Part shown: positions 1 through 64,000 of the stretch, in pieces
How the letters are laid out: each line of letters opens with the position of its first letter
How positions within the stretch are numbered: the stretch's first letter is position 1
Assembly (NCBI GenBank): GCA_026706025.1
Contig: JAPOZO010000095.1
Coordinates: forward strand, 62,001-126,000
Direction of reading: 5' to 3'
DNA: 64,000 bases
From: Candidatus Poribacteria bacterium
Lineage (GTDB): Bacteria > Poribacteria > WGA-4E > WGA-3G
Position numbers and translations under genes: made by a program
The notes under the pieces: generated by a model
Seen by the model: only the letters and a program-made list of their open reading frames with translations
Databases searched by the model: none
What the model was told of the DNA's origin: nothing

Positions 1-365
1 TTCAGGAACTCACAAACGGTGTTGGCGTGGATATCGCGATTGAGTGTGCGGGGTTACCGATAGTTTTCGCCGAAGCGTTAGACGTGGTGCGGCGCGGTGG
101 GAAAGTTATTGAAGTCGGACACTACACAGATTCCGGGGATATACGGGTACGACCTCACCAAATTTGTAATAAAGATTTGGATGTCTGTGGCGTATGGGCA
201 TACCCGCAAATACAATTTCAGACAGCGTTGGATTTTCTTCAAATAACACGCGCGCCGTTGCATGAATTGATAACGCATCATCTACCGCTGCAGCAATTGG
301 AAAAAGGCATTGATATGCTTGGACAAGAAGGCGTTTACAAGGTCGTAATTGAACCACAGTCGTAA
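1..365 (+). CDS. Medium-chain zinc-type dehydrogenase, C-terminal part (cut by window start)
   Basis: The reading frame is open from base 3, so only the C-terminal ~120 residues are present. It contains the Rossmann-fold segment GVDIAIECAG and, further on, GGKVIEVGHY, typical of medium-chain alcohol/polyol dehydrogenases that oxidise an alcohol with NAD(P). The catalytic zinc domain lies outside the window, so the substrate cannot be told. The gene ends with TAA at 363-365, 112 bp before the next gene on the same strand. Confidence 0.85.
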   Translation, partial: QELTNGVGVDIAIECAGLPIVFAEALDVVRRGGKVIEVGHYTDSGDIRVRPHQICNKDLDVCGVWAYPQIQFQTALDFLQITRAPLHELITHHLPLQQLEKGIDMLGQEGVYKVVIEPQS

Positions 366-416
366 TGTGGTAATCAATACTCTTTTAAGAAGAAAGATTC
401 GTTTGAAAAAACGCGC

Positions 417-446
417 GTAACTCCACAAATCCTCAGGTGTTTTAAA
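417..446 (+). promoter_or_regulatory. Alternative-sigma-like promoter motif, copy 1
   Basis: GTAAC at 417-421 is followed after exactly 15 nt by GTGTT at 437-441. The spacer ends in CTCAG and TTAAA follows. Two other copies with the same 15-nt spacing lie at 25361 and 27750. The form (AAC-containing -35 and short -10) resembles ECF sigma promoters, but the sigma factor is not identified. The coding start at 478 would lie about 30 nt downstream of transcription initiation. Confidence 0.55.
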
Positions 447-477
447 GCTAACAATAACACAAATGGAGGTACGTTAA

Positions 478-1485
478 ATGAAAAACCACAAAAGCGTTTT
501 CGTGGTAACCTGTTGTTATATCCTGTTGAACTTCGTTATCGGGATTAGCGGAAGTGCTGCTGCGGATACCGAAGTCGCCACTTCAAATAAAATACCAGAG
601 GGGCCTCCGCTCTTCAAAACCATAGAGGGCGCGAAAACCTATATTGTGCAGCACCAAAACCGAGATTGGGGTTGGCCCCTGGTCCCTGGCGGAGATAGCA
701 ATGTGGAAAGTACCGCGTTCGCGGTTTGGGCACTGATTGATGCCGGGTGGGGCACCGGTTCAGAAGTCATTCGGACAGGTGTTGCGTATCTGCGAAATAC
801 ACAGATGGATAATGGAAGTTGGAACAATAACACCGCACACACTATCTTTGCACTCATCGCTCTAACGACAGCAGAAACCGATCCCGAAGCCCGTTACATA
901 GGACTACAGTGGTTGAAAAAAGTCCAAAATCGGAGCGGTGGTTGGGGTAAAAAGGAGCGAAGCCCAGACAATGTTCTCTACACCGCCGCTGTTTTAGCAG
1001 GATTCAGGAGACTTGGTTTTGAACAGAGCTTTGAACCCGTCTCTAAAGGCGCGGTTTGGTTGGAGGGAGCCATTAATCATGATGGAGGTTGGGCATTGCA
1101 ACGCGGCAGGCAATCCGACATTTTTTTGACATCTTGGGTGATACAAGGTTTAGAACCTGTTTACGATATTGACCTACTAATCGCATGGTTAAAGCAGCTC
1201 CAGAACAGGGATGGCGGGTTCGGAAGATATAGAAATAGCCCCAGCGATCCAGAAATCACTGCGATTGCGATTATGGCACTTGCGGCTGGAAACGATCCGC
1301 TCAACACGCGCCGTGTTGCGATCAACTATTTGGCAAAAACACGGCAAGAAGATGGCAGCTTTATCAGCAATACCCCGATTGAACTGACGAAACCGACCGC
1401 GAATTTGCAGTCCACCTGTTTCGTGCTCATCGCGATACATGCCAAAACAGCAGATGAACTTGCTGTAGAACAATCGGCAAAATAA
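478..1485 (+). CDS. Secreted prenyltransferase/squalene-oxidase repeat protein
   Basis: The 335-residue protein starts at ATG 478 behind GGAGGT and has an N-terminal signal segment ending near residue 29. Six repeats of the kind Q-x-x-D-G-G-W/F occur near residues 58, 108, 149, 199, 241 and 288, about 45 apart. This is the pattern of the alpha/alpha toroid shared by squalene-hopene cyclases and protein prenyltransferases. It is roughly half the length of a real squalene-hopene cyclase and I see no DxDD catalytic motif, so cyclase activity is doubtful. Such secreted toroids often occur with ExbB/ExbD and VWA genes in PVC-like bacteria. A promoter motif shared with exbB and exbD genes in this window fits that link. 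The exact function is unknown. Confidence 0.8.
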   Translation: MKNHKSVFVVTCCYILLNFVIGISGSAAADTEVATSNKIPEGPPLFKTIEGAKTYIVQHQNRDWGWPLVPGGDSNVESTAFAVWALIDAGWGTGSEVIRTGVAYLRNTQMDNGSWNNNTAHTIFALIALTTAETDPEARYIGLQWLKKVQNRSGGWGKKERSPDNVLYTAAVLAGFRRLGFEQSFEPVSKGAVWLEGAINHDGGWALQRGRQSDIFLTSWVIQGLEPVYDIDLLIAWLKQLQNRDGGFGRYRNSPSDPEITAIAIMALAAGNDPLNTRRVAINYLAKTRQEDGSFISNTPIELTKPTANLQSTCFVLIAIHAKTADELAVEQSAK

Positions 1486-1507
1486 CCAAGAAGTGAAGGC
1501 GGCATCC

Positions 1508-2941
1508 TTATCGTCGCTGGTCAGGGCCACCTGTCGTGGTCACGGGTGCACTGGCACCCGGCATAATGTAGTGCTCACCTTTAGTAAGTTGGGCGACTTG
1601 CCGCTGGAAATCATCTCCAATGGAACCCGTTCTCATTGAGGTGACACCGCCGATGACGTAAACTCTTGCTCGCGCCCCACGGCACACTGAAACTGCTTTC
1701 CCCGCTGTATACCCTTTTTCGGCACGCTTACTCGTTGCTTCGTCCGTGACAATGATAAGCACAAGGTCACGCTCCTGTTCAGTCCGAAGTTTCGGTACGC
1801 CTTCAATAATGGCATCCAACAGATGCTCATCACCAGATTTTGGGAGCCGAAACATCACCTTCACCTGTTCGGACTCCAACGGCGGCTTGGTTACGACGAT
1901 AGTGCTTTCACCACCACCGACTGCTGCCCAAAACCGAATAATCCCAAACCGATAATCTAACCCCGCCGACTTAAACACAGAGACCATCAGATCCAAGCCA
2001 TTGCACGCCGCCTCCGTTTTAGGTTCCATGCTTAGACTGTAATCGAAAACGAACACAATGTCCACTTTACCGGGTTCACTCTGCACTAAACTTTCAGCAA
2101 TGCGTTTAAACACCCCGTCCACTCGAAGCAGCGCTTTATCGGCGACTGTTTCACCACTCTGGATCCGTTGTCCATCCATCCGCCGTTGATATGAATCAAT
2201 CGGGTACCATTTGCCACCTGTCCGATCGGTAAGTTCCGCTTGTACCTTTTCGCTCAGACCGATAAAACTAAGCTGTACACTGTTTTGCCGACATCGATTG
2301 ACAATCTGTTCACTAATTCTCCGCTTAGCATCTGCTTCTGTCCATAAGGTGCGCATCCGCGAATTACTAAGTACTACAAATTGTGTTGTAACCCCTTCTC
2401 GGAAATCCAACTCATTCAAACCTTTCACGATTGCATCGAGTCCATATCCAGGCTGAATTTTATTGTCGAATTTCGCCCGTATATCTTGTAAGGCGTTTTC
2501 AATACCGAGGTAATCAAAGGTCCAGGGATGAAATGTGTAAAGCGGTTCCCCTTGTACCGATTGAAAACTTATGAGGGCGAACCTATAGTCCATCGTTTTC
2601 GCCTCAATAACGGCAAGCATATCAATAAGTTTCTTTTCAAGAACAGCAAGCGATGCTAACATCCGTTTGTTACCGTCAACGAAGAACACGACATCTACTT
2701 TCGAGGGCTGGGTGTGTTGCGTCGCGCGTTTCACAATGTCTTTAAGGCTTTCACCTATATCCGCCTTGACAGTATCCGGTTTCTTGGCACTCCGGTCTAC
2801 CAGTATTCTATGTTTTCGTCGAGGCGGACGAACCTGTGCCGTTGCCTGCAGCGTACCTACCAACACACCCACAACGCACAAGCAACATATCCAGGTTTTT
2901 GGGGGCAGCTTGCAAACCAAAACTTGCCTAACAAAAGTCAT
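1508..2941 (-). CDS. Secreted protein with two von Willebrand A domains
   Basis: I chose ATG 2941 (477 residues) because GGAG lies just upstream; a TTG at 2956 would overlap the previous gene. A hydrophobic signal segment (residues 17-36) precedes two VWA domains at about 81-250 and 291-460. The second has an intact metal-binding DxSxS (D300, S302, S304). In the first the site is degenerate (D89, N91, R93), so it probably lacks normal MIDAS metal binding. VWA domains bind other proteins through a metal ion; the partner is unknown. It is the last gene of the minus-strand operon, 11 bp after the heme-barrel gene, and converges with the prenyltransferase-repeat gene. Confidence 0.82.
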   Translation of the reverse strand: MTFVRQVLVCKLPPKTWICCLCVVGVLVGTLQATAQVRPPRRKHRILVDRSAKKPDTVKADIGESLKDIVKRATQHTQPSKVDVVFFVDGNKRMLASLAVLEKKLIDMLAVIEAKTMDYRFALISFQSVQGEPLYTFHPWTFDYLGIENALQDIRAKFDNKIQPGYGLDAIVKGLNELDFREGVTTQFVVLSNSRMRTLWTEADAKRRISEQIVNRCRQNSVQLSFIGLSEKVQAELTDRTGGKWYPIDSYQRRMDGQRIQSGETVADKALLRVDGVFKRIAESLVQSEPGKVDIVFVFDYSLSMEPKTEAACNGLDLMVSVFKSAGLDYRFGIIRFWAAVGGGESTIVVTKPPLESEQVKVMFRLPKSGDEHLLDAIIEGVPKLRTEQERDLVLIIVTDEATSKRAEKGYTAGKAVSVCRGARARVYVIGGVTSMRTGSIGDDFQRQVAQLTKGEHYIMPGASAPVTTTGGPDQRR

Positions 2942-2952
2942 ACCATCTCCAA

Positions 2953-4479
2953 TCAAAATTCAACCAAAAGCTGCGGAACAATTGTCGCATTTCGTGTTGA
3001 CTTTTCAATGTTATTCACCTGATAAACCAACCGTGCCAGCGCGCCTTCAGTAAAATGCCACGTCAATGCACCACCGAATGTTGTCCACAGTTCTGCATCA
3101 CGTGATCTAATAAAATTAAACGTGCTATACTTCCCCGTGTTCGGATTCCATACATCATATTTTAACCGAACATCTATAGTTTCTGTCAAGGGAATTTCCG
3201 CATGCAGATAGTACCCCTCCACTGTTGCTGTCCGATCCCCTTTTATTGGCGTTTGCGCGTATTTCAAGAGGTAGGTGTCCGTCCCGCGCACCCACTCAGC
3301 AGCAAGATCAAGTCGCCAAATTTTGAACTTTGTCGCGAGCCCGAATCGCCGTTTGTAAAACAGTGTAGATGGATTGACATCCCCGTTGTTGGGATTGAAA
3401 GGATAACTGTTGCCATCAAAGTAAGATCCACCAAACCATATCCTTTTGCCTAAGAGTGAAGGCGTGCCGTTAACATGCAGAAATACAGGTGGACTGTTAT
3501 TTCGGATTGGTTTCAAAATACCGCCACCGCTCCCGTGCGGACCGATTCGGATACCAGACTCCACAGTTCCGTCCGTGACGGTACGCAGTGAATCCGGTCC
3601 ATCTGCAAGCGATGCTACATAGGCAACCGGTCCGATATACCCATTCACCTGCAACCCACGGTCAGAGATGAAACCAATATTCTTTCTGACCAAGTTGTAC
3701 AAAGGGTTCGCGGCAGCATCCGACTTAGTATCAATGCCGAAAGCGTGCCGGAATCGTCCGATCTTGAGCGACGCGCCCTTCGGTAATATCGGCAGCCCTG
3801 TGAGAATCGCGTAAATGAACCCGTGATCATCCGCCACTTGCGTGCCGAGTGGCGACGTCGTTAGGAGTTGTTCTCCCAAAACACTCACATGATCGCCTAC
3901 ATTTGTTGTTACGACGAATTCAGCGACATGGATGAGTGTTGTCCCAGTACTCCAGTTGCTACCATCAGGCACTAAATCCTGTCCGCGAGTGATACGGCGG
4001 ATATCCAATGCACCACCAAAGACAAGATTTCCGAAAGCATCGCTAAGAAAACCAGAAGTATCCGCCTTTTGTGTTTCATCTGCATCACTGAAACTAAAGA
4101 TACTTTCATCATCCTCCACACGGGCATCATCTGTTTCAGAGGCATTTTTTATAGGTTCAACGTTTTCAGGCGTACTCGCCGCGTCACCCGGATAAGAGCG
4201 GGCAATAATCTCAACAAGATTACTAAATCCATCTTTATCAGAATCCTCCTCTGCGATTCTCAGAAAGGTCGATGGATTCATACCATTGTGTAAGAACGCT
4301 CTGCCGTAAGGATTCGGCGAATCGCCACCCTTTTTTGACGAATGGCAAACGTTGCAACCACCTGCCCACCTGTATTCAGCGCGGAACATCTTGTAGAATG
4401 CGGGCAGCGCAAACGCGGAGTGCTCTGCAATCAGCCCGCAGAAAAGTGCTGTTAAGCAAAACAGCAAAGTTTTACGCAT
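2953..4479 (-). CDS. Outer-membrane protein: heme c domain fused to a beta-barrel
   Basis: The 508-residue protein starts at ATG 4479 behind GAGGAA and has a signal peptide ending near residue 24. One heme-c motif, C42-x-x-C45-H46, is followed by a Ca-binding-like acidic loop (about residues 78-90). From about residue 180 the sequence has alternating hydrophobic/aromatic strands and ends in Phe, the usual signature of an outer-membrane barrel. It therefore looks like a monoheme domain joined to a porin-like barrel. A role in electron passage or redox sensing at the outer membrane is inference. It is gene five of six in the minus-strand operon. Confidence 0.75.
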   Translation of the reverse strand: MRKTLLFCLTALFCGLIAEHSAFALPAFYKMFRAEYRWAGGCNVCHSSKKGGDSPNPYGRAFLHNGMNPSTFLRIAEEDSDKDGFSNLVEIIARSYPGDAASTPENVEPIKNASETDDARVEDDESIFSFSDADETQKADTSGFLSDAFGNLVFGGALDIRRITRGQDLVPDGSNWSTGTTLIHVAEFVVTTNVGDHVSVLGEQLLTTSPLGTQVADDHGFIYAILTGLPILPKGASLKIGRFRHAFGIDTKSDAAANPLYNLVRKNIGFISDRGLQVNGYIGPVAYVASLADGPDSLRTVTDGTVESGIRIGPHGSGGGILKPIRNNSPPVFLHVNGTPSLLGKRIWFGGSYFDGNSYPFNPNNGDVNPSTLFYKRRFGLATKFKIWRLDLAAEWVRGTDTYLLKYAQTPIKGDRTATVEGYYLHAEIPLTETIDVRLKYDVWNPNTGKYSTFNFIRSRDAELWTTFGGALTWHFTEGALARLVYQVNNIEKSTRNATIVPQLLVEF

Positions 4480-4527
4480 GATTGATTCCTCGTAAAATAG
4501 GCAGTAAGCGAATGTCTACGATTAAGA

Positions 4528-5523
4528 TTAATATGTGTCCAAGTCAATCTCTTCCTCGCTGAATCGGAGGTGCGCCTGATTGACCAATTCAACAATAGCG
4601 TCCCACTGCTTGCGTGTCTCTTCTGAAACTCCTGCCGCCTCAAGTGTCTCCGCAAATTTAAGAAGAGTTTCACTAAATTTATCCTGCAGATAGACATATT
4701 CCTCTGTCTGATCGGCATTCTTCGGCGGTTCAAAATTTGAGATGCTCTTTGCATATTTAGCGAGTCGTTTCGCCGCTGCGGTGGCTTCCGTTTTGCCCAC
4801 CTTGTCGTCAAAGTAGTCAACGATCACAAAATAGTCATCTATCATCAACATCATGAGGGCTTTCAAGTCCTCGACTTCAGGCATCTCTTCTTCTTCAGGT
4901 ATCTCTTCTTTTGAAGGAACCGGCTCAGGCGTTTTTTCGGTATCGGGTTTCGGTTTCCGTTTGAGGAAGAGTGCATAACTCATGACCAATGTCTTTTTCG
5001 GAATCAAGGCAACGGCATTTGAAGCGGTCTCGTGTCCGTCAATAGTTTCAATACCTTCTCCAACCTTGAAGGTATCATCTATGCCCATACCGATGAATTG
5101 CTTGAGGAACTTTCCACCTGCAATTGCATCTGTTTCCTTGTGTTCATAGATTGCGACTTTTACGACTTTCCCTTTCATATCCAGTCCGACAGCCCCTTCA
5201 ATAACACCACGCGGCCCCTTGATGTCAGAGAACAAAACCAAGCCCATTGGCTTCTTTTTATCATTAAGCGGGATATAAAAAATGGGTTTCAGGTCTTCTG
5301 CTCGAAGTTTCGTTCCAAGTTCTTTCTCAATTGTGGTGATCTTTTCAGGGGTGAGTACGGCACTCCGCTGAACGAATTTTTTCGCCTTTGGAAAAATAGC
5401 TGCTAATTTCTGACCGGGCCATTCCGTTTCATGCGCGATACCAAGTAGTGGTGTGCTTACCATGAAAAAAATGAGGACCAATAGAACACCCGCCCGAGGC
5501 CGGCGGTAGATTTGGATAAACAT
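4528..5523 (-). CDS. FMN-binding-domain envelope protein
   Basis: ATG 5523 is chosen because AAGGAG sits 7 nt upstream; the open frame runs further but overlaps the preceding gene. The 331-residue protein has a signal/anchor segment at residues 11-30. Residues ~95-185 resemble the FMN-binding domain of RnfG/NosR-type proteins (GPRGVIEGAVGLD, then a Gly-rich stretch and IDGHETASNA). The last motif is where such proteins carry covalent FMN on Thr, but it departs from the usual D-[AG]-[IVT]-[ST]-G-A-[ST], so flavinylation is uncertain. A Glu/Pro-rich linker and a helical C-terminal domain follow. The heme and CxxU neighbours suggest an envelope electron-transfer role. Confidence 0.7.
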   Translation of the reverse strand: MFIQIYRRPRAGVLLVLIFFMVSTPLLGIAHETEWPGQKLAAIFPKAKKFVQRSAVLTPEKITTIEKELGTKLRAEDLKPIFYIPLNDKKKPMGLVLFSDIKGPRGVIEGAVGLDMKGKVVKVAIYEHKETDAIAGGKFLKQFIGMGIDDTFKVGEGIETIDGHETASNAVALIPKKTLVMSYALFLKRKPKPDTEKTPEPVPSKEEIPEEEEMPEVEDLKALMMLMIDDYFVIVDYFDDKVGKTEATAAAKRLAKYAKSISNFEPPKNADQTEEYVYLQDKFSETLLKFAETLEAAGVSEETRKQWDAIVELVNQAHLRFSEEEIDLDTY

Positions 5524-5581
5524 CTGTAATCTCCTTATTATGACGCTGTTACGCCACGCGTGTCGCAACAGCAAGTTCACT

Positions 5582-6622
5582 CTATTCCGTAACTTCGACC
5601 ATGAAACTGGGCCATAGGATTTGGTCGCCATGTTTAAGTTGTCCAAAGATCTGATAAACGCCAGCTTCGGGAAATGTTGTCATGAGCATCACAGTGGGAC
5701 CAAATTTCTCCGGCGTGATGCCCTGATGCTGATGCCCAGTTGCGGATGTTTTTTCCATTTTATGTCCGGCGTGTGGATCCTCTTTCATTATCTTGCTGGC
5801 ATCTTCAGTTCCGAGAACTGTCCCGTGCGTATGTACAACACCATCCAGGCGTGTGCTGACAATAGCGAAGTGCATCGGTGCATCCAAGAATGGAACGAGA
5901 TCTGTAAGCGGTTTTCCGTCCTGCGAAAAGTGATAGGTAATGTGAACCATTTCACCTGCTTTAATCCGATCTGGTGCCTCCATTTTCGCCTGATATGTAG
6001 AAGCACCTTCTCCATCGGTTAAAGAAACCGCCTTTGTATACCTATCACCGCCTTCATCAGTATAACCGAAAACAACTTTTTCACGGCGGAAATCCTGCAC
6101 CGTATCCGTCAATTTTTCCTCACCCGCGACATCCACATATAGATATTTCGCGAATTCGGCATCCGCGGTCATTACATCAACAGCGAGGATGTATTTTCCT
6201 GCCGCTGGAAATGTAAAGTGGACGGTATACATGCCTTCCAATTCCATCATAATGTCACGGGATTCAAAATCCTCGGGATGAATATGCCCGATGATCTGTA
6301 AATTCTCACTGACCACGAGTACATGCAGGACGCGAGCATGATGCACCATGAGATCGGTAACCGGTTCACCTTTTGCATCGGTAAGATGAAACGTGAGTGT
6401 CGTTGGTGTTCCTGCCTGAATAGTTTGCGGTTCGGTGTGAAGCATAACACTGAGAGATGAAGTGTTGTGCATCTTATGGGCATTATGTCCGACATGCTCT
6501 TTAGCGAAACTTACTTCAACAAGAAACAGCACACCAACAGCTATCACCCCTATGCAATATAGCAATTCAAATTTCGCTATAATACGAAAAATCGAAAAAA
6601 AAGGGAAATTCCGGGATTGCAT
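5582..6622 (-). CDS. Membrane-anchored His-rich protein with two YtkA-like domains
   Basis: The 346-residue protein starts at ATG 6622 behind GGAGG. A hydrophobic segment (residues 20-40) is followed by a His/Met-rich stretch (HVGHNAHKMHN). Two related beta-sandwich units follow, each of the YtkA-like kind, marked by HIHPED (113-118) and HTHG (264-267). A further His cluster near residue 283 (HAGHKM, GHQHQG) suggests binding of copper or another soft metal. No catalytic motif is seen. It lies 18 bp after the probable selenoprotein gene and 58 bp before the FMN-binding gene, in the same operon. Metal handling is inference from the His/Met pattern. Confidence 0.7.
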   Translation of the reverse strand: MQSRNFPFFSIFRIIAKFELLYCIGVIAVGVLFLVEVSFAKEHVGHNAHKMHNTSSLSVMLHTEPQTIQAGTPTTLTFHLTDAKGEPVTDLMVHHARVLHVLVVSENLQIIGHIHPEDFESRDIMMELEGMYTVHFTFPAAGKYILAVDVMTADAEFAKYLYVDVAGEEKLTDTVQDFRREKVVFGYTDEGGDRYTKAVSLTDGEGASTYQAKMEAPDRIKAGEMVHITYHFSQDGKPLTDLVPFLDAPMHFAIVSTRLDGVVHTHGTVLGTEDASKIMKEDPHAGHKMEKTSATGHQHQGITPEKFGPTVMLMTTFPEAGVYQIFGQLKHGDQILWPSFMVEVTE

Positions 6623-6640
6623 TGTTATTCCTCCATGAAA

Positions 6641-7690
6641 TTAAAACGCATAAGATGTGTTCAGGGAAACTAAAGTGCCGAATTCAATTGCATCGCCTTC
6701 ATTATAAAGTGTCTTTTGCGTCAACGGGAACATGACGTTAGCAGATACGGAAATATCGTTCAGCGTTACCATGGACAGACCCAATGCTGCCATGGTATAA
6801 CGTAGCCCAGTATTAATATCGCGTTCCCCAGCCCATGAGGCAGCGGATTGATAAAATCCGAGATAGTTTCCGTTAAATGAGAACCAATCAAAGAGACGAT
6901 ACGTAAAGCCAGCCGTATAGCTCAACTCCACTGGACCTTGATAAGTCTTGCTATTTTCGTAGAAAGGCAACACTCCACGTGCAGAAGCAGTGATCATCAA
7001 ACCCCGGTAGAGAGGTAAACTGTAACGCAAATTGGCAAGCGGGTTAAAGGTACCCGTCCCGAACTGGATATGGAGGTGTTCAATGCCTCTATCTCCAAGT
7101 TTCCAGGGGTTATCCTCAGTTCTGCCGGTTGGGATCGTCGTGCCTAACCGGGCAAACAATACGTCACCCGTTTTAAAAAGTCCGCGAATTTCATAGCCTA
7201 AGAACAAATCTGAATCCGCGAGTCCGGTATAGGTTTCATTTCGATGATGGATATCCCTACTCCGTAAAATCGCATCCCTCTCTTCAGCACTGACCGGCTT
7301 AATCCACTCAACACTTGCTTCCTGGTTTTTGACTGCATACGGAACATTCGCATGCAACACCCACTGGTCGCTAAGTGAGTAATGTAACCCAACATCAATT
7401 CGGTAAGTACTCAACGCTACGTGGTGCCGATGTAAAGGAGCATCCACCACTTCTCCTGTTGGTGAAAGTCCTCTTGATTCAAGATGACCCCCTTTTGCAT
7501 CAGGGGACATTAACATATTAACATTCACTTGAAATTGATCTATCTCTTTTGAAGCCAAACTGACTTCACTCATCATACCGCTGGGCGGTAAGACGGGGTT
7601 GCTTCAAGCGGGACAACTTTCTTGGGCAAACCCAAAAGAAACAAACACCCAATTGAGCAATATCACGTGTAAAAACAAACGCATTTTCAT
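6641..7690 (-). CDS. Outer-membrane barrel with in-frame TGA in a CPA-TGA motif: selenoprotein candidate
   Basis: An open frame from Met at 7576 extends upstream in the same frame to ATG 7690, interrupted only by TGA at 7604-7606. Read through, the start encodes a complete Sec signal peptide (residues 1-22), then Cys26-Pro-Ala-TGA29, then a long barrel-like domain ending in Phe (349 residues). Reading TGA as selenocysteine gives a CxxU motif where many secreted barrel proteins carry CxxC directly after the signal peptide. Without readthrough the barrel would have no export signal. A hairpin lies at the right place after the TGA (7571-7595). The alternatives are a sequence error or a nonsense mutation. 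The upstream leader has AGGA and a 10-bp hairpin. The operon neighbours are metal/redox-type envelope proteins. Confidence 0.6.
7571..7595 (-). other. SECIS-like hairpin just after the in-frame TGA
   Basis: Starting 9 nt after the TGA, the transcript can form an outer 4-bp stem (CGTC/GATG with one G-U), a T-T mismatch and a perfect 6-bp stem TACCGC/GCGGTA around loop CCA. If the closing C-G pair opens, a G lies at the loop start 18 nt after the TGA, within the range known for bacterial SECIS elements. The loop does not show the best-known GU pattern, so the assignment is tentative. Confidence 0.4.
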
Positions 7691-7714
7691 GATCTGTAAT
7701 TTATCCTAAAGTAT

Positions 7715-7752
7715 TGTAGCATAGCGAGCCAGAAAAAAGACCCTACGCTACA
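7715..7752 (-). other. Leader hairpin upstream of the selenoprotein candidate
   Basis: TGTAGCGTAG and CTATGCTACA on the minus strand form a 10-bp stem with one G-U pair and an 18-nt T-rich loop, 25 nt upstream of ATG 7690. It lies in the 182-bp gap after the Cys-rich gene, which holds no other gene. It could be a processing or attenuation hairpin; no T-tract follows the stem. Confidence 0.4.
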
Positions 7753-7872
7753 GAATTATTGGCAGTTCTCCAGTGCAAACTTCTATGAGAAAAGAAAACT
7801 CAGGAAAACAATATATAAAAGTTTAGTAGTAAAAGATAGGGAAGTACTTGAAAAGTTCTTTGTGGAACTCAC

Positions 7873-8322
7873 TTAGCACGAGTAGCACGAGACAAAAGGA
7901 GGTCCTCTACGGGTTAGAGGGTGACCGGGGAAAAGTGTAGAAACTAAAGGGACGGAAGAAGTCTTAAAAGACTCTTCGAGGGCAACAGGTAAAGTCGCCG
8001 AGATCGGAAGAATCGAGATCAGAGACTGTCCGATCAATTCACGGAATTCGGGGATGTTGTCTCTGATGTCTGGAAGCACAAGTTCCAAATCAGTTGCACA
8101 GCACAGCTTACCACTTTCCAATGGATTTCCGGCTTCACCCGCTGTGTCTGTTTTAGTGTTTTGGCAGCAAGTTCCGCGGGTGCCAGTATCTCCACTCAGC
8201 ATTTCCTGAGACACATCATGGCAGAACTTTTGTTCAAAAGTCGCACAGAGGAGTGGGCACACCGAATAGATGTACAATAACCCCACGAGTAAGATAAGAA
8301 CCTGCCGATGTTTTCGCAACAT
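7873..8322 (-). CDS. Small secreted cysteine-rich protein
   Basis: ATG 8322 starts a 149-residue protein with a signal segment (residues 8-27) and many cysteines (22, 26, 34, 52, 53, 74, 75, 146, 149), including two CC pairs and a C-terminal CYSC. I do not recognise the family. GGAG lies 11 nt upstream of the start, a weakly placed ribosome site. It is the first gene of the minus-strand operon behind a sigma70-like promoter at 8380-8409. The paired cysteines would suit metal binding or disulfide exchange, in keeping with the CxxU, heme and flavin proteins that follow. Confidence 0.65.
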   Translation of the reverse strand: MLRKHRQVLILLVGLLYIYSVCPLLCATFEQKFCHDVSQEMLSGDTGTRGTCCQNTKTDTAGEAGNPLESGKLCCATDLELVLPDIRDNIPEFRELIGQSLISILPISATLPVALEESFKTSSVPLVSTLFPGHPLTRRGPPFVSCYSC

Positions 8323-8379
8323 TGTTCAATAAACTCCGTCGTTTCGTCAGAAAGTGGAAATTGAATCAAACTTTAAAGT

Positions 8380-8409
8380 ATTATACACCAAAATCTCAAA
8401 AAGTTGCAA
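8380..8409 (-). promoter_or_regulatory. Promoter of the envelope redox operon
   Basis: On the minus strand TTGCAA (8409-8404), an 18-nt spacer and TATAAT (8385-8380) form a good sigma70-type promoter about 50 nt before the Cys-rich gene. Confidence 0.6.
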
Positions 8410-8442
8410 GAAAAAACAATTTTATCAGAATTATACACCAAA
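8380..8442 (-). repeat. Direct repeat TTTGGTGTATAAT around the promoter
   Basis: The 13-mer TTTGGTGTATAAT occurs twice on the minus strand (8392-8380 and 8442-8430), exactly 50 bp apart. The proximal copy contains the -10 box and the distal one lacks a good -35. This could be a tandem promoter or a repeated binding site. The rest of 8323-8655 is AT-rich with no convincing gene. Confidence 0.5.
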
Positions 8443-8655
8443 TTAAACGGTTGAAAGCGAAAGGGCTGCTCCCAGAAGCACTCATAGCAACGACAGAGGC
8501 GACCCAACGGCTGATGCCGCCGATTGATAATTTACTGATCTAAACTTCTATTTTTAATGAAAAACGAAATATATTACAACAAATATATAGAGAATTTAGG
8601 CACCACAAACATTGGTACAGGTTCGTTGGGCGTGCCGGTAAATTTAGAACTTAGG

Positions 8656-8684
8656 TTGTCTTTTAATAAGGAATGATATATACT
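8656..8684 (+). promoter_or_regulatory. Promoter upstream of the MsrP-like gene
   Basis: TTGTCT (8656-8661), a 17-nt spacer and TATACT (8679-8684) form a sigma70-like promoter about 80 nt before the start codon at 8765. Confidence 0.55.
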
Positions 8685-8764
8685 ATTGACAAACCGCACG
8701 CTAAAACTAACATTCTGAAGTGTCGCGCTCCATTTTCCACGATAACAACAACGGAGGCAATATC

Positions 8765-9730
8765 ATGGCGTACATTAAGGTTCCAAAAGGATGGGAAATC
8801 CCCGAAAATCAGGTAACATCTGAGTCAGACTACATCAATCGCCGGAAATTCATCAAAGATTTGGGATTGGCAAGCGCAGGTACACTGTTATTTTCCACTT
8901 CAAATGCTTGTGCCCAAGGCAGAGGGGTTGAAAAACAATTAGAACCTTTTCGCGCGCAAACACTTGCCGCAGAAAACAACGCAAATTTCACTGTGGAAAG
9001 ACAGATGACTGACGAAGTTATCGCTGCTACCTACAACAATTACTATGAATTCACCACTTCAAAGAGCACTGTTTGGAAAAAAGTGGAAAAATTCAAGACG
9101 CGCCCTTGGGAAATCGAAATATCTGGGCTCGTCGAAAAGCCGATGACGATAGATGTAGACGAACTGATAAAACAGATGCCACTTGAAGAACGGATTTATC
9201 GGTTCCGTTGTGTCGAAGCGTGGGCAATGGTAGTACCGTGGATCGGTTTCCCGATGAAAGCGTTACTTGAAAAAGTACAGCCTAAAGCTGAAGCGCAATA
9301 TGTGCGAATGCTTACATTTTTGGATGCTGACATGGCACCACAACAACGAGATCCTTATCTGCCGTGGCCCTATTTTGAAGGGCTAACACTTGCCGAGGCG
9401 ATGAATGACTTGACGCTACTCACCGTCGGCATCTATGGACATATTTTACCGCCACAGCATGGCGCACCCATCCGGCTCATCGTGCCTTGGAAGTACGGGT
9501 TCAAAAGTATCAAATCCATCGTTAGTATCGAATTGACGGATCAACAGCCGCGCACCTTCTGGAACACGCTTGCACCAAGGGAGTACGGCTTTGAAGCAAA
9601 CGTCAACCCTAACGTCCCACATCCACGTTGGTCCCAAGCCAGCGAGCGGATGATTGGCACTGGCAAAAGACTCCCCACCTTAATCTATAACGGTTATGGC
9701 GATGCTGTCGCGCACCTTTACGAAAGGTAA
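8765..9730 (+). CDS. msrP: Periplasmic molybdopterin oxidoreductase, MsrP/YedY type
   Basis: ATG 8765 is preferred over 8720 because GGAGG lies 8 nt upstream; it gives 321 residues, close to E. coli MsrP. A twin-arginine signal (NRRKFIKD, residues 25-32) sends the folded enzyme to the periplasm. The sulfite-oxidase-type core shows the molybdenum-ligand Cys in FRCVEAW (C149), then GFPMKALL, PWKYGFKSIKSI and a C-terminal YGFEANVNP. MsrP reduces methionine sulfoxide in envelope proteins. Its usual heme partner MsrQ is not adjacent, so the electron donor must be elsewhere or different. A serpin gene follows after 18 bp and is probably co-transcribed. Confidence 0.88.
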   Translation: MAYIKVPKGWEIPENQVTSESDYINRRKFIKDLGLASAGTLLFSTSNACAQGRGVEKQLEPFRAQTLAAENNANFTVERQMTDEVIAATYNNYYEFTTSKSTVWKKVEKFKTRPWEIEISGLVEKPMTIDVDELIKQMPLEERIYRFRCVEAWAMVVPWIGFPMKALLEKVQPKAEAQYVRMLTFLDADMAPQQRDPYLPWPYFEGLTLAEAMNDLTLLTVGIYGHILPPQHGAPIRLIVPWKYGFKSIKSIVSIELTDQQPRTFWNTLAPREYGFEANVNPNVPHPRWSQASERMIGTGKRLPTLIYNGYGDAVAHLYER

Positions 9731-9748
9731 AACGGAGAAAATAAATAA

Positions 9749-11005
9749 ATGAACAAGAAACAGACAAGTGGAAAATCTTTTCTATGCTTGACCTATCTGG
9801 TTTCGTTAATATTTGCCGGATGTAATGATCTGGGTGCTATCTTTCGTGATCAGGTACAAGTCGAACCTGAAACTATCTCTATTGATACAAACGTGGCCAC
9901 GGCAAATACGCAATTCGGTTTTGATCTGTTCAATGACATCCGCAAAACCGAGGAAGATAAAAATATTTTTATTTCTCCGCTCAGTATCTCTATTGCTCTA
10001 GCAATGACTTTAAATGGAGCATCCGGTGAAACCCAACAGGCGATGACGAATACACTGCAACTAAAAGGGTTAGACTTCGCATCAATAAACACCGGTTATG
10101 CCGGATTGCGCCATGCCCTTCAAACATCAGATCCAAAAGTGACACTCACGATTGCAAACTCACTCTGGGCACGCCAAGATGTTCCGTTCAAGCAGGATTT
10201 CCTGCAGCGAAACACCCAATTTTTCGGAGCGGAGGTCTCAACACTCGATTTCACGGCCCCAAACACGCTACCAACAATTAACCAGTGGGTAAACACCAAT
10301 ACCAACGGCAAAATTACAAAAATCCTTGATGAAATCAATCCGGATATGGTGTTATTTCTGATTAATGCCATCTATTTCAAAGGAACATGGCAGACAGAAT
10401 TCGACCCCTCTCACACGCGCGACGGAATCTTCCATCTTGCAACTGGTGCCGAAAAGCAGATACCGATGATGACAAGAACCGGTGATTACCCGTACTACGA
10501 AAACCATGAGGAAAAATTCCAAGCGATTAGCCTTCCTTACGGCGATGGACGAATGAGCATGTACATCTTCCTTCCCTATCGTGAATCTGACCTCAACACC
10601 TTTTTAAATAGTCTAAACACTGAGAATTGGGAGAATTGGATATCGCAGCTTCACGAACAGGAAGTATTTCTTAGCATGCCCAAATTTAAGTTAGAATATG
10701 AAAAAACGCTTAACAATCCGCTGCAATCCCTCGGTATGGGGATAGCATTTGCATCTGGGCTTGCTGATTTCAGTCGGATGGCAGATTTAGAAGTTTTGGG
10801 TCAAAACTTGTATATCGGAGAAGTACGCCATAAAGCTGTCGTCGAAGTCAATGAAGAAGGCACCGAAGCCGCAGCAGTCACCAGTGTTGGAATTCGTGCA
10901 ACGAGCGCGCCACCCGCGTTCATGACAAACCGACCATTCTTCTTCGCGATTCGTGATAATGAGACAAAAACTGTACTATTTATGGGCAGTGTCGTAGATC
11001 CTTAG
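9749..11005 (+). CDS. Serpin-family protease inhibitor, lipoprotein
   Basis: The 418-residue protein has an N-terminal lipoprotein signal (LIFAGC), so it is likely membrane-anchored outside the cytoplasm. The serpin fold is clear: FGFDLFNDI, NIFISPLSISIALAM, NAIYFKGTW and the C-terminal NRPFFFAIRD. The reactive-loop hinge EEGTEAAAVTS (from residue 369) keeps the small residues needed for strand insertion, so it should be inhibitory. Counting from the hinge, the scissile bond falls near T385-S386, with Arg at P3. Inhibition of a serine or cysteine protease is inference. GGAG lies 11 nt upstream of the start. Confidence 0.92.
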   Translation: MNKKQTSGKSFLCLTYLVSLIFAGCNDLGAIFRDQVQVEPETISIDTNVATANTQFGFDLFNDIRKTEEDKNIFISPLSISIALAMTLNGASGETQQAMTNTLQLKGLDFASINTGYAGLRHALQTSDPKVTLTIANSLWARQDVPFKQDFLQRNTQFFGAEVSTLDFTAPNTLPTINQWVNTNTNGKITKILDEINPDMVLFLINAIYFKGTWQTEFDPSHTRDGIFHLATGAEKQIPMMTRTGDYPYYENHEEKFQAISLPYGDGRMSMYIFLPYRESDLNTFLNSLNTENWENWISQLHEQEVFLSMPKFKLEYEKTLNNPLQSLGMGIAFASGLADFSRMADLEVLGQNLYIGEVRHKAVVEVNEEGTEAAAVTSVGIRATSAPPAFMTNRPFFFAIRDNETKTVLFMGSVVDP

Positions 11006-11156
11006 ATAGAATACGACTCACGATTCAGATAAACACAAGTTTTCGTGCTGATCAACGCCACAGCAAGAGTTATTGGTGTCAGCGGCGATAATTTACTAAA
11101 ATTATGGCAGCGATGTTGTCGCATACCTTTACTGATAAAAAAGGGATTTCTGATGA

Positions 11157-11594
11157 ATCGGCTATGAAAACCGTCGTCTTGAGCACGAAGATTTCCGTGA
11201 TGACGACGCTGATGGTGGCAAAATCGGTTCAGGGCACAGTGTCACAGTCCTCTATGAGATTAAACTTCATGAAGGTGCCACCGGACAATTGGCGAAGGTC
11301 TTTATACGTCATGAAGACCCAGATACCCATCGTGTGTCGGAAATTAATGCGGAGATTTTCACAACAGAACTGAACGCCACATTTGAAGCAGCATCGCCTG
11401 AATTTCAACTCGCCGCGACTGTAGCAGAATTCGCAGAAATCCTGCGTGAGAGTTTCTGGGCACAAGAAGGGAGCTTAGAAGCGGTACAGCAAAGCATTGA
11501 AGGTATTGCTCCTCAAATTCCCAATGAACGGGTGGATGAACTAAGCCATCTGATAAGTCAAGCAATTCGCTTTAAGGCTCGCGAGAGCGAATAA
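11157..11594 (+). pseudogene. Remnant of a YfbK-like VWA protein (C-terminal DUF3520 part)
   Basis: From ATC at 11157 the frame reads IGYENRRLEHEDF, then SGHSVTVLYEI and AATVAEFAEILRES, the conserved C-terminal region of YfbK-like VWA proteins. Directly before it lie two in-frame TGA codons where an intact gene would continue, and no VWA domain is found upstream to 11006. The piece is thus the decayed 3' end of a larger gene. The 150 bp between the serpin and this remnant hold nothing else I recognise. Confidence 0.75.
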
Positions 11595-11686
11595 GTATAG
11601 GACTTAACGTAATCCACTACACTTGCTGGCGAGGTTTCAGGATGTGTTCCAATTTTGCGTAAGCCCTACAGTTTGCATAGAAGATT

Positions 11687-12595
11687 ATGAAAAGCCTTGT
11701 TTTCCTCTTACTGATACTGCCGATACTTTCAGCATCCGCTTCGTGGGAGTCAGTGGAGAGTCCACACTTTCGAGTCTACTACCAAGAGGGTACAGTAGAT
11801 CCAACGTCAATCCTTCAGATAGCTGAGGATTTTTACGCCGAAATGCCACAATTAACAGACCGTATGCCGGCAGGAATGATTGATATCTGGGTCTGCGATA
11901 CACAAAAGGAATTTCAGGATTTTGTTCACGCCCCGATTCAGGATTGGGCAGTCGGATGTGCTTTCCCTTTGAGTCGACGTATCATTATCCAAAATCCGAA
12001 ACACATCGCGCTGGCGAAACTGCAGTTAGTCCAAGTGCTTCGGCACGAGATCGCGCATGTCCTCTTTGGACAGTGTACACGCAAAGCCGTTAAAGAAATT
12101 CCGCTGTGGTTTATAGAAGGCATAGCGATCTACTTTGCGGATGAATGGGTGCCGAGTCGTCACGAAACATTGCTAAAGCATATTTTCTCTAAATCCATCC
12201 TACCGCTTCAAGCGTTAACGCGAGGTTTTCCGAGTTCGCAAATTGGTGCGGATCTGGCGTATGCCGAGAGCCAAGATGCCCTCCGTTGGTTGGTTGAAGT
12301 CAAAGGTAGCGATGTGCTGTTCTCGCTTATTTCGGAACTCCATGCGGGGAACAATTTCAATACTGCTTTTGAAGCCGTAGTTGGATGGGATCTTGCGACC
12401 TTTGATGTCCTTTGGCGTGAATCATTAGCGGAACGTTACAAATGGGCATCCCTCTTCTCCAATTCCTACTTTTTGTGGGGCGGACTCGGCGGATTGGCAC
12501 TCCTCGGTTATCTGGTCCGCCGGAATCGTAGACAGCGGCACCTCAATAAACTCTCACAACAGGAAGATACTATGGACACATTCTTCAGGACTTAA
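11687..12595 (+). CDS. Secreted, membrane-anchored gluzincin-type metalloprotease (peptidase MA-like)
   Basis: ATG 11687 begins a 302-residue protein with a signal peptide (cut near residue 18). The zinc motif HEIAH (120-124) followed by WFIEGIA (E144) matches the peptidase-MA-like group, where the two His and the distal Glu bind zinc. A transmembrane helix near residues 257-276 is followed by a basic tail (RRNRRQRH), so the catalytic domain faces the periplasm. No strong ribosome site is seen. The next gene begins 5 bp after the stop, so the two are likely one transcript. The substrate is unknown. Confidence 0.8.
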   Translation: MKSLVFLLLILPILSASASWESVESPHFRVYYQEGTVDPTSILQIAEDFYAEMPQLTDRMPAGMIDIWVCDTQKEFQDFVHAPIQDWAVGCAFPLSRRIIIQNPKHIALAKLQLVQVLRHEIAHVLFGQCTRKAVKEIPLWFIEGIAIYFADEWVPSRHETLLKHIFSKSILPLQALTRGFPSSQIGADLAYAESQDALRWLVEVKGSDVLFSLISELHAGNNFNTAFEAVVGWDLATFDVLWRESLAERYKWASLFSNSYFLWGGLGGLALLGYLVRRNRRQRHLNKLSQQEDTMDTFFRT

Positions 12596-12600
12596 TTTTA

Positions 12601-13599
12601 ATGAATACCTCTCTCATTTATCTCACGCTCTGTTTTATCTCTTTCGCCGTCGCGGCGACAGCACAATCAAAACAACTCACACAGTACCCGGATCAACTCA
12701 CGCGCGACGGGCATATCGTCGTTCTACCCGACCACGGCACCGTCTATATCGTTTCCGACCTGCATGCCCATTGGGACGACTTTAATCAATGGTTGCGACT
12801 CACAAAACTTGTCGAGCGAATTCAAGCGGGCGAAGATGTCTATGGATTGATACTCGGTGACGCAATTGACTATAAGCCAGATGAACCCAGACACCCGCCT
12901 TATGGTGATACTTTAATTCTTGACCGAGTTATGGAACTCGAAAAACAACTTGGCGATAAGGGCAAAAGACTTATCTATCTCCGAGGAAACCACGAATTTG
13001 CCGCCGCAGATGCTTATGCAATGCTGAAGAAACAGGGGATGACAGCACAAAATCAGGCGGAATTTATTCGTTTATTATACGAAAGTCCACTTGGTGCCTA
13101 TTACAAGCAGTTCAATTTCATTGAGAGAATGACAGACGTTCACTATGAATTCCTTTTGAATCTGCCAACAGCTGTTATCGCAAAAAACGGTTTTGTCGGC
13201 ATTCACGCCGGGCCCGCCCGTTTCATCAGAAACCTTACTGACCTCGTTAATCCGAGTCCTAAAACGCTTGAGGAGCTTCTCTGGCCCCGTCCTGTTATAG
13301 CATACCCTGGGGGCTACACCCTAACACATATAAAAAATTTTCTTGAAGCCATCCATGCGAATCTTCTGGTCGTTGGACATACCCCCATTCACTATTTTCC
13401 CTCACAAAACGTCAGAGATGGTATAGCAACATTCGGTGAGAATCAACTCATCTTTTCGACGGGCTATAGCGGCTCGCCCGGAATTCCAACTTATATCGAA
13501 ATTGACCTATCAGAAACATACACCTCTGTCCACGCCCTGAAGTTAGGGGTAAACATTCATCATCTGTATAACAAGACAAAAAAACCAAAATCGGACTAA
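12601..13599 (+). CDS. Secreted PPP-like metallophosphatase
   Basis: The 332-residue protein has a signal peptide (residues 1-21). It carries the ordered calcineurin-like motifs SDLHAHWDD (D53, H55), LGDAIDYK (D87), LRGNHEF (N130, H131), GIHAGPAR and VVGHTPIHYF. These bind two metal ions in PPP-family phosphatases, including bacterial ApaH- and Shewanella-like members. A phosphomonoesterase acting outside the cytoplasm is the best guess; protein or nucleotide substrates cannot be told apart here. It sits between a metalloprotease gene (5 bp before) and a TPR gene (12 bp after). Confidence 0.85.
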   Translation: MNTSLIYLTLCFISFAVAATAQSKQLTQYPDQLTRDGHIVVLPDHGTVYIVSDLHAHWDDFNQWLRLTKLVERIQAGEDVYGLILGDAIDYKPDEPRHPPYGDTLILDRVMELEKQLGDKGKRLIYLRGNHEFAAADAYAMLKKQGMTAQNQAEFIRLLYESPLGAYYKQFNFIERMTDVHYEFLLNLPTAVIAKNGFVGIHAGPARFIRNLTDLVNPSPKTLEELLWPRPVIAYPGGYTLTHIKNFLEAIHANLLVVGHTPIHYFPSQNVRDGIATFGENQLIFSTGYSGSPGIPTYIEIDLSETYTSVHALKLGVNIHHLYNKTKKPKSD

Positions 13600-13611
13600 C
13601 AGACCCACATC

Positions 13612-14403
13612 ATGCGACCACTCATTTACATCATGACCCCTGTATTGATTCTCACGATCCTCCTCGCCTCTCGCTTTGTAACGTGGGATGCCATTAAAGG
13701 CGAGAATCAACAAGCACAGGCATACGTTCAAAAAGGAACAACAGCACTCAGATCATGGAAACTTCCACAAGCGATCAAAGCGTTTACGCGCGCGATTGAA
13801 ATTGAACCGAAGTATGCCGAAGCTTATGTGAAACGCGGACTTGCCTATTATCGTTCTGCAGCGTACGAAACCGCTATCGCAGATTACACCCAAACGTTAA
13901 AACTCAAAAGGTATCAAGCCGACGCCTACGCAAGCCGCGGTGCCGCATATCAATCGTTGGGCGATATGCAGCGCGCGATTGAAGATTACTCTGCCTCACT
14001 TAAGAGGCGGCGGAGCCCCCATGTTATACAGAAACGAGCAGAAACCTATTTCAAACACGGAGACGTTCAAAAAGCACTTGCTGACTACGATGATCTGATT
14101 AAACGGAATCCCTCAGCGATAGCATATTATGGGCGCGGGAACGTTTACCTTCAACTCTCTATTCAAGGTAATAAAAACCATTTAAAACTTGCCCTGGTAG
14201 ACCTGGATCAGGCTATCGTTCTCGAACCGCGTTTCGCGAGTGCATATATCAGTCGTGCACAGGTCCACACGCGGTTCGGGGATCACACATTAGCAAGCCG
14301 AGATACCAGACAGGGTAACAGACTTTTGATCGAGGCACTCGACAAACAGATAATACAAGCTCTAATCACACAAATGCTAATAAATTATATGAACGCGCTT
14401 TGA
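13612..14403 (+). CDS. Membrane-anchored TPR-repeat protein
   Basis: The 263-residue protein has one N-terminal transmembrane segment (residues 3-20) and then about six tetratricopeptide repeats (for example YAEAYVKRGLAYYRSAAYE, then ADAYASRGAAYQSLGDMQ). TPR arrays act as protein-protein docking surfaces. It is the last gene of the metalloprotease-phosphatase-TPR group, 12 bp after the phosphatase, and may scaffold those proteins. That partnership is inference. Confidence 0.85.
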   Translation: MRPLIYIMTPVLILTILLASRFVTWDAIKGENQQAQAYVQKGTTALRSWKLPQAIKAFTRAIEIEPKYAEAYVKRGLAYYRSAAYETAIADYTQTLKLKRYQADAYASRGAAYQSLGDMQRAIEDYSASLKRRRSPHVIQKRAETYFKHGDVQKALADYDDLIKRNPSAIAYYGRGNVYLQLSIQGNKNHLKLALVDLDQAIVLEPRFASAYISRAQVHTRFGDHTLASRDTRQGNRLLIEALDKQIIQALITQMLINYMNAL

Positions 14404-14411
14404 GTTTTTTC

Positions 14412-14440
14412 TTGAAAAAACCCCAAAATTGTGATATACT
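14412..14440 (+). promoter_or_regulatory. Promoter of the microcompartment genes
   Basis: TTGAAA (14412-14417), a 17-nt spacer and TATACT (14435-14440) form a near-consensus promoter. It overlaps a weak A/T hairpin (GTTTTTT/AAAAAAC, 14404-14421) that may end the upstream transcript. The 5' leader of ~130 nt also contains the palindrome GAAATG-TTTAG-CATTTC. Confidence 0.7.
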
Positions 14441-14576
14441 TTAAAGGAGAAATGTTTAGCATTTCGCTTGGCTTTTCTCGGTGTTTGTGAGCAGAATCGC
14501 TCTTATTGCACAACAATTCGCAAGTTAAAACTTATGTTCATTTCGGATTTTTTAACAGGAGGCTAACAGGGTTAAT

Positions 14577-14852
14577 ATGACCGGAGATGCATTGGGTTTA
14601 GTTGAAACGAGAGGCTTAGTTGGGAGTATTGAAGCTGCCGATACGATGGTGAAAGCAGCGAACGTCCAACTTATCGGTTACGAGCAAGTCGGTGGTGGTT
14701 ATGTGACCGTCATGGTGCGTGGTGATGTCGGGGCAGTGAAAGCCGCAACGGATGCCGGGGCTGAAGCAGCTGCACGCGTCGGCGAAGTTGTTTCTGTTCA
14801 CGTAATTCCACGTCCACATGCTGAAGTCGAGACCATCTTAAAGAAAGCGTAA
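14577..14852 (+). CDS. Bacterial microcompartment hexameric shell protein (BMC-H)
   Basis: The 91-residue protein is a single BMC domain of PduA/CcmK/EutM type: [20 protein letters not shown] at the start, then [20 protein letters not shown], a GDVGAVKAA helix and the IPRPH segment near the end. Such hexamers tile the facets of polyhedral protein organelles. AGGAGG lies 14 nt and a second AGG 6 nt upstream of the start. It is the first gene of a promoter-led trio with PduL and a flavoprotein. No BMC pentamer gene is present in this window. Confidence 0.96.
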
Positions 14853-14926
14853 ACTATGCGTAAATGGATTGACAACACGTCGCTTGAGAACGTTTGCAAC
14901 ATCCTAACAGAAAAGGCGAACTATAA

Positions 14927-15631
14927 ATGCCAGACCGTGCCCTTGTTGAGTTGATTACCCGCCGTGTCGTGAACAAGCTGACGACGGACCAAGCGTGTAG
15001 TGGTTGTGCTTTGAGAAGTTGTGATGCCGGAAATCGCGCATGTGATGCCGTCACACAGCAGCAGCAAATCCCCGTTGGTGTTTCAGCACGACATGCCCAT
15101 GTAACGCAAGAACATCTTGAGATCCTCTACGGTGCCGGACACCAACTCACCGTCTATGCGCCTCTATATCAACCTGAAGCATTCGCTGCGAACGAGACAC
15201 TGACCATCGTCGGAAAGCGGATGCGGGCTATTGAAGCCGTTCGTATTCTTGGACCTGTGCGGGATTATTCCCAAGTAGAAATCGCACAAACAGAAGCGAT
15301 CCGTCTCGGTTTAAGCCCACCTATCCGAGACTCAGGCGACCTTGTTGGGGCAGAACCTATTACTCTCATTGGACCCGCAGGGAGCGTCTATTTAGAGGAA
15401 GGGGCTATCTGTGCTACACGGCACATCCACATGACCCCCAGTGATGCTGACGCGCTCAATATTAGCGAAGAAGATCTTCTAAAGGTCCACTTCCCGGGTG
15501 AGCGAGCTTTGACGTTTGAAAATGTCCGACCCAAAATTTCCGAAGGCTATGTGCTTCAGATGCACTTAGACACCGATGATTCCAATGCCGCAGGTTTGAA
15601 GGGTGGCGAACCTGTTGAAATCGTGCGTTAG
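14927..15631 (+). CDS. pduL: Microcompartment phosphate acyltransferase PduL
   Basis: The 234-residue protein has the two PduL His motifs SARHAHVT and ATRHIHMTP that bind zinc, with VKVHFPGERALTFENV-like spacing near the C-terminus. PduL converts acyl-CoA and phosphate to acyl-phosphate and free CoA, recycling CoA inside the organelle. Residues 1-20 (ALVELITRRVVNKL) form an amphipathic helix of the kind that targets enzymes into the shell. A Cys-rich insertion (CSGCALRSC, then CDAG) between this helix and the core is unusual. It follows the shell gene by 74 bp. Confidence 0.93.
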   Translation: MPDRALVELITRRVVNKLTTDQACSGCALRSCDAGNRACDAVTQQQQIPVGVSARHAHVTQEHLEILYGAGHQLTVYAPLYQPEAFAANETLTIVGKRMRAIEAVRILGPVRDYSQVEIAQTEAIRLGLSPPIRDSGDLVGAEPITLIGPAGSVYLEEGAICATRHIHMTPSDADALNISEEDLLKVHFPGERALTFENVRPKISEGYVLQMHLDTDDSNAAGLKGGEPVEIVR

Positions 15632-15654
15632 GTCCTCCGTATACTTGAAGCAAC

Positions 15655-16389
15655 ATGAACCAAGAACTGATTGACCAAATTCGGAAAATCGTGGAGAGGG
15701 TACTGGAGGAGCAAGCATCTACCACCACGCAAATTGCAGACGAGAAACGACTACTCGCTATTTTGGGAGCGACTCAACTCGAATTGGATGAACCGCTCCA
15801 GCAGCTTCATGCCTGCACGCAAGACGGATGGAAAATTACAATAATTTTGTCTGATCTCGCAACTAAAGTCATAAATCCGGAACCGATTCATGCTATATTT
15901 GGCAAAGAGAACGTCCTACGGGAGGATACACTCACCAATATAGCAACTTTTGTGGATACGTATCAGCAGATCGTGCTTCCTGTTTTCTCACATCCGATGG
16001 CTGCAAAACTCGCGTTAAGGTTAGTGGATACCCCCTGCACCTATCTTGTATTTGAAGCACTTTCTAAAGGAAAAACAGTCATAGCAAGCCCCGATGCCCT
16101 TAATCAAAATGGGTCATCCGCAAAAATTAATGCTATTGAGGTTGAATATGTAAACGTTTTATCCGAACTTGGCGTTCAATGGGTACCTATGATGCAGATT
16201 GCCGAGTCGATTAAGAACAGAACAGACAACTCACCTACCAGTTTGGACAGACCTCTAATTAGCGCAACAACCATTTTAAACATGGACACGAACGTGCAAC
16301 AGCTGGTTCATGCAAAACAGGCGATTATTACACCACTTGCCCGTGAGCATGCAAAAAAGAGAGGTATTAAACTAATACCCAAAAGCTAA
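15655..16389 (+). CDS. Microcompartment-associated flavoprotein
   Basis: The 244-residue protein starts at ATG 15655, 23 bp after pduL. Residues 1-20 (ELIDQIRKIVERVLEEQ) form an amphipathic encapsulation-type helix like that of PduL. The middle resembles flavodoxin-like BMC flavoproteins (LLAILGATQLELDEPLQQL, then PVFSHPMAAKLALRLVD). The end reads AIITPLAREHAKKRGI, a tail common in microcompartment enzymes. It may reduce a cofactor inside the organelle. The exact reaction is not known to me, and the flavin site is inferred from family resemblance. Confidence 0.75.
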   Translation: MNQELIDQIRKIVERVLEEQASTTTQIADEKRLLAILGATQLELDEPLQQLHACTQDGWKITIILSDLATKVINPEPIHAIFGKENVLREDTLTNIATFVDTYQQIVLPVFSHPMAAKLALRLVDTPCTYLVFEALSKGKTVIASPDALNQNGSSAKINAIEVEYVNVLSELGVQWVPMMQIAESIKNRTDNSPTSLDRPLISATTILNMDTNVQQLVHAKQAIITPLAREHAKKRGIKLIPKS

Positions 16390-16504
16390 GAAGCACCAGA
16401 GCCATTAATTTTCGTCGGCATTAATAGTAAAGTCTGTCTATCTCAAACGGGGAACCGCGATCAGGACGTCGGATCACGGAAAAATCAACTAACTTTGATT
16501 ATCC

Positions 16505-16533
16505 TTGACAATTTTTGTAGAAAATTGTATCAT
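16505..16533 (+). promoter_or_regulatory. Promoter upstream of the Tyr/Ser-rich secreted protein
   Basis: TTGACA (16505-16510), a 17-nt spacer and TATCAT (16528-16533) form a strong sigma70-like promoter, about 120 nt before ATG 16661. No other gene is visible in 16390-16660. Confidence 0.65.
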
Positions 16534-16660
16534 TTCCGTGATAGTTTTGTACTTAAGATGATAAAGGAGTTTGACACTCACACGGCACCGCGCGCAATAG
16601 GTTATGAAAAAACTATTGACAACGCCAAATGAAGGACACGAACATTAGGAGGAAAGTTCC

Positions 16661-18292
16661 ATGAAGATCCGGATTTCGATTTTAAGCGTAGTATGCCTCA
16701 TCAGCTGTTTTGTAATCGCTGGATTGTCGACCCCGGTGAATGCTGATTACGATTATTACGGAGATCGGTTGAGTCGTGAGCATCGCGTTGCAAGCGATGT
16801 TGACGAATGGATAGAGCGCGGGAATGCGACGATCACCGCCAGCCCACGCTTTGAGGATGGCGTTCGACTCACCGCTTGGGCAAACGACGCTCAGAACACA
16901 GACAACTACGAATTTGCAATCGCCAGCGCGGTATATCTCTTCGAAATTCCAGCAGGGACACAATATATTGAAGTCTTGGTGCGATACCGAGGGGAACCGC
17001 ATCGCTTAGAAATTGAAGACTACGACGAACCGATCGCAGGTCGCGCATGGATTCGTAACACTAAGCGCGAGGCAACACGCAGCGGTTATTATGACGAAAA
17101 CGCTAAAGAAACACGTTACGGTGACACTTTTGTCCTTCGAGCGAAAAACCGATCCGAACACATTAAGATTCCTGCAGTGGGTCATGTCAAAGATGGATGG
17201 ATGGAGCTTCATATTGTCGCCGAAGGCGGCGAGCAGATTGATGTAGAATATCTTGAAGTCTCCACGTATCGCAGACAGCCAAAAGTTAGAGTCATTCAAC
17301 GCTACACACCAACCTACCGTTGGCGTCCGTGGCATCGTTACACTTACCTCTACTTTTACGACGGGCCCGTCTATTACGCGACGGATTACGACTATTATCT
17401 CCGATGGAGCTATCCGATTTACGACCACCACTATCTCTCAATCCGCTCGTATTACGGTGGGTATCTCGGACGCTACCGCGGCTACTATCCAAGTGCTTAC
17501 TATCGCTACTATTCGCCGTATTACGGTTCCTACCATAGTTACTACCGTGGTACACCGAAGGTTTATCAGCGACGGACGCAGTTAAATCGGTGGAGCGCAC
17601 AACACGAAACGACGCGTCGGCAATACAGCCGTAGCCGATTATCCGCGAACAGTCAACGAGACAGTCGGACAGCAGTCCGGAGGAGTGTCCGCACTACACT
17701 TGAAAACCACCGGAAACAGACCCCGGCGACAACGGAACGGGTTGCGCGCCAATCAATTATTACGCAGAAACTGCGTGCCCGTGCTTCCACCTCGGCAATC
17801 CGTGAAAATAACGTCCGAAAAAGCACTTATGCTGCAGGGAATACAGGGAGTACACTCAGTAAGCAACGGCGTCACTCTACTGCTACAACGCAGAACGCGA
17901 ATCGCTACAGAAGGTCTGAGACACAACGGACTACACCGCTTTACAGACGTTCTACTCCCTCATCGACCCGGTCGTTCTCGTCGAGCACAAGCAGTAACTC
18001 GCGCCCGCAGTATAGAACGACTACTTCAAATTCGAGCTCATCTCGCTCGCGATCAAGTGTAAGCCGATCAACGACAAGTTCATCGCGTGAGAGATCAAGC
18101 GTGAGCCGTTCAAGCTCGAGTTCAAGTTCGTCGCGTTCACGATCAAGCGTCAGTCGTTCCTCGTCTTCTACAAAGACTCGAACGCGTCCGACAACAAGTT
18201 CGAGTTCATCGCGTAGCAGTTCAAGCAGTAGCAGCGACGATGACGATGACGATCGAAGCCGGACAACGCAACGGACGAAACGGCGACGTTAA
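16661..18292 (+). CDS. Secreted protein with Tyr-rich middle and SR-like low-complexity tail
   Basis: ATG 16661 follows AGGAGG; the 543-residue protein has a signal peptide (residues 1-28). Residues ~45-210 look like a folded beta-sandwich. Residues ~225-310 are extremely Tyr-rich (for example YYPSAYYRYYSPYYGSYHSY). The rest is low complexity: Thr/Arg-rich, then long Ser/Arg repeats (SRSRSSVSRS) resembling eukaryotic SR domains, a run of six Asp and a basic end. I do not recognise the family. The tail could be a flexible surface region or adhesive/structural material. The 3' DNA is repetitive because of the Ser/Arg codons. Confidence 0.8.
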   Translation: MKIRISILSVVCLISCFVIAGLSTPVNADYDYYGDRLSREHRVASDVDEWIERGNATITASPRFEDGVRLTAWANDAQNTDNYEFAIASAVYLFEIPAGTQYIEVLVRYRGEPHRLEIEDYDEPIAGRAWIRNTKREATRSGYYDENAKETRYGDTFVLRAKNRSEHIKIPAVGHVKDGWMELHIVAEGGEQIDVEYLEVSTYRRQPKVRVIQRYTPTYRWRPWHRYTYLYFYDGPVYYATDYDYYLRWSYPIYDHHYLSIRSYYGGYLGRYRGYYPSAYYRYYSPYYGSYHSYYRGTPKVYQRRTQLNRWSAQHETTRRQYSRSRLSANSQRDSRTAVRRSVRTTLENHRKQTPATTERVARQSIITQKLRARASTSAIRENNVRKSTYAAGNTGSTLSKQRRHSTATTQNANRYRRSETQRTTPLYRRSTPSSTRSFSSSTSSNSRPQYRTTTSNSSSSRSRSSVSRSTTSSSRERSSVSRSSSSSSSSRSRSSVSRSSSSTKTRTRPTTSSSSSRSSSSSSSDDDDDDRSRTTQRTKRRR

Positions 18293-18349
18293 TAGGAGCA
18301 ATATTGGCTTCGCATAGCCGTTTGGATGTGTGAAGCCTACATAGACTAC

Positions 18350-18919
18350 ATGCGGTTTTTGTTAATTATTTCACTCTTGTTGTTCAGCCTCCATGCCAGT
18401 TTTGCGCAGGAGGCTGAAAACGGCATAAATACCGAACAGCAAACAACTAAAACTGAAACGGCGGAACAGGTAAGACTTATTTCGCCAATCGGAGCAATAG
18501 TGCGTTCCGCTGTTGTCCCTGGATGGGGACAATTTCACAGTCGTAGTTACTTCCGAGGGAGCCTGACTGTTTTAGGAGTAGGCGGCTCCATCATCGGGGC
18601 CTTGTTAGCACAAAATTCCTTTAGGAATCGGTACAATGCCTATGAGACACTGGTTTGGGATGGTTTCTCTAACGAAAAAACGATAGTAGAAAGCTATGAA
18701 TATGCAAACCAGAGGTATAAACTCAGGACATTTTTTATGTATACCGGCATCGGTATTTGGCTGTATAGCCTTATCGACTCTTACGTGAGTGCTAACTTTT
18801 ACAACGCGACTACCCTGATTCAATCTATTGAACAGGATGCACAAAATATTGAAAAATTAGGGATCGAAATCGGCGCGACCCCTTCACATTTTTATTTCGG
18901 TATTGTTAAAACCTTTTAA
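18350..18919 (+). CDS. DUF5683-like membrane protein
   Basis: I prefer ATG 18350 to 18326 because the signal peptide (MRFLLIISLLLFSLHASFAQ) begins there, giving 189 residues. The segment AVVPGWGQFHSRSYFRG is typical of DUF5683-type proteins, where it precedes transmembrane helices. Two such helices follow (about residues 68-85 and 127-150). The function of this family is not known. It lies 58 bp after the SR-like protein gene and 31 bp before a lipoprotein gene, so the three may be co-expressed. Confidence 0.75.
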   Translation: MRFLLIISLLLFSLHASFAQEAENGINTEQQTTKTETAEQVRLISPIGAIVRSAVVPGWGQFHSRSYFRGSLTVLGVGGSIIGALLAQNSFRNRYNAYETLVWDGFSNEKTIVESYEYANQRYKLRTFFMYTGIGIWLYSLIDSYVSANFYNATTLIQSIEQDAQNIEKLGIEIGATPSHFYFGIVKTF

Positions 18920-18949
18920 AAAAAAAATTAAAAAAGGAGAACGCTTACT

Positions 18950-19516
18950 ATGTTCAGGAATTTCGCCAAAGTCAGCGGCGTACTCATCTTGCTCCTACTC
19001 GCAAATCTTATGGGGTGTGGAGACGCTGATAAGGTCGGACAAATTCCGGCTGAAGAACTCCTTCAAATTAGTAATGTTTTAGACCGATGGCGAGAAGGTT
19101 ACGAAACAGAAGATGTTAACACCTACATCGGGACCTTCTGGGAAGATGGCTTTCTTTATGTCTCTGATATGGGAACAGATGGCGATAAAACAGACGATGT
19201 TGAGTTTGATGACATCCGAGAGGAACGCGCCTCCGCGACTCGTGTCTTTGCACGGTTTCAAGATATTGAGATAGAGCTCTCTTCTCCGCCGGAAATTCAG
19301 ATGAATGACGATGGCACAGAGGCTGAGGTACGGAATCATTACAGAATCCAATTCTTTGTGTCGGACGGTCAGACACTTGAGGGTGGATACACCGGCGCAT
19401 ACGCCGAAGGTGATAATCTCTTTATCTTTGAAAAAAGAAATGATGAATGGCGTATAGCCGAATGGCATGACGAAGCCTTTAACGAGGAAGAAATTCGCAT
19501 TGCCAATAACCTATAG
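18950..19516 (+). CDS. Lipoprotein with NTF2/SnoaL-like domain
   Basis: The 188-residue protein begins behind AAGGAG and has a lipobox (LANLMGC), placing the mature N-terminus at Cys23. The rest looks like a cone-shaped NTF2/SnoaL-like fold: an N-terminal helix region VLDRWREGYETEDVNTYIG, then alternating strands ending in NDEWRIAEWHDEAF. These domains bind small ligands or act as scaffolds; no catalytic residues can be assigned. An acidic loop (TDGDKTDDVEFDD) is notable. Confidence 0.75.
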   Translation: MFRNFAKVSGVLILLLLANLMGCGDADKVGQIPAEELLQISNVLDRWREGYETEDVNTYIGTFWEDGFLYVSDMGTDGDKTDDVEFDDIREERASATRVFARFQDIEIELSSPPEIQMNDDGTEAEVRNHYRIQFFVSDGQTLEGGYTGAYAEGDNLFIFEKRNDEWRIAEWHDEAFNEEEIRIANNL

Positions 19517-19573
19517 GTTCAGAAAAGGAGGGCAATTTCTAACCCAAAGGGCGGGTAGAAATACTGTATATTC

Positions 19574-20989
19574 ATGCCGCAACAGGAGGAACACCTACGC
19601 GATTATTTTCAGCTCATTCAAAAGCATGCCTTTACGCTCTGCCTAACCATTCTATTAGTGTTAGGAACTGCCCTAATTATCTCGCTTCGTTTGCCCAAAA
19701 CTTACGCTGCTTCCACCTTAATATTACTCGTCCAACCCAGCGCGACATATTCCCTTCCTTCAGCAAATTTGTTTCAAAATGTGCTCTCCGGCGGTGCTGA
19801 CCGACGAGAGATGGAAACAATCAGCACCCGATTCTCTACAGAGTCCATGCTAAATACAGCAATCGAAAACCTTGAGGTGAACGGACACTCGGATGCAGCT
19901 GTGCTTTTACCTCCGGTAGGAAAACTCAAACGAGTGGTGAGAGCACAAGTAGATCCAGATTCTGATTATATCAATATTTCGGTTGAATTAACCGAGGCAG
20001 AAGGCGGTGAACGGAATGCAGCACTCCTCGTCAATCAGCTTGCAAAAGATATGCAAATGTTGAGGCGTGGAAATGAAGAAACAAAACTCAGAAAACTTAT
20101 GGAGTTCCTCGAAAATAAACAACGGGAAATCGAAGCGGAAATAGATAAAGATTTAGAGGATATCCTCCAATTTGTTCGCGACAATGGAAGTGCAGAAACA
20201 TGGGTACCGACGCTTACCAATTTGCTTGAGCACCTTGCGCGTGTTCGAGAAAATCTTGAGATAAATCAACAACAACTCTACGCAACAAATGCCCACATTA
20301 CATACCTAAAAGAACAACTACAAAACCTGCCTAAGCAGACACCACTATCAGAAACCACCTCTCATAACCCCATCTGGCTCTTCCAGCAAGAGAAACTCTT
20401 CAATCTTGAATCGCAACGCGTTGCTGATGCCAAAAAAGTCGGCACAACTTCATCAGATTTGGAAGGCCTTGATGCGCAAATCGCTGAAATTCAAAAGAAA
20501 AATGAGGAGACCTCGCCGCTAACTACGACGGTTACCTCCGGTGCTTCTGCCCATTACACTTACATACAGAATCAGCTGATAACGTTTGTTCCATATCTCT
20601 CGCGGTATGAAAATGCTGCGGAACGCCTCAAGCGGAAACAGGATACACTCGAAACTGAATTGGCGAAATTAATAGAACATATCCCCGAGAATCAGATTAT
20701 TCTTACACAAAAGGGTGCCAAGATTCAGAAAACCAACGCGATGGCTGAAGAAATTGCCAAACGCTCCCTTGAGGCTGAAATATTATACGCTGAATCTAAG
20801 ATGCCAACCTCTCGGAACCAAATAGGCGGCATTGAAATCGTTGATCGCGCTACACCGAGAAAAATTCCTGTTAGTCCGCAACTTCGGTTTATCCTTGTTA
20901 TCGCGGGAATCACTGGCTTAATTTTAGGTGTCACAGTTGTCCTATTTATTGAATATTTTAATAGGGCTATTGCGAATTTAAAAACGTGA
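19574..20989 (+). CDS. Wzz/GumC-like chain-length determinant protein
   Basis: The 471-residue protein has the polysaccharide co-polymerase layout: a cytoplasmic N-terminus, a transmembrane helix at about residues 18-36, a large periplasmic part rich in coiled coil (residues ~160-400) and a second helix near 438-460. RLPKTYAASTLILLV after the first helix is typical of the Wzz domain. It lacks the C-terminal tyrosine kinase of Wzc. Such proteins set the length of exported polysaccharide, but no glycosyltransferase genes are nearby. A terminator hairpin follows at 21028. Confidence 0.82.
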   Translation: MPQQEEHLRDYFQLIQKHAFTLCLTILLVLGTALIISLRLPKTYAASTLILLVQPSATYSLPSANLFQNVLSGGADRREMETISTRFSTESMLNTAIENLEVNGHSDAAVLLPPVGKLKRVVRAQVDPDSDYINISVELTEAEGGERNAALLVNQLAKDMQMLRRGNEETKLRKLMEFLENKQREIEAEIDKDLEDILQFVRDNGSAETWVPTLTNLLEHLARVRENLEINQQQLYATNAHITYLKEQLQNLPKQTPLSETTSHNPIWLFQQEKLFNLESQRVADAKKVGTTSSDLEGLDAQIAEIQKKNEETSPLTTTVTSGASAHYTYIQNQLITFVPYLSRYENAAERLKRKQDTLETELAKLIEHIPENQIILTQKGAKIQKTNAMAEEIAKRSLEAEILYAESKMPTSRNQIGGIEIVDRATPRKIPVSPQLRFILVIAGITGLILGVTVVLFIEYFNRAIANLKT

Positions 20990-21027
20990 ACATCTTGTTT
21001 AAAAATATTTATTTAGAAATATTACAG

Positions 21028-21060
21028 CCTCGAATTCAGGTTCGAGGTTTCATTATTTTG
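21028..21060 (+). terminator. Terminator after the Wzz-like gene
   Basis: CCTCGAA and TTCGAGG form a 7-bp stem around TTCAGG, followed by a T-rich stretch (TTTCATTATTTT). Confidence 0.7.
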
Positions 21061-21101
21061 ATAACTTTGTAAAAAAAATGTCAATTTTTCTTAAATTGTA
21101 G

Positions 21102-21408
21102 TATAATTATAGTATGTCCAATGTGCAATCGGGTATTTATACATCCGTTGGCATTGCGGATACTTACATCAATCTTTGGGCTTGTCGGTATTTTCGAGGC
21201 GTGCCCGAGAGTGCCCGATCCCGATTTCGTTATCGGTTTTGCCGTCTTCAGGGAGGCGGTAAGCAAGCGGGTATTAAGTCTACATCAGTGGCGTTATGTA
21301 GCGTCCATTGGTGTCATTTCGCCGAAAGTGTCTAAGTGTGCAATTCCGAAATTGCAACCGCTCTCTAAAACAGGCGAAATAATGAAAATGAACAATGAAA
21401 ATGAATAG
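21102..21408 (+). other. Unassigned transcribed-looking region with a -10 box and structured DNA
   Basis: TATAAT at 21102-21107 lies just before ATGs at 21114 and 21121, so any transcript would be nearly leaderless. The frame from 21121 is open for 95 codons, but its start has no ribosome site and no family is recognised. Small palindromes (GCAATT-CCGA-AATTGC at 21340-21355; ATCCG/CGGAT) could instead mean a small RNA. I cannot decide between a small gene, an RNA and decayed sequence. Confidence 0.25.
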
Positions 21409-21501
21409 TACTGACATTAAAGTTGAAAATATATTACATTTGTGGTATGCTTATCTGAAATTCCACCCCAATGCGTGCGCTTTTTCTGTTAAAAATAAAA
21501 G

Positions 21502-21530
21502 TTGACAGAAATTTGAATCAGTGCTATTTT
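21502..21530 (+). promoter_or_regulatory. Promoter of the large outer-membrane protein gene
   Basis: TTGACA (21502-21507), a 17-nt spacer and TATTTT (21525-21530) form a sigma70-like promoter 350 nt upstream of the start codon. Confidence 0.6.
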
Positions 21531-21877
21531 AAAGGCTAAGAACAGTTTTGCAGGCATTTTATTACGTGTTTATTGAAAAATCCGCAAAACAAACCCTTAA
21601 TTTGTTGGAAGGAGACTCGCTTTTTACACGCTTCGCGCGGTATTCGCGATTTACGGATATTCTATCCGACAGTGACGAACGGTACAGAAATTGAATAGGC
21701 TTTATTTTTAACCGACGCAATTTTGACACTTTTCGTTCAAACGCAAAGCAGTTTTCGTCCATTCCCAAGGTTTTTTGTCGGAAACCGGGGTATAGAGAAC
21801 GAATGATGAAATACTCATATCGCAGCTCCGTTACCCAAACATCCGATTCATTATCTCCAAGGAGGAAAAACAAAGTA
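21531..21877 (+). other. Long 5' leader of the large outer-membrane protein gene
   Basis: About 340 nt separate the promoter from ATG 21878. I recognise no known riboswitch. Short self-complementary pieces exist (for example CGCGGTATTCGCG and CGGATATTCTATCCG around 21637-21671). No convincing gene is seen on either strand. Confidence 0.4.
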
Positions 21878-24800
21878 ATGAACAGGCTAAAACAATCACT
21901 TGATGTTTTACTTGTAGCGACCTGTATTCTGAGTGCTTTCGTGCTCTATGGTTGTGGCGCACAGAGCCTTGGTCCACAAGAACCCCTATTGCCAACGATT
22001 GAGGGGAGTTCTAAATTCTCAGCGCGTTTCCAATTAGAGGAAGAACCGCAATTCTTCTATGATCTGTTTGGAAAAGAGCTGCTTGAAGGTAACGAGGTCT
22101 ATAACTATCGTGAGCAGAAAGAGTTTGACCAGAACGGTGAATTGTTCGTCGGTTGGACCGGTCAGTTGGATAGTGAAAGATTCTCGGCACAGTTGGATAG
22201 AACGGTTTTAACTGAAGATAGTTACCGTGGCAGATACACAGAGTTTGCTATCGGTGATAGCATGCGTTTTAAGCCGTCTACGCTATTCCCAAACCGCTAC
22301 ATCCTCTACAAAACAGAATTTGATGGGCTTCGATGGGATATCTCTTTTGCACAGGAACGGCACCTTTTCACACTCATCAATTCTCGTATCTCAAACCCTG
22401 TCCAATTGACTGACGCAGCGGCAAACCTCGCACCGACGCTCGGTCGTCGGAATGGTCTAAACGAAGACGCGGGAGTGCGGCACATTGAAAACGCACGCCT
22501 TGTAGGGTTCCGGGCGCAAGGGCTTTTGGGCGACATTTTCCGCGTCGGGTTTACTTATGTCAATCTTCACAAAGAACACCCGGAACGTGTTGAAAACCCG
22601 CTTATGGGTACTGTAGCCAATACACCGCCAGAATCAATTTCCGTTATCTTCCGAGATGACTCACCCGAAGACAATCACATTATTGTCACCCGATTCTCCG
22701 GCTTTGATCCAGATTTACATAACGAGAATATTCAGGGCGGCGTCGGTGCAGCGTTCAAGGAAATGAAAGTCACTGTTGTCACCCAAGCGTTGGAAGAATT
22801 AACGCCTGAAGAAATTGAAGAAGGTGCTGAACCTACGGCGTTACCTGCAGAAACTATCTCAGAAACACTTGACATCAGTAATGTCATCCCGATGCCTGTC
22901 GGAGGACTGCCTTCTGATATTCGCGATTCTGTTGACGGAGAGTGGAAGATCGTTGATGGCTTCAATAAGATGAAAGCCGTCCTCGTTTTTGTGGATCCAG
23001 ACGGAGCACCTTCACCCGAAGCCGCAACACTTCTCGGAGAAGGGGCATTTCAAATTGACGCAGATCCACGCACTGTTCAATCTGTTACCTTTGAAATGAT
23101 CGTAGCAGGTGATTACAACATCGCCATTATCGGATCCAGTGCTGCCAACAAAGCCGAGTCAGACCCTGAAATCCAAGAATGGATTAAAACTGAAGACGGT
23201 CACATCCAAATGCCCTACCGTGATGTTATTGAAGCACCCGGTAACTACGGGCAGTCCTCAGATTACACCAGTAACCGGGCAACGCTTCAAGACAACCCGA
23301 GTCAGTGGAGCGGTGAGGGTAGACCGCGTAAAGTCCGTTATCAATATGGCGCAGCACGTGCTGCTCTTCTCTATGGGCTTGACTTAGAAGGTACGATCGG
23401 TAATGTTTTTGTCCGAGCGCATTACTCCATTAACGGTAAATATAAGCAGTATCCTACCATCCCGAAAGATCAGATCGGATTTAGCCGGCTCAAAACAACT
23501 ATCCAAGGTGAAGATGGCGAAGAAGAAACCGGTATCTCCGTTGATCCAGCAACCGGCTTGCCATTAGACGCAAATGGGATACCTACCTACTCTGAGACCG
23601 AGGGTGAAAGATTTGAAGCCAGGTTAGGTGGCGACGGAACCGATGAAAGCGGCGACGGAGAAATGGGCAGAGAAACCGCATGGTTCCTCCAACTCAAATC
23701 TCGCTTCGGAAAGTTGTACCTCGAAGGGGTCTACTATCATATCGATCCTGGTTACACAACAACTTATCTCAATTTCGGTTCTAACTCTGACAGAGATCAA
23801 CCCTACTCACTGCCACGGACACCTGAATCACAGTCTGAACAAGATCCGTGGGACGAAACTAATTACGCTCTCATTGAAGATGATGATGATGATGATGACT
23901 GGCCGGATGACATCGACTTTGATGGTGTCCTACCACGCGCCGACGATAGAGACCAGAACGGCGTTTTGGACTTCCAAGAAGACTTCCTCATCTTTGATGC
24001 CGACCCACCGGTCTTCACTGACCTCGTTGACCTGAATAACAACGGCACGATTGATTCGCTTGAGGACGATTTTGAACCCCAGTACGAGTATGGGGTTGAC
24101 AGGGAAGGATACCATGTTTTCGCCGAATATGACCTCCTTGATAATCTTTCACTCAAAGTCGGATGGCTCAACGAAAACGAAGTCTCAAGCCGACGGAAGA
24201 ATGATTCCAAATATCTACATGTTACCTATCAACGTGACATTCCTGATTTCGGAACCGTGCTCTTCCAAAACCGTTTCGTCCGAGTCCAAGACGATATTCC
24301 AGACTACACCATTACACTGCGTGTTGGTGAATTGGAACCCGTTCAAATTTCCGATGAGCTTGATTTCTATAACGCTCGCGTGAATACGACAACGCTCCAG
24401 TTCCTTTATACCGCTGTTCCCAACCTCACATTGGAAGCGAAATTCCTCGTTGTGCTCCAAAAACAGTTTGAGCAAGATGAGGCAGATGCTATTTTCTTAG
24501 ATGTTGAGGCACCAGACCCCGACAACGCCGACGATCCGCTTACTGCCGATCAACGTGTCGATTTCATGGTACCTGTTGAACAGGTCCGTGCTGGCGGTGA
24601 AAGACGGGAGTTCCCGTTCTATCCAGATCACGGGATTAACGCACTTGATCCCGAAGACCCGGGTTTAATCTATGACCCCGAAAACTGGAAAACGCGGCGC
24701 TACCCGGAACGCGATATCCGCAACCAACAGACGATTCTCAAAGCGAGATACGAGATCCCTCTCGGTGAACTGCCATTTGTCGATAGAATCGGCGAAGATT

Positions 24801-25261
24801 TGACACTCACACCGATGGTGAAGTACATCTGGGATCGCGCATTTGACCGGGGTGCTGAGGAAATTCCTGACGCACTCAACCCACGTCAGTTCGTTCCCAC
24901 TGATAACGAACCCGTTGAATATCTCCGCTTCAATCGTAGAAGCCGTGAAGATGTACTCGGTGTACGACTTGACTATCAGTTCTCGCAAAGGATGAACATT
25001 CTTGGCGGTTTCCAATACCGGAAATTCACCAACCGGGATAATAACTTCAAAAACTATTTGACAAACTTCCCGGAAGATGAAGATGTTCCCGTACTCTACA
25101 GACCGGATTTGCGAACCCGAATCTTTGAAGTCCAAGCAATCAATCGTGGTGAATGGCTTGGGTTCAACATCGTCATCCTCGCGGGTTATCGGCGAACGAC
25201 TATCTTGCTCGACCACACGACGAGTAACACTACCTTCGTGCGAGCAATGATGGGCTTCTAA
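21878..25261 (+). CDS. Very large outer-membrane barrel protein
   Basis: ATG 21878 is chosen because AGGAGG lies 11 nt upstream; the open frame runs back to 21803 without a ribosome site. The 1127-residue protein starts with a signal segment ending in LYGCGAQ, which could be a lipobox. The body is rich in alternating aromatic strands (such as DGLRWDISFAQERHLFTLI) and ends in MMGF, the usual C-terminal Phe of an outer-membrane barrel. At about residues 666-730 (DNA 23876-24070) an acidic insertion with a run of Asp and two EF-hand-like loops (DRDQNGVLDFQED, DLNNNGTIDSLED) suggests calcium binding. Both a lipobox and a barrel end is unusual. No TonB-dependent plug is recognised, although ExbB/ExbD genes follow. 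Confidence 0.78.
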   Translation: MNRLKQSLDVLLVATCILSAFVLYGCGAQSLGPQEPLLPTIEGSSKFSARFQLEEEPQFFYDLFGKELLEGNEVYNYREQKEFDQNGELFVGWTGQLDSERFSAQLDRTVLTEDSYRGRYTEFAIGDSMRFKPSTLFPNRYILYKTEFDGLRWDISFAQERHLFTLINSRISNPVQLTDAAANLAPTLGRRNGLNEDAGVRHIENARLVGFRAQGLLGDIFRVGFTYVNLHKEHPERVENPLMGTVANTPPESISVIFRDDSPEDNHIIVTRFSGFDPDLHNENIQGGVGAAFKEMKVTVVTQALEELTPEEIEEGAEPTALPAETISETLDISNVIPMPVGGLPSDIRDSVDGEWKIVDGFNKMKAVLVFVDPDGAPSPEAATLLGEGAFQIDADPRTVQSVTFEMIVAGDYNIAIIGSSAANKAESDPEIQEWIKTEDGHIQMPYRDVIEAPGNYGQSSDYTSNRATLQDNPSQWSGEGRPRKVRYQYGAARAALLYGLDLEGTIGNVFVRAHYSINGKYKQYPTIPKDQIGFSRLKTTIQGEDGEEETGISVDPATGLPLDANGIPTYSETEGERFEARLGGDGTDESGDGEMGRETAWFLQLKSRFGKLYLEGVYYHIDPGYTTTYLNFGSNSDRDQPYSLPRTPESQSEQDPWDETNYALIEDDDDDDDWPDDIDFDGVLPRADDRDQNGVLDFQEDFLIFDADPPVFTDLVDLNNNGTIDSLEDDFEPQYEYGVDREGYHVFAEYDLLDNLSLKVGWLNENEVSSRRKNDSKYLHVTYQRDIPDFGTVLFQNRFVRVQDDIPDYTITLRVGELEPVQISDELDFYNARVNTTTLQFLYTAVPNLTLEAKFLVVLQKQFEQDEADAIFLDVEAPDPDNADDPLTADQRVDFMVPVEQVRAGGERREFPFYPDHGINALDPEDPGLIYDPENWKTRRYPERDIRNQQTILKARYEIPLGELPFVDRIGEDLTLTPMVKYIWDRAFDRGAEEIPDALNPRQFVPTDNEPVEYLRFNRRSREDVLGVRLDYQFSQRMNILGGFQYRKFTNRDNNFKNYLTNFPEDEDVPVLYRPDLRTRIFEVQAINRGEWLGFNIVILAGYRRTTILLDHTTSNTTFVRAMMGF

Positions 25262-25271
25262 ATGTTTTGTG

Positions 25272-25303
25272 TATCGCTGGACACGAAGACGTGTCCAGCG
25301 ATA
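25272..25303 (+). terminator. Perfect 14-bp hairpin after the outer-membrane protein gene
   Basis: TATCGCTGGACACG and its exact complement flank loop AAGA, 10 bp after the stop codon. No T-tract follows, so it may stabilise the mRNA end or end transcription in a T-independent way. Confidence 0.55.
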
Positions 25304-25360
25304 TCGCGTTTAGCAATATCACCTTATGATGTCGCCCTCAGCAACACGCAAATAGAGCGC

Positions 25361-25390
25361 GTAACTTTTTAGGCACTCAGGTGTTCTTAA
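25361..25390 (+). promoter_or_regulatory. Alternative-sigma-like promoter motif, copy 2
   Basis: GTAAC (25361-25365), 15 nt ending in CTCAG, then GTGTT (25381-25385) and CTTAA. It matches the copies at 417 and 27750. It lies about 210 nt before exbB; the leader between holds a hairpin AAGGTACG/CGTGCCTT at 25504-25524 and no gene. Confidence 0.55.
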
Positions 25391-25600
25391 TGAGAACGGC
25401 ATTGTAAACAGTAGAGGCAATCTACAAATACAGATATTGATTCCTAACCTGAAGATTTGTGTAGATGGAACGCTCACGCGTTAAAAAATAAAACTGAGTT
25501 GTTAAGGTACGGTTCCCGTGCCTTATCCATACAGCACTTTATGAACTTGCAGAGACTTGCCAAAAATAATTAGCAAGTCACCTAAGGAGGATCAGAACGA

Positions 25601-26605
25601 ATGATTCGTTTTAGTTTTGTTTTAATGTTAATCGCTTGTGTCGGTATGTCTACTGGCATCGCTTTCGCGCAAGATGATGCTGGAGCGGGCGGTGGAACCG
25701 TCCGCGGTCAAATTGTCGATACAACCACAGCACAGAACCCAATTGAAGGCGTTGATGTTAGAATTGTTGCCACAGTCGGAGAAGAGCACACCGCAACAAC
25801 TGATGTCAACGGAGATTACGAAAAATCAGGCATCCCCGCAGGCCGCTACCTCATTAGTATCTATAGAGACGGATACGGCGATCGGGTTGGAAAAGCCGTC
25901 ACAGTCGTTAATGGCGGTGACCACTTTGTTCCACTGAAGATGACCAAAAAGGACAATATCGTCACCTTCTTCCAGAAGTTCGGATTCGTCTTCTGGCCAC
26001 TCGCCCTTTGCTCCATCACGGCATTAACCTTCATTATTGAAAGACTTTTCACCTTTGTGCGGAGTCGTTCTCGAATCGGAACTGAACAGTTTATCGCCAG
26101 TATTGCCGACTCATTGCGGAAAGAGAACATTATGGAAGCCGTCTCGACTTGTGAAGAAGCCGGTGGACCGCTCGCGAATGTTCTTAAAGCAGGATTGCTG
26201 CGATACAGCCAAGCCCAGATTGAAGAACGAGATATTAGCAAAGAAGAAATTCAGGAAGCCATTGAGGAAGCAAGCCTCCTTGAAATCCCAGAACTGGAAA
26301 GAAATCTACCGGTTCTCGGTACGGTCGCAGTTGTTTCCCCGCTGTTTGGATTGCTTGGAACGGTTACAGGTATGATTAGTGCGTTTACCACAATCGCACT
26401 TGAAGGTACTGGTGACCCGCAGCAGCTCGCTGGTGGTATCTCTCAGGCACTTCTCACAACTGCTGCTGGACTGACAGTCGCTATTCCGTGCTTGATTTTC
26501 TTCCAACTTTTCGATAGCTGGGTTAACAGACATATGGTTGAGATTTCACAGGTTTCTACCGAAATCGTCAACCAACTGATTGTTGGTGAATCTAGCGGTG
26601 CTTAG
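25601..26605 (+). CDS. exbB: ExbB/TolQ-type proton channel with an N-terminal carboxypeptidase-regulatory-like domain
   Basis: ATG 25601 follows AAGGAGG. The 334-residue protein starts with a signal peptide (cut near FAQ, residue 24) and a periplasmic beta-sandwich at ~33-112 (GTVRGQIVDTTTAQNPIEGV, then TTDVNGDYEKSGIPAGRYLI), a carboxypeptidase-regulatory-like fold. Then comes a MotA/TolQ/ExbB core with helices near 128-148, 230-255 and 275-300 and the motif VSPLFGLLGTVTGMI. With ExbD it would form a proton-driven motor that powers outer-membrane transport or other envelope work. A folded domain ahead of ExbB is an uncommon layout. ExbD genes follow. Confidence 0.88.
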   Translation: MIRFSFVLMLIACVGMSTGIAFAQDDAGAGGGTVRGQIVDTTTAQNPIEGVDVRIVATVGEEHTATTDVNGDYEKSGIPAGRYLISIYRDGYGDRVGKAVTVVNGGDHFVPLKMTKKDNIVTFFQKFGFVFWPLALCSITALTFIIERLFTFVRSRSRIGTEQFIASIADSLRKENIMEAVSTCEEAGGPLANVLKAGLLRYSQAQIEERDISKEEIQEAIEEASLLEIPELERNLPVLGTVAVVSPLFGLLGTVTGMISAFTTIALEGTGDPQQLAGGISQALLTTAAGLTVAIPCLIFFQLFDSWVNRHMVEISQVSTEIVNQLIVGESSGA

Positions 26606-26619
26606 TCTTGTAACAGAAC

Positions 26620-26641
26620 GGGCGGGTGATTCTACTCGCCC
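26620..26641 (+). other. Hairpin between exbB and the first exbD
   Basis: GGGCGGGT and ACTCGCCC form an 8-bp stem with one G-U pair around GATTCT, without a following T-tract. It may set the relative amounts of exbB and exbD mRNA by processing or partial termination. Confidence 0.45.
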
Positions 26642-26719
26642 ACTTCTGATGGGCTTTGTTGGGTACTTACGGTACTAAACCTTAGCCCAAGTCTCATTAA
26701 CGAGAAAGGAGACTTTGAA

Positions 26720-27169
26720 ATGCAACAAGTCGGTGAAGCCAAATTGAGTCTGCTTGCGACCAAAATTAGGGAACGTAAGCCGCCAACGCTCAGTATGGCA
26801 CCTATGATTGATTGCGTGTTCCTGCTTCTGATCTTCTTCATGGTGTCAACAACTTTCTCGCCGATTCCAGGCCTCCGTGTGCAGCTTCCCCCACCGGGGA
26901 AACCCTCACCTGACAAACCCAAAGGGCTAACTGTCCGGATCGCGAACCCTGAACCGGGCGAGGATAAAGGCACTATGGTGTTGAATGATGTGGTCGTTCA
27001 AATCGAAGAAATGTTCAACCAATTCATCAACGCACCGGACGAATCCAAAAACATGCTGATTATCCAATCTGAGCGGGATGTACTGCATGAACAGATCGTG
27101 CAGGTAATGGATATTGCAAAACAGGCAGGTATAGATAAAATCGGATTCGCTATTGTCGCGAGAGACTGA
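26720..27169 (+). CDS. exbD: ExbD/TolR-type transport protein, first copy
   Basis: The 149-residue protein starts behind AAAGGAGA. A short cytoplasmic start is followed by APMIDCVFLLLIFFMVSTTF, the single transmembrane helix with the conserved Asp that carries protons in ExbD. A periplasmic domain follows, ending in EQIVQVMDIAKQAGIDKIGF. It pairs with ExbB to couple proton flow to mechanical work. It is closely similar to the third copy at 27835 and less so to the second. Confidence 0.93.
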   Translation: MQQVGEAKLSLLATKIRERKPPTLSMAPMIDCVFLLLIFFMVSTTFSPIPGLRVQLPPPGKPSPDKPKGLTVRIANPEPGEDKGTMVLNDVVVQIEEMFNQFINAPDESKNMLIIQSERDVLHEQIVQVMDIAKQAGIDKIGFAIVARD

Positions 27170-27222
27170 CAACCCTCAAGCGATAGCAATAGTAATCCTC
27201 TTTCTATAGAAGGAGAATTCAG

Positions 27223-27645
27223 ATGGCTTTAAACTTAGCTCAACGGCGGAAAACACAAGAAGACGATGACATTCCGATGGCTCCAATGATTGATTGTGTC
27301 TTCTTGTTGCTCATCTTTTTCATGGTGTCTGCTGTTATGAAGGTTCCTCCGCCTTTCACCGTCACTTTACCCGATTCCGCAACGAAACACGAATTCACTC
27401 GGAAGAAATTCAACCTCTTCGTTAACAGTGACGGACGTATTTCGATTGACGACCAAGAGATGTTAACACTGGAAGACATGGAGCTTTTCATTGCGGCTCA
27501 TGAAAACCAGATTAGTACGCTGATTATCAAAGCGGATAAACGTGCCAAGCACGGTGTCGTCATTGACGTGGTAGAACGGGCAAAAATGCGCTCCAGTAAA
27601 ACGGAAGGGCTTGAAATCGCTTTCGCGGTGTCGGAAGAAGACTGA
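27223..27645 (+). CDS. exbD: ExbD/TolR-type transport protein, second copy
   Basis: The 140-residue protein starts behind GAAGGAG. It has the same membrane segment as its neighbours (APMIDCVFLLLIFFMVSAVM) with the proton-carrying Asp, then a shorter and more divergent periplasmic domain (INLFVNSDGRIS-like region). Two different ExbD proteins after one ExbB would allow a hetero-oligomeric motor. The operon ends in the terminator at 27662. Confidence 0.93.
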   Translation: MALNLAQRRKTQEDDDIPMAPMIDCVFLLLIFFMVSAVMKVPPPFTVTLPDSATKHEFTRKKFNLFVNSDGRISIDDQEMLTLEDMELFIAAHENQISTLIIKADKRAKHGVVIDVVERAKMRSSKTEGLEIAFAVSEED

Positions 27646-27661
27646 GGAATGCAATGTACTT

Positions 27662-27693
27662 AAAAAAGGCAGCATTTGCTGCCTTTTTTTTTT
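27662..27693 (+). terminator. Rho-independent terminator of the exbB-exbD-exbD operon
   Basis: AAAAAAGGCAGC, loop ATTT and GCTGCC are followed by ten T. It also works as a hairpin in the other direction. Confidence 0.95.
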
Positions 27694-27749
27694 GCAGGCA
27701 CTATAAATCACCTTAATCCAGTGCTGCGATAAACGATTTGAAGAACATC

Positions 27750-27779
27750 GTAACCTCATAAACCTTCAGGTGTTTTAAA
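27750..27779 (+). promoter_or_regulatory. Alternative-sigma-like promoter motif, copy 3
   Basis: GTAAC (27750-27754), 15 nt ending in TTCAG, then GTGTT (27770-27774) and TTAAA. It matches the copies at 417 and 25361. The third exbD starts about 55 nt downstream. Because a strong terminator precedes it, this gene needs its own promoter, which supports the call. Confidence 0.6.
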
Positions 27780-27834
27780 ACTAATGGTCGTATGAATGAA
27801 CGTTATTCTCTCGTACAAACGGAGGAACGTTAGC

Positions 27835-28278
27835 ATGAAACATCTGAAGAGACACAAACCCCCAACGCTTAGCATGGCACCTATGATTGATTGTGTGTTC
27901 CTGCTCCTGATTTTTTTTATGGTGTCAACAACCTTTGCCCCTATCCCAGGGCTTCGAGTACAACTCCCTCCACCTATTGATAGACCTATAACACGCGACC
28001 GAGGTATTGTCGTAACGATCGCCAACCCTGCCCCCGGTGAGACTGAAGGTACAATCATTATACGCCAACAGAGTAGAGAAGAAATTGTGCAAACAGGAGA
28101 GATGTTTAATTGGCTTATCAACGCGCCTGAAGATGCGAAAATAATGGTGATTATCCAAGCAGGTAATGAGGTTTTCCATGAGCAAATCGTCCAGGTCATG
28201 GATATCCTCAAACAAGTAGGCATTGATAGAATTGGGTTCGCTCGCGCTGGCAATACCAGCGTCAGGATTATTGATTAA
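27835..28278 (+). CDS. exbD: ExbD/TolR-type transport protein, third copy
   Basis: ATG 27835 is chosen because GGAGGA lies 9 nt upstream; the frame is open further back. The 147-residue protein has the membrane segment APMIDCVFLLLIFFMVSTTF with the conserved Asp and a periplasmic domain ending in EQIVQVMDILKQVGIDRIGF, very like the first copy. It stands alone after a terminator with its own promoter motif, so it may swap with the first copy under a particular stress. The small charged start (KHLKRHKPP) is cytoplasmic. Confidence 0.92.
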   Translation: MKHLKRHKPPTLSMAPMIDCVFLLLIFFMVSTTFAPIPGLRVQLPPPIDRPITRDRGIVVTIANPAPGETEGTIIIRQQSREEIVQTGEMFNWLINAPEDAKIMVIIQAGNEVFHEQIVQVMDILKQVGIDRIGFARAGNTSVRIID

Positions 28279-28320
28279 GTCTGGTTTCTCCAATAAACTA
28301 AGGAATGTCAATATACAAAC

Positions 28321-28364
28321 AAATACGCCGTGCGCGTTGGATCCCGCAAGCACGGCGTTATTTC
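28321..28364. terminator. Bidirectional terminator between exbD and gltB
   Basis: ACGCCGTGC (28325-28333) pairs with GCACGGCGT (28350-28358), flanked by AAAT and TATTT that extend the stem past a one-base bulge. It serves two convergent genes. Confidence 0.75.
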
Positions 28365-28405
28365 ATGGTGTTTTCAAATTACGTTTGCCGAATTAATCAG
28401 GATTT

Positions 28406-31400
28406 CTAACGCTTCTTTCGTTCTCTCCTTGATGCCGCCCTTCTTTTAAGTTGGACGGGTGCCGGCAGCGGTGGCGGTGGCGGCGTTACAACCTTCCAAA
28501 AGTGTGGAAGGAATGTCTGCCAATTAGCGAGAATATTTTCGGCATGCTGGCTGCCTGTATAAGTCGCGTGATTTTGTATAAGTGCCATTATGCTCTTAAT
28601 ATCCGCCTCACCGGTTACCTTTTCTATATTCACCCAATCTGGATTGTACTTCTTCTCAAACTGCCCTTTTTCGTCTAAGACATAGGCAGTGCCACCTGTC
28701 ATCCCCGCTCCAAAGTTTCTACCCGTTTCGCCGAGAATGATGACCGTCCCTGCAGTCATATATTCACAACCGTGGTCCCCGACGCTTTCAACAACAGCAG
28801 TCGCGCCGCTATTTCGGACACAGAACCGTTCACCGACACCGCCAGCTGCATAGAGGGTTCCACCCGTCGCGCCGTATAAGACCGTATTTCCGATGATCGT
28901 ATTTTCATAAGTTCGGAAGGGTGCTGTTGGTGCCGGTTTGATAATAAGTTCTCCACCTGCCATGCCTTTGCCAACATAGTCATTGGCTTCCCCTGTCAAC
29001 ACAAATTGTACACCACTGATGCAGAAGGCACCAAAACTCTGACCGGCACTGCCTTCCAAGTGGCATTGAATTGTTCTATCAGGCAAACCAGCATCGCCAT
29101 ACCGCCTCGCGATTTCACCGGATAACTTCGCGCCCACCGTTCGGTGCGTGTTCCGGATAGCATAGGAGAGCTGGATTGATGTTTTCTCATCAATCGCTTC
29201 CTCTGCATCCGCCAGAATCTGATCGTCAAGCGGGATATCCTCTCGATCGTTCCGTTCCTGCAGATGATAGCGAGGTTGTGTGCCAGTTGGATCCGCAGGA
29301 GTCAGAATCTCACTTAAATCAAGCATCGCAGCTTTAGGATAATCTGCAAGGTCAATCGGCTGTAGCAATTCGGGACGACCAATAATGTCGTTCAAAGACC
29401 TATGTCCGAGATTCGCGAGAATGGCTCGAACCTCGTTCGCCACGCCCAACATGAAGTTAACAACCATCTCAGGAGTCCCAGGATACTTCGCACGGAGCGC
29501 AGGGTCCTGCGTAGCTACACCAACAGGACATGTATTTAGATGGCATTGGCGCGCCATTACACATCCCGTTGCAACCATTGCTATTGTGCCAAAGCCGTAC
29601 TCTTCTGCACCCAGCATGGCAGCAATGATAATATCGCGTCCAGAACGCATTCCGCCATCTGCCCGCAGAACGACGCGATCTCTTAACTCGTTCTCCACCA
29701 GTGCGCGTTGCGTTTCTGCAATTCCGAGTTCCCAAGGTGTACCCGCGTTCTTGATAGAACTCAGCGGCGATGCACCAGTGCCTCCTTCATGTCCACTCAC
29801 TTGAATAACATCAGCGTAGCCCTTTGCTACACCTGATGCAATGGTTCCAACCAGAAATTCGGATACCAGTTTTACGGCAACCTTTGCCCGCGGATTTGCC
29901 TGTTTCAAATCATAGATGAGCTGCGCCAAATCCTCAATAGAATAGATGTCGTGGTGCGGTGGCGGCGAAATTAGCGGAACTCCCGGTACGGAGTGACGAA
30001 TAGAAGCAATTTCAGCGGTTACTTTGTGCCCCGGAATCTGCCCACCCTCTCCAGGTTTAGAACCCTGCGCCATCTTAATTTCCAATTCTCTCGCCGAAAT
30101 TAGGTATGTTGGTGTGACACCGAAACGTCCGGATGCCACCTGTTTGATAGCACTCGAAGCGAGGTCTCCATTCGGCTGCGGCTTGAAACGTTTAGGGCTT
30201 TCACCGCCTTCTCCGCTTCCGGATTTTGCACCGAGGCGGTTCATAGCGATAGCCAAAGTCTCGTGTGTCTCACGGCTCAATGCTCCGAAAGACATGCTAC
30301 CGGTTGTAAAACGACGAACAATATCCTCCGCGGGTTCTACTTCTTCAATTGGGATAGGTGTGCTCGCCTTGAATGCAAGTAGGTCGCGTAAACTGGAAGG
30401 TTCACCGGTCTCAACAGCATCAACATATTTCTCATAATCTTCCGACTTACCTGCCTTGACGAACTTGTGGAGCGATTTAAACACTGTCGGATTGTACGCA
30501 TGAAATTCGCCGTTTCGACGGAATCGGAAGTAGCCTGCCTCTTCAAGCGATACATCATCTCCGTTTCCTGAAAACGCTTTTGTGTGGAAATGGAGCGTCT
30601 CTGCAGCGATTTCGGCAAACCCGATGCCATTTAAGCGTGAGGTGGTACCCGTGAAACACTTATCAATAACAGTCGTATTAATGCCAAGTGCCTCGAAAAT
30701 TTGAGCACCACGATAACTTGACACCGTCGAAATCCCCATCTTCGCCATAATCTTCAAAATGCCTTTTTCGACGGTTGCCTTATAGGTTTCAACGGCTTTC
30801 GCTGCTGTGAGTCCTGCAAGTTCGTCATCCTCAGCGAGCTGAACGATCGTTGAAAACGCAAGATAAGGGTTGACTGCCGCTGCCCCATAACCGATGAGAA
30901 CAGCAAAATGGTGTTCTTCCCGCGCATCTCCAGTTTCAGCGATAAGGCTTACTCGCATCCGTTTTCCTTCTCGAATCAGATGGTGATGAACCGCACCAAC
31001 GGCAAGTGCCATTGGAATCGGTGCGGCATTAGGATTGACATCTTTATCGCTTAGCACGAGCAGCGTCGTTCCCGCATCAACCGACTCAGAGACGCGTTGA
31101 CACAACGTTTCCAGCGCGGTTTCTAAGCCTTGTTTGCCAGAAGATACAGGGAAACAAACAGAAAGCGTTGCTATCTGAAAATCGGGTATATCCAACTCTC
31201 GTAAGGCTTGTAGATCCGTATTTGTTAGGATTGGTGAAGGTAACCGGATAAGTCGAGCGTGTGCTTCAGTTTCCGTGAGCAGACTATGCCGCCGCCCGAG
31301 GTAAGTTGTGAGCGACATAACCAAGCGTTCCCGGATCGAGTCAATAGGCGGATTGGTTACCTGAGCGAAGCGTTGTTTGAAGTAATTGTAAAGCAAACGT

Positions 31401-32902
31401 GGATGCTGAGAAATCACAGCAGGTGGTGTATCATCGCCCATCGAACCGACTGCTTCCTTCGCTTCCGTCACCATAGGTTTGATAAAGCGTTCCACATCCT
31501 CAGTCATATAACCGAAGGCTTTCTGGTATATCGGCAGCTGTTCAGGAACAGTCTCCGTCGTAGCAGAAGCACCGTCTTTTTCAGTAGGAAGCGTTACGAT
31601 GCCTTTCTGTACCCATTCAGCGTAAGGCTTCTGCTCAGCAACCCGATGCTTAATCTCCGAATCTTTCAGCAGTTTTCCTTGCGCTGTATCGACAGCAATC
31701 ATCTGTCCAGGCCCTAAACGCCCCTTTTCCACAACGCAACTGTCGTCAAGTTCAATAATACCGACCTCAGAACCCATGACAACGGTTCCGTCTTCTGTGA
31801 CTTTATACCGTGCAGGTCGTAAGCCGTTTCTATCCAGACTCGCCCCAACAACCACACCATCCGTAAATGCGACCGCCGCCGGTCCGTCCCAAGGTTCGCT
31901 GACACATGAGAGGTACTCATAACAGGCTTTGAGCACATCCGGCATATCCGAAATCTGTTCATACGCTTCCGGGATCAAACACATCATGGCGTGCAGGATG
32001 TCGCGGTCAGAATGTGTTAACAACTCTAACACACTATCCAAGCTCATTGAATCACTGCCGTGCGGATTGATAATAGGGACAAGTTTTTGGATATGTTCGT
32101 TCCAGAGGGGGGACTGCAAATCGGCTTCGCGTGCTCGCATCCAGTTCCGATTGCCCATCAAAGTATTGATTTCACCGTTGTGTGCAAGTGTATGGAAGGG
32201 TTGAGCGAGCATCCATGTAGAAGAGGTGTTCGTGCTGTAGCGTTGGTGGAAAACAGCAAGTGCTGCCTCAAAATCCGGATCTTTTAAGTCGAGATAAAAT
32301 TGCGAAAGCTGTGGTGCTACCAACAATCCTTTGTAGACAATAGTTCGATGTGAAAAGGATGCGATATGGAATTCGTCAAGTCCAGCTGCCGTGATACGAT
32401 GTTCTAACTCCTTGCATATCAAGTACAAGCGTCTCTCAAAAGCGTCGTCTGTGAGTTGTTCTGGCCGTTCTACCAATACCTGTTGAATTTCCGGCATCGT
32501 TTCTAAAGCCTTGGTACCAAGCGCAGAAAGGTCCAGAGGCACCGAACGCCATCCGCGGAACGGAACGCCGTATTGTTGTAACGTCTTTTCGACGAGTGCG
32601 CGTCCCTGTGCTTGTGCGCTTCGGTTGTGCCGTGGCAGGAAAATCATCCCGACACCGATGTCATTTATCGAATCAAGATGGACTCCGAGCTTCTCAAGTT
32701 CTTTTTGAAATAGTTTCTCCGGGATTTGTGTTAAGATACCTGCCCCGTCGCCTGTCTTTGCGTCCGCCGCCACCGCGCCCCGGTGCGTTAAGTTTGTTAC
32801 TGCTTGCGTCGCCATCTTGATAATCTCGTGGCTCCGACTCCCGAAGCGGTTCGCGATAAAACCAACACCACAAGCATCTTTTTCTTTTAAATCGTTGTAC
32901 AT
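28406..32902 (-). CDS. gltB: Glutamate synthase large subunit
   Basis: The 1498-residue protein has normal length for the alpha subunit. Cys11 in DACGVGFIA is the glutaminase nucleophile exposed after removal of a ten-residue propeptide. The FMN barrel and the 3Fe-4S ligands (CVMARQCHLNTCPVGV, near residue 1117) are intact, and the C-terminal glucan-like helix domain (GSAGQSFGAFCISG) follows. It makes two glutamates from glutamine and 2-oxoglutarate. The small subunit gltD is not adjacent, so the electron donor (separate GltD or ferredoxin) cannot be told. The tail is basic (KRRAASRRERKKR). Confidence 0.96.
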   Translation of the reverse strand: MYNDLKEKDACGVGFIANRFGSRSHEIIKMATQAVTNLTHRGAVAADAKTGDGAGILTQIPEKLFQKELEKLGVHLDSINDIGVGMIFLPRHNRSAQAQGRALVEKTLQQYGVPFRGWRSVPLDLSALGTKALETMPEIQQVLVERPEQLTDDAFERRLYLICKELEHRITAAGLDEFHIASFSHRTIVYKGLLVAPQLSQFYLDLKDPDFEAALAVFHQRYSTNTSSTWMLAQPFHTLAHNGEINTLMGNRNWMRAREADLQSPLWNEHIQKLVPIINPHGSDSMSLDSVLELLTHSDRDILHAMMCLIPEAYEQISDMPDVLKACYEYLSCVSEPWDGPAAVAFTDGVVVGASLDRNGLRPARYKVTEDGTVVMGSEVGIIELDDSCVVEKGRLGPGQMIAVDTAQGKLLKDSEIKHRVAEQKPYAEWVQKGIVTLPTEKDGASATTETVPEQLPIYQKAFGYMTEDVERFIKPMVTEAKEAVGSMGDDTPPAVISQHPRLLYNYFKQRFAQVTNPPIDSIRERLVMSLTTYLGRRHSLLTETEAHARLIRLPSPILTNTDLQALRELDIPDFQIATLSVCFPVSSGKQGLETALETLCQRVSESVDAGTTLLVLSDKDVNPNAAPIPMALAVGAVHHHLIREGKRMRVSLIAETGDAREEHHFAVLIGYGAAAVNPYLAFSTIVQLAEDDELAGLTAAKAVETYKATVEKGILKIMAKMGISTVSSYRGAQIFEALGINTTVIDKCFTGTTSRLNGIGFAEIAAETLHFHTKAFSGNGDDVSLEEAGYFRFRRNGEFHAYNPTVFKSLHKFVKAGKSEDYEKYVDAVETGEPSSLRDLLAFKASTPIPIEEVEPAEDIVRRFTTGSMSFGALSRETHETLAIAMNRLGAKSGSGEGGESPKRFKPQPNGDLASSAIKQVASGRFGVTPTYLISARELEIKMAQGSKPGEGGQIPGHKVTAEIASIRHSVPGVPLISPPPHHDIYSIEDLAQLIYDLKQANPRAKVAVKLVSEFLVGTIASGVAKGYADVIQVSGHEGGTGASPLSSIKNAGTPWELGIAETQRALVENELRDRVVLRADGGMRSGRDIIIAAMLGAEEYGFGTIAMVATGCVMARQCHLNTCPVGVATQDPALRAKYPGTPEMVVNFMLGVANEVRAILANLGHRSLNDIIGRPELLQPIDLADYPKAAMLDLSEILTPADPTGTQPRYHLQERNDREDIPLDDQILADAEEAIDEKTSIQLSYAIRNTHRTVGAKLSGEIARRYGDAGLPDRTIQCHLEGSAGQSFGAFCISGVQFVLTGEANDYVGKGMAGGELIIKPAPTAPFRTYENTIIGNTVLYGATGGTLYAAGGVGERFCVRNSGATAVVESVGDHGCEYMTAGTVIILGETGRNFGAGMTGGTAYVLDEKGQFEKKYNPDWVNIEKVTGEADIKSIMALIQNHATYTGSQHAENILANWQTFLPHFWKVVTPPPPPLPAPVQLKRRAASRRERKKR

Positions 32903-33281
32903 TTGTAAACTAACTCTCCATACATTCTTCTATGTTTCTTTTCCATCGGCATCCTGGAGCGAGTTCTTTATGCCTCGCCATTTCGTATTTAATTTGCGGG
33001 GCGAGATTCGCGTGCCTTCGCCATACCCTTTTTTATCATGGATACAAATAAATCGGAAAACGGATTTCGCTTTCAGGGCTGGATAGGTCTGTTGTTCTGC
33101 TTAAGTCGGACGCTGACTACTCGTATCCTGCCGAAAATAGCGCGCCCCAAGGCAAGAGAGAGCCTCTCGAATCAACAGCGATCCGCGATCGCATCAACGG
33201 TGATTCGCGACCGTCTTGGCGGGCTTACATGCTTCAGTTTGAACTTCATTTTTTGAGTCTAAACCGACTGTTAGTCCTAAT
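32903..33281 (-). other. Long 5' leader of gltB
   Basis: The promoter at 33282-33310 implies a leader of about 370 nt. It contains the palindrome-rich stretch GCGATCGCGGATCGC (near 33180-33200) and the inverted repeat CTCGCC/GGCGAG (32974-33005). I do not recognise a known riboswitch class, including glutamine-sensing types, and see no gene. Confidence 0.4.
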
Positions 33282-33310
33282 ATTATACCTCAATTTAAGC
33301 CAAAAGTCAA
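33282..33310 (-). promoter_or_regulatory. Promoter of gltB
   Basis: On the minus strand TTGACT (33310-33305), a 17-nt spacer and TATAAT (33287-33282) are close to sigma70 consensus. Confidence 0.75.
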
Positions 33311-33327
33311 GTACATTCTCTTGAGTC

Positions 33328-34938
33328 TCAATAGCCAACTGCACACCCATCACGCCTCGGATCTGAACCTGCGACAAGTGTGTCAAAAGACGGATGAATA
33401 AAAATGGCTTGTCCACCGCCAAAAAAAGTGTTCCCCGGTATGATATGATGTCCTTTCCGCGCCAACTCGGCTTGTGTATTCATCGGAATGCCCGCCTCCA
33501 GCATAATCCGAGAATCATCCATTACCCGAAACCGAGGGGCATCTAAGGCATTTTGAACATCCATATTGAAGTCAACGAGATTAGACACAAACTGTAAATG
33601 CCCTTGTGTTTGCATCTGCCCTCCCATGACACCGAAGGTAACCAACGGCACGCCATTTTGGGCAATCATACCCGGGATAATCGTATGCAACGTCCGTTTA
33701 TGCGGTGCGATACAATTGGCATGGTTCGGATCCAGCGAAAAACCTGCACCCCGATTTTGCAACATGATACCTGTATCACCAGCAGTTAAACCTGAGCCAA
33801 AACCAGCAAAGAGACTATTAATAAAAGAAACAACGTTTCGATCACTATCAACGGCACAGAGATACACCGTATCGCTTCCCATACCCGGAACACCGGCACT
33901 TGGTTCCACACTGGCTCGTTCTGCCGAGATACGCGAGCGTTGGCTTTCTGTATACTCGCCAGCAAGCAATCCGGCTACGGGCACATCTACAAACGTCGGG
34001 TCCGTCACGTATTTGTAGAGATCCGCGAATCCCAATTTCATCGCCTCAATTGCGTAGTGTAGATGTTCAGAACTATTATGTCCCATTAATCCGAGATCGA
34101 ATCCCTCAACGATATTGAGTGCGAGCAGCGCAGCGATGCCTTGTCCATTCGGTGGAATTTCATAGATATCATAACCGCGGTAATTCGTAGAAATCGGCTC
34201 AACCCAATCAGACCTGTGGTCAGTGAAGTCTTGTCGCGTGAACAACCCTCCATTTTCATCGGAGAACTGGACGATTTTGTCGGCAATCTCGCCTTGATAA
34301 AAGGCATCGCGTCCACCTTCAGCAATCAACCGTAACGTCCGTGCGAAGTTAGGTTGGCGAAAAATTTCACCCGGTGTCGGTGCTTTGCCGTTTGTGAGAT
34401 AAGTCTTTGCAGTATCGGGATGCTGTGCCAACATCGCCGCGCTGTCTTGCCATGCGAGACTAATTTGCGGACTGACAGGAAATCCATTCTCTGCGTAATC
34501 AATGGCAGGTTGCAGTACCTCTGCCAATGACATCGTCCCGCATTCATCAAGGAGAGTCGCCCATCCATCAATTGTGCCAGGCACTGTAACGGGATACATG
34601 CTCCCAAAAGCGGGGATACTGGTTAACCCCTGCTTGGTAAAGAATTCCAGTTCTGCGGCGTAAGGTGCCCTGCCGCTTGCATTTAAGCCGCGAATCGTGC
34701 CATCCTTCGGTTGATAAACCAGCATGAAAGCATCGCCACCGATACCCGTTGACATCGGCTCGACGACGTTGAGTATCGCAGCCGTCGCGACCGCCGCATC
34801 AATCGCGTTTCCACCGTCGCGTAGTATTTGTAATCCGGCCTGTGCCGCAAGCGGTTGACTCGTTGCAACTGCACCATGTTGGCAGATGACAGCAGAACGT
34901 CCAGGCCCAAATTGGTTTGGGGAGTACCCATCAAACAT
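33328..34938 (-). CDS. Gamma-glutamyltransferase-family acylase (cytoplasmic type)
   Basis: ATG 34938 lies 8 nt after AGGAG. The 536-residue precursor has GGNAIDAAVATA near the start and the autoprocessing region GMGSDTVYLCAVD, where the Thr becomes the N-terminal nucleophile of the small chain. GFGSG and PHKRTLHTIIPGM follow. There is no signal peptide, unlike periplasmic glutathione-cleaving GGT, so it is closer to cytoplasmic YwrD-type members or cephalosporin acylases. Cleavage of gamma-glutamyl compounds is likely, the true substrate unknown. It is transcribed from its own promoter, 426 bp upstream of gltB. Confidence 0.9.
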   Translation of the reverse strand: MFDGYSPNQFGPGRSAVICQHGAVATSQPLAAQAGLQILRDGGNAIDAAVATAAILNVVEPMSTGIGGDAFMLVYQPKDGTIRGLNASGRAPYAAELEFFTKQGLTSIPAFGSMYPVTVPGTIDGWATLLDECGTMSLAEVLQPAIDYAENGFPVSPQISLAWQDSAAMLAQHPDTAKTYLTNGKAPTPGEIFRQPNFARTLRLIAEGGRDAFYQGEIADKIVQFSDENGGLFTRQDFTDHRSDWVEPISTNYRGYDIYEIPPNGQGIAALLALNIVEGFDLGLMGHNSSEHLHYAIEAMKLGFADLYKYVTDPTFVDVPVAGLLAGEYTESQRSRISAERASVEPSAGVPGMGSDTVYLCAVDSDRNVVSFINSLFAGFGSGLTAGDTGIMLQNRGAGFSLDPNHANCIAPHKRTLHTIIPGMIAQNGVPLVTFGVMGGQMQTQGHLQFVSNLVDFNMDVQNALDAPRFRVMDDSRIMLEAGIPMNTQAELARKGHHIIPGNTFFGGGQAIFIHPSFDTLVAGSDPRRDGCAVGY

Positions 34939-34967
34939 CTTCTTTCTCCTACTTACAGACTGCTACC

Positions 34968-34996
34968 ACTATAGCACGCCTCGCCCTTTTTGTCAA
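34968..34996 (-). promoter_or_regulatory. Promoter of the gamma-glutamyltransferase gene
   Basis: On the minus strand TTGACA (34996-34991), a 17-nt spacer and TATAGT (34973-34968), about 30 nt before the start codon. Confidence 0.75.
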
Positions 34997-35129
34997 ATTT
35001 AGCACCAGTACACACTGACCTTCTATAGACACACTATGCTATACAAGAACGTAAGTCTTCACTAAGTATCAGATGAAATTATGCAAACTATGGAACGACT
35101 GAATGGTTTTGTTGTTAAGTCGTCTCAAC

Positions 35130-35158
35130 TTGACAACCCCCAGCCTTTGTGATAAAAT
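35130..35158 (+). promoter_or_regulatory. Promoter of lpd
   Basis: TTGACA (35130-35135), a 17-nt spacer and TAAAAT (35153-35158), about 30 nt before ATG 35188. Confidence 0.75.
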
Positions 35159-35187
35159 TCAATTCATCTCGCAAAACAGGAGCAATC

Positions 35188-36576
35188 ATGTCTATTTATG
35201 ATGTCGGAATTATTGGTGGCGGCCCCGGTGGATACGTCGCGGCTATCAAGGCAGCACAACTCGGTGGTAGCGTCTGCCTTATAGAAAAAGGCGAGTGGGG
35301 CGGTACCTGCCTGAATCGAGGGTGTATCCCAACGAAAACACTTTTTGCCGTCGCTAACCTCGCCACTCAGGTCCAAGAAGCATCTGACTTTGGTGTGCAT
35401 ATCAGTGGTGAGGCGACAATTGACTATCCACAGGTATTAACTCACAAAAACGCAGTCATCAAGCAGCTAACAGGCGGCATCGCACAACTGCTGAAGGCAA
35501 ACAAGGTTGATACCTTCAATGGGACAGCAACACTTACCAACAAAAATACAATTATCGTCAGTAAACCCGATGGTACGACTGAGCAGTTACATGCGAAAAA
35601 TATCATCATCGCCACGGGTTCCGAACCTGCGGAACCACCTGTTTTTGAAATTGATGAGAACCAAGTCTTGACAACAACAGGTGTTCTCAACCTCACAGAA
35701 CTTCCTGAAAGCCTGCTGATTGTTGGGGGTGGCGTATCAGGATGTGAGTTTGCTGCAATTTTTAACGCGCTCGGTTGCAAGGTGACCGTGTTGGAACTCC
35801 TTCCGACTATTCTGGCGACTGAAGATGTACAAGTTATCCGACACATCCAACTTTTCATGAAACGGAAAGGTATCACCATCCATACGGGTGCGAAACTCAC
35901 ACACGTTAAAAAATCGGATACGGATGTCACGGCAGTCCTCGAATCAGGTGAAGAATTCACAGCAGAAAAAATGCTCGTCTCGATTGGGAGACGTTATAAC
36001 ACCGAAAACATTGGGTTAGAAAAGGTTGGTGTTCGCACAGAGAACGGAAAAATCATCGTGGATACACGGTTGCAGACGAACATACCAGGTATTTATGCCG
36101 TTGGAGATGTCGCAAGCCGGTACCTGTTAGCACACGTCGCATCAGCAGAAGGAAAGATTGCGGCACAAAACTGTCTCGGCAACCCTGTTGAGATGGATTA
36201 CCAAGTGATTCCGTGGTGTGTTTTCACCTTGCCCGAAATTGGACACGTCGGCATGACAGAGAAAGAGGCAACCGATGAAGGTTACGAAGTGAAAATAGGA
36301 CGCTTCCCTTATGCTGCAAACGGGAAGGCATTGGGACTACGCGAGACGGATGGATTCGTTAAGACTGTTTCTGATGCCGATAGCGGGGATATTCTTGGCG
36401 TTCATATCGTCGGCGCACAGGCTTCGACGCTGATTCATGAAGCCGCGGTCGGGGTGCGTTTGGGAGCATCTGCAGCGGATATAGCGCACACTGTTCACGC
36501 CCATCCGACCCTTTCAGAAATGGTAATGGAATCCGCTGAAGCAGCGTACGACAGGGCGATTCATAGTCTACACTAA
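35188..36576 (+). CDS. lpdA: Dihydrolipoyl dehydrogenase (E3)
   Basis: ATG 35188 behind AGGAG is preferred to 35149, which lies within the promoter; this gives 462 residues, normal for the family. The FAD-binding GGGPGGY (residues 8-14), the redox disulfide GGTCLNRGCIPTK, the NAD-binding GGGVSGCEFA and the C-terminal HAHPTLSE with the catalytic His-Glu pair are all present. E3 reoxidises lipoamide in pyruvate or 2-oxoacid dehydrogenases or the glycine cleavage system. None of those partners is nearby, so which complex it serves is open. Its stop overlaps the stop of the opposing kinase gene by 4 bp. Confidence 0.95.
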   Translation: MSIYDVGIIGGGPGGYVAAIKAAQLGGSVCLIEKGEWGGTCLNRGCIPTKTLFAVANLATQVQEASDFGVHISGEATIDYPQVLTHKNAVIKQLTGGIAQLLKANKVDTFNGTATLTNKNTIIVSKPDGTTEQLHAKNIIIATGSEPAEPPVFEIDENQVLTTTGVLNLTELPESLLIVGGGVSGCEFAAIFNALGCKVTVLELLPTILATEDVQVIRHIQLFMKRKGITIHTGAKLTHVKKSDTDVTAVLESGEEFTAEKMLVSIGRRYNTENIGLEKVGVRTENGKIIVDTRLQTNIPGIYAVGDVASRYLLAHVASAEGKIAAQNCLGNPVEMDYQVIPWCVFTLPEIGHVGMTEKEATDEGYEVKIGRFPYAANGKALGLRETDGFVKTVSDADSGDILGVHIVGAQASTLIHEAAVGVRLGASAADIAHTVHAHPTLSEMVMESAEAAYDRAIHSLH

Positions 36577-37478
36577 AAATGTGCAGCTTCTTGAAGTTCT
36601 TGATACCGAGATGAAATTTCGGAAAACGCTACACGCTTTTGCCGCTCAACGCTAAAATCTTCAATGTTAAAAGAGGCGACAACCGCCCCATATACCATAG
36701 CACTCCGTATCGCTGCCTCTGATGTATTTCCAACAGAAGCGAGGTATCCCATCATCCCACCGGCAAAACTATCGCCTGCACCTGTCGGGTCGGTTACTTG
36801 TGTGAGCGGATATGCTGGCGCGTTAAAGTAGGACGATTCCGTGACACTGATTGCACCGTGCTCGCCCTTCTTGACGATAACCCGTTCTGGACCATAGCGT
36901 AGAATTGCCTCCGCAGCGCGCACCAAGTTAGCATCACCCGTCAAGAGTCGCGCTTCACTATCGTTCAAGATGAGGACATCCACGCGTGCTAAGAGTGTCT
37001 CTAACGCTTCCCGCTGTTCATTAATCCAAAAATCCATCGTATCACAGACAATAAGTTCCGGATTTGTCGCCTGTTCAATGATACTCAACTGTAACACAGG
37101 CGAGTTATTCGCTAAGAAAAGATAGGGGGTATCTTTGTAAGTTTCAGGCAAAACGGGCTGAAAATCTTCAATAACATTCAACTCTGTGAAGAGGGTATCA
37201 CGTACGTTAAAGTCTTCAGCATAACGACCACCCCATCGAAACGATTTGCCCTCCTCAACCCGCTCTAACCCGTGAAGATCAATGCCACGCGTTTGGAGGA
37301 AGTCTGTGTACGCGTGTGGAAAATCAGCACCGACAACACCAACAAGTTGAACCGTGTTCCCAAAAAAACTCGCTGCGACAGCAGCATAGACACCAGAACC
37401 CCCAAGAACATCCTCAACCCGCTTGCTTGGTGTCTCTACTGTATCTAAAGTAACCGTCCCAACGACTAAAACGCCCAT
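36573..37478 (-). CDS. PfkB/ribokinase-family sugar or nucleoside kinase
   Basis: The 301-residue protein starts behind AAAGGAT. It has the N-terminal GGSGVYAAVAASFFG segment of ribokinase-like enzymes and the C-terminal signature DPTGAGDSFAGGMM with the catalytic Asp. It transfers phosphate from ATP to a sugar-type hydroxyl group; the sugar cannot be read from sequence. It is distinct from the IolC kinase at 55165. Its 3' end overlaps that of lpd on the other strand. Confidence 0.88.
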   Translation of the reverse strand: MGVLVVGTVTLDTVETPSKRVEDVLGGSGVYAAVAASFFGNTVQLVGVVGADFPHAYTDFLQTRGIDLHGLERVEEGKSFRWGGRYAEDFNVRDTLFTELNVIEDFQPVLPETYKDTPYLFLANNSPVLQLSIIEQATNPELIVCDTMDFWINEQREALETLLARVDVLILNDSEARLLTGDANLVRAAEAILRYGPERVIVKKGEHGAISVTESSYFNAPAYPLTQVTDPTGAGDSFAGGMMGYLASVGNTSEAAIRSAMVYGAVVASFNIEDFSVERQKRVAFSEISSRYQELQEAAHF

Positions 37479-37541
37479 ATTGTGAATCCTTTTATGACAT
37501 GCTTCCGTTTCTCTGCATCACGCTTCTGGACAAAAGATTGG

Positions 37542-37844
37542 TTAGTTGTCAGCATTTGCCTCAACGTATTCCCGAAGGACTGTGTTAATCTGCGTTTCAT
37601 AGTCAGGTGCATGTGTTTTAAACCACTCCAAAAGGTCTAGATCAATAGTGATAACATTTTCTGGCATTACTACGGTTGCATCTTTCCAGAAGGTGGCATC
37701 TGTTTTAGGGTCGTCCGCATCAGACACTGCAGCAGTATCAATGTCTGCATCCGTTAGGGCATCAAAGCGGCTCCACTTGGTCTCATCCGGCTGCGTGTCT
37801 ATCTCAGAACGACTGTATTCGACGTATGTATTCTGCTCTTTCAT
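37542..37844 (-). CDS. brnA: BrnA-type antitoxin
   Basis: The start at ATG 37844 gives a 100-residue protein, acidic in the middle (DADIDTAAVSDADD). The end, ENVITIDLDLLEWFKTHAPD then YETQINTVLREYVE, is the ribbon-helix-helix part of BrnA antitoxins. It binds BrnT and represses the operon in known systems. The gene overlaps the end of brnT by 41 bp, so the two are translationally linked. The frame is open upstream to 38102, but that part is antisense-like shadow within brnT. Confidence 0.85.
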   Translation of the reverse strand: MKEQNTYVEYSRSEIDTQPDETKWSRFDALTDADIDTAAVSDADDPKTDATFWKDATVVMPENVITIDLDLLEWFKTHAPDYETQINTVLREYVEANADN

Positions 37845-38094
37845 GGGTATTCGCCTTTCTAGCTGAAATGATATGAATGCCTGAATTGCGCCGTGTATAG
37901 ACGACACGAAGAATCCGTCCTTCACTTCGGCCCAGGGCAAGCATCCGTTTTTCGCCATAGTCTCTACGGGTGTCTTCTTTTTCCAAGCGCGGGCCATCAA
38001 AAATCTTCGCTGCTCTGGAAAAACTGATGTGGTGTTTTGCAATGTTGGTCCGGTTTTTTCTTGGATCCCAAGAAAATCGTTGTTGTGTTGACAT
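37804..38094 (-). CDS. brnT: BrnT-type ribonuclease toxin
   Basis: The 96-residue protein shows the BrnT pattern: FSWDPRKNRTNIAKHHISF, then a GEKRMLALG strand, RILRVVYTRR and a final ISARKANTHERAEYIRR. BrnT is an RNase that stops growth unless bound by BrnA. Gene order toxin-first is typical for this family. The short overlap with brnA and the charged, compact sequence support an intact pair. Confidence 0.9.
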   Translation of the reverse strand: MSTQQRFSWDPRKNRTNIAKHHISFSRAAKIFDGPRLEKEDTRRDYGEKRMLALGRSEGRILRVVYTRRNSGIHIISARKANTHERAEYIRRIQSF

Positions 38095-38149
38095 ACTTCC
38101 AAATGTACAAAAACATTTTCAATCCATTTATCAGCATTTCTAATGTAGC

Positions 38150-38380
38150 TCAGAAAGGCCCAGGTCTATTTTTATTTTCTCGGAACGCACGGATCACTCG
38201 TCGCAGTCGGCGAACGAAAATCACACCAAGCACGATGATTATTGGGTACTGCAAAAAACTCAGCACTTTCAACAAGGTCGGTGAGAGTTCTATTTTTTCA
38301 GCAGATGCCATCCAGATAGGTAACAACAGCACCGCCGACAGAAGTAATATCACGCCTTCCAAAATTTCTGATTTTTTCAT
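38150..38380 (-). CDS. Small two-helix membrane protein
   Basis: ATG 38380 follows GAGGG at a good distance. The 76-residue protein has two hydrophobic helices (about residues 7-27 and 45-60) and a strongly basic C-terminus (VRRLRRVIRAFRENKNR), suggesting both ends in the cytoplasm. No family is recognised. It lies 55 bp before brnT on the same strand; membership of the toxin-antitoxin operon is uncertain. Confidence 0.55.
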   Translation of the reverse strand: MKKSEILEGVILLLSAVLLLPIWMASAEKIELSPTLLKVLSFLQYPIIIVLGVIFVRRLRRVIRAFRENKNRPGPF

Positions 38381-38419
38381 ACGTATCCCTCACAAAGCGA
38401 AAACACTCAAGCCTTCTTA

Positions 38420-38447
38420 AAAACCAACGAGGTTTTAAACCTCGTTA
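38420..38447 (-). terminator. Terminator after ahcY
   Basis: AACGAGG and CCTCGTT form a 7-bp stem; in the minus direction the stem is followed by GGTTTTTAAG. Confidence 0.65.
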
Positions 38448-38524
38448 GTAAAAACAATCGTTGAACTGATAGCAATAGCGGCACGTCACGACAATATCTG
38501 AATTGTGCCAACGGAGGAACAACA

Positions 38525-39787
38525 CTAAGTTCCCATTTCCCACGAGTTGAGATATTTCTCCTGCTCTGCCGTGAGCGTGTCAATTTCAACACCAAATGCT
38601 TGCAGCTTCAACTGCGCAACGGTCTCGTCAATAGATTCAGGAACATCGTAGACGCGATTCTCAAATTGCTCATGATTTTTAGCGATGTATTCAAGAGACA
38701 GAGCTTGGTTGGCAAAGCTCATGTCCATAACGCTCGCCGGGTGCCCCTCGGCAGCAGCAAGGTTTACCAATCTGCCTTCACCGACAAGGTAGAGTTTCCT
38801 ACCATCTTCAAGGATATACGCGTCTACATAGGGGCGCGCGTTCCCTTTATCAACGCTCAACTTTTCGAGCGCAGGAATGTCAATCTCGACGTTGAAATGA
38901 CCGGAATTCGCAATAATCGCGCCGTCTTTCATCGCCTCAAAATGTTCCTTACGCAAAACATGAATATCCCCTGTGAGCGTTATAATGAGGTCGGCTTCCT
39001 GAACCGCCTTCTGCATCGGCATCACCCGGAAGCCGTCCATTACCGCTTCCAATGCTTTCAAGGCGGTAACTTCGGTTACAATTACGTTCGCACCTAAGCC
39101 GCGTGCGCGACTCGCGACCCCTCTGCCGCACCATCCATAACCCGCAACGACAACTGTCGTTCCGGCAATTAACAGGTTCGTTGCTCTGATGATACCGTCC
39201 AATGTGCTTTGTCCTGTGCCGTATCGGTTATCAAAAAAATGCTTCGTCCGCGCGTCGTTTACAGCGATAATCGGATATTTCAGCACGCCTTCAGCCGCCA
39301 TACTCTTGAGCCGGATAACACCGGTTGTTGTCTCTTCCGTTCCAGCAACGACCTGCTCAACTAAAGCCGGATTCGTTTCTTCAGAGTGAAGCCTGGAAAC
39401 AAGGTCGGCACCGTCATCCATAGTAATAGTCGGTTGTAAATCAAGGGTAGCATCAATGTGTTTGTAATAGGTTTCTGTATCTTCACCGTTAATGGCAAAA
39501 ACACCGATCTCTTCGTCAACAACAAGAGATGCGGCGACATCATCCTGCGTACTGAGAGGGTTCGATGCACAGACAACGGCTTCGGCACCACCTGATTTTA
39601 GAGTTTTCATTAAGTTTGCAGTTTCAGTTGTGACGTGCAAACATGCGGCTACCTTCAACCCGTCTAAAGGACGTTCATTTTCAAAGCGTGCGCGAATAGA
39701 ATCTAAAACAGGCATGAACCGGTTTGCCCAATCAATGCGTTGTTTGCCTGCTCCTGCGAGCGCTGTCGTTTTAATATCGTAGTTCAT
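38525..39787 (-). CDS. ahcY: Adenosylhomocysteinase
   Basis: ATG 39787 with AGGAA 5 nt upstream is preferred to a TTG at 39826. The 420-residue protein has the SAHase signatures [11 protein letters not shown], the substrate region [20 protein letters not shown] and the NAD-binding [14 protein letters not shown]. It splits S-adenosylhomocysteine into adenosine and homocysteine, clearing the product of methyl transfer. Its length fits the shorter bacterial/archaeal form. It follows metK by 40 bp on the same strand, so SAM synthesis and SAH removal are probably co-expressed. Confidence 0.96.
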
Positions 39788-39827
39788 TAATTTCCTTTGT
39801 TCGCCGGTATTCTCGAACACATTCAAT

Positions 39828-40952
39828 CTACCGGAGTTTTTCTATGTAATCGGTCTCTTCCCAAGTAAAACCGGGTTCCTCGCGCCCAAAATGTCCATAC
39901 GCGGCCGTATTCCGATAGATCGGCTGGCGCAATTTCAACCGTTCAATAATACCCGCCGGGGTCAAGTCAAAGTGCGCGTTGACCAGTTTCGTGAGTGCTG
40001 CTTCATCCCCCGTGCCAAACGTGTCTACCATAATAGAAATAGGGTCTCTTCTGCCAATTGCATAAGAGATCTGAATTTCGCACCGTTCTGCGAGTCCCGC
40101 TGCAACGAGATTTTTGGCGACGTGTCGTGCTGCATAAGTTGCGCTCCGGTCTACTTTGGTCGGATCTTTTCCTGAGAGTGCGCCTCCGCCGTGGCGTCCC
40201 ATACCGCCATACGTATCAACTATAATCTTTCTGCCTGTTAACCCGGCATCCCCTTGTGGGCCCCCAGTCACAAAACGTCCGGTTGGGTTGATATGATATT
40301 TGATGTCTGGAGATTGAAGGTTTTTAGGAATAATTTTTTTAATTACCTCTTCAATAATTGCTTCCCGCAACTCAGTATCCACAACATCCGGATCGTGCTG
40401 AGAGGAGATAACAACTGTGGTCACTGTTTTAGGTTTGTTGTCAACATATTCAACAGTTACCTGAGATTTTCCATCGGGACGGATAAAGGAAAGGGTGCCA
40501 TCTTTACGAACCTTTGCCAACTGTCGCACCAATTGATGAGCGAGGGTAATCGGTAGCGGCATCAATTCAGGGGTTTCGGTGCATGCATACCCAAACATTA
40601 ACCCTTGGTCCCCAGCACCGCCGGGATTCACCCCCATTGCGATATCAGGAGACTGTTTATCAATAATACTCAATACAGCACTTCGTTCGGCATCAAAACC
40701 GTATTCAATATCAGTATAACCTATATCGGTAAGAACTTCCCGTGCAATTTGTTGTGCATCATAATCAGCGGTAGTCGTGATCTCGCCTGTGATGACAGCA
40801 AGCCCGGTTGTAACCAAAGTTTCACAGGCAACTCTACCCATCGGGTCTGTTGTGAATATTGTATCAAGTACTGCGTCAGAGATTTGGTCCGCAATTTTGT
40901 CTGGGTGTCCTTCAGTGACAGATTCGGACGTAAACAGAAAATTCTTACTCAA
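39828..40952 (-). CDS. metK: S-adenosylmethionine synthetase
   Basis: The start is probably TTG at 40952: AGGAG lies 8 nt upstream and the protein then begins [18 protein letters not shown] like other MetK proteins (374 residues; E. coli has 384). The longer frame to 41102 would run through a structured leader. Signatures [12 protein letters not shown] and [16 protein letters not shown] bind methionine and ATP-phosphate. It makes SAM from methionine and ATP. A multi-hairpin leader upstream may control it. ahcY follows. Confidence 0.95.
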
Positions 40953-40984
40953 TTCCACCTCTCCTACTCTACGTATCAGTTTCT

Positions 40985-41068
40985 GCCCTATTTTGTATGT
41001 AGGGCAAGGTCTCCGTGGCTTTTCAAGTCTTCGCCCAAGAGACAATGGGTGGGTATATGAACCCACCC
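40985..41068 (-). promoter_or_regulatory. Structured leader of metK
   Basis: Three nested or adjacent stems lie just upstream of the metK start: GGGTGGGT/ACCCACCC (41047-41054 with 41061-41068), GTCTC/GAGAC (41009-41013 with 41039-41043) and GCCCTA/TAGGGC (40985-40990 with 41000-41005). The position suggests regulation of metK. The signatures of SAM-I, SAM-II and SAH riboswitches are not seen. Confidence 0.45.
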
Positions 41069-41205
41069 GTCCAGTTGAAATAACGAAAGAGGAAGGATAC
41101 AAAACCTATCCCACATTTTAAATGTAGATACACATTTGTAGCAAGATTGGTTTTGTATTCTATCACTATCCCGAAGTATAACTTTGAAATCAAGCGGTGA
41201 AAATG

Positions 41206-43722
41206 CTAATTCTCAGAGTTTTCCGTATCCTCGGAATCCTCCGTGCTTTCGGGATTTTCCGCATCTTCAACGCTCTCAGAAGCCTCGGTACTCTCAGCAA
41301 TCTCAACGTCTTCGATGCTCTCAGAAGCCTCAACATCCTCAACCACTTCAACGCTCTCAGGGCTTTCAACGTTCTCAGCATCTTCAACGATTTCGACGCT
41401 TTCAACGGTTTCAGCACCTTCGGCAGTCTCAACGTTTTCGACGCTCTCAGAGCTCTCAACGCTTTCAGCGTTTGACTTGCCCATTTCCTCTTTAAGCAAG
41501 GCACCCAATGTGGTGACAGTCTCTTCGCGTGCCGGCAATTGTCGTCGCGGCTCCCGTTCTCGTCGCGAGCGAGATGGACGCTCTGGACGTGTTCTTGCTG
41601 GCTTTTCCTCTTCATCAGGTGTTGTGGCGCGTTCTTGCTCAGCAAGGAGTGCCTTTAAACTCAAGCCAATACGCCGATCTTTCGGTGATAGGTTGATCAC
41701 TTTCAAGTCTAATTCATCACCTACGGAAACAATTTCCTCCGGCTTTTCTATTCGCCGGTCAGCGAGTTCAGAGATGTGAATTAGTCCTTCAATACCTTCT
41801 TCGAGTTTCGTGAACGCTCCAAAACTGGTGAGATTAACAACCTTACCGCGGACGACAGAGCCGACCTTATACTTCTCGGGTACTTCTTCCCACGGATCGG
41901 GTTGCGTCTGCTTGAGTCCTAATGAGACTCGGCGTTCAGCCGCGTCAATCTGTAGGACAACGACCTCAATCTCACTACCTTCCTTAAGTGCTTCATTGGC
42001 TGCGGCACCCCGCTTGGTCCACGAGAGATCAGAAGTATGAATTAACCCATCAATTCCGGGTTCAATTTCAACGAACGCTCCAAAACTCGTCAAGTTTCGG
42101 ATACGACCAGTGATCTTGCTACCGACAGGGGACCTCTGTTCCAAGAGTTCCCATGGGTTTTGTTGCAGCTGCTTGAGTCCGAGTGAAATGCGTTTGTCTT
42201 CCCTTGAGATTTCAAGCACAATGGCTTCAATCTCATCACCCTTATTGACGATTCGCGAGGGGGCGACATTCCGACGCGTCCACGCCATTTCAGAGACATG
42301 GATCAAACCTTCAACGCCTTCTTCCAACTGTAAGAACGCACCATAATTCACAATATTGACAACGACCCCGCGAACTGTAGCGCCAACTGGATATTTTTCC
42401 TCAATGTTTGCCCACGGGTCCGGAGTCTTCTGCTTCAAGCCCAGCGAAATTTTCTCGTTCTCTTGGCTGATCCCGATAACTTGGACTTCAACCTCTTCAC
42501 CCACCGAGACGACATCGGACGGATGATGGATACGCTTCCATGCCATATCTGTTTTATGGAGTAAACCATCAACGCCCCCAAGATCAACAAACGCACCAAA
42601 AGCGGTAATATTTTTCACTACGCCCGTTATAAGTTGACCAACTTCAAGTGTATTGAGAACTTCCGCGCGCTTTTGGACAAGTTCAGCTTCCAACCACGCA
42701 CGGCGCGATAAAACGATGTTATGCCGCCGCTTGCTCAGGCTGATCACTTTCATATCCAGCGTTTGCCCGACATACTGCTCAAGGTTTTGGATAGGACGCA
42801 ATTCCACTTGTGAAGCGGGTAAAAAGCCGCGCAGGGATCCGACGCTCACTCGCAATCCACCCTTAATCCGTTCAGTGATACGACCCTGCACCGGTGCACC
42901 ACTTTCATGCGCGGTCGCTATCTCGTCCCAAATGAGAGTTTGATCGGCTATCTTCTTTGAAAGGACTATTTGTCCTTCGGAGTCCTCACGCCGTACTATG
43001 TAGACATCGATTTCATCACCAACCTGTACAGCAGGTAACCCTTCTTGCCCAGGCTCAAATTCTGCTGCCGGGATATAGCCTTCAGATTTAAAGCCGATAT
43101 CAATCATTACCTCATCACGATTGACATCTACGACAACACCTTTAACAATCTCTCCATCTGTAAACGCCTTTATCGAATTATCATACGCTTCCTCAAGAGA
43201 TTCCGGACTCATCGGCTCCGGTGGCTCTTCCGCTGCAGCCACTGTTTCCTCTTCCTCAGGTGAAGGTGTTTCATCGGTAAGCGTTGCCGCTTCTTCAGGA
43301 ACAGCAACTTCTACTGCTTCCTCAGGCGGAGGTGTTTCATCAGTAAGCGTTGTCGCTACCTCAGCATCAACATCAACCTCAGGCGCAGCAACTTCTGCTG
43401 CCTCCTCAAGTGCGGTATCATCGGTGAGCGTTGCCGTTTCCTCAGAATCAGCATCACTAACGGTTGCTTCTACCGCTTCTTCGGGGTTAGTCTCATCAGC
43501 TTGATCGGGATCAGTATCGTCAGCAGTCGCTTCCTCTTCACTACTCGTGACTTCTTCTTGCCCCTCACCCTCTGCATCGGTTGCTGAAGCTGCTTGCGCA
43601 TCTTCTGGTGTCTCTGCCTCGCTCACTACTTCCTGATTCACGTCAACTGATCCTTCAGCTGAGTGTTTTTCTTCTTCCACATCAACGGTGGAAACATTTG
43701 TATTTGCTTGTTCGTTGTTCAT
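41206..43722 (-). CDS. rpsA: Ribosomal protein S1 with long acidic extensions
   Basis: The 838-residue protein has six S1 RNA-binding domains between about residues 185 and 695 (for example FGAFVDLGGVDGLLHKTDMAW and FGAFVEIEPGIDGLIHTSDL). S1 brings mRNA to the 30S subunit. E. coli S1 has 557 residues. Here an acidic N-terminal extension of ~175 residues (Glu/Ala/Thr-rich) and an acidic C-terminal tail of ~90 residues built of SVE/VED units flank the core, with a basic patch (RPERPSRSRREREPRRQL) before the tail. The start at ATG 43722 has only a weak AGGT, as is usual for autoregulated rpsA. Confidence 0.93.
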   Translation of the reverse strand: MNNEQANTNVSTVDVEEEKHSAEGSVDVNQEVVSEAETPEDAQAASATDAEGEGQEEVTSSEEEATADDTDPDQADETNPEEAVEATVSDADSEETATLTDDTALEEAAEVAAPEVDVDAEVATTLTDETPPPEEAVEVAVPEEAATLTDETPSPEEEETVAAAEEPPEPMSPESLEEAYDNSIKAFTDGEIVKGVVVDVNRDEVMIDIGFKSEGYIPAAEFEPGQEGLPAVQVGDEIDVYIVRREDSEGQIVLSKKIADQTLIWDEIATAHESGAPVQGRITERIKGGLRVSVGSLRGFLPASQVELRPIQNLEQYVGQTLDMKVISLSKRRHNIVLSRRAWLEAELVQKRAEVLNTLEVGQLITGVVKNITAFGAFVDLGGVDGLLHKTDMAWKRIHHPSDVVSVGEEVEVQVIGISQENEKISLGLKQKTPDPWANIEEKYPVGATVRGVVVNIVNYGAFLQLEEGVEGLIHVSEMAWTRRNVAPSRIVNKGDEIEAIVLEISREDKRISLGLKQLQQNPWELLEQRSPVGSKITGRIRNLTSFGAFVEIEPGIDGLIHTSDLSWTKRGAAANEALKEGSEIEVVVLQIDAAERRVSLGLKQTQPDPWEEVPEKYKVGSVVRGKVVNLTSFGAFTKLEEGIEGLIHISELADRRIEKPEEIVSVGDELDLKVINLSPKDRRIGLSLKALLAEQERATTPDEEEKPARTRPERPSRSRREREPRRQLPAREETVTTLGALLKEEMGKSNAESVESSESVENVETAEGAETVESVEIVEDAENVESPESVEVVEDVEASESIEDVEIAESTEASESVEDAENPESTEDSEDTENSEN
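41220..41475 (-). repeat. Degenerate short-period coding repeats in the rpsA 3' end
   Basis: The DNA repeats units related to CTCAGAAGCCTCAACG and AACGCTCTCAG with periods in multiples of 3, encoding Ser-Val-Glu-type repeats of the S1 tail. Such tracts are prone to length change by slippage. Confidence 0.7.
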
Positions 43723-43821
43723 TAAGATACCTGGTCCATTTAAAAACGCGTGACCGCGTTAATCCGCCAGTTCCTCCTTATATTCAAAGTGCTTTTAACA
43801 CTTTCAAATCGGTTACGCAAT

Positions 43822-43850
43822 AGTATATCATAAAATATAAAGAAAAGCAA
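43822..43850 (-). promoter_or_regulatory. Promoter of rpsA
   Basis: On the minus strand TTGCTT (43850-43845), a 17-nt spacer and TATACT (43827-43822), about 95 nt before the start codon. Confidence 0.6.
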
Positions 43851-43943
43851 CAAGAATTTTCTTTATCCGTACAATTTGATCTTTTGATAGACTTCCTACC
43901 GGGCAACATCTGTCTAATTTGTGAATCAACTGAAGAATTTTGT

Positions 43944-43972
43944 TTGACTTTTTTATCTATTTGGGATAAGAT
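43944..43972 (+). promoter_or_regulatory. Promoter reading toward the STAS gene
   Basis: TTGACT (43944-43949), a 17-nt spacer and TAAGAT (43967-43972). A further weaker candidate (TTGGTC-N17-TATTAT) lies near 44033-44061. Confidence 0.55.
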
Positions 43973-44356
43973 TAAAATGTTCTCAATACCCTAACCCAAG
44001 TTGCTACCTTTAAAAGTTATTACTTTTTATCTTGGTCTATTTTTTGCATTATACTATTATTACCATATAAGGGTATCAGTATTAAACAAATTATAATGTG
44101 AATAATATTGTCTTTCTACGGTTTTAGCAACTAAATCAGCGGTTGTTAAGATGGCAACTTAGGTTACCGGAACTACAGCAAAATATGAAAATACTTGGAC
44201 ATTCCAAGGAGCAACACAAACAGCAGAATCACTCCACCCTTCGCTGACAAGGGGAGACCCATTTGTCACCGGCAATGGGTTTGTAACCTGCCAATCCTCT
44301 GATGTATAAGTAATTGTATATTTTACTATAGTTTTGATATACGAGAGGTGATTTCT
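43973..44356 (+). other. AT-rich leader region before the STAS gene
   Basis: About 380 bp without a gene. It holds a hairpin ACCCATT/AATGGGT near 44257-44280. It may be a long leader or encode a small RNA; no known RNA class is recognised. Confidence 0.35.
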
Positions 44357-44701
44357 ATGGATTCGACGAAATTAATGAAACTCCGAGAGGAGTCTGGGAT
44401 CAAAATTCTTGAGATAAAAACAGACTTGAGTAGCTACGCGGCATCTGATTTACGGAAGGTGCTTGAGGATCTGTTAGCAGAGAAAGTTGAGAGAGTTGTC
44501 GTCAATCTCAGTGAGGTGAGTCATATCAACAGTACCGCTGTGGGTGCCTTGGTGGGTGTTGCAAAACGGCTTCGTCAAAACGGTGGGGACCTTAAGATCT
44601 GCGCGCTCGCCGATAACCTAACACGCACTTTCAATCTGATCGGTGCTTCCAGTGTTGTCGAAATCTACGAGTCAGAAAACAGTGCCCTTGCCGCATTTTA
44701 A
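44357..44701 (+). CDS. STAS-domain anti-sigma-factor antagonist (RsbV/SpoIIAA-like)
   Basis: ATG 44357 follows AGAGGTGA; a GTG at 44348 is less likely. The 114-residue protein is a single STAS domain with VVVNLSEVSHINSTAVGALV, where the Ser of NST is the usual phosphorylation site. Such proteins bind an anti-sigma kinase when unphosphorylated and so release a sigma factor or output protein. The kinase-type partner is the next gene, 20 bp downstream. Two more STAS genes lie at 50301 and 50713. Confidence 0.88.
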   Translation: MDSTKLMKLREESGIKILEIKTDLSSYAASDLRKVLEDLLAEKVERVVVNLSEVSHINSTAVGALVGVAKRLRQNGGDLKICALADNLTRTFNLIGASSVVEIYESENSALAAF

Positions 44702-44721
44702 AACGAAACAGATTTTAGCAC

Positions 44722-45153
44722 ATGGCAAAATCAGATATTAAATTCAAAATTCCGAGCACTGTCTTCTATATAGAACCAATTCGGGCATTTATTGGAAACC
44801 TTGCACAAAGCCTCGGATTCTCCAGAAAACGTGTCGCAGACATCCAACTCGTGCTTGATGAAATCTGCAGCAACGCAATACATCATGGCTCAGTTGATGC
44901 TACAGTTGGCGTTAAATTACAAATCAGGATTGACACGCACTCCCTCGAGATTTTAGTGAGAGACACGGGTTCACCACAGACAGGAGAAAAAAGCTGGTTA
45001 ACACAAGAAAGGCTCTCGGAAATCGAAGAGAACCGTTCACCAAGCAGTGAGCGTGGACACGGTATTTTCATCGCCAAATCGCTCGCGGATACCCACGAAA
45101 TGCATCCCAACTCGGTAGGCGGGACCGATGTCCGAGTTGTTTTTGGTCTCTAA
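44722..45153 (+). CDS. RsbW-like serine kinase (anti-sigma factor type)
   Basis: The 143-residue protein has the GHKL ATPase fold of RsbW/SpoIIAB: the N-box VLDEICSNAIHHG, a G1-like VRDTGSP and the G2-like SERGHGIFIAKSL. Such kinases phosphorylate a STAS protein and bind a sigma factor or another target. It is 20 bp after the STAS gene and converges with the REC-PP2C gene, which would reverse its action. No sigma factor gene lies in the window. Confidence 0.88.
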   Translation: MAKSDIKFKIPSTVFYIEPIRAFIGNLAQSLGFSRKRVADIQLVLDEICSNAIHHGSVDATVGVKLQIRIDTHSLEILVRDTGSPQTGEKSWLTQERLSEIEENRSPSSERGHGIFIAKSLADTHEMHPNSVGGTDVRVVFGL

Positions 45154-45172
45154 AATCCAGCGACCCTAAACT

Positions 45173-46363
45173 TTAGCCTTCCCTCGCAACCTCAATAGCA
45201 ATGAGTGTTAGATCGTCTTCTTTAGGACAGGTATCGGTGAAGACATCAATAGCCTCTGAGATGTTAGCAATGAGTTTCGCAGCAGACTGGTCTGTACAAG
45301 CGGATACCAATTGTTGGAGACGCTCTACCGTAAATTCTTCACCCTGCGGGTTTTTCGCTTCATAAACACCGTCTGTATAGAGAAACATTTTACTCGACAG
45401 GTCAAATGGATAATGTATAGTCTCATAAACCGATTCCTGCCAAATGCCGAGCCCATTTCCCGTGTGCTTATCACCAACGATGTCGTAGGCCTGCCGGTCT
45501 GTATTGTACAAAAATGGGAATGAATGCCCGGCATTGGCACAGATAAGTTCGCCTTTGTCGAGATCAATGATACCGCAGAAAGCCGTTGCAAACATAAACA
45601 GTCGTGAACTAATCAAATCATTAAAACGCGTATTTAGGATTTCAAGAAGGTATCCTGGATTATCCTCAACCTGTTGCTGGAATTCTGCCAAAACTGTTTT
45701 AATAAAAACTGTTACGAACGCAGCTGAAACGCCATGTCCCATAACATCAGAAATAAAAACCCCGAGCCGGTTCGGTGCAATTTCCCATATATCAAAGAAA
45801 TCCCCACCGACTGCCATTTCAGGACAGCAACGCGAAGCGATACGGAATCCCGATAATTCTAATACCCCATCCTGTGGAATTAATATTTCCTGAATGCTCC
45901 GTGCCATTTGGAGCTCTTCTTCCAATCGAGCGTTATGTTTTGCGAGTGTGTCTTGGTAGTGTTTAATTCGCAATAGGGATCGGACCCGTGCCAGTACTTC
46001 CAAACTATCAAAAGGCTTTTCAATAAAATCGTCAGCACCTGCTTCAATAGAATTGATTCGATTTTCGCGTGTATCGCGTAGCGCGGTTATCATGACAATC
46101 GGGATAAACTCAGTGGCTGCATTTCCTCGAATTTGTTTGACAACTTCAAAACCATCCATCCTTGGCATGTTGATATCCAATAAGATGAGATCTGGCATCT
46201 CTTTCTCTACAGCATCAAGTGCCTCAAGTCCATCTGCGGCTGTGTAAACCGTATAGCCTCGCGCCTTGAGCTGAATTTGGAGAATTTTGACATTTCTCGG
46301 TTCATCATCAACAACGAGGATTTTCGGGGTTTCTTGGTGTTCAGAAGTCATTTCATCGTTCAT
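45173..46363 (-). CDS. Response regulator with PP2C/SpoIIE phosphatase output (RsbU-like)
   Basis: The 396-residue protein has a receiver domain (residues ~13-125; DDEPRNVK, phospho-Asp in LILLDINMPRMDG, KPFD), a coiled linker (~130-165) and a PP2C-type phosphatase domain (~185-395; GGDFFDIWEI, VSDVMGHGVSAAFVT, CANAGHSFPFL, YTDGVYEAKN, EDDLTLIAIE). It would dephosphorylate STAS proteins on a two-component signal. Its ATG overlaps the stop of the preceding response regulator (ATGA), so the two are translationally coupled. Confidence 0.93.
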   Translation of the reverse strand: MNDEMTSEHQETPKILVVDDEPRNVKILQIQLKARGYTVYTAADGLEALDAVEKEMPDLILLDINMPRMDGFEVVKQIRGNAATEFIPIVMITALRDTRENRINSIEAGADDFIEKPFDSLEVLARVRSLLRIKHYQDTLAKHNARLEEELQMARSIQEILIPQDGVLELSGFRIASRCCPEMAVGGDFFDIWEIAPNRLGVFISDVMGHGVSAAFVTVFIKTVLAEFQQQVEDNPGYLLEILNTRFNDLISSRLFMFATAFCGIIDLDKGELICANAGHSFPFLYNTDRQAYDIVGDKHTGNGLGIWQESVYETIHYPFDLSSKMFLYTDGVYEAKNPQGEEFTVERLQQLVSACTDQSAAKLIANISEAIDVFTDTCPKEDDLTLIAIEVAREG

Positions 46364-46779
46364 GCCTCTGTCCTTCTGAGATGAGTCTCTACACGTTCAA
46401 CGAGGACCTTAATGTCAATCGGCTTACTGAGATAATCATCGCATCCTGCTTTGAGGATACGTTCTTTATCGCCAGACATCGCTGCAGCCGTTAGCGCTAT
46501 AATAGGTATATCTACCCACGCCAGATTCGCTTTGATCCGTTTTGTTAAATCTTCACCGCTTTGTCCGGGTAAAGCAATATCCATGAGAATCAGTTGTGGT
46601 ATCGCGTCTTCTAAACTGGCGAGTGCCTCCACAGCATCAGTCGCTTCCACAACTGTGTAGCCTCTTGATTGTAGGACAATCCGCACAACTTTTCGGTTCA
46701 ACTCTTGATCTTCAATTACTAAGATCCGCTTGGACGTTTCTGGCTGTCCTTCAGCTAGAGGTAGGTTTTCAGTTTTCAC
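46360..46779 (-). CDS. Single-domain response regulator
   Basis: I favour GTG 46779 (139 residues) because AGGA lies 7 nt upstream; a GTG at 46824 would add 15 residues. The receiver domain shows VIEDQELNRKV, the phospho-Asp in LILMDIALPGQSG, ALTAAAM and LSKPID. There is no output domain, so it may relay phosphate or bind a partner, as Spo0F/CheY-type proteins do. It follows the histidine kinase by 59 bp and overlaps the REC-PP2C gene by 4 bp. Confidence 0.9.
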   Translation of the reverse strand: MKTENLPLAEGQPETSKRILVIEDQELNRKVVRIVLQSRGYTVVEATDAVEALASLEDAIPQLILMDIALPGQSGEDLTKRIKANLAWVDIPIIALTAAAMSGDKERILKAGCDDYLSKPIDIKVLVERVETHLRRTEA

Positions 46780-46838
46780 GGGTTGTCCTTTGTTCAAACC
46801 AGCAGTAGTGTCGTACCAGACCACTGTGCTTTAGTCCA

Positions 46839-49172
46839 TTACGCCTCTGTATCAGATTTAGCGTCGGTATCGCCCTTTAATTGTTGCAGAGGGATTCTTA
46901 AAGTAAAACTGCTGCCTTTCCCTTCTTGACTTTTGACGCTGATTTCACCGCCATGCAACATGATAAGCCTATGTGTCAAAGCCAAACCAAGCCCAGTTCC
47001 TCCATACCGCCGAGATTTCGAGGTATCAATCTGTGTAAACGGCGCAAAAAGTTTTGCTTGATCTGCCTCGGAAATGCCTATACCTGTATCCACAACCTCG
47101 GCGCACAGTTCTGTCTCGCTGACCCTCAGTTGGGTCGCGACCTTGCCGCCTTCTGGTGTAAATTTGACTGCATTGGATAATAAATTATAGAAGATTTGCT
47201 TAAATTTAACCCGGTCCGCTTCAATCATACAATCCAGGTTATAGTTCAGGTCGAGATCCAATTTCTTCTTTACAGCGAGCGCAGTAATAATCGTGTTCAC
47301 CTCTTCAACGGCTTCCACAATAGAAAATGTTTCCAATTGCAGCACCATTTTCCCGGCTTCAATCTTTGAAAGATCGAGAATGTCGTTAATCATCTCCAGC
47401 AGATGTTGACCACTAATATGAATATCATTGATACATTCCCTCTGCTCGGCGTTGATACTTCCGACAAGTTCATCGCGCAGGATCTCGGCGAATCCGATGA
47501 TTGCATTTAAGGGTGTCCGCAGCTCATGGCTCATATTCGCGAGGAAATCACTCTTCGCGCGACTCGCGTATTCGGCAGTCTCCTTGGCATGTTGCATCGC
47601 TTTTTGGGTTTTTATCCGCTCCGTAATATTCAATGCCATGCTAATGCCAAGCTGCCTTTTATCGGGAAGTGTCCCAAGCAATGACGAACTAAACTCCCAA
47701 ACCTGCCTTTCACCGGACTGGGTAATAATTACATACTCACCCTCTGCTACGCGTTCCGTGGAACGATACAACCGTGCCAGATGTGCTTTGATTTCATCAG
47801 TTTCTTCGCTATCCGCCTGCTCCAACCACTTTGAGATTGTAGGTATATCTTCGAGGGTGTACCCTGTTAATTCCGTCCATGCCCGGCTAATTTGCAGGAC
47901 TTCCCCATCCTCAACATGAATCATGATAGGCAGTGGCGCGTTCAGAACTGCTCGTCGGAAACGTTCTTCACTATGTTGTAACTCAATTTCCGCTTGCTTT
48001 CGGTCTGTGATATTCGTTGATGCCATCACGAACCCAACGAGCTCACCGTCTTGCTGAATCGGACCGATACAGGAGGCATACCAATACCCACTTATCAGTC
48101 CCTGAACTTCATAGGTAGCCAGTTCGCCAGTTTCAATTACCTTTGCGCAGGCTTCCTTGATGCGTTGATGATGTTCTTCAGGCAGAAAATCAAAAACGCT
48201 TTTTCCAACGAAATCTTCAGGTTTTAATTCAAGGGTAGGGGGCAGTCGGTTGACAAATTGAAGGCGATAATCCAGGTCGAGAGTTGAGATAATATCAGGT
48301 ACACTTTCAACAAGTGACCGCCAGTTCGCTTCAGAATCGCGAACTGCCTGTTGTGCGCGATAGTATTCGGTGATGTCTCGTGAAATGCCGCATGTGCCTA
48401 TAATCCGTCCATCTCTATCGCGAATCGGCACTTTCGTCGTTGACACCCACGTATCTTGTTCATCGGGCCATGTCTCTTTTTCCTGTTTACCTTCGATCGG
48501 TTTCCCGGACTCAATAACGTTTTGCTCGTCTTGGTAGGCTTGTTGCGCGTGTTCACGCGTAAAGAAATCAAAATCCGTTTTATGGACTGCGTCTGTCGGG
48601 TTTCTTAAACCGAACTGGTCTGCCAAAGAACGGTTGATTCGGATGAACCGACTCTCCGTGTCTTTAAAGTAGATATGGTCGGGGGTATTTTCCATCAAGG
48701 TATGTAATAGATCCCCCTCTTGGACATGTTTTACTGCCAATTGCCGGAAGCGAGTTTCACTCTCTTTTAATTTCGCTTCCAATCGTTTTTGTCGGCTAAT
48801 ATCCGTTGCAACGAGGTAACACAGTTGGTTTCCGGGTGCTTTTGTTACGCGCCACCTTAACCACTTGTAGGACGTATCTTTACACTGAAAGCGGCTTTCA
48901 AAGATAATACTGTCGCGTTCGCCCGTTTCAACTTTCTCAACACTGTCGAGCATTTCCTGCTTGTCCTCTGGATGTACAAACGTCCACCACTGCTGATTTT
49001 GGAGTTCCAACTCGGTGAATCCAAGTGTATCCTCCCACGCCGGGTTGAGCGGGACGAAGCTGCCGTCAGAACTGATACACCCGAACATATCTGTGGAAAT
49101 CTCCAGAAGACAGTGAGAATCAATGGATTCTCCTGATAAGATGTGCTTGCGAGTTGTGTCCTTAAGCTTCAT
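46839..49172 (-). CDS. Cytoplasmic histidine kinase with four PAS domains
   Basis: The 777-residue protein has no transmembrane helix. Four PAS domains with PAC tails lie at about residues 20-135, 155-275, 285-395 and 405-525. The dimerisation domain carries the phospho-His in MSHELRTPLNAIIGF, and the ATPase domain has NLLSNAVKFTPEGG, DTGIGIS and GGTGLGLALT. It senses an intracellular signal such as redox state or a small molecule; the ligand is unknown. Adjacent response-regulator genes are its likely targets. Confidence 0.95.
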   Translation of the reverse strand: MKLKDTTRKHILSGESIDSHCLLEISTDMFGCISSDGSFVPLNPAWEDTLGFTELELQNQQWWTFVHPEDKQEMLDSVEKVETGERDSIIFESRFQCKDTSYKWLRWRVTKAPGNQLCYLVATDISRQKRLEAKLKESETRFRQLAVKHVQEGDLLHTLMENTPDHIYFKDTESRFIRINRSLADQFGLRNPTDAVHKTDFDFFTREHAQQAYQDEQNVIESGKPIEGKQEKETWPDEQDTWVSTTKVPIRDRDGRIIGTCGISRDITEYYRAQQAVRDSEANWRSLVESVPDIISTLDLDYRLQFVNRLPPTLELKPEDFVGKSVFDFLPEEHHQRIKEACAKVIETGELATYEVQGLISGYWYASCIGPIQQDGELVGFVMASTNITDRKQAEIELQHSEERFRRAVLNAPLPIMIHVEDGEVLQISRAWTELTGYTLEDIPTISKWLEQADSEETDEIKAHLARLYRSTERVAEGEYVIITQSGERQVWEFSSSLLGTLPDKRQLGISMALNITERIKTQKAMQHAKETAEYASRAKSDFLANMSHELRTPLNAIIGFAEILRDELVGSINAEQRECINDIHISGQHLLEMINDILDLSKIEAGKMVLQLETFSIVEAVEEVNTIITALAVKKKLDLDLNYNLDCMIEADRVKFKQIFYNLLSNAVKFTPEGGKVATQLRVSETELCAEVVDTGIGISEADQAKLFAPFTQIDTSKSRRYGGTGLGLALTHRLIMLHGGEISVKSQEGKGSSFTLRIPLQQLKGDTDAKSDTEA

Positions 49173-49222
49173 ATCTGCCTCCCCAAGAGACGAGGTAGGA
49201 GTATTTTGCGATTTGCCAGCGG

Positions 49223-49984
49223 TTATCTTGTCACCAAAACTGCACGATTCGCGAGTTTGACAACAGTCTGTGTAGTGCTTTGAAAAACAAGTTCGTACAA
49301 CCTACCGTGATGGCTCGCACTCAACGCGATGAGGTCACAATCATTTTCCTCCGCGTTTTCCAAGATATTTGCTACCGTAAAACCACGAGCGGTCAGGAAA
49401 CCGGTCTGAACGTCATAGTATTTCAAGTATGCTTCCATCTGCTGCTTAATCTGCGTCGCTTCGGGTTGTGTACTTGAAAGTGCGAGTCCAAGGATACCAG
49501 CCTTTGTCAATTCTCCAATCTCTGCGACAAGCCCCAAGGCGTGGTCAGAATAGGTATCTCCGTGATGGACAGCGAGAATTTTCCGTAAAAGTGTACACTG
49601 TTCGTGTACCACGATAATCGGTCGCGTGATATGCTGCAGGACATCGTCAATTTGGTTCTGAATCAGTTTGAGCCGACGTTTTCTCACATCTTCAGGAAGT
49701 CCAACAACAACGAGGTCCGCGGAGTGAGCCTGTTCACATATCATCTGTCGCGGGTTCCCGGCGATAGATTCAACGTGATAATCGAGAAAATCGTAGAGGG
49801 AGCATTCTGCTTCTGTTCGGCGGAGAACAGTCGCTGCAACATCAGCATTCCCGCCATGGCTGCTGTCTTGAAAGAAAACACACGATAGATGTGTACCTAA
49901 AAGCACCGCCAATTGACCGGCGTACTCAAAGGCATTTTTTTCGTAATCCGTATCGCCGATGGCAACGAGGATATTTTTTATCAT
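49223..49984 (-). CDS. Tandem universal stress protein
   Basis: ATG 49984 is chosen because the protein then starts IKNILVAIGDTDYEKNAF, the usual beginning of a USP domain (253 residues). A second UspA-like unit begins near residue 140 (LLRKILAVHHGDTYSDHAL) and ends LIALSASHHGRLYELVFQST. The ATP-binding G-2x-G-9x-G-S/T motif is not clearly complete. USPs help survival under starvation or oxidative stress. It sits between the kinase gene and two STAS genes, in line with a stress role. Confidence 0.85.
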   Translation of the reverse strand: MIKNILVAIGDTDYEKNAFEYAGQLAVLLGTHLSCVFFQDSSHGGNADVAATVLRRTEAECSLYDFLDYHVESIAGNPRQMICEQAHSADLVVVGLPEDVRKRRLKLIQNQIDDVLQHITRPIIVVHEQCTLLRKILAVHHGDTYSDHALGLVAEIGELTKAGILGLALSSTQPEATQIKQQMEAYLKYYDVQTGFLTARGFTVANILENAEENDCDLIALSASHHGRLYELVFQSTTQTVVKLANRAVLVTR

Positions 49985-50300
49985 AGTTTCCACTGAGACT
50001 AAACTCAACCCTTCAGGTTTAGGAGACAGTCTCACCCTCGTGAATAAGACCAAAGTTTTCCTTGAAAAAAGATTAATTTTGGTCTGAAAATGTCGTATAA
50101 TTTACTATAGTCGGCATCGGTTATAGTTGAAGCTGCGATAGACAGCTCGAACAGTGAGCCAACTACGTAAAAGCTTTAACGCTTGTCTGTCAAAGTTCTT
50201 AGAACATCTATCATTTGAGTGTAGAAAAAAACGCGTAATGGCGAATTCCATTTCAGACACTGTTCTGATCGCCCGCGAACACGCTACAATCAAACCTAAA
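49985..50300. other. Intergenic region between USP and STAS genes
   Basis: 316 bp with no convincing gene. A TATAAT at 50097-50102 (plus) lacks a good -35. On the minus strand TATAGT near 50109 with a weak upstream box could drive the USP gene. Confidence 0.3.
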
Positions 50301-50651
50301 CTACGGATGGTGCAGCAAGGCGGCGACAGCCTCATCTTCGTTCTCAAAACTTTTGAAAACGGTGATCAACCGAGCCATGACAATGAGGTTTTTGACATGT
50401 TTGTTCACGTTAATCACCGCGATCTTCCCGCCGCGCGGACGAATGTCGGAATAAATCTTCATGAGTGCCCCAAGTCCAGAACTATCCATCCCAGTTACCT
50501 CTTTAAAGTCAAACACCAACCTCGGTGGTGAGGTGCTCTCGGCAAGTGTCTCTGCCACAGCTTCCGAGATTTCCCTGATACCTGGGGTGATCATTCTACC
50601 GTTGAGTTTAAATATAACGACCCCTTCTCTCTCAGATACGGTAATTGCCAT
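50301..50651 (-). CDS. STAS-domain anti-sigma-factor antagonist
   Basis: The 116-residue protein starts 6 nt after AGGAG. It is a single STAS domain with the phosphorylation motif VTGMDSSGLGALMKIY and the end LITVFKSFENEDEAVAAL, the usual SpoIIAA shape. It is a close paralogue of the next gene (50713), sharing MDSSGLG and the HVKNLIVMARL region, and more distant from the STAS protein at 44357. It probably competes for the same or a related RsbW-like kinase. Confidence 0.93.
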   Translation of the reverse strand: MAITVSEREGVVIFKLNGRMITPGIREISEAVAETLAESTSPPRLVFDFKEVTGMDSSGLGALMKIYSDIRPRGGKIAVINVNKHVKNLIVMARLITVFKSFENEDEAVAALLHHP

Positions 50652-50712
50652 AATCTGCTCCTAAATACTATAGCCAGTTTCGCTTGTAGGCACGTTCTCT
50701 CAATTGTGCTGA

Positions 50713-51060
50713 TTAGCCGCCGCTCGATAGCCCGGAAACGGCAGCATCCTCGTCTTCAAAATGTTCAAAGATACTAACCAATCGGCTCCGGACAATCAGG
50801 TTTTTGATGTTTTTCCCGACATGGATGACACCAATGCGACCATTCTTTCGCGTTGCAGCGACATGCGCACCCATTAGGGTCCCGAGACCTGAACTGTCCA
50901 TCATCGTAACGCGCTCGAAATTGATAAGGATACGTGGCTCATCGGAGGCATCTATTTGCGAGGTGATAACGTCCCGTAATTCCGATACTGAAGCACCCAT
51001 TATTTTACCGTTCGGTTCCAAGATTGCAACGCCATCTTGCTGGCGAATCGTAGTTGCCAT
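50713..51060 (-). CDS. STAS-domain anti-sigma-factor antagonist
   Basis: ATG 51060 lies 7 nt after AGGAG; the frame continues upstream without support. The 115-residue protein has the STAS motif VTMMDSSGLGTLMGAH and the tail LVSIFEHFEDEDAAVSGL. It is first in a likely operon from the promoter at 51116-51144 and is paralogous to the gene at 50301, 61 bp downstream. Two tandem copies suggest that different phosphorylation inputs feed one switch. Confidence 0.93.
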   Translation of the reverse strand: MATTIRQQDGVAILEPNGKIMGASVSELRDVITSQIDASDEPRILINFERVTMMDSSGLGTLMGAHVAATRKNGRIGVIHVGKNIKNLIVRSRLVSIFEHFEDEDAAVSGLSSGG

Positions 51061-51115
51061 GAATTCTCTCCTTCTTGATTTTTTGGAAAACTGAAAGCAC
51101 CAAGTTATTTTTCTA

Positions 51116-51144
51116 ATTCTACTGCATTTTAAACTATTTGTCAA
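51116..51144 (-). promoter_or_regulatory. Promoter of the STAS-STAS genes
   Basis: On the minus strand TTGACA (51144-51139), a 17-nt spacer and TAGAAT (51121-51116), about 50 nt before ATG 51060. Confidence 0.75.
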
Positions 51145-51317
51145 CCTTCAATTTAGGTACTCTCCCCAAATCACGTGAAAAAGGTTCACGCCTTTCAATT
51201 TTAAATGGCATTTTAGAGAACAAGTAGCCTTCCGTCCCAACACAAATTATAGGTCACACCCTATTACCTTTACAAGGCAACGAAAGGACACACCCTCGAA
51301 ACACTAACAGATTTTGT

Positions 51318-51346
51318 TTGTTTTTATTTTAAAAATTCTGTATAAT
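51318..51346 (+). promoter_or_regulatory. Promoter of radC
   Basis: TTGTTT (51318-51323), a 17-nt spacer and TATAAT (51341-51346), about 30 nt before ATG 51383. Nothing else is seen in 51145-51317. Confidence 0.7.
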
Positions 51347-51382
51347 TGCCGCTAAGTGTTCTATTAGATTGAAAGGGACGCA

Positions 51383-52129
51383 ATGGATAACGAATACAAA
51401 TTACGAATCAAGGACCTGCCCGAAAGTGAACGCCCGCGAGAAAGACTTCATAAGTACGGACCAGAGATTCTGAAAGACTCAGAGTTATTAGCCATTATTC
51501 TCAAGAGTGGCTTCAAAGGAACAACTGCCGTTCAACTCGGCGAACAGATCCTTACAGCACTTGGCGGTGATCTCAAACGGATGGCTGATTACAAATCCAA
51601 GCAATTTGAAAAGATCAAAGGTGTCGGCGAAGCGAAAGCAGCACAGATCGTCGCAGCACTTGAACTCGGAAAACGACTCGCACGCTTCCATGCCGAGCGA
51701 GATAAGATTACCTCACCGAGCGATGTCGCCGACTTGATGATGTCTAAAATGCGATACCTACAAAAAGAAATCGTTTGCGTCTTATGTCTCGATACTAAAG
51801 GCGGCGTAACCACAAAGGGGATCGCAGGCGATCTTGATAGTGACTTGACTTGGGGCAAAAAACTATCGGAAGCAACAGTTTTTGAAGGCACACTCAACGC
51901 CAGCGTTTTTCACCCACGCGAAATTTTTCGATTCGCAATTGAGGAATCCGCGAACTCAATCGTCCTTGTCCATAATCATCCATCTGGCGACCCGCAACCG
52001 AGTCAGGAAGACATTCGGGCAACCAAACAATTGATTGAGGCTGGCAACCAAATCGGGATTAAAGTATTAGATCATGTCGTCATTGGGGACGGGATCTTTG
52101 TGAGTCTAAAGGAAGAGGGATTCATTTGA
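51383..52129 (+). CDS. radC: RadC-family JAMM-domain protein
   Basis: The 248-residue protein has an N-terminal UPF0758 region with a helix-hairpin-helix (GVGEAKAAQIVAALELGKR) and a C-terminal JAMM metal-binding motif VHNHPSGDPQPSQED, complete for zinc. The length is normal for chromosomal RadC. Despite its name a role in DNA repair is not settled; some members act in transformation or mobile elements. It has its own promoter and ends 5 bp from the opposing methyltransferase gene. Confidence 0.95.
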   Translation: MDNEYKLRIKDLPESERPRERLHKYGPEILKDSELLAIILKSGFKGTTAVQLGEQILTALGGDLKRMADYKSKQFEKIKGVGEAKAAQIVAALELGKRLARFHAERDKITSPSDVADLMMSKMRYLQKEIVCVLCLDTKGGVTTKGIAGDLDSDLTWGKKLSEATVFEGTLNASVFHPREIFRFAIEESANSIVLVHNHPSGDPQPSQEDIRATKQLIEAGNQIGIKVLDHVVIGDGIFVSLKEEGFI

Positions 52130-52134
52130 AAGGT

Positions 52135-52875
52135 TCACTTTGCATCACGTTGCCGAAGCACTTCATATAGCAGAACACCGGCTGCAACTGAAACGTTGAG
52201 CGATGCAATTTTTCCTAACATCGGTAGATGCACGAGATAGTCACACTTCTCCTTGGCAAGCCGTCGGATGCCTGTCCCCTCGCCGCCCAACACGAGACAT
52301 AAGGGTACATTAAAATCTGCATCGGTGTATAGCAATGACGTATCCCCAGTAGCACCTGCAACCCAGATGCCTGCTTTTTTAAGCGTGTCTATGGTGCGCG
52401 CGAGGTTCGTTACTTTGACAATAGGGATATAGGCAGAAGCACCTGCTGATGCCTTGTGAACAGCGGCTGTGATACCGACAGCACGGTTCTTCGGAATGAT
52501 GACAGCGTCGGCATTCGCAGCATCGGCAGTTCGGAGGATCGCCCCAAAATTCCTCGGATCCTGAACCCCGTCTAACATAATCAACAGCGCATCGCGCGCC
52601 CCATGTTGCACCTTCGCGAGTATTGATGACAGATCACTATAATGTGGGGTACTCACAAAAGCAATAACACCTTGATGCGGCACAGAGGGTTCAAGCCTAT
52701 CTAATTCGCGGCGTGTACAGCGTTTTATGGGGATGCCTGCCCGTTCCGCCATTGTGACAATTTGGTGGATGCGCGAGTGCGTGTTTCCTTCGACGATACA
52801 GATTTTTTCCACATCTTGAGACTCACGCTGTAGGCGTTCTATGACTGGGTTTCTGCCAACGATATATTCAGGCAT
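52135..52875 (-). CDS. rlmB: 23S rRNA 2'-O-ribose methyltransferase, RlmB/TrmH-SpoU type
   Basis: ATG 52875 gives 246 residues starting PEYIVGRNPVIERLQ, the usual RlmB start; no ribosome site is visible and a TTG at 52887 would fall in a hairpin. The N-terminal substrate-binding part is followed by the SpoU knot with LDGVQDPRNFGAILRTADAA, LVLGGEGTGIRRL and SLNVSVAAGVLLYEVLR, which bind SAM. It methylates a ribose in 23S rRNA near the peptidyl-transfer centre. A strong hairpin 12 nt before the start could control it. Confidence 0.92.
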   Translation of the reverse strand: MPEYIVGRNPVIERLQRESQDVEKICIVEGNTHSRIHQIVTMAERAGIPIKRCTRRELDRLEPSVPHQGVIAFVSTPHYSDLSSILAKVQHGARDALLIMLDGVQDPRNFGAILRTADAANADAVIIPKNRAVGITAAVHKASAGASAYIPIVKVTNLARTIDTLKKAGIWVAGATGDTSLLYTDADFNVPLCLVLGGEGTGIRRLAKEKCDYLVHLPMLGKIASLNVSVAAGVLLYEVLRQRDAK

Positions 52876-52886
52876 AGACAAGTACA

Positions 52887-52913
52887 AAAGGGCGGATTGG
52901 GCATCCGCCCTTT
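52887..52913 (-). terminator. Strong hairpin between the zinc-ribbon gene and rlmB
   Basis: AAAGGGCGGAT and ATCCGCCCTTT form a perfect 11-bp stem around a 5-nt loop, right after the stop of the upstream gene and 11 nt before rlmB. Few T follow it, so it could be a partial terminator or a translational block. Confidence 0.6.
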
Positions 52914-52917
52914 GAAG

Positions 52918-53157
52918 TTAGTTACCACGGACGAATTTAACATCGGGGCCACGCGGCGTGATTTTGATATCTGGGTCCGCCGCTTGGCATTGGACACAGG
53001 TTATATCGCCAACGTTTGCATTTTCCATCAGCGGCGCGAGTTTTCCCAATTTAAACACAAAACTTAAAATGTCGTCTGCTGGGATTTTCCCGCCACACGC
53101 ACTACAAGGGATCGCTTCCCCTGACTTGACTTTCGCTAAAAGTTCTGAAGCCTTCAT
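52918..53157 (-). CDS. Small zinc-ribbon-like protein
   Basis: The 79-residue protein begins behind AAGGA. Two pairs of cysteines, CSAC (residues 18-21) and CVQC (54-57), about 32 residues apart, could bind one zinc ion. A basic end (ITPRGPDVKFVRGN) follows. I do not recognise the family. It lies 32 bp after iolD on the same strand, so it could be the last gene of the inositol operon, before the hairpin at 52887. Confidence 0.65.
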   Translation of the reverse strand: MKASELLAKVKSGEAIPCSACGGKIPADDILSFVFKLGKLAPLMENANVGDITCVQCQAADPDIKITPRGPDVKFVRGN

Positions 53158-53189
53158 AATTTCCTTCCGTTTTAGAGTAACCCAATTAT

Positions 53190-55055
53190 CTAAAGGAAAT
53201 AACGTTCCTTCTGCTTATCCGATTCGTACGCTTCGTACGCTTCTTGTGCTGAATCTACTTCGGAGACTTCGGCGATAGGCACATCCCACCAAGATTCGTA
53301 GCGCGGGACCTGCTCGTAGTAATCCACATCAATCTTCACAACAGTTGTGTGTGCTGCTTCGCGTGCTTCATGTAAAGCAGCTTTGAGACTCTGCAAAGTC
53401 GTCGCTTCAATTACCTTGGCACCGAGGCTCGCGGCATTCGCGGCAAGATCCACCGGTAAAAAATCACCGGAAAGTTCGCCACTATCTTCGTCACGGTAGC
53501 GGAAACGGGTGGCAAACCCCTGTGCACCCGTCGCACGAGATAACCCACCGATGCTACTATGCCCTTCATTATTAACAAGCACAACAATCAGTTTATAGCC
53601 TTCCTGAATGGATGTGATAATTTCCTGTGCTAACATCAGGTATGAACCATCACCTACCATAACATAGACATCACGACTCGGATCTGCCATTTTGATGCCC
53701 AACCCACCGGCAATTTCATATCCCATACACGAGTACCCGTATTCCAAATGGTACTGTTTTGGATCGCGGGTCCGCCATAATTTATGCAGATCACCCGGCA
53801 AGCTGCCCGCAGCACAAACTATGACATCTTCAGGACGAGAGAACTCATTCACCACACCAATCACTTCGCTTTGGCTCGGCAAGGGACCGTGACTGAGATG
53901 ATAAAGCCGATCTACCTCTTCCTCCCACTCGGCACGATATTTCTCAATTTGCGCGCTGTAGTCTGCAGCAACGTGATAGTCTCCTACGGCAGTAGCGAGT
54001 TCGGCAAGCGTGACACGTGCGTCCGCAACGAGAGGTAGCGCAGCATGCTTATAGGCATCAAATTCAGCGACATTGATATTGATAAAACGGACATTCGGGT
54101 TCTGGAAAGCCGTTTTGGAAGCAGTCGTAAAATCACTTAAGCGCGTGCCAATGGCAATAACCAAGTCTGCCTCTCGTGCGGTGATATTCGCACCCGGTGT
54201 ACCGGTCGCGCCTATTGCGCCGAGATTCTGTGGATGATTATACGGTAATGACCCTTTACCTGCGAAGGTTTCGCCAACCGGGATACCTGTCTGCTCTACA
54301 AATTGCGCGAGTTGCGTTGTGGCTTCGCTATAGATCACACCACCACCGGCGATAATTAAGGGGCGTTTACTCTCGCGAATCCATGCCGCTGCTCGACGCA
54401 ACAGCCCTTCGTCTGCACGCGGACGAGAGATGGTATAGACGCGCTTCTCAAAGAGCTGGGCAGGGTAATCGTACGCCTCGGCTTGAACATCTTGCGGGAG
54501 TGATAGCGTTACGGTACCTGTTTCCGCCTGAGATGTTAGCACCCGCATCGCCTCTGGTAACGCTGTGATGATCTGTTCTGGGCGGTTAATGCGGTCCCAA
54601 TAGCGTGAAATCGGTTTGAAACAATCGTTCACCGAGTAATCTTGTGAACTCGGGGACTCCAGCTGCTGTAAAACTGGGGCGACTAAACGGGTCGAAAAGA
54701 TGTCCCCCGGTAACAAGAGCACAGGTAATCGGTTAATTGTCGCGCCCGCTGCACCTGTAATCATATTCGTCGCGCCCGGCCCGATAGAGGATGTGCAAGC
54801 AAAGGCGCGCAAACGGTTATTCATCTTGGTAAATGCAGCAGCGGTATGCACCATTGACTGTTCATTCCGGGTTTGATAGAAACGAAAGGTATCAGCGTAC
54901 TGGTGCAACGCTTGCCCAATCCCGGCAACATTGCCATGCCCAAAGATACCGAACATCCCAGCGAAGAACTGGTTTTCGTTCCCGTCTCTTTCAACGTATT
55001 GTTGTTCAAGAAATTGAACGATGGCTTGTCCCATCGTGAGTTTTCGTGTGCTCAT
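53190..55055 (-). CDS. iolD: 3D-trihydroxycyclohexane-1,2-dione hydrolase (myo-inositol pathway)
   Basis: The 621-residue protein has the thiamine-diphosphate enzyme layout: the N-terminal MFGIFGHGNVAGIGQAL, a central Rossmann domain and the C-terminal cofactor motif MVGDGSYLMLAQEI ending in a conserved Asn region (LVNNEGHSSIGGL). These match IolD, which opens the ring of the dione made from 2-keto-myo-inositol. IolC lies upstream in the operon. IolB, IolE and IolG are not in the window. Start ATG 55055 has only a weak ribosome site. Confidence 0.93.
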   Translation of the reverse strand: MSTRKLTMGQAIVQFLEQQYVERDGNENQFFAGMFGIFGHGNVAGIGQALHQYADTFRFYQTRNEQSMVHTAAAFTKMNNRLRAFACTSSIGPGATNMITGAAGATINRLPVLLLPGDIFSTRLVAPVLQQLESPSSQDYSVNDCFKPISRYWDRINRPEQIITALPEAMRVLTSQAETGTVTLSLPQDVQAEAYDYPAQLFEKRVYTISRPRADEGLLRRAAAWIRESKRPLIIAGGGVIYSEATTQLAQFVEQTGIPVGETFAGKGSLPYNHPQNLGAIGATGTPGANITAREADLVIAIGTRLSDFTTASKTAFQNPNVRFININVAEFDAYKHAALPLVADARVTLAELATAVGDYHVAADYSAQIEKYRAEWEEEVDRLYHLSHGPLPSQSEVIGVVNEFSRPEDVIVCAAGSLPGDLHKLWRTRDPKQYHLEYGYSCMGYEIAGGLGIKMADPSRDVYVMVGDGSYLMLAQEIITSIQEGYKLIVVLVNNEGHSSIGGLSRATGAQGFATRFRYRDEDSGELSGDFLPVDLAANAASLGAKVIEATTLQSLKAALHEAREAAHTTVVKIDVDYYEQVPRYESWWDVPIAEVSEVDSAQEAYEAYESDKQKERYFL

Positions 55056-55164
55056 GAAGATGATTCCGCATTTTCCTGCGTAGAAAATGTGTCTCCTTTG
55101 ATAAAGTGGCGTATGGATTGAGGCACGAGGGTATAATCATCCATACAGGTTCGGGTAATCGCGT

Positions 55165-56172
55165 TTACCATCCACCGCGCGCCTTGACAAATTCATCAAC
55201 TTCGGGCATTGTTGGCATAAAGTTCGCGCAGCCGTGCCGTGTTACGACAATCGCGCCAGTTGCATTGCCAAGACGCGCTGACTTCTCCCAACTCCAGCCG
55301 CTGAGGTTACCGTAAATGAAACCGCTCGCGAAGGCATCCCCCGCACCGAGGGTATTGTAAACTTCAACAGGAAATGGTGCCGCGTGAATGACTTCACCAC
55401 TCATCAGATGAACATCTGCACCTTTAATACCACGTTTCACTATGAGCGCATCTGGCCCCGCACGCAAAAGCGTTTCAATCGCAACCGCCATATCGCCTTC
55501 AATTGTAGGGTTGGAAATTTGGGAGTGCTCAATTGTGAGTTGCGAAAGGTCAGTAAGCGTAGCGGCTTTGATCTCCTCTTCTGTGCCGATAGCAATATCA
55601 ATATAACGCAACGCAGATCGAACAACAACGCCAAATGCTCTCGGATCATGCCACTGATCTGCCCGAAAATCGAGATCCAAAAAGACTTGGTTACCAACGG
55701 ATTGTGCCTGCTCTGCAGCATAAAGCGTCGCACTACGACTCGGTTCTTTGCTCAAACCCGTACCGGATATCAACACTGCCCGACTTTCAGCGATTGGCGC
55801 AGCGAGAACATCGTCAATAGTGAGTTCAATATCCGCACAGTTATCACGGTAGTAAATCAGAGGGAACCGATCAGGGGGTTCGATACCAAGTACCACGGCA
55901 CTCGTTCGGTGATCAGGCTTATGCGGAATAAACTCGGTTTCAACGCCTTCATTCTTCAAAAACTTGAGCAGGAACTCGCCAACCGGATCTTCACCGATAG
56001 CTGTCAATAGCGCAGCCTGAAGCCCAAGTCGCTGAACACCGACGCTGATGTTGGTCGGACACCCGCCGACGAAGGCACCGAAACTTTTAATGTCTGGAAA
56101 TGCCGCACCGATGTCATTCGCGTAGAGATCTAAAGAACTCCGTCCAATTGTGAGGAGGTCGTATGGTTTCAT
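55165..56172 (-). CDS. iolC: 5-dehydro-2-deoxygluconokinase
   Basis: The 335-residue protein begins YDLLTIGRSSLDLYAND as in IolC and has GGCPTNISVGVQRLG, the RFPLIYYRDNCADIEL segment and the PfkB signature NTLGAGDAFASGFI with the catalytic Asp. It phosphorylates 5-dehydro-2-deoxygluconate at C6, the step after ring opening and isomerisation. Its ATG overlaps the stop of the aldolase gene by 4 bp (ATGA), so translation is coupled. iolD follows after 109 bp. Confidence 0.93.
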   Translation of the reverse strand: MKPYDLLTIGRSSLDLYANDIGAAFPDIKSFGAFVGGCPTNISVGVQRLGLQAALLTAIGEDPVGEFLLKFLKNEGVETEFIPHKPDHRTSAVVLGIEPPDRFPLIYYRDNCADIELTIDDVLAAPIAESRAVLISGTGLSKEPSRSATLYAAEQAQSVGNQVFLDLDFRADQWHDPRAFGVVVRSALRYIDIAIGTEEEIKAATLTDLSQLTIEHSQISNPTIEGDMAVAIETLLRAGPDALIVKRGIKGADVHLMSGEVIHAAPFPVEVYNTLGAGDAFASGFIYGNLSGWSWEKSARLGNATGAIVVTRHGCANFMPTMPEVDEFVKARGGW

Positions 56173-56945
56173 CTTGAATTCGCCGCTTCTTTGAATTTCT
56201 GATGCTCCTCGGCAAATTTACGGGTCAAGAGGAAAGCATCATTTCCGCATGCAATGAGTTGAACACCTAAGTCCAACCACTGTTCACCGCTCTCAAAGTC
56301 ATTGACATAACAACCCAAAGCGATATTGTGCGTCTGTGTAAGTCTGATAATTTGTTTTATAGCGTCTAAAAGTAGCGGGTGGTCGAGTTCGCCGGAGATG
56401 CCCATAGATGTTGAGAGATCATAGGGACCGATGAATATAACGTCTAACTCGCCAGTGGTGAGAATGTCGTTCAGGTTTTCGACAGCTTTGACGGTTTCGA
56501 TTTGCCCGATGGTGAGGATTTCCTGATTTGCGTTGCGTACGTATTCTCGGGTATCAAGTTTTGTGAAATCTCCATAATCGGTGTGTCCGATTCCGAATGC
56601 CACGCCTCGGTCGCCTTCGGGCGCGTATTTTGTCCAGTGTTTTATTTTTTCGATATCTTCGCGGGATTCAACCCGGGGAATCATCACCCCAGTCGCTCCA
56701 GCGTCAAGCACCCGAGAAATAAAATGACGTTCAAGGGCAGGCACACGGACAATACAAGGCAGATTTGAGCCACGTGCATTCCGAATTATCCGTCCAACGG
56801 CTTCTATGGAAAAGGAACTGTGTTCTAAGTCTGCGATCATAAAATCTGCGCCAGCACTGGCGAGGAGTGTTGCAATCGCGGAGCCGCCAAATTCAAGTAC
56901 AAAGGTCCCAACGAGTATTTCTCCACGTTTCAAAGATGTTTTCAC
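56169..56945 (-). CDS. HpcH/HpaI-family aldolase
   Basis: I chose GTG 56945 because AAGGGG lies 6 nt upstream; TTG 56960 has no such site. The 258-residue protein is a class II pyruvate aldolase: GADFMIADLEHSSFS, GATGVMIPRVESREDIE, IGQIETVKAVEN (metal-ligand Glu) and DVIFIGPYDLSTSMG. Such enzymes split 2-keto-3-deoxy sugar acids to pyruvate and an aldehyde. The coupling to iolC suggests it acts in the same route, perhaps in place of IolJ, which normally splits the IolC product. This is inference. Confidence 0.87.
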   Translation of the reverse strand: MKTSLKRGEILVGTFVLEFGGSAIATLLASAGADFMIADLEHSSFSIEAVGRIIRNARGSNLPCIVRVPALERHFISRVLDAGATGVMIPRVESREDIEKIKHWTKYAPEGDRGVAFGIGHTDYGDFTKLDTREYVRNANQEILTIGQIETVKAVENLNDILTTGELDVIFIGPYDLSTSMGISGELDHPLLLDAIKQIIRLTQTHNIALGCYVNDFESGEQWLDLGVQLIACGNDAFLLTRKFAEEHQKFKEAANSR

Positions 56946-56956
56946 GTACAACCCCT

Positions 56957-58891
56957 TCAATTGACAACCGGGATTTCCGAAATTAATTTCTGCGCTTCGC
57001 TCACCATTTTTGTGGGTGCCGACATTTTTTCACCGATTGCCAAGATCAACATGTAAAAGTCGTAAGCGGTTTGTAACTCGTTATTAAGGTGAGCACTTTC
57101 AGCAGCGTTGAAATAACAAACAGTTGCCATCCTGTGGCACTCCTCAACGAGCGTAGGCATATTCACATAGCCGTGATTGTAGGCGGCAAGGATATAAGAT
57201 TTTCCTGCTTCTTCCCATGAACGCTGGAGCTCAAATTGCCGTGCAAGGCGTGTGTAGTAGACGGCACCCTTTTTAGCATTTCTTCTCGCGAGGCGCTGCT
57301 TCTCGGCAACCGTGTAAGCGAAGCGAGCGCGCGTGTAGCAGTTGGCAACGAGTTCTAATTCATCTTCCCTAACAAAATTGCCTGCCTGTTTTTGATAGAA
57401 CTTGCCTAACTTATTATAGAGCGAGAGCCACTGCCGGGTACGCCCCTGTTGCTCAAAAATCTGAATTTGTTGGAAGATACGAAGTGCATCTTCTTCATGC
57501 GGATACTGGATATCACTATGAACTTGGTCGAGTAGGTATTCCGGGGACGCTTCCTCAATTACGAGTCGATAGCTGCCGGATGCCTCGACACGAGGCTGTA
57601 TCGGCTTTACGCCGGTTGGTTCTTTCGGAGCTAATTTTTGATGCTCAAGCCACGTCCGAAGATCAATACTTTCATCGTCCGGCAGTTTCTGAATAAGGGA
57701 GACGACCTCCTCCACAGTCGGGTTTGCTGAGAGCGGCATATTCACTGTATCAAGCGTATGAAACAAATTATCAACAATTTTGCTTAAACCCTGATTATCA
57801 ATACAGAGGCTGCTTGCTTTGTGAAGTTCAGCAAGTACGCTCGGATAGTCTCGATTCTCCACGTGGCGTACGGCACGTGTATAATGTCTTTCGACTTGCG
57901 CTAACAGTTTTTCGCGTTTGGTATTTTCCTCTTTTTGTCGGCGCTGAAAAAATAGATTTTGATTCATCCGTTCTGCGTCTGCGAGTGACAGTCGGAACGT
58001 TTTCCGGTAGCGTTCAAGTGCTTCTGCTAATCTTGGGTGGCTTGAATTGACACTCGCATCAATGAGTTCCGAGGCTTGTTTGACGTACTCATCTTGCCGG
58101 ATGCGATCCAGTTCTTCATACATCTCGGTAGCACTTTGATGGCGTTCTGAGAGTTGCCGATGGAGTGCTTTTTGTAAAAAGTTGCGGAGCACCTCTGGGC
58201 ATCTGTCAATTTCTTCTATTTCTCCGGCAGCTTTCTTTTTATCTATTTCTTTATTTTCACCTGAGAACGGAAAACGCCCGGTTACGGCTTGATATAGGAT
58301 GAGTGCTGTGGAGTAGAGATCCGCTCGATAGTCATAAGACCCATAGGTTTGTTCGGGTGCCATGTAACGCCGCGTGCCTGCCATGGTTTCAGCGAATTCA
58401 GTCGTCTCACCAAAGATACGAGCGATGCTGAAGTCGGCAACTTTTGCTTCTTTTTCAGTGGTGAGCAAGATATTTTGCGGCTTGATGTCCCGGTGCATAA
58501 TCTTATGAACATGTGCTGCCTTCAACCCGCGACAAATGTCCAAACCGATGTTGAGGGCATCCGTTAGCACGAGTGCCCCTTCCTGCATCAACTCGTGAAG
58601 ACTTTTCCCTTCAACATACTCCATTACGATCCACGCCACGTAGTCGTCCTCGCCGGGTTCAACGGTATGAATGGAGACTATATTTGGATGCTTCCAAATT
58701 TTTGACATCGCTTGAAATTCGTTTAGCAAAAACTTCATTCTGCTCGCAGGGTAGGCGGTTTTTGCTAAGGCTTTAATGGCAACGATTCGGTTTGTCATCT
58801 CTTCGCGGGCGCGAAAAACTGAGGAGAAGCCTCCTGAATTGAGAAATTCAAGCAATCTATATTTACCTAAGATTAATTGATCAATCTGCAT
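56957..58891 (-). CDS. Ser/Thr protein kinase with helical repeat tail
   Basis: The 644-residue protein has a Hanks-type kinase domain at residues ~1-275: NSGGFSSVFRA loop, VAIKAL Lys, MHRDIKPQNILL catalytic loop and MAGTRRYMAPEQTYG. The metal-binding DFG is DFS here (VADFSIAR). The rest (about 280-644) is helical, probably TPR-like, with no transmembrane helix. It is the first gene after the promoter at 58934-58962 and lies 11 bp before the aldolase gene, so it is in one operon with inositol genes. It may regulate them; that is inference. Confidence 0.92.
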   Translation of the reverse strand: MQIDQLILGKYRLLEFLNSGGFSSVFRAREEMTNRIVAIKALAKTAYPASRMKFLLNEFQAMSKIWKHPNIVSIHTVEPGEDDYVAWIVMEYVEGKSLHELMQEGALVLTDALNIGLDICRGLKAAHVHKIMHRDIKPQNILLTTEKEAKVADFSIARIFGETTEFAETMAGTRRYMAPEQTYGSYDYRADLYSTALILYQAVTGRFPFSGENKEIDKKKAAGEIEEIDRCPEVLRNFLQKALHRQLSERHQSATEMYEELDRIRQDEYVKQASELIDASVNSSHPRLAEALERYRKTFRLSLADAERMNQNLFFQRRQKEENTKREKLLAQVERHYTRAVRHVENRDYPSVLAELHKASSLCIDNQGLSKIVDNLFHTLDTVNMPLSANPTVEEVVSLIQKLPDDESIDLRTWLEHQKLAPKEPTGVKPIQPRVEASGSYRLVIEEASPEYLLDQVHSDIQYPHEEDALRIFQQIQIFEQQGRTRQWLSLYNKLGKFYQKQAGNFVREDELELVANCYTRARFAYTVAEKQRLARRNAKKGAVYYTRLARQFELQRSWEEAGKSYILAAYNHGYVNMPTLVEECHRMATVCYFNAAESAHLNNELQTAYDFYMLILAIGEKMSAPTKMVSEAQKLISEIPVVN

Positions 58892-58933
58892 AGCGGTATC
58901 TTACAAGCGAAGAGTCTACAATCTTTGGTAACA

Positions 58934-58962
58934 AGATTAACAAAATTAATACGAATTGTCAA
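58934..58962 (-). promoter_or_regulatory. Promoter of the kinase-aldolase-iolC-iolD operon
   Basis: On the minus strand TTGACA (58962-58957), a 17-nt spacer and TAATCT (58939-58934), about 40 nt before ATG 58891. Confidence 0.75.
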
Positions 58963-58986
58963 CACAAAAACGCATTTTCAGTGGGT

Positions 58987-59646
58987 TTAAGCCGAATTTA
59001 TACCTGAACGGGCGCGTTGCACCTCCTTGACAAGCTTCTCAGCTCTTTCTGTGAGGCGTGCAAATTCTCGGGTTTCAATCAATTGATTATTCACCAGTGC
59101 ACTCCCAACGCCCAAAGCAGTAGCACCAGCAGTAATAAACTCAGCGGCGTTTTCAGCGTTGATACCCCCCGTTGGAACAAGCGGGATCTGCGGAAGCGGC
59201 GCCTTGACATCTTTTATATAGGCGGCACCAACACCACTCGATGGAAATACCTTGACATAGTCCGCCCCTGTTTCCCACGCCATCAAAATTTCTGTTGGCG
59301 TAAAGGCACCCGGGATAACGACTTTGCCGTAGCGGTTACAGATCTCAATGACCTCTGGTTTTGTAACCGGGCTGACGATGAATTCCGCGCCTGCAAGCAT
59401 CACAGCGCGGGCTGTCTCCGCATCTAACACCGACCCGGCACCAACCAGAACGGCATCACCATACGCTGATGAAACGTCGCTAATGACTTGTAACGCATTC
59501 GGGGTCGTCATCGTGACTTCAATCACGTTAACACCACCGGCATGAATTGCTGCCGCCGTCTCAATCAATTCACTTGCACTGTTGGCGCGAATAATAGCGA
59601 CAATCCCACATGTTTCGATCCGTTGCATCTGTTCTAATTTCGTCAT
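58987..59646 (-). CDS. eda: KDPG/KHG aldolase
   Basis: ATG 59646 with AGGA 5 nt upstream gives 219 residues, normal for the family. IVAIIRANSASELIETAAAI, VIEVTMTTPNAL (catalytic Glu), the Schiff-base Lys in DYVKVFPSSGVG and LVPTGGINAENAAEF are intact. It splits 2-keto-3-deoxy-6-phosphogluconate, or the related galactonate compound, to pyruvate and glyceraldehyde 3-phosphate. It lies upstream of the inositol operon but is separated by that operon's own promoter, so it fits a sugar-acid region. Confidence 0.94.
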   Translation of the reverse strand: MTKLEQMQRIETCGIVAIIRANSASELIETAAAIHAGGVNVIEVTMTTPNALQVISDVSSAYGDAVLVGAGSVLDAETARAVMLAGAEFIVSPVTKPEVIEICNRYGKVVIPGAFTPTEILMAWETGADYVKVFPSSGVGAAYIKDVKAPLPQIPLVPTGGINAENAAEFITAGATALGVGSALVNNQLIETREFARLTERAEKLVKEVQRARSGINSA

Positions 59647-59747
59647 AGACTTCCTAATCAGCACCTTTAAATGAAGCCTTCACTGAGGTGCTTGAGGCTA
59701 AAGGCACATAGTTTGCAAATAGTGCCTTAAAAGTGGTGATATTTTTG

Positions 59748-59776
59748 TTGCGATTTGTCTGTTAATATGTTATAAT
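59748..59776 (+). promoter_or_regulatory. Promoter of the CNNM/CorC genes
   Basis: TTGCGA (59748-59753), a 17-nt spacer and TATAAT (59771-59776), about 100 nt before ATG 59879. An AAGGCAC/GTGCCTT hairpin lies just upstream at 59701-59728. Confidence 0.65.
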
Positions 59777-59878
59777 TATAAAGAACGAGGCAAAGAGATT
59801 ACAGACCATCGCTAATCCAGTATCATTAATAGCGATTCTCGGTTCGTAAACGTACCAAAAATTGCTTTCAAAAAAAGA

Positions 59879-61225
59879 ATGGAAGTTGTTCCACTACTCC
59901 CCTATCTAATTGGCTTGCCAAGTTTACTTGTCCTCTCCGGCTTTTTCTCCGGCTCCGAGACGGCTTTATGCGCACTTACCCAAGTTCAAATTGAGCGGAT
60001 TCGTGTTGAAAAGGGCAGCGCGTCTGCAATCATCAATTTCGTTGACAATCCGCGCAGACTGTTTATTACCGTCCTACTTGGTAATAACCTTGTCAACGTT
60101 GCGTTCGCAATCCTCATGCTCTCGTTTATCGGGCGAGTGCTTCCCGAACACCCCGAATCCATCCGTTTTGTTATCGCCTTAGTCCTCAATGTTTTCCTCA
60201 TGCTCATTTTTGGCGAAATGACGCCAAAGACGCATGCTATTAAACATGCGGAGTCCTTCGCGAAAATAACGGCACCGCTGTTGTGGGTATTTTCTGTTAT
60301 CATCTCGCCACTACGCGGATTGCTACGCAGAATCATCGACATCCTCGTCCCTATATTTGGTGGACACCTACCGCCTACCGAACACCTCACCGCAACGGAC
60401 TTTATAGAAATTCTCAATACATACCACGAAGAAGCCCTTCCCTCTGATGAACGCGAAATTGTCAGCAATATCCTTCAATTGCGCGACATTGAGGCAAAAG
60501 AGATTATGGTACCGCGAACCGAAGTCGTCGCAGTTCCGACATCAAACACGATTCGCGCAACCTTAAAACAAGCAAAAGATTCTGGGTTCTCACGGATTCC
60601 GGTTTATCAGGAGCAGATTGATAATATCTGTGGTATCTTCTATGTCAAAGATCTCGCGTTATGGCGACACGCGGATGTGAATTCGCTCACAATTGATGCC
60701 TTTCTCGAAAAACGGGATCAGATTTCTGAAGATCCCTCCAGCACCTCCCTGATTCGAGAACCTATTTTCGTTCTTGAGACCCGTAAAATCGGGATGTTGT
60801 TACTACAACTCACACGCGAAAAAACCAAAATGGCGATTCTCCGAGATGAGTATGGCGGTGTTTCAGGCATTGTTACGACCGAAGACATCATTGAGCAGGT
60901 CGTCGGGGATATTGCTGACGAACATGATAGAGATGACGCACCGCCTGATTTCGTCAAACACTCTGAAGCACCATTATTACTTGAAACTTCCGGACGTATG
61001 AGTATCCGGAAACTCAATCAGCAATTTGAACTAAAACTCAGCGAAGATGATGTTGACACTATTGGTGGCTATGTTCTTAGACTTTTCGGACGAATTCCCT
61101 CCGTTGGTGAATCCTATACAGATGAAAACGGCATCGAATTTGAAATTACCGCTACAGAAGGAAATGTTATCACAAGTTTGTTCATCAAAGTCCCGGTTCC
61201 CGATGAAACTGAAACAGAAGCTTAG
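59879..61225 (+). CDS. CNNM/CorC-family membrane protein, first copy
   Basis: The 448-residue protein has a DUF21 membrane part (residues ~1-170, four helices; GFFSGSETALCALTQ and IFGEMTPKTHA), two CBS domains (~200-325; IMVPRTEVVAVP, FSRIPVYQEQID, ILRDEYGGVSGIVTTEDI) and a C-terminal CorC/HlyC transporter-associated domain. The family, often labelled hemolysin-like, is tied to magnesium or sodium transport; CBS domains sense ATP or Mg. No ribosome site is visible. A second copy follows after 24 bp. Confidence 0.95.
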   Translation: MEVVPLLPYLIGLPSLLVLSGFFSGSETALCALTQVQIERIRVEKGSASAIINFVDNPRRLFITVLLGNNLVNVAFAILMLSFIGRVLPEHPESIRFVIALVLNVFLMLIFGEMTPKTHAIKHAESFAKITAPLLWVFSVIISPLRGLLRRIIDILVPIFGGHLPPTEHLTATDFIEILNTYHEEALPSDEREIVSNILQLRDIEAKEIMVPRTEVVAVPTSNTIRATLKQAKDSGFSRIPVYQEQIDNICGIFYVKDLALWRHADVNSLTIDAFLEKRDQISEDPSSTSLIREPIFVLETRKIGMLLLQLTREKTKMAILRDEYGGVSGIVTTEDIIEQVVGDIADEHDRDDAPPDFVKHSEAPLLLETSGRMSIRKLNQQFELKLSEDDVDTIGGYVLRLFGRIPSVGESYTDENGIEFEITATEGNVITSLFIKVPVPDETETEA

Positions 61226-61249
61226 CAACAGATACCAAATACAAGACAA

Positions 61250-62611
61250 TTGAGAATTTTTTTATTATCCCTCATTTTAATCGGTGCAAGTGGCACTGGG
61301 CAGATTATTGTACTAATTTCGCTTGCCTTTGCGGTGCTTGTCTGCCTTGTACTTTCAGCCTTCTACTCCGGTTCGGAAACAGCACTGGTATCCGTCAATA
61401 AAATTCGGATTAACCAACTCGTTGAATCTAAGGATGCGAAAGCAAAAATTATTCACCGCTTGGTTGAATCTCCTGATAGAATGCTCGCGCTGACTTTAGC
61501 CGGGACAAATCTTGCGAATATTCTGATTTCACAATTCGGCGACCGATTGACTGCGAGAGTCTTCCCTGAAGCAGAAAATCTACAAGAACCGATCGCTATC
61601 ATCTGGGTAACCACGCTGCTCCTCATCTTCGGTGAAATTTTGCCGAAAACGATTTTTCGCGTTAAGGCAGATAGCCTCGCGCTGCGCTATGCCTATCCGT
61701 TACGGTTCTCTGAATCGGTATTAGCCCCTCTAATTTACCTTGTACAAACTTTGACCAAACTCATTGTCAGGATCGTCGACAGAGGCGCGAGTACACCGAG
61801 TCCCGATGCCCAACGTGAAGAGTTACGGCTACTCGCCACGATGGGTGAACGTTCAGGCAATCTACTTACAGACCAACGCCGGATGATCCACAGCCTACTC
61901 AACTTACAAGATCGAACCGTCGCACAAGTCATGGTCCCGCTTGTCGATATCGTCGCAATTGAAAGAAACACCAACCGTGAAGACTTTTTGCAAATCGCCA
62001 CTGATGCCGGTTTTTCAAGAATCCCTGTCTACGAAGAACAGATTTATAACATCGTCGGGATTGTCAACCTCTTGGATGTCATTTATGATGGCGTTGAATC
62101 AGGCACCGATGTAGATAAAGTTAATAAAGAGGACACCGCACCTGCGACAATCGAACCGTTCATTCGGACAGACTTGCATTTTGTGCCTGAATCGAAAAAT
62201 ATTAATGCACTCCTCAAAGAGATTCAAAATACCCGGCATACGATGGTATTCGCAGTCGATGAATATGGCGGCACCGTCGGACTCGTTACCGTCGAAGACT
62301 TGGTTGAAGAAATCGTCGGCGAATTCGCCGATGAACGTGATGGACCCGACCTTATCCGTTTAATCGCACCCCACATCCTTGAATGTGACGCAAGAGCCGA
62401 AGTCGATCTGCTCAAAGAACACTACGGACTCCCAATTCCTGAAGGCGACTACGAGACTGTAGCTGGCTACATCCTCGACCGGACCGGGACGATTCCTGAA
62501 ACCGGTACTGAACTTAATTTAGCCGATGCCATTATCACGGTCACGGATGCCGACGCACGTGCTATCCGTAAAGTTCGTATCCGGCGAAGACTCGGACGTT
62601 TCACGTCTTGA
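61250..62611 (+). CDS. CNNM/CorC-family membrane protein, second copy
   Basis: The frame starts at TTG 61250, 24 bp after the first copy, with no better start before the first membrane helix; 453 residues. It repeats the layout of its neighbour: DUF21 helices (AFYSGSETALVSVNK, IFGEILPKTIF), CBS pair (VMVPLVDIVAIE, FSRIPVYEEQIY, AVDEYGGTVGLVTVEDL) and the CorC C-terminal domain. The two copies probably form a paired, perhaps heteromeric, ion-transport or sensing unit. Divergence between them is substantial, so the duplication is old. Confidence 0.93.
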   Translation: MRIFLLSLILIGASGTGQIIVLISLAFAVLVCLVLSAFYSGSETALVSVNKIRINQLVESKDAKAKIIHRLVESPDRMLALTLAGTNLANILISQFGDRLTARVFPEAENLQEPIAIIWVTTLLLIFGEILPKTIFRVKADSLALRYAYPLRFSESVLAPLIYLVQTLTKLIVRIVDRGASTPSPDAQREELRLLATMGERSGNLLTDQRRMIHSLLNLQDRTVAQVMVPLVDIVAIERNTNREDFLQIATDAGFSRIPVYEEQIYNIVGIVNLLDVIYDGVESGTDVDKVNKEDTAPATIEPFIRTDLHFVPESKNINALLKEIQNTRHTMVFAVDEYGGTVGLVTVEDLVEEIVGEFADERDGPDLIRLIAPHILECDARAEVDLLKEHYGLPIPEGDYETVAGYILDRTGTIPETGTELNLADAIITVTDADARAIRKVRIRRRLGRFTS

Positions 62612-62651
62612 TCACACATCCCATACACCGCCCCGATCCGCATAAACGCTA

Positions 62652-63404
62652 TTAGAGAATCCCGAGTGGTGGCATTACGACGCTCTCTTCGGTTACCATG
62701 CCAAGCGGCTGTTGGCAGATAGAAACAACGGATCCTGCTACATGTTCAGGTTTAAGCATTTTTTCAAAGTCCGGGGGTTCTGGAACGTCATCCCAAAACG
62801 GGGTATGCACCGAACCCGGCAGCACCGCGGCAACGCGAATATTCTGCTGGCGGACTTCGGCAGCTAAAACCTTCGTCAGTGCCAATGCGCCTGCTTTCGC
62901 CGCGCAATAAGCCCCTGAGGCTTCAAACGGAACCTTCGCAGCGATCGAAAGCACGTTAATAATCTGTCCATTGCCCTGTGCTAACATCGATGGAAGCACA
63001 TACTTCGAGCAGAGATAAACCGACTTCAAATTGGAATTGAGCACTGTATCCCAGTCGTCAGGTGCGAAATCGACGACCGGTCCGAAATAACCGATCCCGG
63101 CGTTATTAACCAGAATATCCACGCGTTGATATGTATCAAGCGTCTGTTCAACTAATCGCTGCACGGCAGCTACGTCAGTGACATCCGTCGGAACAGCCAA
63201 TGCTTCAGCACCACTTTCCTTGAAATCGGAGGCGACCTGTTCGAGTGTCTCACGTGTTCGGGCGGCGAGCACAACCTTCGCGCCTGCCGCTGCGAAAGCG
63301 GATGCAATCGCTTTACCAATCCCCTTTGACGCGCCGGTAACCACGGCGACCTTTCCGTCAAGTTTGGTTATCTCTTGCGCATTCGGATGGCTCGAAGAAA
63401 CCAT
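62652..63404 (-). CDS. Short-chain dehydrogenase/reductase
   Basis: ATG 63404 behind GAGG gives 250 residues. Classical SDR motifs are present: TGASKGIG (cofactor), VNNAGIGYFG, the catalytic Ser in NVLSIAAKVPFEASG, and Y-C-A-A-K. The Ala-Arg-Thr after the second strand (VVLAARTRE) favours NADP. It resembles 3-oxoacyl-ACP reductase-like members, but the substrate is unknown. The last residues VMPPLGIL fit the usual C-terminus. It converges with the second CNNM/CorC gene and follows partial folE on its own strand. Confidence 0.9.
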   Translation of the reverse strand: MVSSSHPNAQEITKLDGKVAVVTGASKGIGKAIASAFAAAGAKVVLAARTRETLEQVASDFKESGAEALAVPTDVTDVAAVQRLVEQTLDTYQRVDILVNNAGIGYFGPVVDFAPDDWDTVLNSNLKSVYLCSKYVLPSMLAQGNGQIINVLSIAAKVPFEASGAYCAAKAGALALTKVLAAEVRQQNIRVAAVLPGSVHTPFWDDVPEPPDFEKMLKPEHVAGSVVSICQQPLGMVTEESVVMPPLGIL

Positions 63405-63459
63405 GCTCACCTCTACATTCTACAATGTGTTTAAATCTGTCTACAACGACAAAAAAGTT

Positions 63460-63551
63460 AGGACTTGTGCAACCCTACTCCAGTTGCCAGCGCGGTCGAA
63501 AACCTTGCCGTTTGTCAAAGACCGAGTAGGAGATTAGCGTGCGTAAGTCCT
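63460..63551 (-). repeat. Nested inverted-repeat element between folE and the SDR gene
   Basis: Three nested stems fit within 92 bp: AGGACTT/AAGTCCT (63460-63466 with 63545-63551), CCTACTC/GAGTAGG (63474-63480 with 63524-63530) and GGTC/GACC (63494-63497 with 63520-63523). It could be a small mobile repeat or an RNA structure at the end of the folE transcript. Confidence 0.55.
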
Positions 63552-63562
63552 GAAAAACTGTA

Positions 63563-64000
63563 TTAAGATATTTGGACGCACCTCAAAAACTCCGCACGCG
63601 TTGAACTATCCTCGCGGAACGCGCCGCGCATGACATTTGTTGTCATTCTTGGTGCCTGCTTTTCCACACCCCGTGCCATCATGCACAAGTGTTGACCCTC
63701 CATGACAACCGCAACACCGCGCGGGTCAAGCGCAGTTTCGAGTGCCTCGGCGATCTCACGGGTGAGGCGTTCTTGGACTTGCAACCGCCGGGAAAACATA
63801 TCGACGATGCGCGGGATCTTACTCAAACCAATAATCTGGTTCCTTGGAAGATACCCGACGTGACATTTGCCCCAAAAGGGGAGAATATGGTGTTCACAGA
63901 GACTGTAAAATTCGATCTCCTTCACGATCACCATTTCGTCGTAATCTTCGTCAAAGATCGCCCCATTTAAAATTTCATTGATGTCTTGATGGTAACCGCT
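63563..64000 (-). CDS. folE: GTP cyclohydrolase I (cut by window end)
   Basis: The C-terminal 145 residues are present and the frame is open to base 64000. The signature [20 protein letters not shown] (zinc-ligand Cys and catalytic His), [31 protein letters not shown] and [12 protein letters not shown] (second zinc Cys) are intact. It converts GTP to dihydroneopterin triphosphate, the first step to folate. Note the molybdopterin enzyme MsrP elsewhere in the window needs a separate pterin route. The start lies outside the window. Confidence 0.96.

Follow-up and report, generated by a model that had tools for sequence, protein, structure and literature searches.

A predicted selenoprotein family of Poribacterial outer-membrane barrels, with a proposed soft-metal role

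We report a gene whose in-frame UGA is very likely translated as selenocysteine, in a 64,000-nucleotide stretch of Candidatus Poribacteria DNA (positions 62,001 to 126,000 of contig JAPOZO010000095.1, assembly GCA_026706025.1; "the window" throughout). Insertion itself is inferred, selenocysteine not having been observed experimentally, and is supported by all the computational criteria in common use other than SECIS spacing and, by a narrow margin, hairpin energy. The gene represents a hitherto uncatalogued, predicted selenoprotein family, present in most Poribacteria genomes examined, with one or two selenocysteines at the start of a secreted barrel. Standard gene calling ends such genes at the UGA, with loss of the signal peptide and motif, and ORF calling on the window yields just a 311-aa remainder of the barrel gene. 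The window protein has no Pfam match and no meaningful NCBIfam match, and the family is not among the 119 prokaryotic selenoprotein families of a 2026 catalogue. We found no paper on Poribacteria selenoproteins in the open-licence full text searched, where selenocysteine appears with Poribacteria in isolated mentions only.

The in-frame TGA and its conservation

The gene occupies positions 6641..7690 of the minus strand, from an ATG at 7688-7690 to a stop at 6641-6643, and encodes 349 aa counting selenocysteine. A TGA at 7604..7606 (-), the predicted selenocysteine codon, is the sole interruption of the minus-strand frame 7690-6641, which reads MKMRLFLHVILLNWVFVSFGFAQESCPA[TGA]SNPVLPPSG..., i.e. 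MKMRLFLHVILLNWVFVSFGFAQESCPA-U-SNPVLPPSGMMSEVSLASKE... The product is laid out as a Sec signal peptide, a mature N-terminus QES-C-P-A-U-SNP and then an outer-membrane beta-barrel. The first residue of C-P-A-U is encoded by a TGT (Cys) codon at 7613..7615 (-), a position that is TGA (Sec) in a paralogue family.

A preliminary description, made from sequence alone, had already given these gene and TGA coordinates, the C-P-A-U motif and a frame that joins a signal peptide to a barrel across a single TGA. All of these held, the frame on reading and the barrel with backing from AlphaFold2 and Foldseek, and its selenocysteine reading is supported at the computational level. It had also suggested a search of homologues for CxxC at the same place; distant relatives have TGC or TGT there (CPACSNP). 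Three observations that it said would refute the reading did not materialise: selA, selB, selC and selD are all present rather than missing; with regard to reads showing TGT or TGC at this codon, relatives keep TGA there; and close relatives keep the motif and the TGA rather than showing unrelated sequence. The double-Sec paralogue, taxonomic spread, RNA element and heavy-metal gene context reported below were not part of that description.

Over all fetched loci, distinct sequences number 34 with CPAU, 55 with UGAU, 1 with CSAU and 12 with CPAC. The same TGA stands at the same alignment position in the 34 distinct CPAU orthologues, and the 55 distinct UGAU paralogues have two TGAs; the predicted selenocysteine codon is invariant across both groups. 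Sequence to either side of the codon is conserved as well. All Poribacteria copies that include the N-terminus carry one or two TGAs (three in one copy). No TGA-free Poribacterial copy with an intact N-terminus was found, TGA-free matches being fragments that lack it. Upstream of the TGA, variability per codon position follows a coding pattern (0.25 at third positions vs 0.18 and 0.10), and the TGA itself does not vary. Because five closed or nearly closed assemblies (G005, G010, G018, G021 and G028) carry the TGA too, it is not a read error.

Among 60 related genomes, the single-TGA orthologue is found in nearly all species of the genus, and most of those species also carry the two-TGA paralogue QES-U-G-A-U-SNP (UGAUSNP; 55–59% identity), as does the window's own genome. 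Across the phylum the barrel is present in 67/85 genomes. Cys orthologues, in which CPACSNP comes straight after the signal peptide, occur in Bacteroidota (Saprospiraceae, Flavobacteriales, Flammeovirgaceae and Terrimonas); in orthologues the residue aligned to Sec is Cys (TGC/TGT), never Trp. No relative of the barrel was found in viral contigs, nor in plasmids queried with a Cys orthologue. In a midpoint-rooted tree, the CPAU sequences are a single, fully supported clade grouped among UGAU sequences. This nesting makes a double-Sec ancestor most likely for the window's form, which would then have arisen by reversion of the first Sec to Cys, a likely inference that depends on the rooting. The CSAU form is a separate change, in another family. 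In one two-Sec paralogue (L054, on G029:C5) a conserved Trp codon is replaced by a further TGA, the third in that copy (RUFDAQ for RWFDAQ), which could reflect error, pseudogene formation or readthrough.

Selenocysteine machinery and RNA hairpins

The window belongs to a 6.27-Mb draft genome in which selB and the tRNA-Sec gene (selC) adjoin on contig 84, with selA on contig 89 and selD on contig 56. All four exceed curated cut-offs, and selD itself has a TGA in the usual place (KCAGUASK). In the phylum, selA exceeds the curated cut-off in 72/85 genomes.

A SECIS-like hairpin lies at 7550..7568 (-), with an 8-bp stem and the loop GUU (UGAAGUCA-GUU-UGGCUUCA; MFE -7.2, z -4.3), the loop starting 43 nt past the UGA. 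Equivalent hairpins, with a three-base G[GU]N loop and usually 8 bp, are found in 79/84 distinct Sec genes; in most family members the distance from UGA to loop is 40 or 43 nt (about 40–46 nt). Since folding energy relative to random synonymous recoding is just moderately low (mean z -1.6 for CPAU, -1.2 for UGAU and -0.3 for Cys genes), we rely on covariation as evidence at the RNA level. Compensatory changes affect 4/8 stem pairs (e.g., A-U to G-C, C-G to U-A), and none of 500 shuffles and no slid control reaches the covariation of the stem, a result that cannot be read as a probability because the rows are related. The stem also persists where the encoded peptide is EVGSTS instead of EVSLAS. 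Between the UGA and this element is a second conserved hairpin, at 7571..7595 (-) (MFE -11.6, z -4.7), whose equivalent in the paralogues is 91% paired vs at most 57% when slid. One possibility, which remains an inference, is that it acts as a compact spacer that shortens the effective distance from UGA to SECIS.

The bSECIS consensus requires a stem of 4–16 bp, a G in the first two loop positions and an N1-N2 pair, with a spacing of 16–37 nt from the UGA for most, not all, elements and an energy limit of -7.5 kcal/mol (PMC13188914). The window hairpin meets the stem and loop criteria (8 bp, G[GU]N loop). It does not meet those for spacing (43 nt vs 16–37 nt) or energy (-7.2 vs -7.5 kcal/mol for the hairpin alone; -20.5 kcal/mol for both hairpins plus the UGA), and an Rfam search at the site matched no known SECIS family. 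Elsewhere in the genome, possible hairpins with G-rich loops lie ~12–23 nt after the Sec codons of selD and of HMA genes.

Barrel model and gene neighbourhood

AlphaFold2, given an alignment of 33 relatives, models 12 main strands from residue 53 onward (pLDDT 80.2, pTM 0.76), with low confidence over the first 50 residues, including the N-terminal arm at residues 26-50. The best Foldseek matches are FapF (E 7e-12) and the COG4313 channel 4rl8 (E 8e-11, prob 1.00). A PDB sequence search returned chance hits only, and the PF13557 profile does not match the window protein, although 6/33 family members match it weakly (best E 1.1e-4). With signal-peptide cleavage just before QES, C-P-A-U would form mature residues 4-7; as the mature protein probably starts QES-C-P-A-U, the Cys/Sec pair is assigned to the N-terminal arm. 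Invariant residues include H69, H87, H89, H148, H149, H205 and H207, possibly metal ligands, and the Cys/Sec residues are nearly invariant.

Immediately upstream of the barrel gene, at 7873..8322 (-), is a gene whose product, a secreted 149-aa protein rich in Cys, matches neither Pfam nor NCBIfam; the gene lies beside 27/27 CPAU loci by tblastn (26 by ORF clustering). We considered this gene as a selenoprotein in its own right and rejected it, as it has no conserved in-frame TGA inside. The window locus is one of 7/27 CPAU loci with a further set of three genes, here comprising a YtkA-like periplasmic protein gene directly downstream of the barrel (5582..6622 (-), PF13115), an FMN_bind/RnfG-like gene (4528..5646 (-), PF04205 at the cut-off and weak rnfG) and a gene for a secreted protein with a CxxCH haem motif, a GEGP diheme relative (2953..4479 (-), NF041762 E 2.5e-15, below the cut-off). 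A serpin gene (9749-11005 (+)) adjoins an MsrP-type molybdoenzyme gene (8720-9730).

Other copies have different neighbours. Downstream of the barrel in 18/27 CPAU loci are genes for a YHS protein, an OEP-type outer-membrane efflux protein and a CusB-type adaptor with heavy-metal-binding (HMBD) domains; an RND pump follows in 15 of those 18, within the limits of the DNA fetched. Neighbours of the UGAU paralogue include an aldo-keto reductase and a family-5 solute-binding protein. In Bacteroidota an HMA-thioredoxin gene stands directly upstream of the Cys barrel in 13/13 loci (e.g., L140:7351-8001 (+)), and this fusion is likely a functional partner of the barrel. The fetched Bacteroidota DNA also holds MerTP in 8/13 loci (one weak, at 25% identity), ArsR-type regulators in 7 and MerA in 3. 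Neither merA nor merT(P) was seen by the window gene. Matches to MerA in 60 Poribacteria genomes all fall below the curated cut-off, and we therefore do not claim a Poribacterial MerA partner.

Further in-frame TGAs were seen in HMA-containing proteins. A secreted protein with five tandem HMA domains (L162:4694-6073 (+); G000:C30:77355-78572) has four GMTUGGC motifs with in-frame TGA and one GMVCDAC, and is predicted to be a metal carrier with four Sec, against a maximum of three in the 2026 catalogue. Its relatives include copies with three TGAs in four other genomes and single-HMA copies with one TGA across the phylum. Another predicted selenoprotein, of WD40 type (L164:2847-4505 (+); G000:C10), has a CxxCH motif at its N-terminal end and an HMA domain with GMTUGAC at its C-terminal end.

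Proposed function, rival explanations and known systems

We propose that UGA 7604-7606 would be decoded as selenocysteine by SelB and tRNA-Sec, guided by the SECIS-like hairpin, and that the Sec signal peptide would then direct export of the product, which would enter the outer membrane as a 12-stranded channel of COG4313/FapF type. The solved COG4313 structure has its lumen occluded by the ~14 N-terminal residues, which fold into it (PMC4493636). Mature residues 4-7 would fall within that stretch; by inference, the arm with its Cys/Sec pair may fold inward likewise. The pair (two Sec in the paralogue), perhaps together with the invariant His residues, would then form, at the periplasmic mouth, a site for soft metals (Hg, Cu or Ag) that gates their uptake or efflux across the outer membrane, with metal handed to periplasmic thiol or selenol carriers. 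Taken as a whole, this account of a selenoprotein, barrel channel and soft-metal site is the best explanation available to us (probability roughly 0.62), with metal binding and transport direction both inferred.

We lean toward a metal role for the family, without metal-binding data, and favour a soft-metal channel because an HMA-thioredoxin gene always precedes the Cys orthologues, which often lie in mer operons, and because most CPAU copies precede Cus-type efflux genes. Sec and Cys have soft-metal chemistry, which is a second basis for this role. The use of Sec within HMA metal-binding domains elsewhere in the genome also favours the metal theme. Against it, the YtkA, FMN_bind and haem-motif genes downstream of the window copy are not a metal-efflux operon. 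Since these neighbours are of another kind and the UGAU paralogue lies by a peptide ABC system, the role is not shown for every copy. A bolder reading, which we judge somewhat less likely than not, is a selenium-based outer-membrane gate for soft metals, in which a lumenal N-terminal plug bears a Cys-Sec or Sec-Sec site and the barrel works with multi-Sec HMA carriers as a dedicated mercury/copper step without counterpart in described mer/cus systems. If the metal role is correct, the family is a candidate for the step at which mercury and copper systems take metal in or out across the outer membrane, and it would link selenium to metal handling in sponge symbionts, Poribacteria being sponge-associated.

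The main rival accepts the selenoprotein and makes the Cys-Sec pair a thiol/selenol redox centre rather than a metal ligand, serving periplasmic disulfide/selenenylsulfide chemistry, peroxide or protein-thiol reduction, or a channel-opening switch. This is possible: motifs of the CxxU and UxxU kind are typical of redox centres (PMC13188914), every Bacteroidota orthologue has a neighbour with a thioredoxin domain, and an MsrP gene and the haem-motif/FMN_bind cluster lie near the window copy. However, in that neighbour the thioredoxin domain is joined to a metal-binding HMA domain, orthologues sit with MerTP, MerA, ArsR and CusBA-type genes, and the CxxU, among the first residues of the mature barrel, does not belong to a thioredoxin fold. 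We regard as unlikely a selenoprotein channel for organic or hydrophobic substrates, like other COG4313 proteins, in which Sec merely stabilises the plug. The Foldseek match to COG4313, a family associated with the uptake of hydrophobic compounds (PMC4493636), and the peptide-type ABC genes adjoining the double-Sec paralogue speak for it; the metal genes beside both CPAU and CPAC copies, the invariance of the His residues and the near-invariance of Cys/Sec speak against it.

Explanations without selenocysteine fare worse. Were the TGA a genuine stop, the product would be either a peptide of 28 residues or a truncated barrel, its translation resuming at the in-frame ATG (7574-7576) that follows the TGA in the window copy. 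Against this stand the double-TGA paralogues, Cys orthologues, coding-type constraint before the TGA, SECIS-like hairpin and complete sel machinery; a restart would also deprive an outer-membrane protein of its signal peptide, making this alternative very unlikely. Sequencing error, a pseudogene or a code that reads TGA as, e.g., Trp are all but excluded. The extra TGA at a conserved Trp codon in L054 would fit error or an altered code, but the same codon recurs in dozens of independent assemblies, closed genomes included, the gene is intact with variation of purifying type, the aligned residue is Cys rather than Trp, and tRNA-Sec and SelB are present. We thus reject truncation or restart, pseudogene, sequencing error and altered code on the basis of TGA conservation, Cys orthologues and coding-type variation.

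Among known systems, the window protein resembles the COG4313/Phenol_MetA_deg family (PF13557), solved as Pput2725 (PDB 4rl8), in its 12-stranded outer-membrane barrel and Foldseek match, and differs in having about 11% identity and no Pfam match; to our knowledge, COG4313 channels are not known to have a Cys/Sec pair in the N-terminal plug. The amyloid exporter FapF (PDB 5o65, 5o67, 5o68) gives the best Foldseek matches to the barrel, but it exports amyloid subunits, and such genes were not recognised beside the window gene. The preliminary description called outer-membrane selenoproteins rare. The 2026 catalogue (PMC13188914) contains two other types with a predicted Sec in an outer-membrane barrel, an FCYXU-type TonB-dependent receptor (NF049945) and a GSU2204 MtrB/PioB-like barrel (NF041027), so this location is not new in itself. 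Neither model is matched by the window protein or its paralogue, and both differ in barrel type and motif. The UxxU metal-binding protein NF041115, the MerT/CopZ-like selenoprotein NF045683 and the Sao proteins share Sec in a soft-metal context; unlike the predicted channel, these are small HMA domains and inner-membrane or ABC components. No outer-membrane channel is known to us among the standard mer components, and a mer survey mentions the outer membrane just once as a boundary, in the legend to a figure, and nowhere else (PMC8261052). The family meets both metal systems through its neighbours, the Cys orthologues sitting with MerTP/MerA/ArsR as in mer operons and the CPAU copies with CusCBA-like genes as in cus operons.

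Follow-up and report, generated by a model that had tools for sequence, protein, structure and literature searches.

A probable outer-membrane barrel selenoprotein family in Poribacteria, with one or two selenocysteines next to the signal peptide

The stretch of DNA analysed here (the window, 64,000 nucleotides from a Candidatus Poribacteria genome) carries on its reverse strand a gene whose frame is crossed by a TGA codon, and the question raised by this locus is whether this codon ends translation or is read as selenocysteine (Sec). Translated with TGA as a residue, the frame 6641..7690 (minus strand) encodes 349 aa, an assignment based on translation and on orthologues, and its sole internal TGA is residue 29 (7604..7606, minus strand). 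This codon is preceded by MKMRLFLHVILLNWVFVSFGFAQESCPA and followed by the barrel: the translated N-terminus is MKMRLFLHVILLNWVFVSFGFAQESCPAU, then comes a 320-residue domain with a terminal Phe. Translation thus confirmed the first-pass annotation, which had described a frame joining a signal peptide to a barrel and broken only by this TGA. The predicted Sec-pathway signal peptide (7625..7690, minus strand) also stands: its shape is typified by a short basic n-region, a hydrophobic core and G-F-A, with cleavage placed after GFA (residue 22), and its region is kept in frame across orthologues (dN/dS of 0.31). The TGA is the second position of a motif whose first position is Cys26 (TGT, 7613..7615, minus strand), a codon that is TGA in most homologues.

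Coding conservation is present on both sides of the TGA. In the 29 orthologues without indel, the region 5' of the TGA has a dN/dS of 0.20, and the residues QESCPA show no amino-acid change at all despite a pS of 0.64. This pattern of substitutions indicates that purifying selection at the protein level extends across the TGA. The motif region was also to be checked in close relatives, and the same single TGA was found in 33 of 35 relatives of the same genus, with orthologues 77-90% identical. The two exceptions are a copy that ends before the motif (G004) and a genome with the paralogue only (G015).

Among more distant homologues, 93 distinct sequences reach the motif. All 93 have TGA at position 2; TAA, TAG and sense codons, Cys codons included, do not occur there in this set. 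Position 1 is TGA in 59 sequences and TGT or TGC in 34, so that Sec/Cys exchange among homologues is seen at position 1. Such a distribution of in-frame TGA is far beyond chance. The commonest motif is S-U-G-A-U-S-N-P, the group of the window has S-C-P-A-U-S-N-P, and one other copy has S-C-S-A-U. The window's own genome contains a paralogue (C56:191557-192633, about 55-59% identity) with two TGAs, and the same number is found in nearly all relatives from other parts of the order. On the tree, two separate switches between UxxU and CxxU are required. The double-Sec form UxxU is probably ancestral in the family, and CPAU is probably a later change from the SUGAUSNP form. The first-pass annotation had taken CPAU for the Sec version of a CxxC motif and had proposed looking for CxxC in homologues; none was found, and the motif does not look like such a version, the commonest and probably ancestral form being UxxU.

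Of 85 genomes searched across the phylum, 67 contain the gene; some other genomes of the order lack it. Among the matches listed for these 85 genomes, every full-length copy contains one TGA or more, the matches without TGA are incomplete and no Cys-only form was found. The Cys-only form is likewise absent from the best 80 loci of a genome collection scan, all of them in Poribacteria, and plasmid records gave no homologue. The query of the scan consisted of peptide patterns from the barrel family itself, and a distant Cys homologue could therefore have been missed. Five distant TGA-free barrels (L062-L066, about 25-30% identity) were considered as Cys homologues and rejected, as the motif is absent from them. 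The comparison of these sequences thus describes a selenoprotein family apparently without any selenium-free form. Three fragments of the barrel gene are apparently decaying (G046:C20:9090-10115, G063:C2:632590-633145 and G082:C1:1198170-1198780). In addition, one genome has a copy (L121:6001-7080) in which a further TGA, the third in frame, replaces a Trp codon that relatives conserve (MMRUFD). We did not count this codon as Sec, since it falls at a conserved Trp and is probably a single-base change or an error.

We then searched for the selenocysteine machinery in the same genome, a check already suggested from the sequence, and SelA, SelB, SelD and tRNA-Sec were all found. In this 6.27-Mb genome, tRNA-Sec (78 bits, UCA anticodon) directly adjoins selB, selA scores 604 bits, and selD (360 bits) is of the Sec type, with its own TGA in KCAGUASK. 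By eye, a short-spaced hairpin candidate is visible 3' of the TGA of selD (G000:C56:238667-239590, locus L070). A second SelB-like stretch (G000:C40:27448-28662, locus L010; 190 bits), also seen in G030:C60, has one internal TAA and is possibly a degraded or divergent second SelB. At the scale of the phylum, tRNA-Sec was found in 73 of the 85 genomes. Eight genomes carry the barrel gene without a tRNA-Sec match; most of them have selA, selB or a Sec-type selD, which is consistent with assembly gaps, and the poorest of the eight (G068) is 73% complete. Some of the fragmented genomes that carry the gene gave no match to tRNA-Sec or to selA. Two genomes (G051 and G055) have neither tRNA-Sec nor selA, and the barrel gene is absent from both.

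Two tandem hairpins lie directly 3' of the TGA, with a joint energy of -21.1 kcal/mol. The proximal hairpin 1 (7571..7595, minus strand; CGUC-U-UACCGC-CCA-GCGGUA-U-GAUG) has an energy of -11.6 kcal/mol (z of -4.7). Hairpin 2 (7550..7568, minus strand; UGAAGUCA-GUU-UGGCUUCA), our SECIS candidate, has an energy of -7.2 kcal/mol alone (z of -4.3), and its form across homologues is UGAAGUCA-GUU-UGRCUUCA. The 75 nt after the TGA reach -21.3 kcal/mol versus -15.7 kcal/mol for synonymous recodings (mean z of -1.7), and the same stability test at nine other positions of the gene gave z values from -0.84 to +0.25. Pairing in hairpin 2 is kept in about 95-98% of the cells compared, with compensatory changes at four pairs (e.g. 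C-G to U-A, A-U to G-C and U-A to C-G). Among orthologues, its codons have a pS of 0.002 versus 0.515 in the rest of the gene, the lowest value among forty other windows of the gene being 0.331, and amino-acid changes outnumber silent ones. Because silent change is rarer there than amino-acid change, hairpin 2 bears the signature of selection at the RNA level. In the whole genome its 17-nt core has just two occurrences, one in each paralogue. Hairpin 1 covaries moderately, with changes on both sides at two pairs in the UxxU set, and it is mildly constrained at synonymous sites (pS of 0.357). An alternative pairing of hairpin 1 (columns 28-32/40-44) was discarded, as it shows no two-sided changes. 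At roughly the position of hairpin 2, the most distant homologue (L060) carries a hairpin of another sequence.

According to the bacterial SECIS model, the stem has 4-16 bp and the apical loop 3-9 nt with a G in the first two loop positions (pattern N1-G[G/U]-N-N2), the distance from UGA to loop is 16-37 nt and the energy is at most -7.5 kcal/mol (PMC13188914). Hairpin 2 follows the stem and loop rule, with 8 bp and a GUU loop closed by A-U. However, its distance from the UGA is 43 nt in the window and typically 40-46 nt in homologues, outside the 16-37 nt range, and its -7.2 kcal/mol alone compares with the limit of -7.5. An atypical SECIS has precedent, since a subset of known elements falls outside the model (PMC13188914). 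Hairpin 1 has a suitable spacing, but its loop lacks a G and its synonymous constraint is mild, and hairpin 2 is therefore preferred as the SECIS proper. No Rfam family matched the window at gathering thresholds. We propose that the UGA would be decoded by SelB and tRNA-Sec under the direction of an RNA hairpin inside the coding region; hairpin 2 would bind SelB, and hairpin 1 may shorten the path or pause the ribosome.

Taken as a whole, these observations make it almost certain, on comparative grounds, that the UGA at 7604-7606 is decoded as selenocysteine. The presence of Sec in the protein is inferred from the conserved frame, the conserved TGA, the Sec machinery and the conserved RNA hairpin. 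The insertion proposed in the first-pass annotation is thus well supported, by the full machinery, the invariant codon and a SECIS-like RNA that covaries and tolerates almost no synonymous change. If the TGA were instead a true stop, a mutation or an assembly error, the gene would be broken or its product would start at the ATG at 7576, from which a 311-aa open frame does run. This start is not conserved (relatives have SGIGEVSLAS) and would cost the signal peptide; moreover, the same TGA is found in independently assembled genomes of many species and selection acts on both of its flanks. The conservation data thus refute a stop codon, an internal start at 7576 or a pseudogene, which we regard as practically out of the question, and readthrough was rightly preferred over a stop. 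Reading of the UGA as Cys or Trp by a suppressor tRNA would need nothing more than the conservation of the frame. It is nevertheless very improbable, given that a full Sec system exists in the genome, that TGA and Cys codons replace each other at position 1, a behaviour typical of Sec/Cys pairs, and that a dedicated hairpin lies 3' of the codon.

Concerning the fold, the AlphaFold2 model, built with 28 related sequences (pLDDT of 70.5, pTM of 0.69), has about twelve long strands and ends in Phe; residues 11-49, which bear the motif, have a pLDDT below 50. The best match among solved structures is the COG4313 channel of Pseudomonas putida (Z of 24.0 over 248 residues), followed by FapF (Z of 22); the copper channel PcoB is also among the matches (Z of 12.7). 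The window protein has no Pfam match at E<=1 and no NCBIfam match. Weak matches to PF13505, the generic outer-membrane barrel model, and to PF13557 were obtained in 17 and 10 of the 28 family members, respectively. The earlier barrel claim thus holds: with such a predicted fold and such matches to solved barrels, the protein is almost certainly an outer-membrane beta-barrel. The match to a 12-stranded fold does not by itself establish function. In COG4313, the N-terminal segment enters the lumen from the periplasmic side and occludes it (PMC4493636). The segment before the first strand would be expected to fold in the same way here, and the analogy suggests a position of the Cys/Sec pair inside the lumen, where a Sec/Cys or Sec/Sec pair could act as a soft-metal ligand or as a gate. 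The invariant His residues (69, 87, 89, 148, 149, 205 and 207) would lie at the extracellular end according to the strand order of the model. We tentatively combine several of these features into one picture, which is possible but far from assured: UGAs 12 nt apart would share a single distal SECIS placed behind a hairpin, beyond the usual spacing, and the Sec-Gly-Ala-Sec or Cys-Pro-Ala-Sec sequence would form a selenol plug in the channel, in a family with no selenium-free form.

We then looked at the genes surrounding the barrel gene, all on the minus strand unless stated. Upstream is a secreted Cys-rich protein of 149 aa (7873..8322; cluster 4, no Pfam or NCBIfam match), which almost always occupies this place (28 CxxU loci, with 2 further loci of the UxxU form). 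Downstream are a YtkA-like periplasmic protein (5582..6622; PF13115, 36.6 bits for a cut-off of 25.9), an FMN-binding/RnfG-like protein (4528..5646; PF04205 just above the cut-off and a weak rnfG match), a 508-aa protein with a CNVCH haem motif followed by a part judged barrel-like by sequence inspection only (2953..4479; NF041762 diheme_GEGP at 2.5e-15, below the cut-off) and, as the last conserved member of the row, a 482-aa protein that is VWA-like by inspection (1508..2956; cluster 21, with gene order kept at about 10 loci). This downstream set of YtkA-like, FMN-binding, CxxCH and VWA-like proteins is shared by about 10 loci, including the window. In 19 genomes, the genes downstream of the orthologue encode a YHS protein, two outer-membrane efflux proteins and a CusB-type adaptor with three heavy-metal-binding domains, i.e. 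most of a Cu/Ag-type efflux set. The UxxU paralogue has other neighbours, an aldo/keto reductase and a peptide-type ABC transporter. Two further observations were made on the plus strand of the window: the catalytic subunit of the periplasmic methionine sulfoxide reductase MsrP (8720-9730, divergent, 442 bits), which adjoins the gene row at 19 loci, and, from translations only, a microcompartment shell-like protein followed by a PduL-like phosphate acyltransferase (14577-15631).

The product would be an exported 12-stranded barrel with a Cys-Pro-Ala-Sec pair in its mature N-terminus (QESCPAU), and it would most likely pass or capture a soft metal ion of the Cu/Ag class, acting with the periplasmic metal-handling and efflux proteins encoded nearby. 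We consider such a metal function somewhat more plausible than its absence, and we place about the same modest confidence in the explanation as a whole (a Sec-bearing barrel, a lumenal pair and soft-metal handling). Alternatively, CxxU or UxxU could form a redox couple (selenenylsulfide or diselenide) that reduces peroxides or transfers electrons at the outer membrane; its electron partners would then be the neighbouring FMN-binding and haem-motif proteins. Both motifs are redox motifs in many selenoproteins (PMC13188914), and the next genes in the window (FMN-binding/RnfG-like and CxxCH) and the divergent MsrP would fit such a role. But the protein has no thioredoxin-like fold, the FMN and haem genes are missing beside most orthologues, where efflux genes are found instead, and the invariant His residues suggest metal binding. 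A redox couple is thus a serious but less probable reading, and soft-metal handling is favoured because of the neighbouring genes, among them the one for the YtkA-like protein in the window, and because of the invariant His residues. The link with metals is not general, as the genes downstream in the window are not efflux genes and the neighbours of the UxxU paralogue differ. Because the neighbours of the double-Sec paralogue differ, the chemistry of the N-terminal pair, rather than one substrate, may be the property shared by the family.

Finally, we compared the family with known systems. COG4313 (Pput2725, PDB 4RL8) is also a 12-stranded barrel with an N-terminal segment before strand 1, but it is only about 11% identical to the window protein, which has no match to PF13557 (Phenol_MetA_deg), the model to which COG4313 corresponds. 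COG4313 proteins are implicated in the uptake of hydrophobic molecules, and the structure paper does not mention cysteine (PMC4493636). PcoB (PDB 7PGE) shares a barrel, a disordered metal-binding N-terminus and a copper operon context (PMC12509749); however, its tail is His/Met-rich and has no Sec, and a Z of 12.7 shows no more similarity than any barrel of comparable size would. Outer-membrane selenoproteins had been called rare, which is right, yet they are not new, as two barrels are already catalogued, an MtrB/PioB-type barrel and a TonB-dependent receptor (PMC13188914, PMC12013277). These barrels with predicted Sec (GSU2204 family, NF041027, and FCYXU, NF049945; PMC13188914) differ from the present family by another motif at another position and by a single Sec, and neither model matched the four family members searched against NCBIfam. 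A soft-metal context and Sec in a CxxU/UxxU-type motif are also found in the mercuric transport protein (C/SxxU), the SO_0444 Cu/Zn efflux transporter (UxC) and the metal-binding UxxU protein NF041115 (PMC13188914), but these belong to other families and none is described as an outer-membrane barrel. A 2026 review catalogues 119 prokaryotic selenoprotein families or subfamilies (PMC13188914); the barrel family matches none of these entries, is in neither Pfam nor NCBIfam, and no open-access paper on Poribacteria selenoproteins was found. If correct, our reading would add to this catalogue a phylum-wide family in a compartment with few selenoproteins and would place Sec in the outer membrane of sponge-associated bacteria. 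The family has no known Cys counterpart, unlike nearly all selenoproteins, its RNA signal tests the maximum distance of a bacterial SECIS from its codon, and its two paralogues, with one and two Sec, are a natural experiment on the reasons for which Sec is retained at one position and lost from the other. A selenoprotein is a known kind of protein; what is new to the open-access sources searched is the family itself, a UxxU pair placed N-terminally in a barrel, the apparent absence of a Cys form and the long-spaced SECIS candidate in tandem hairpins.
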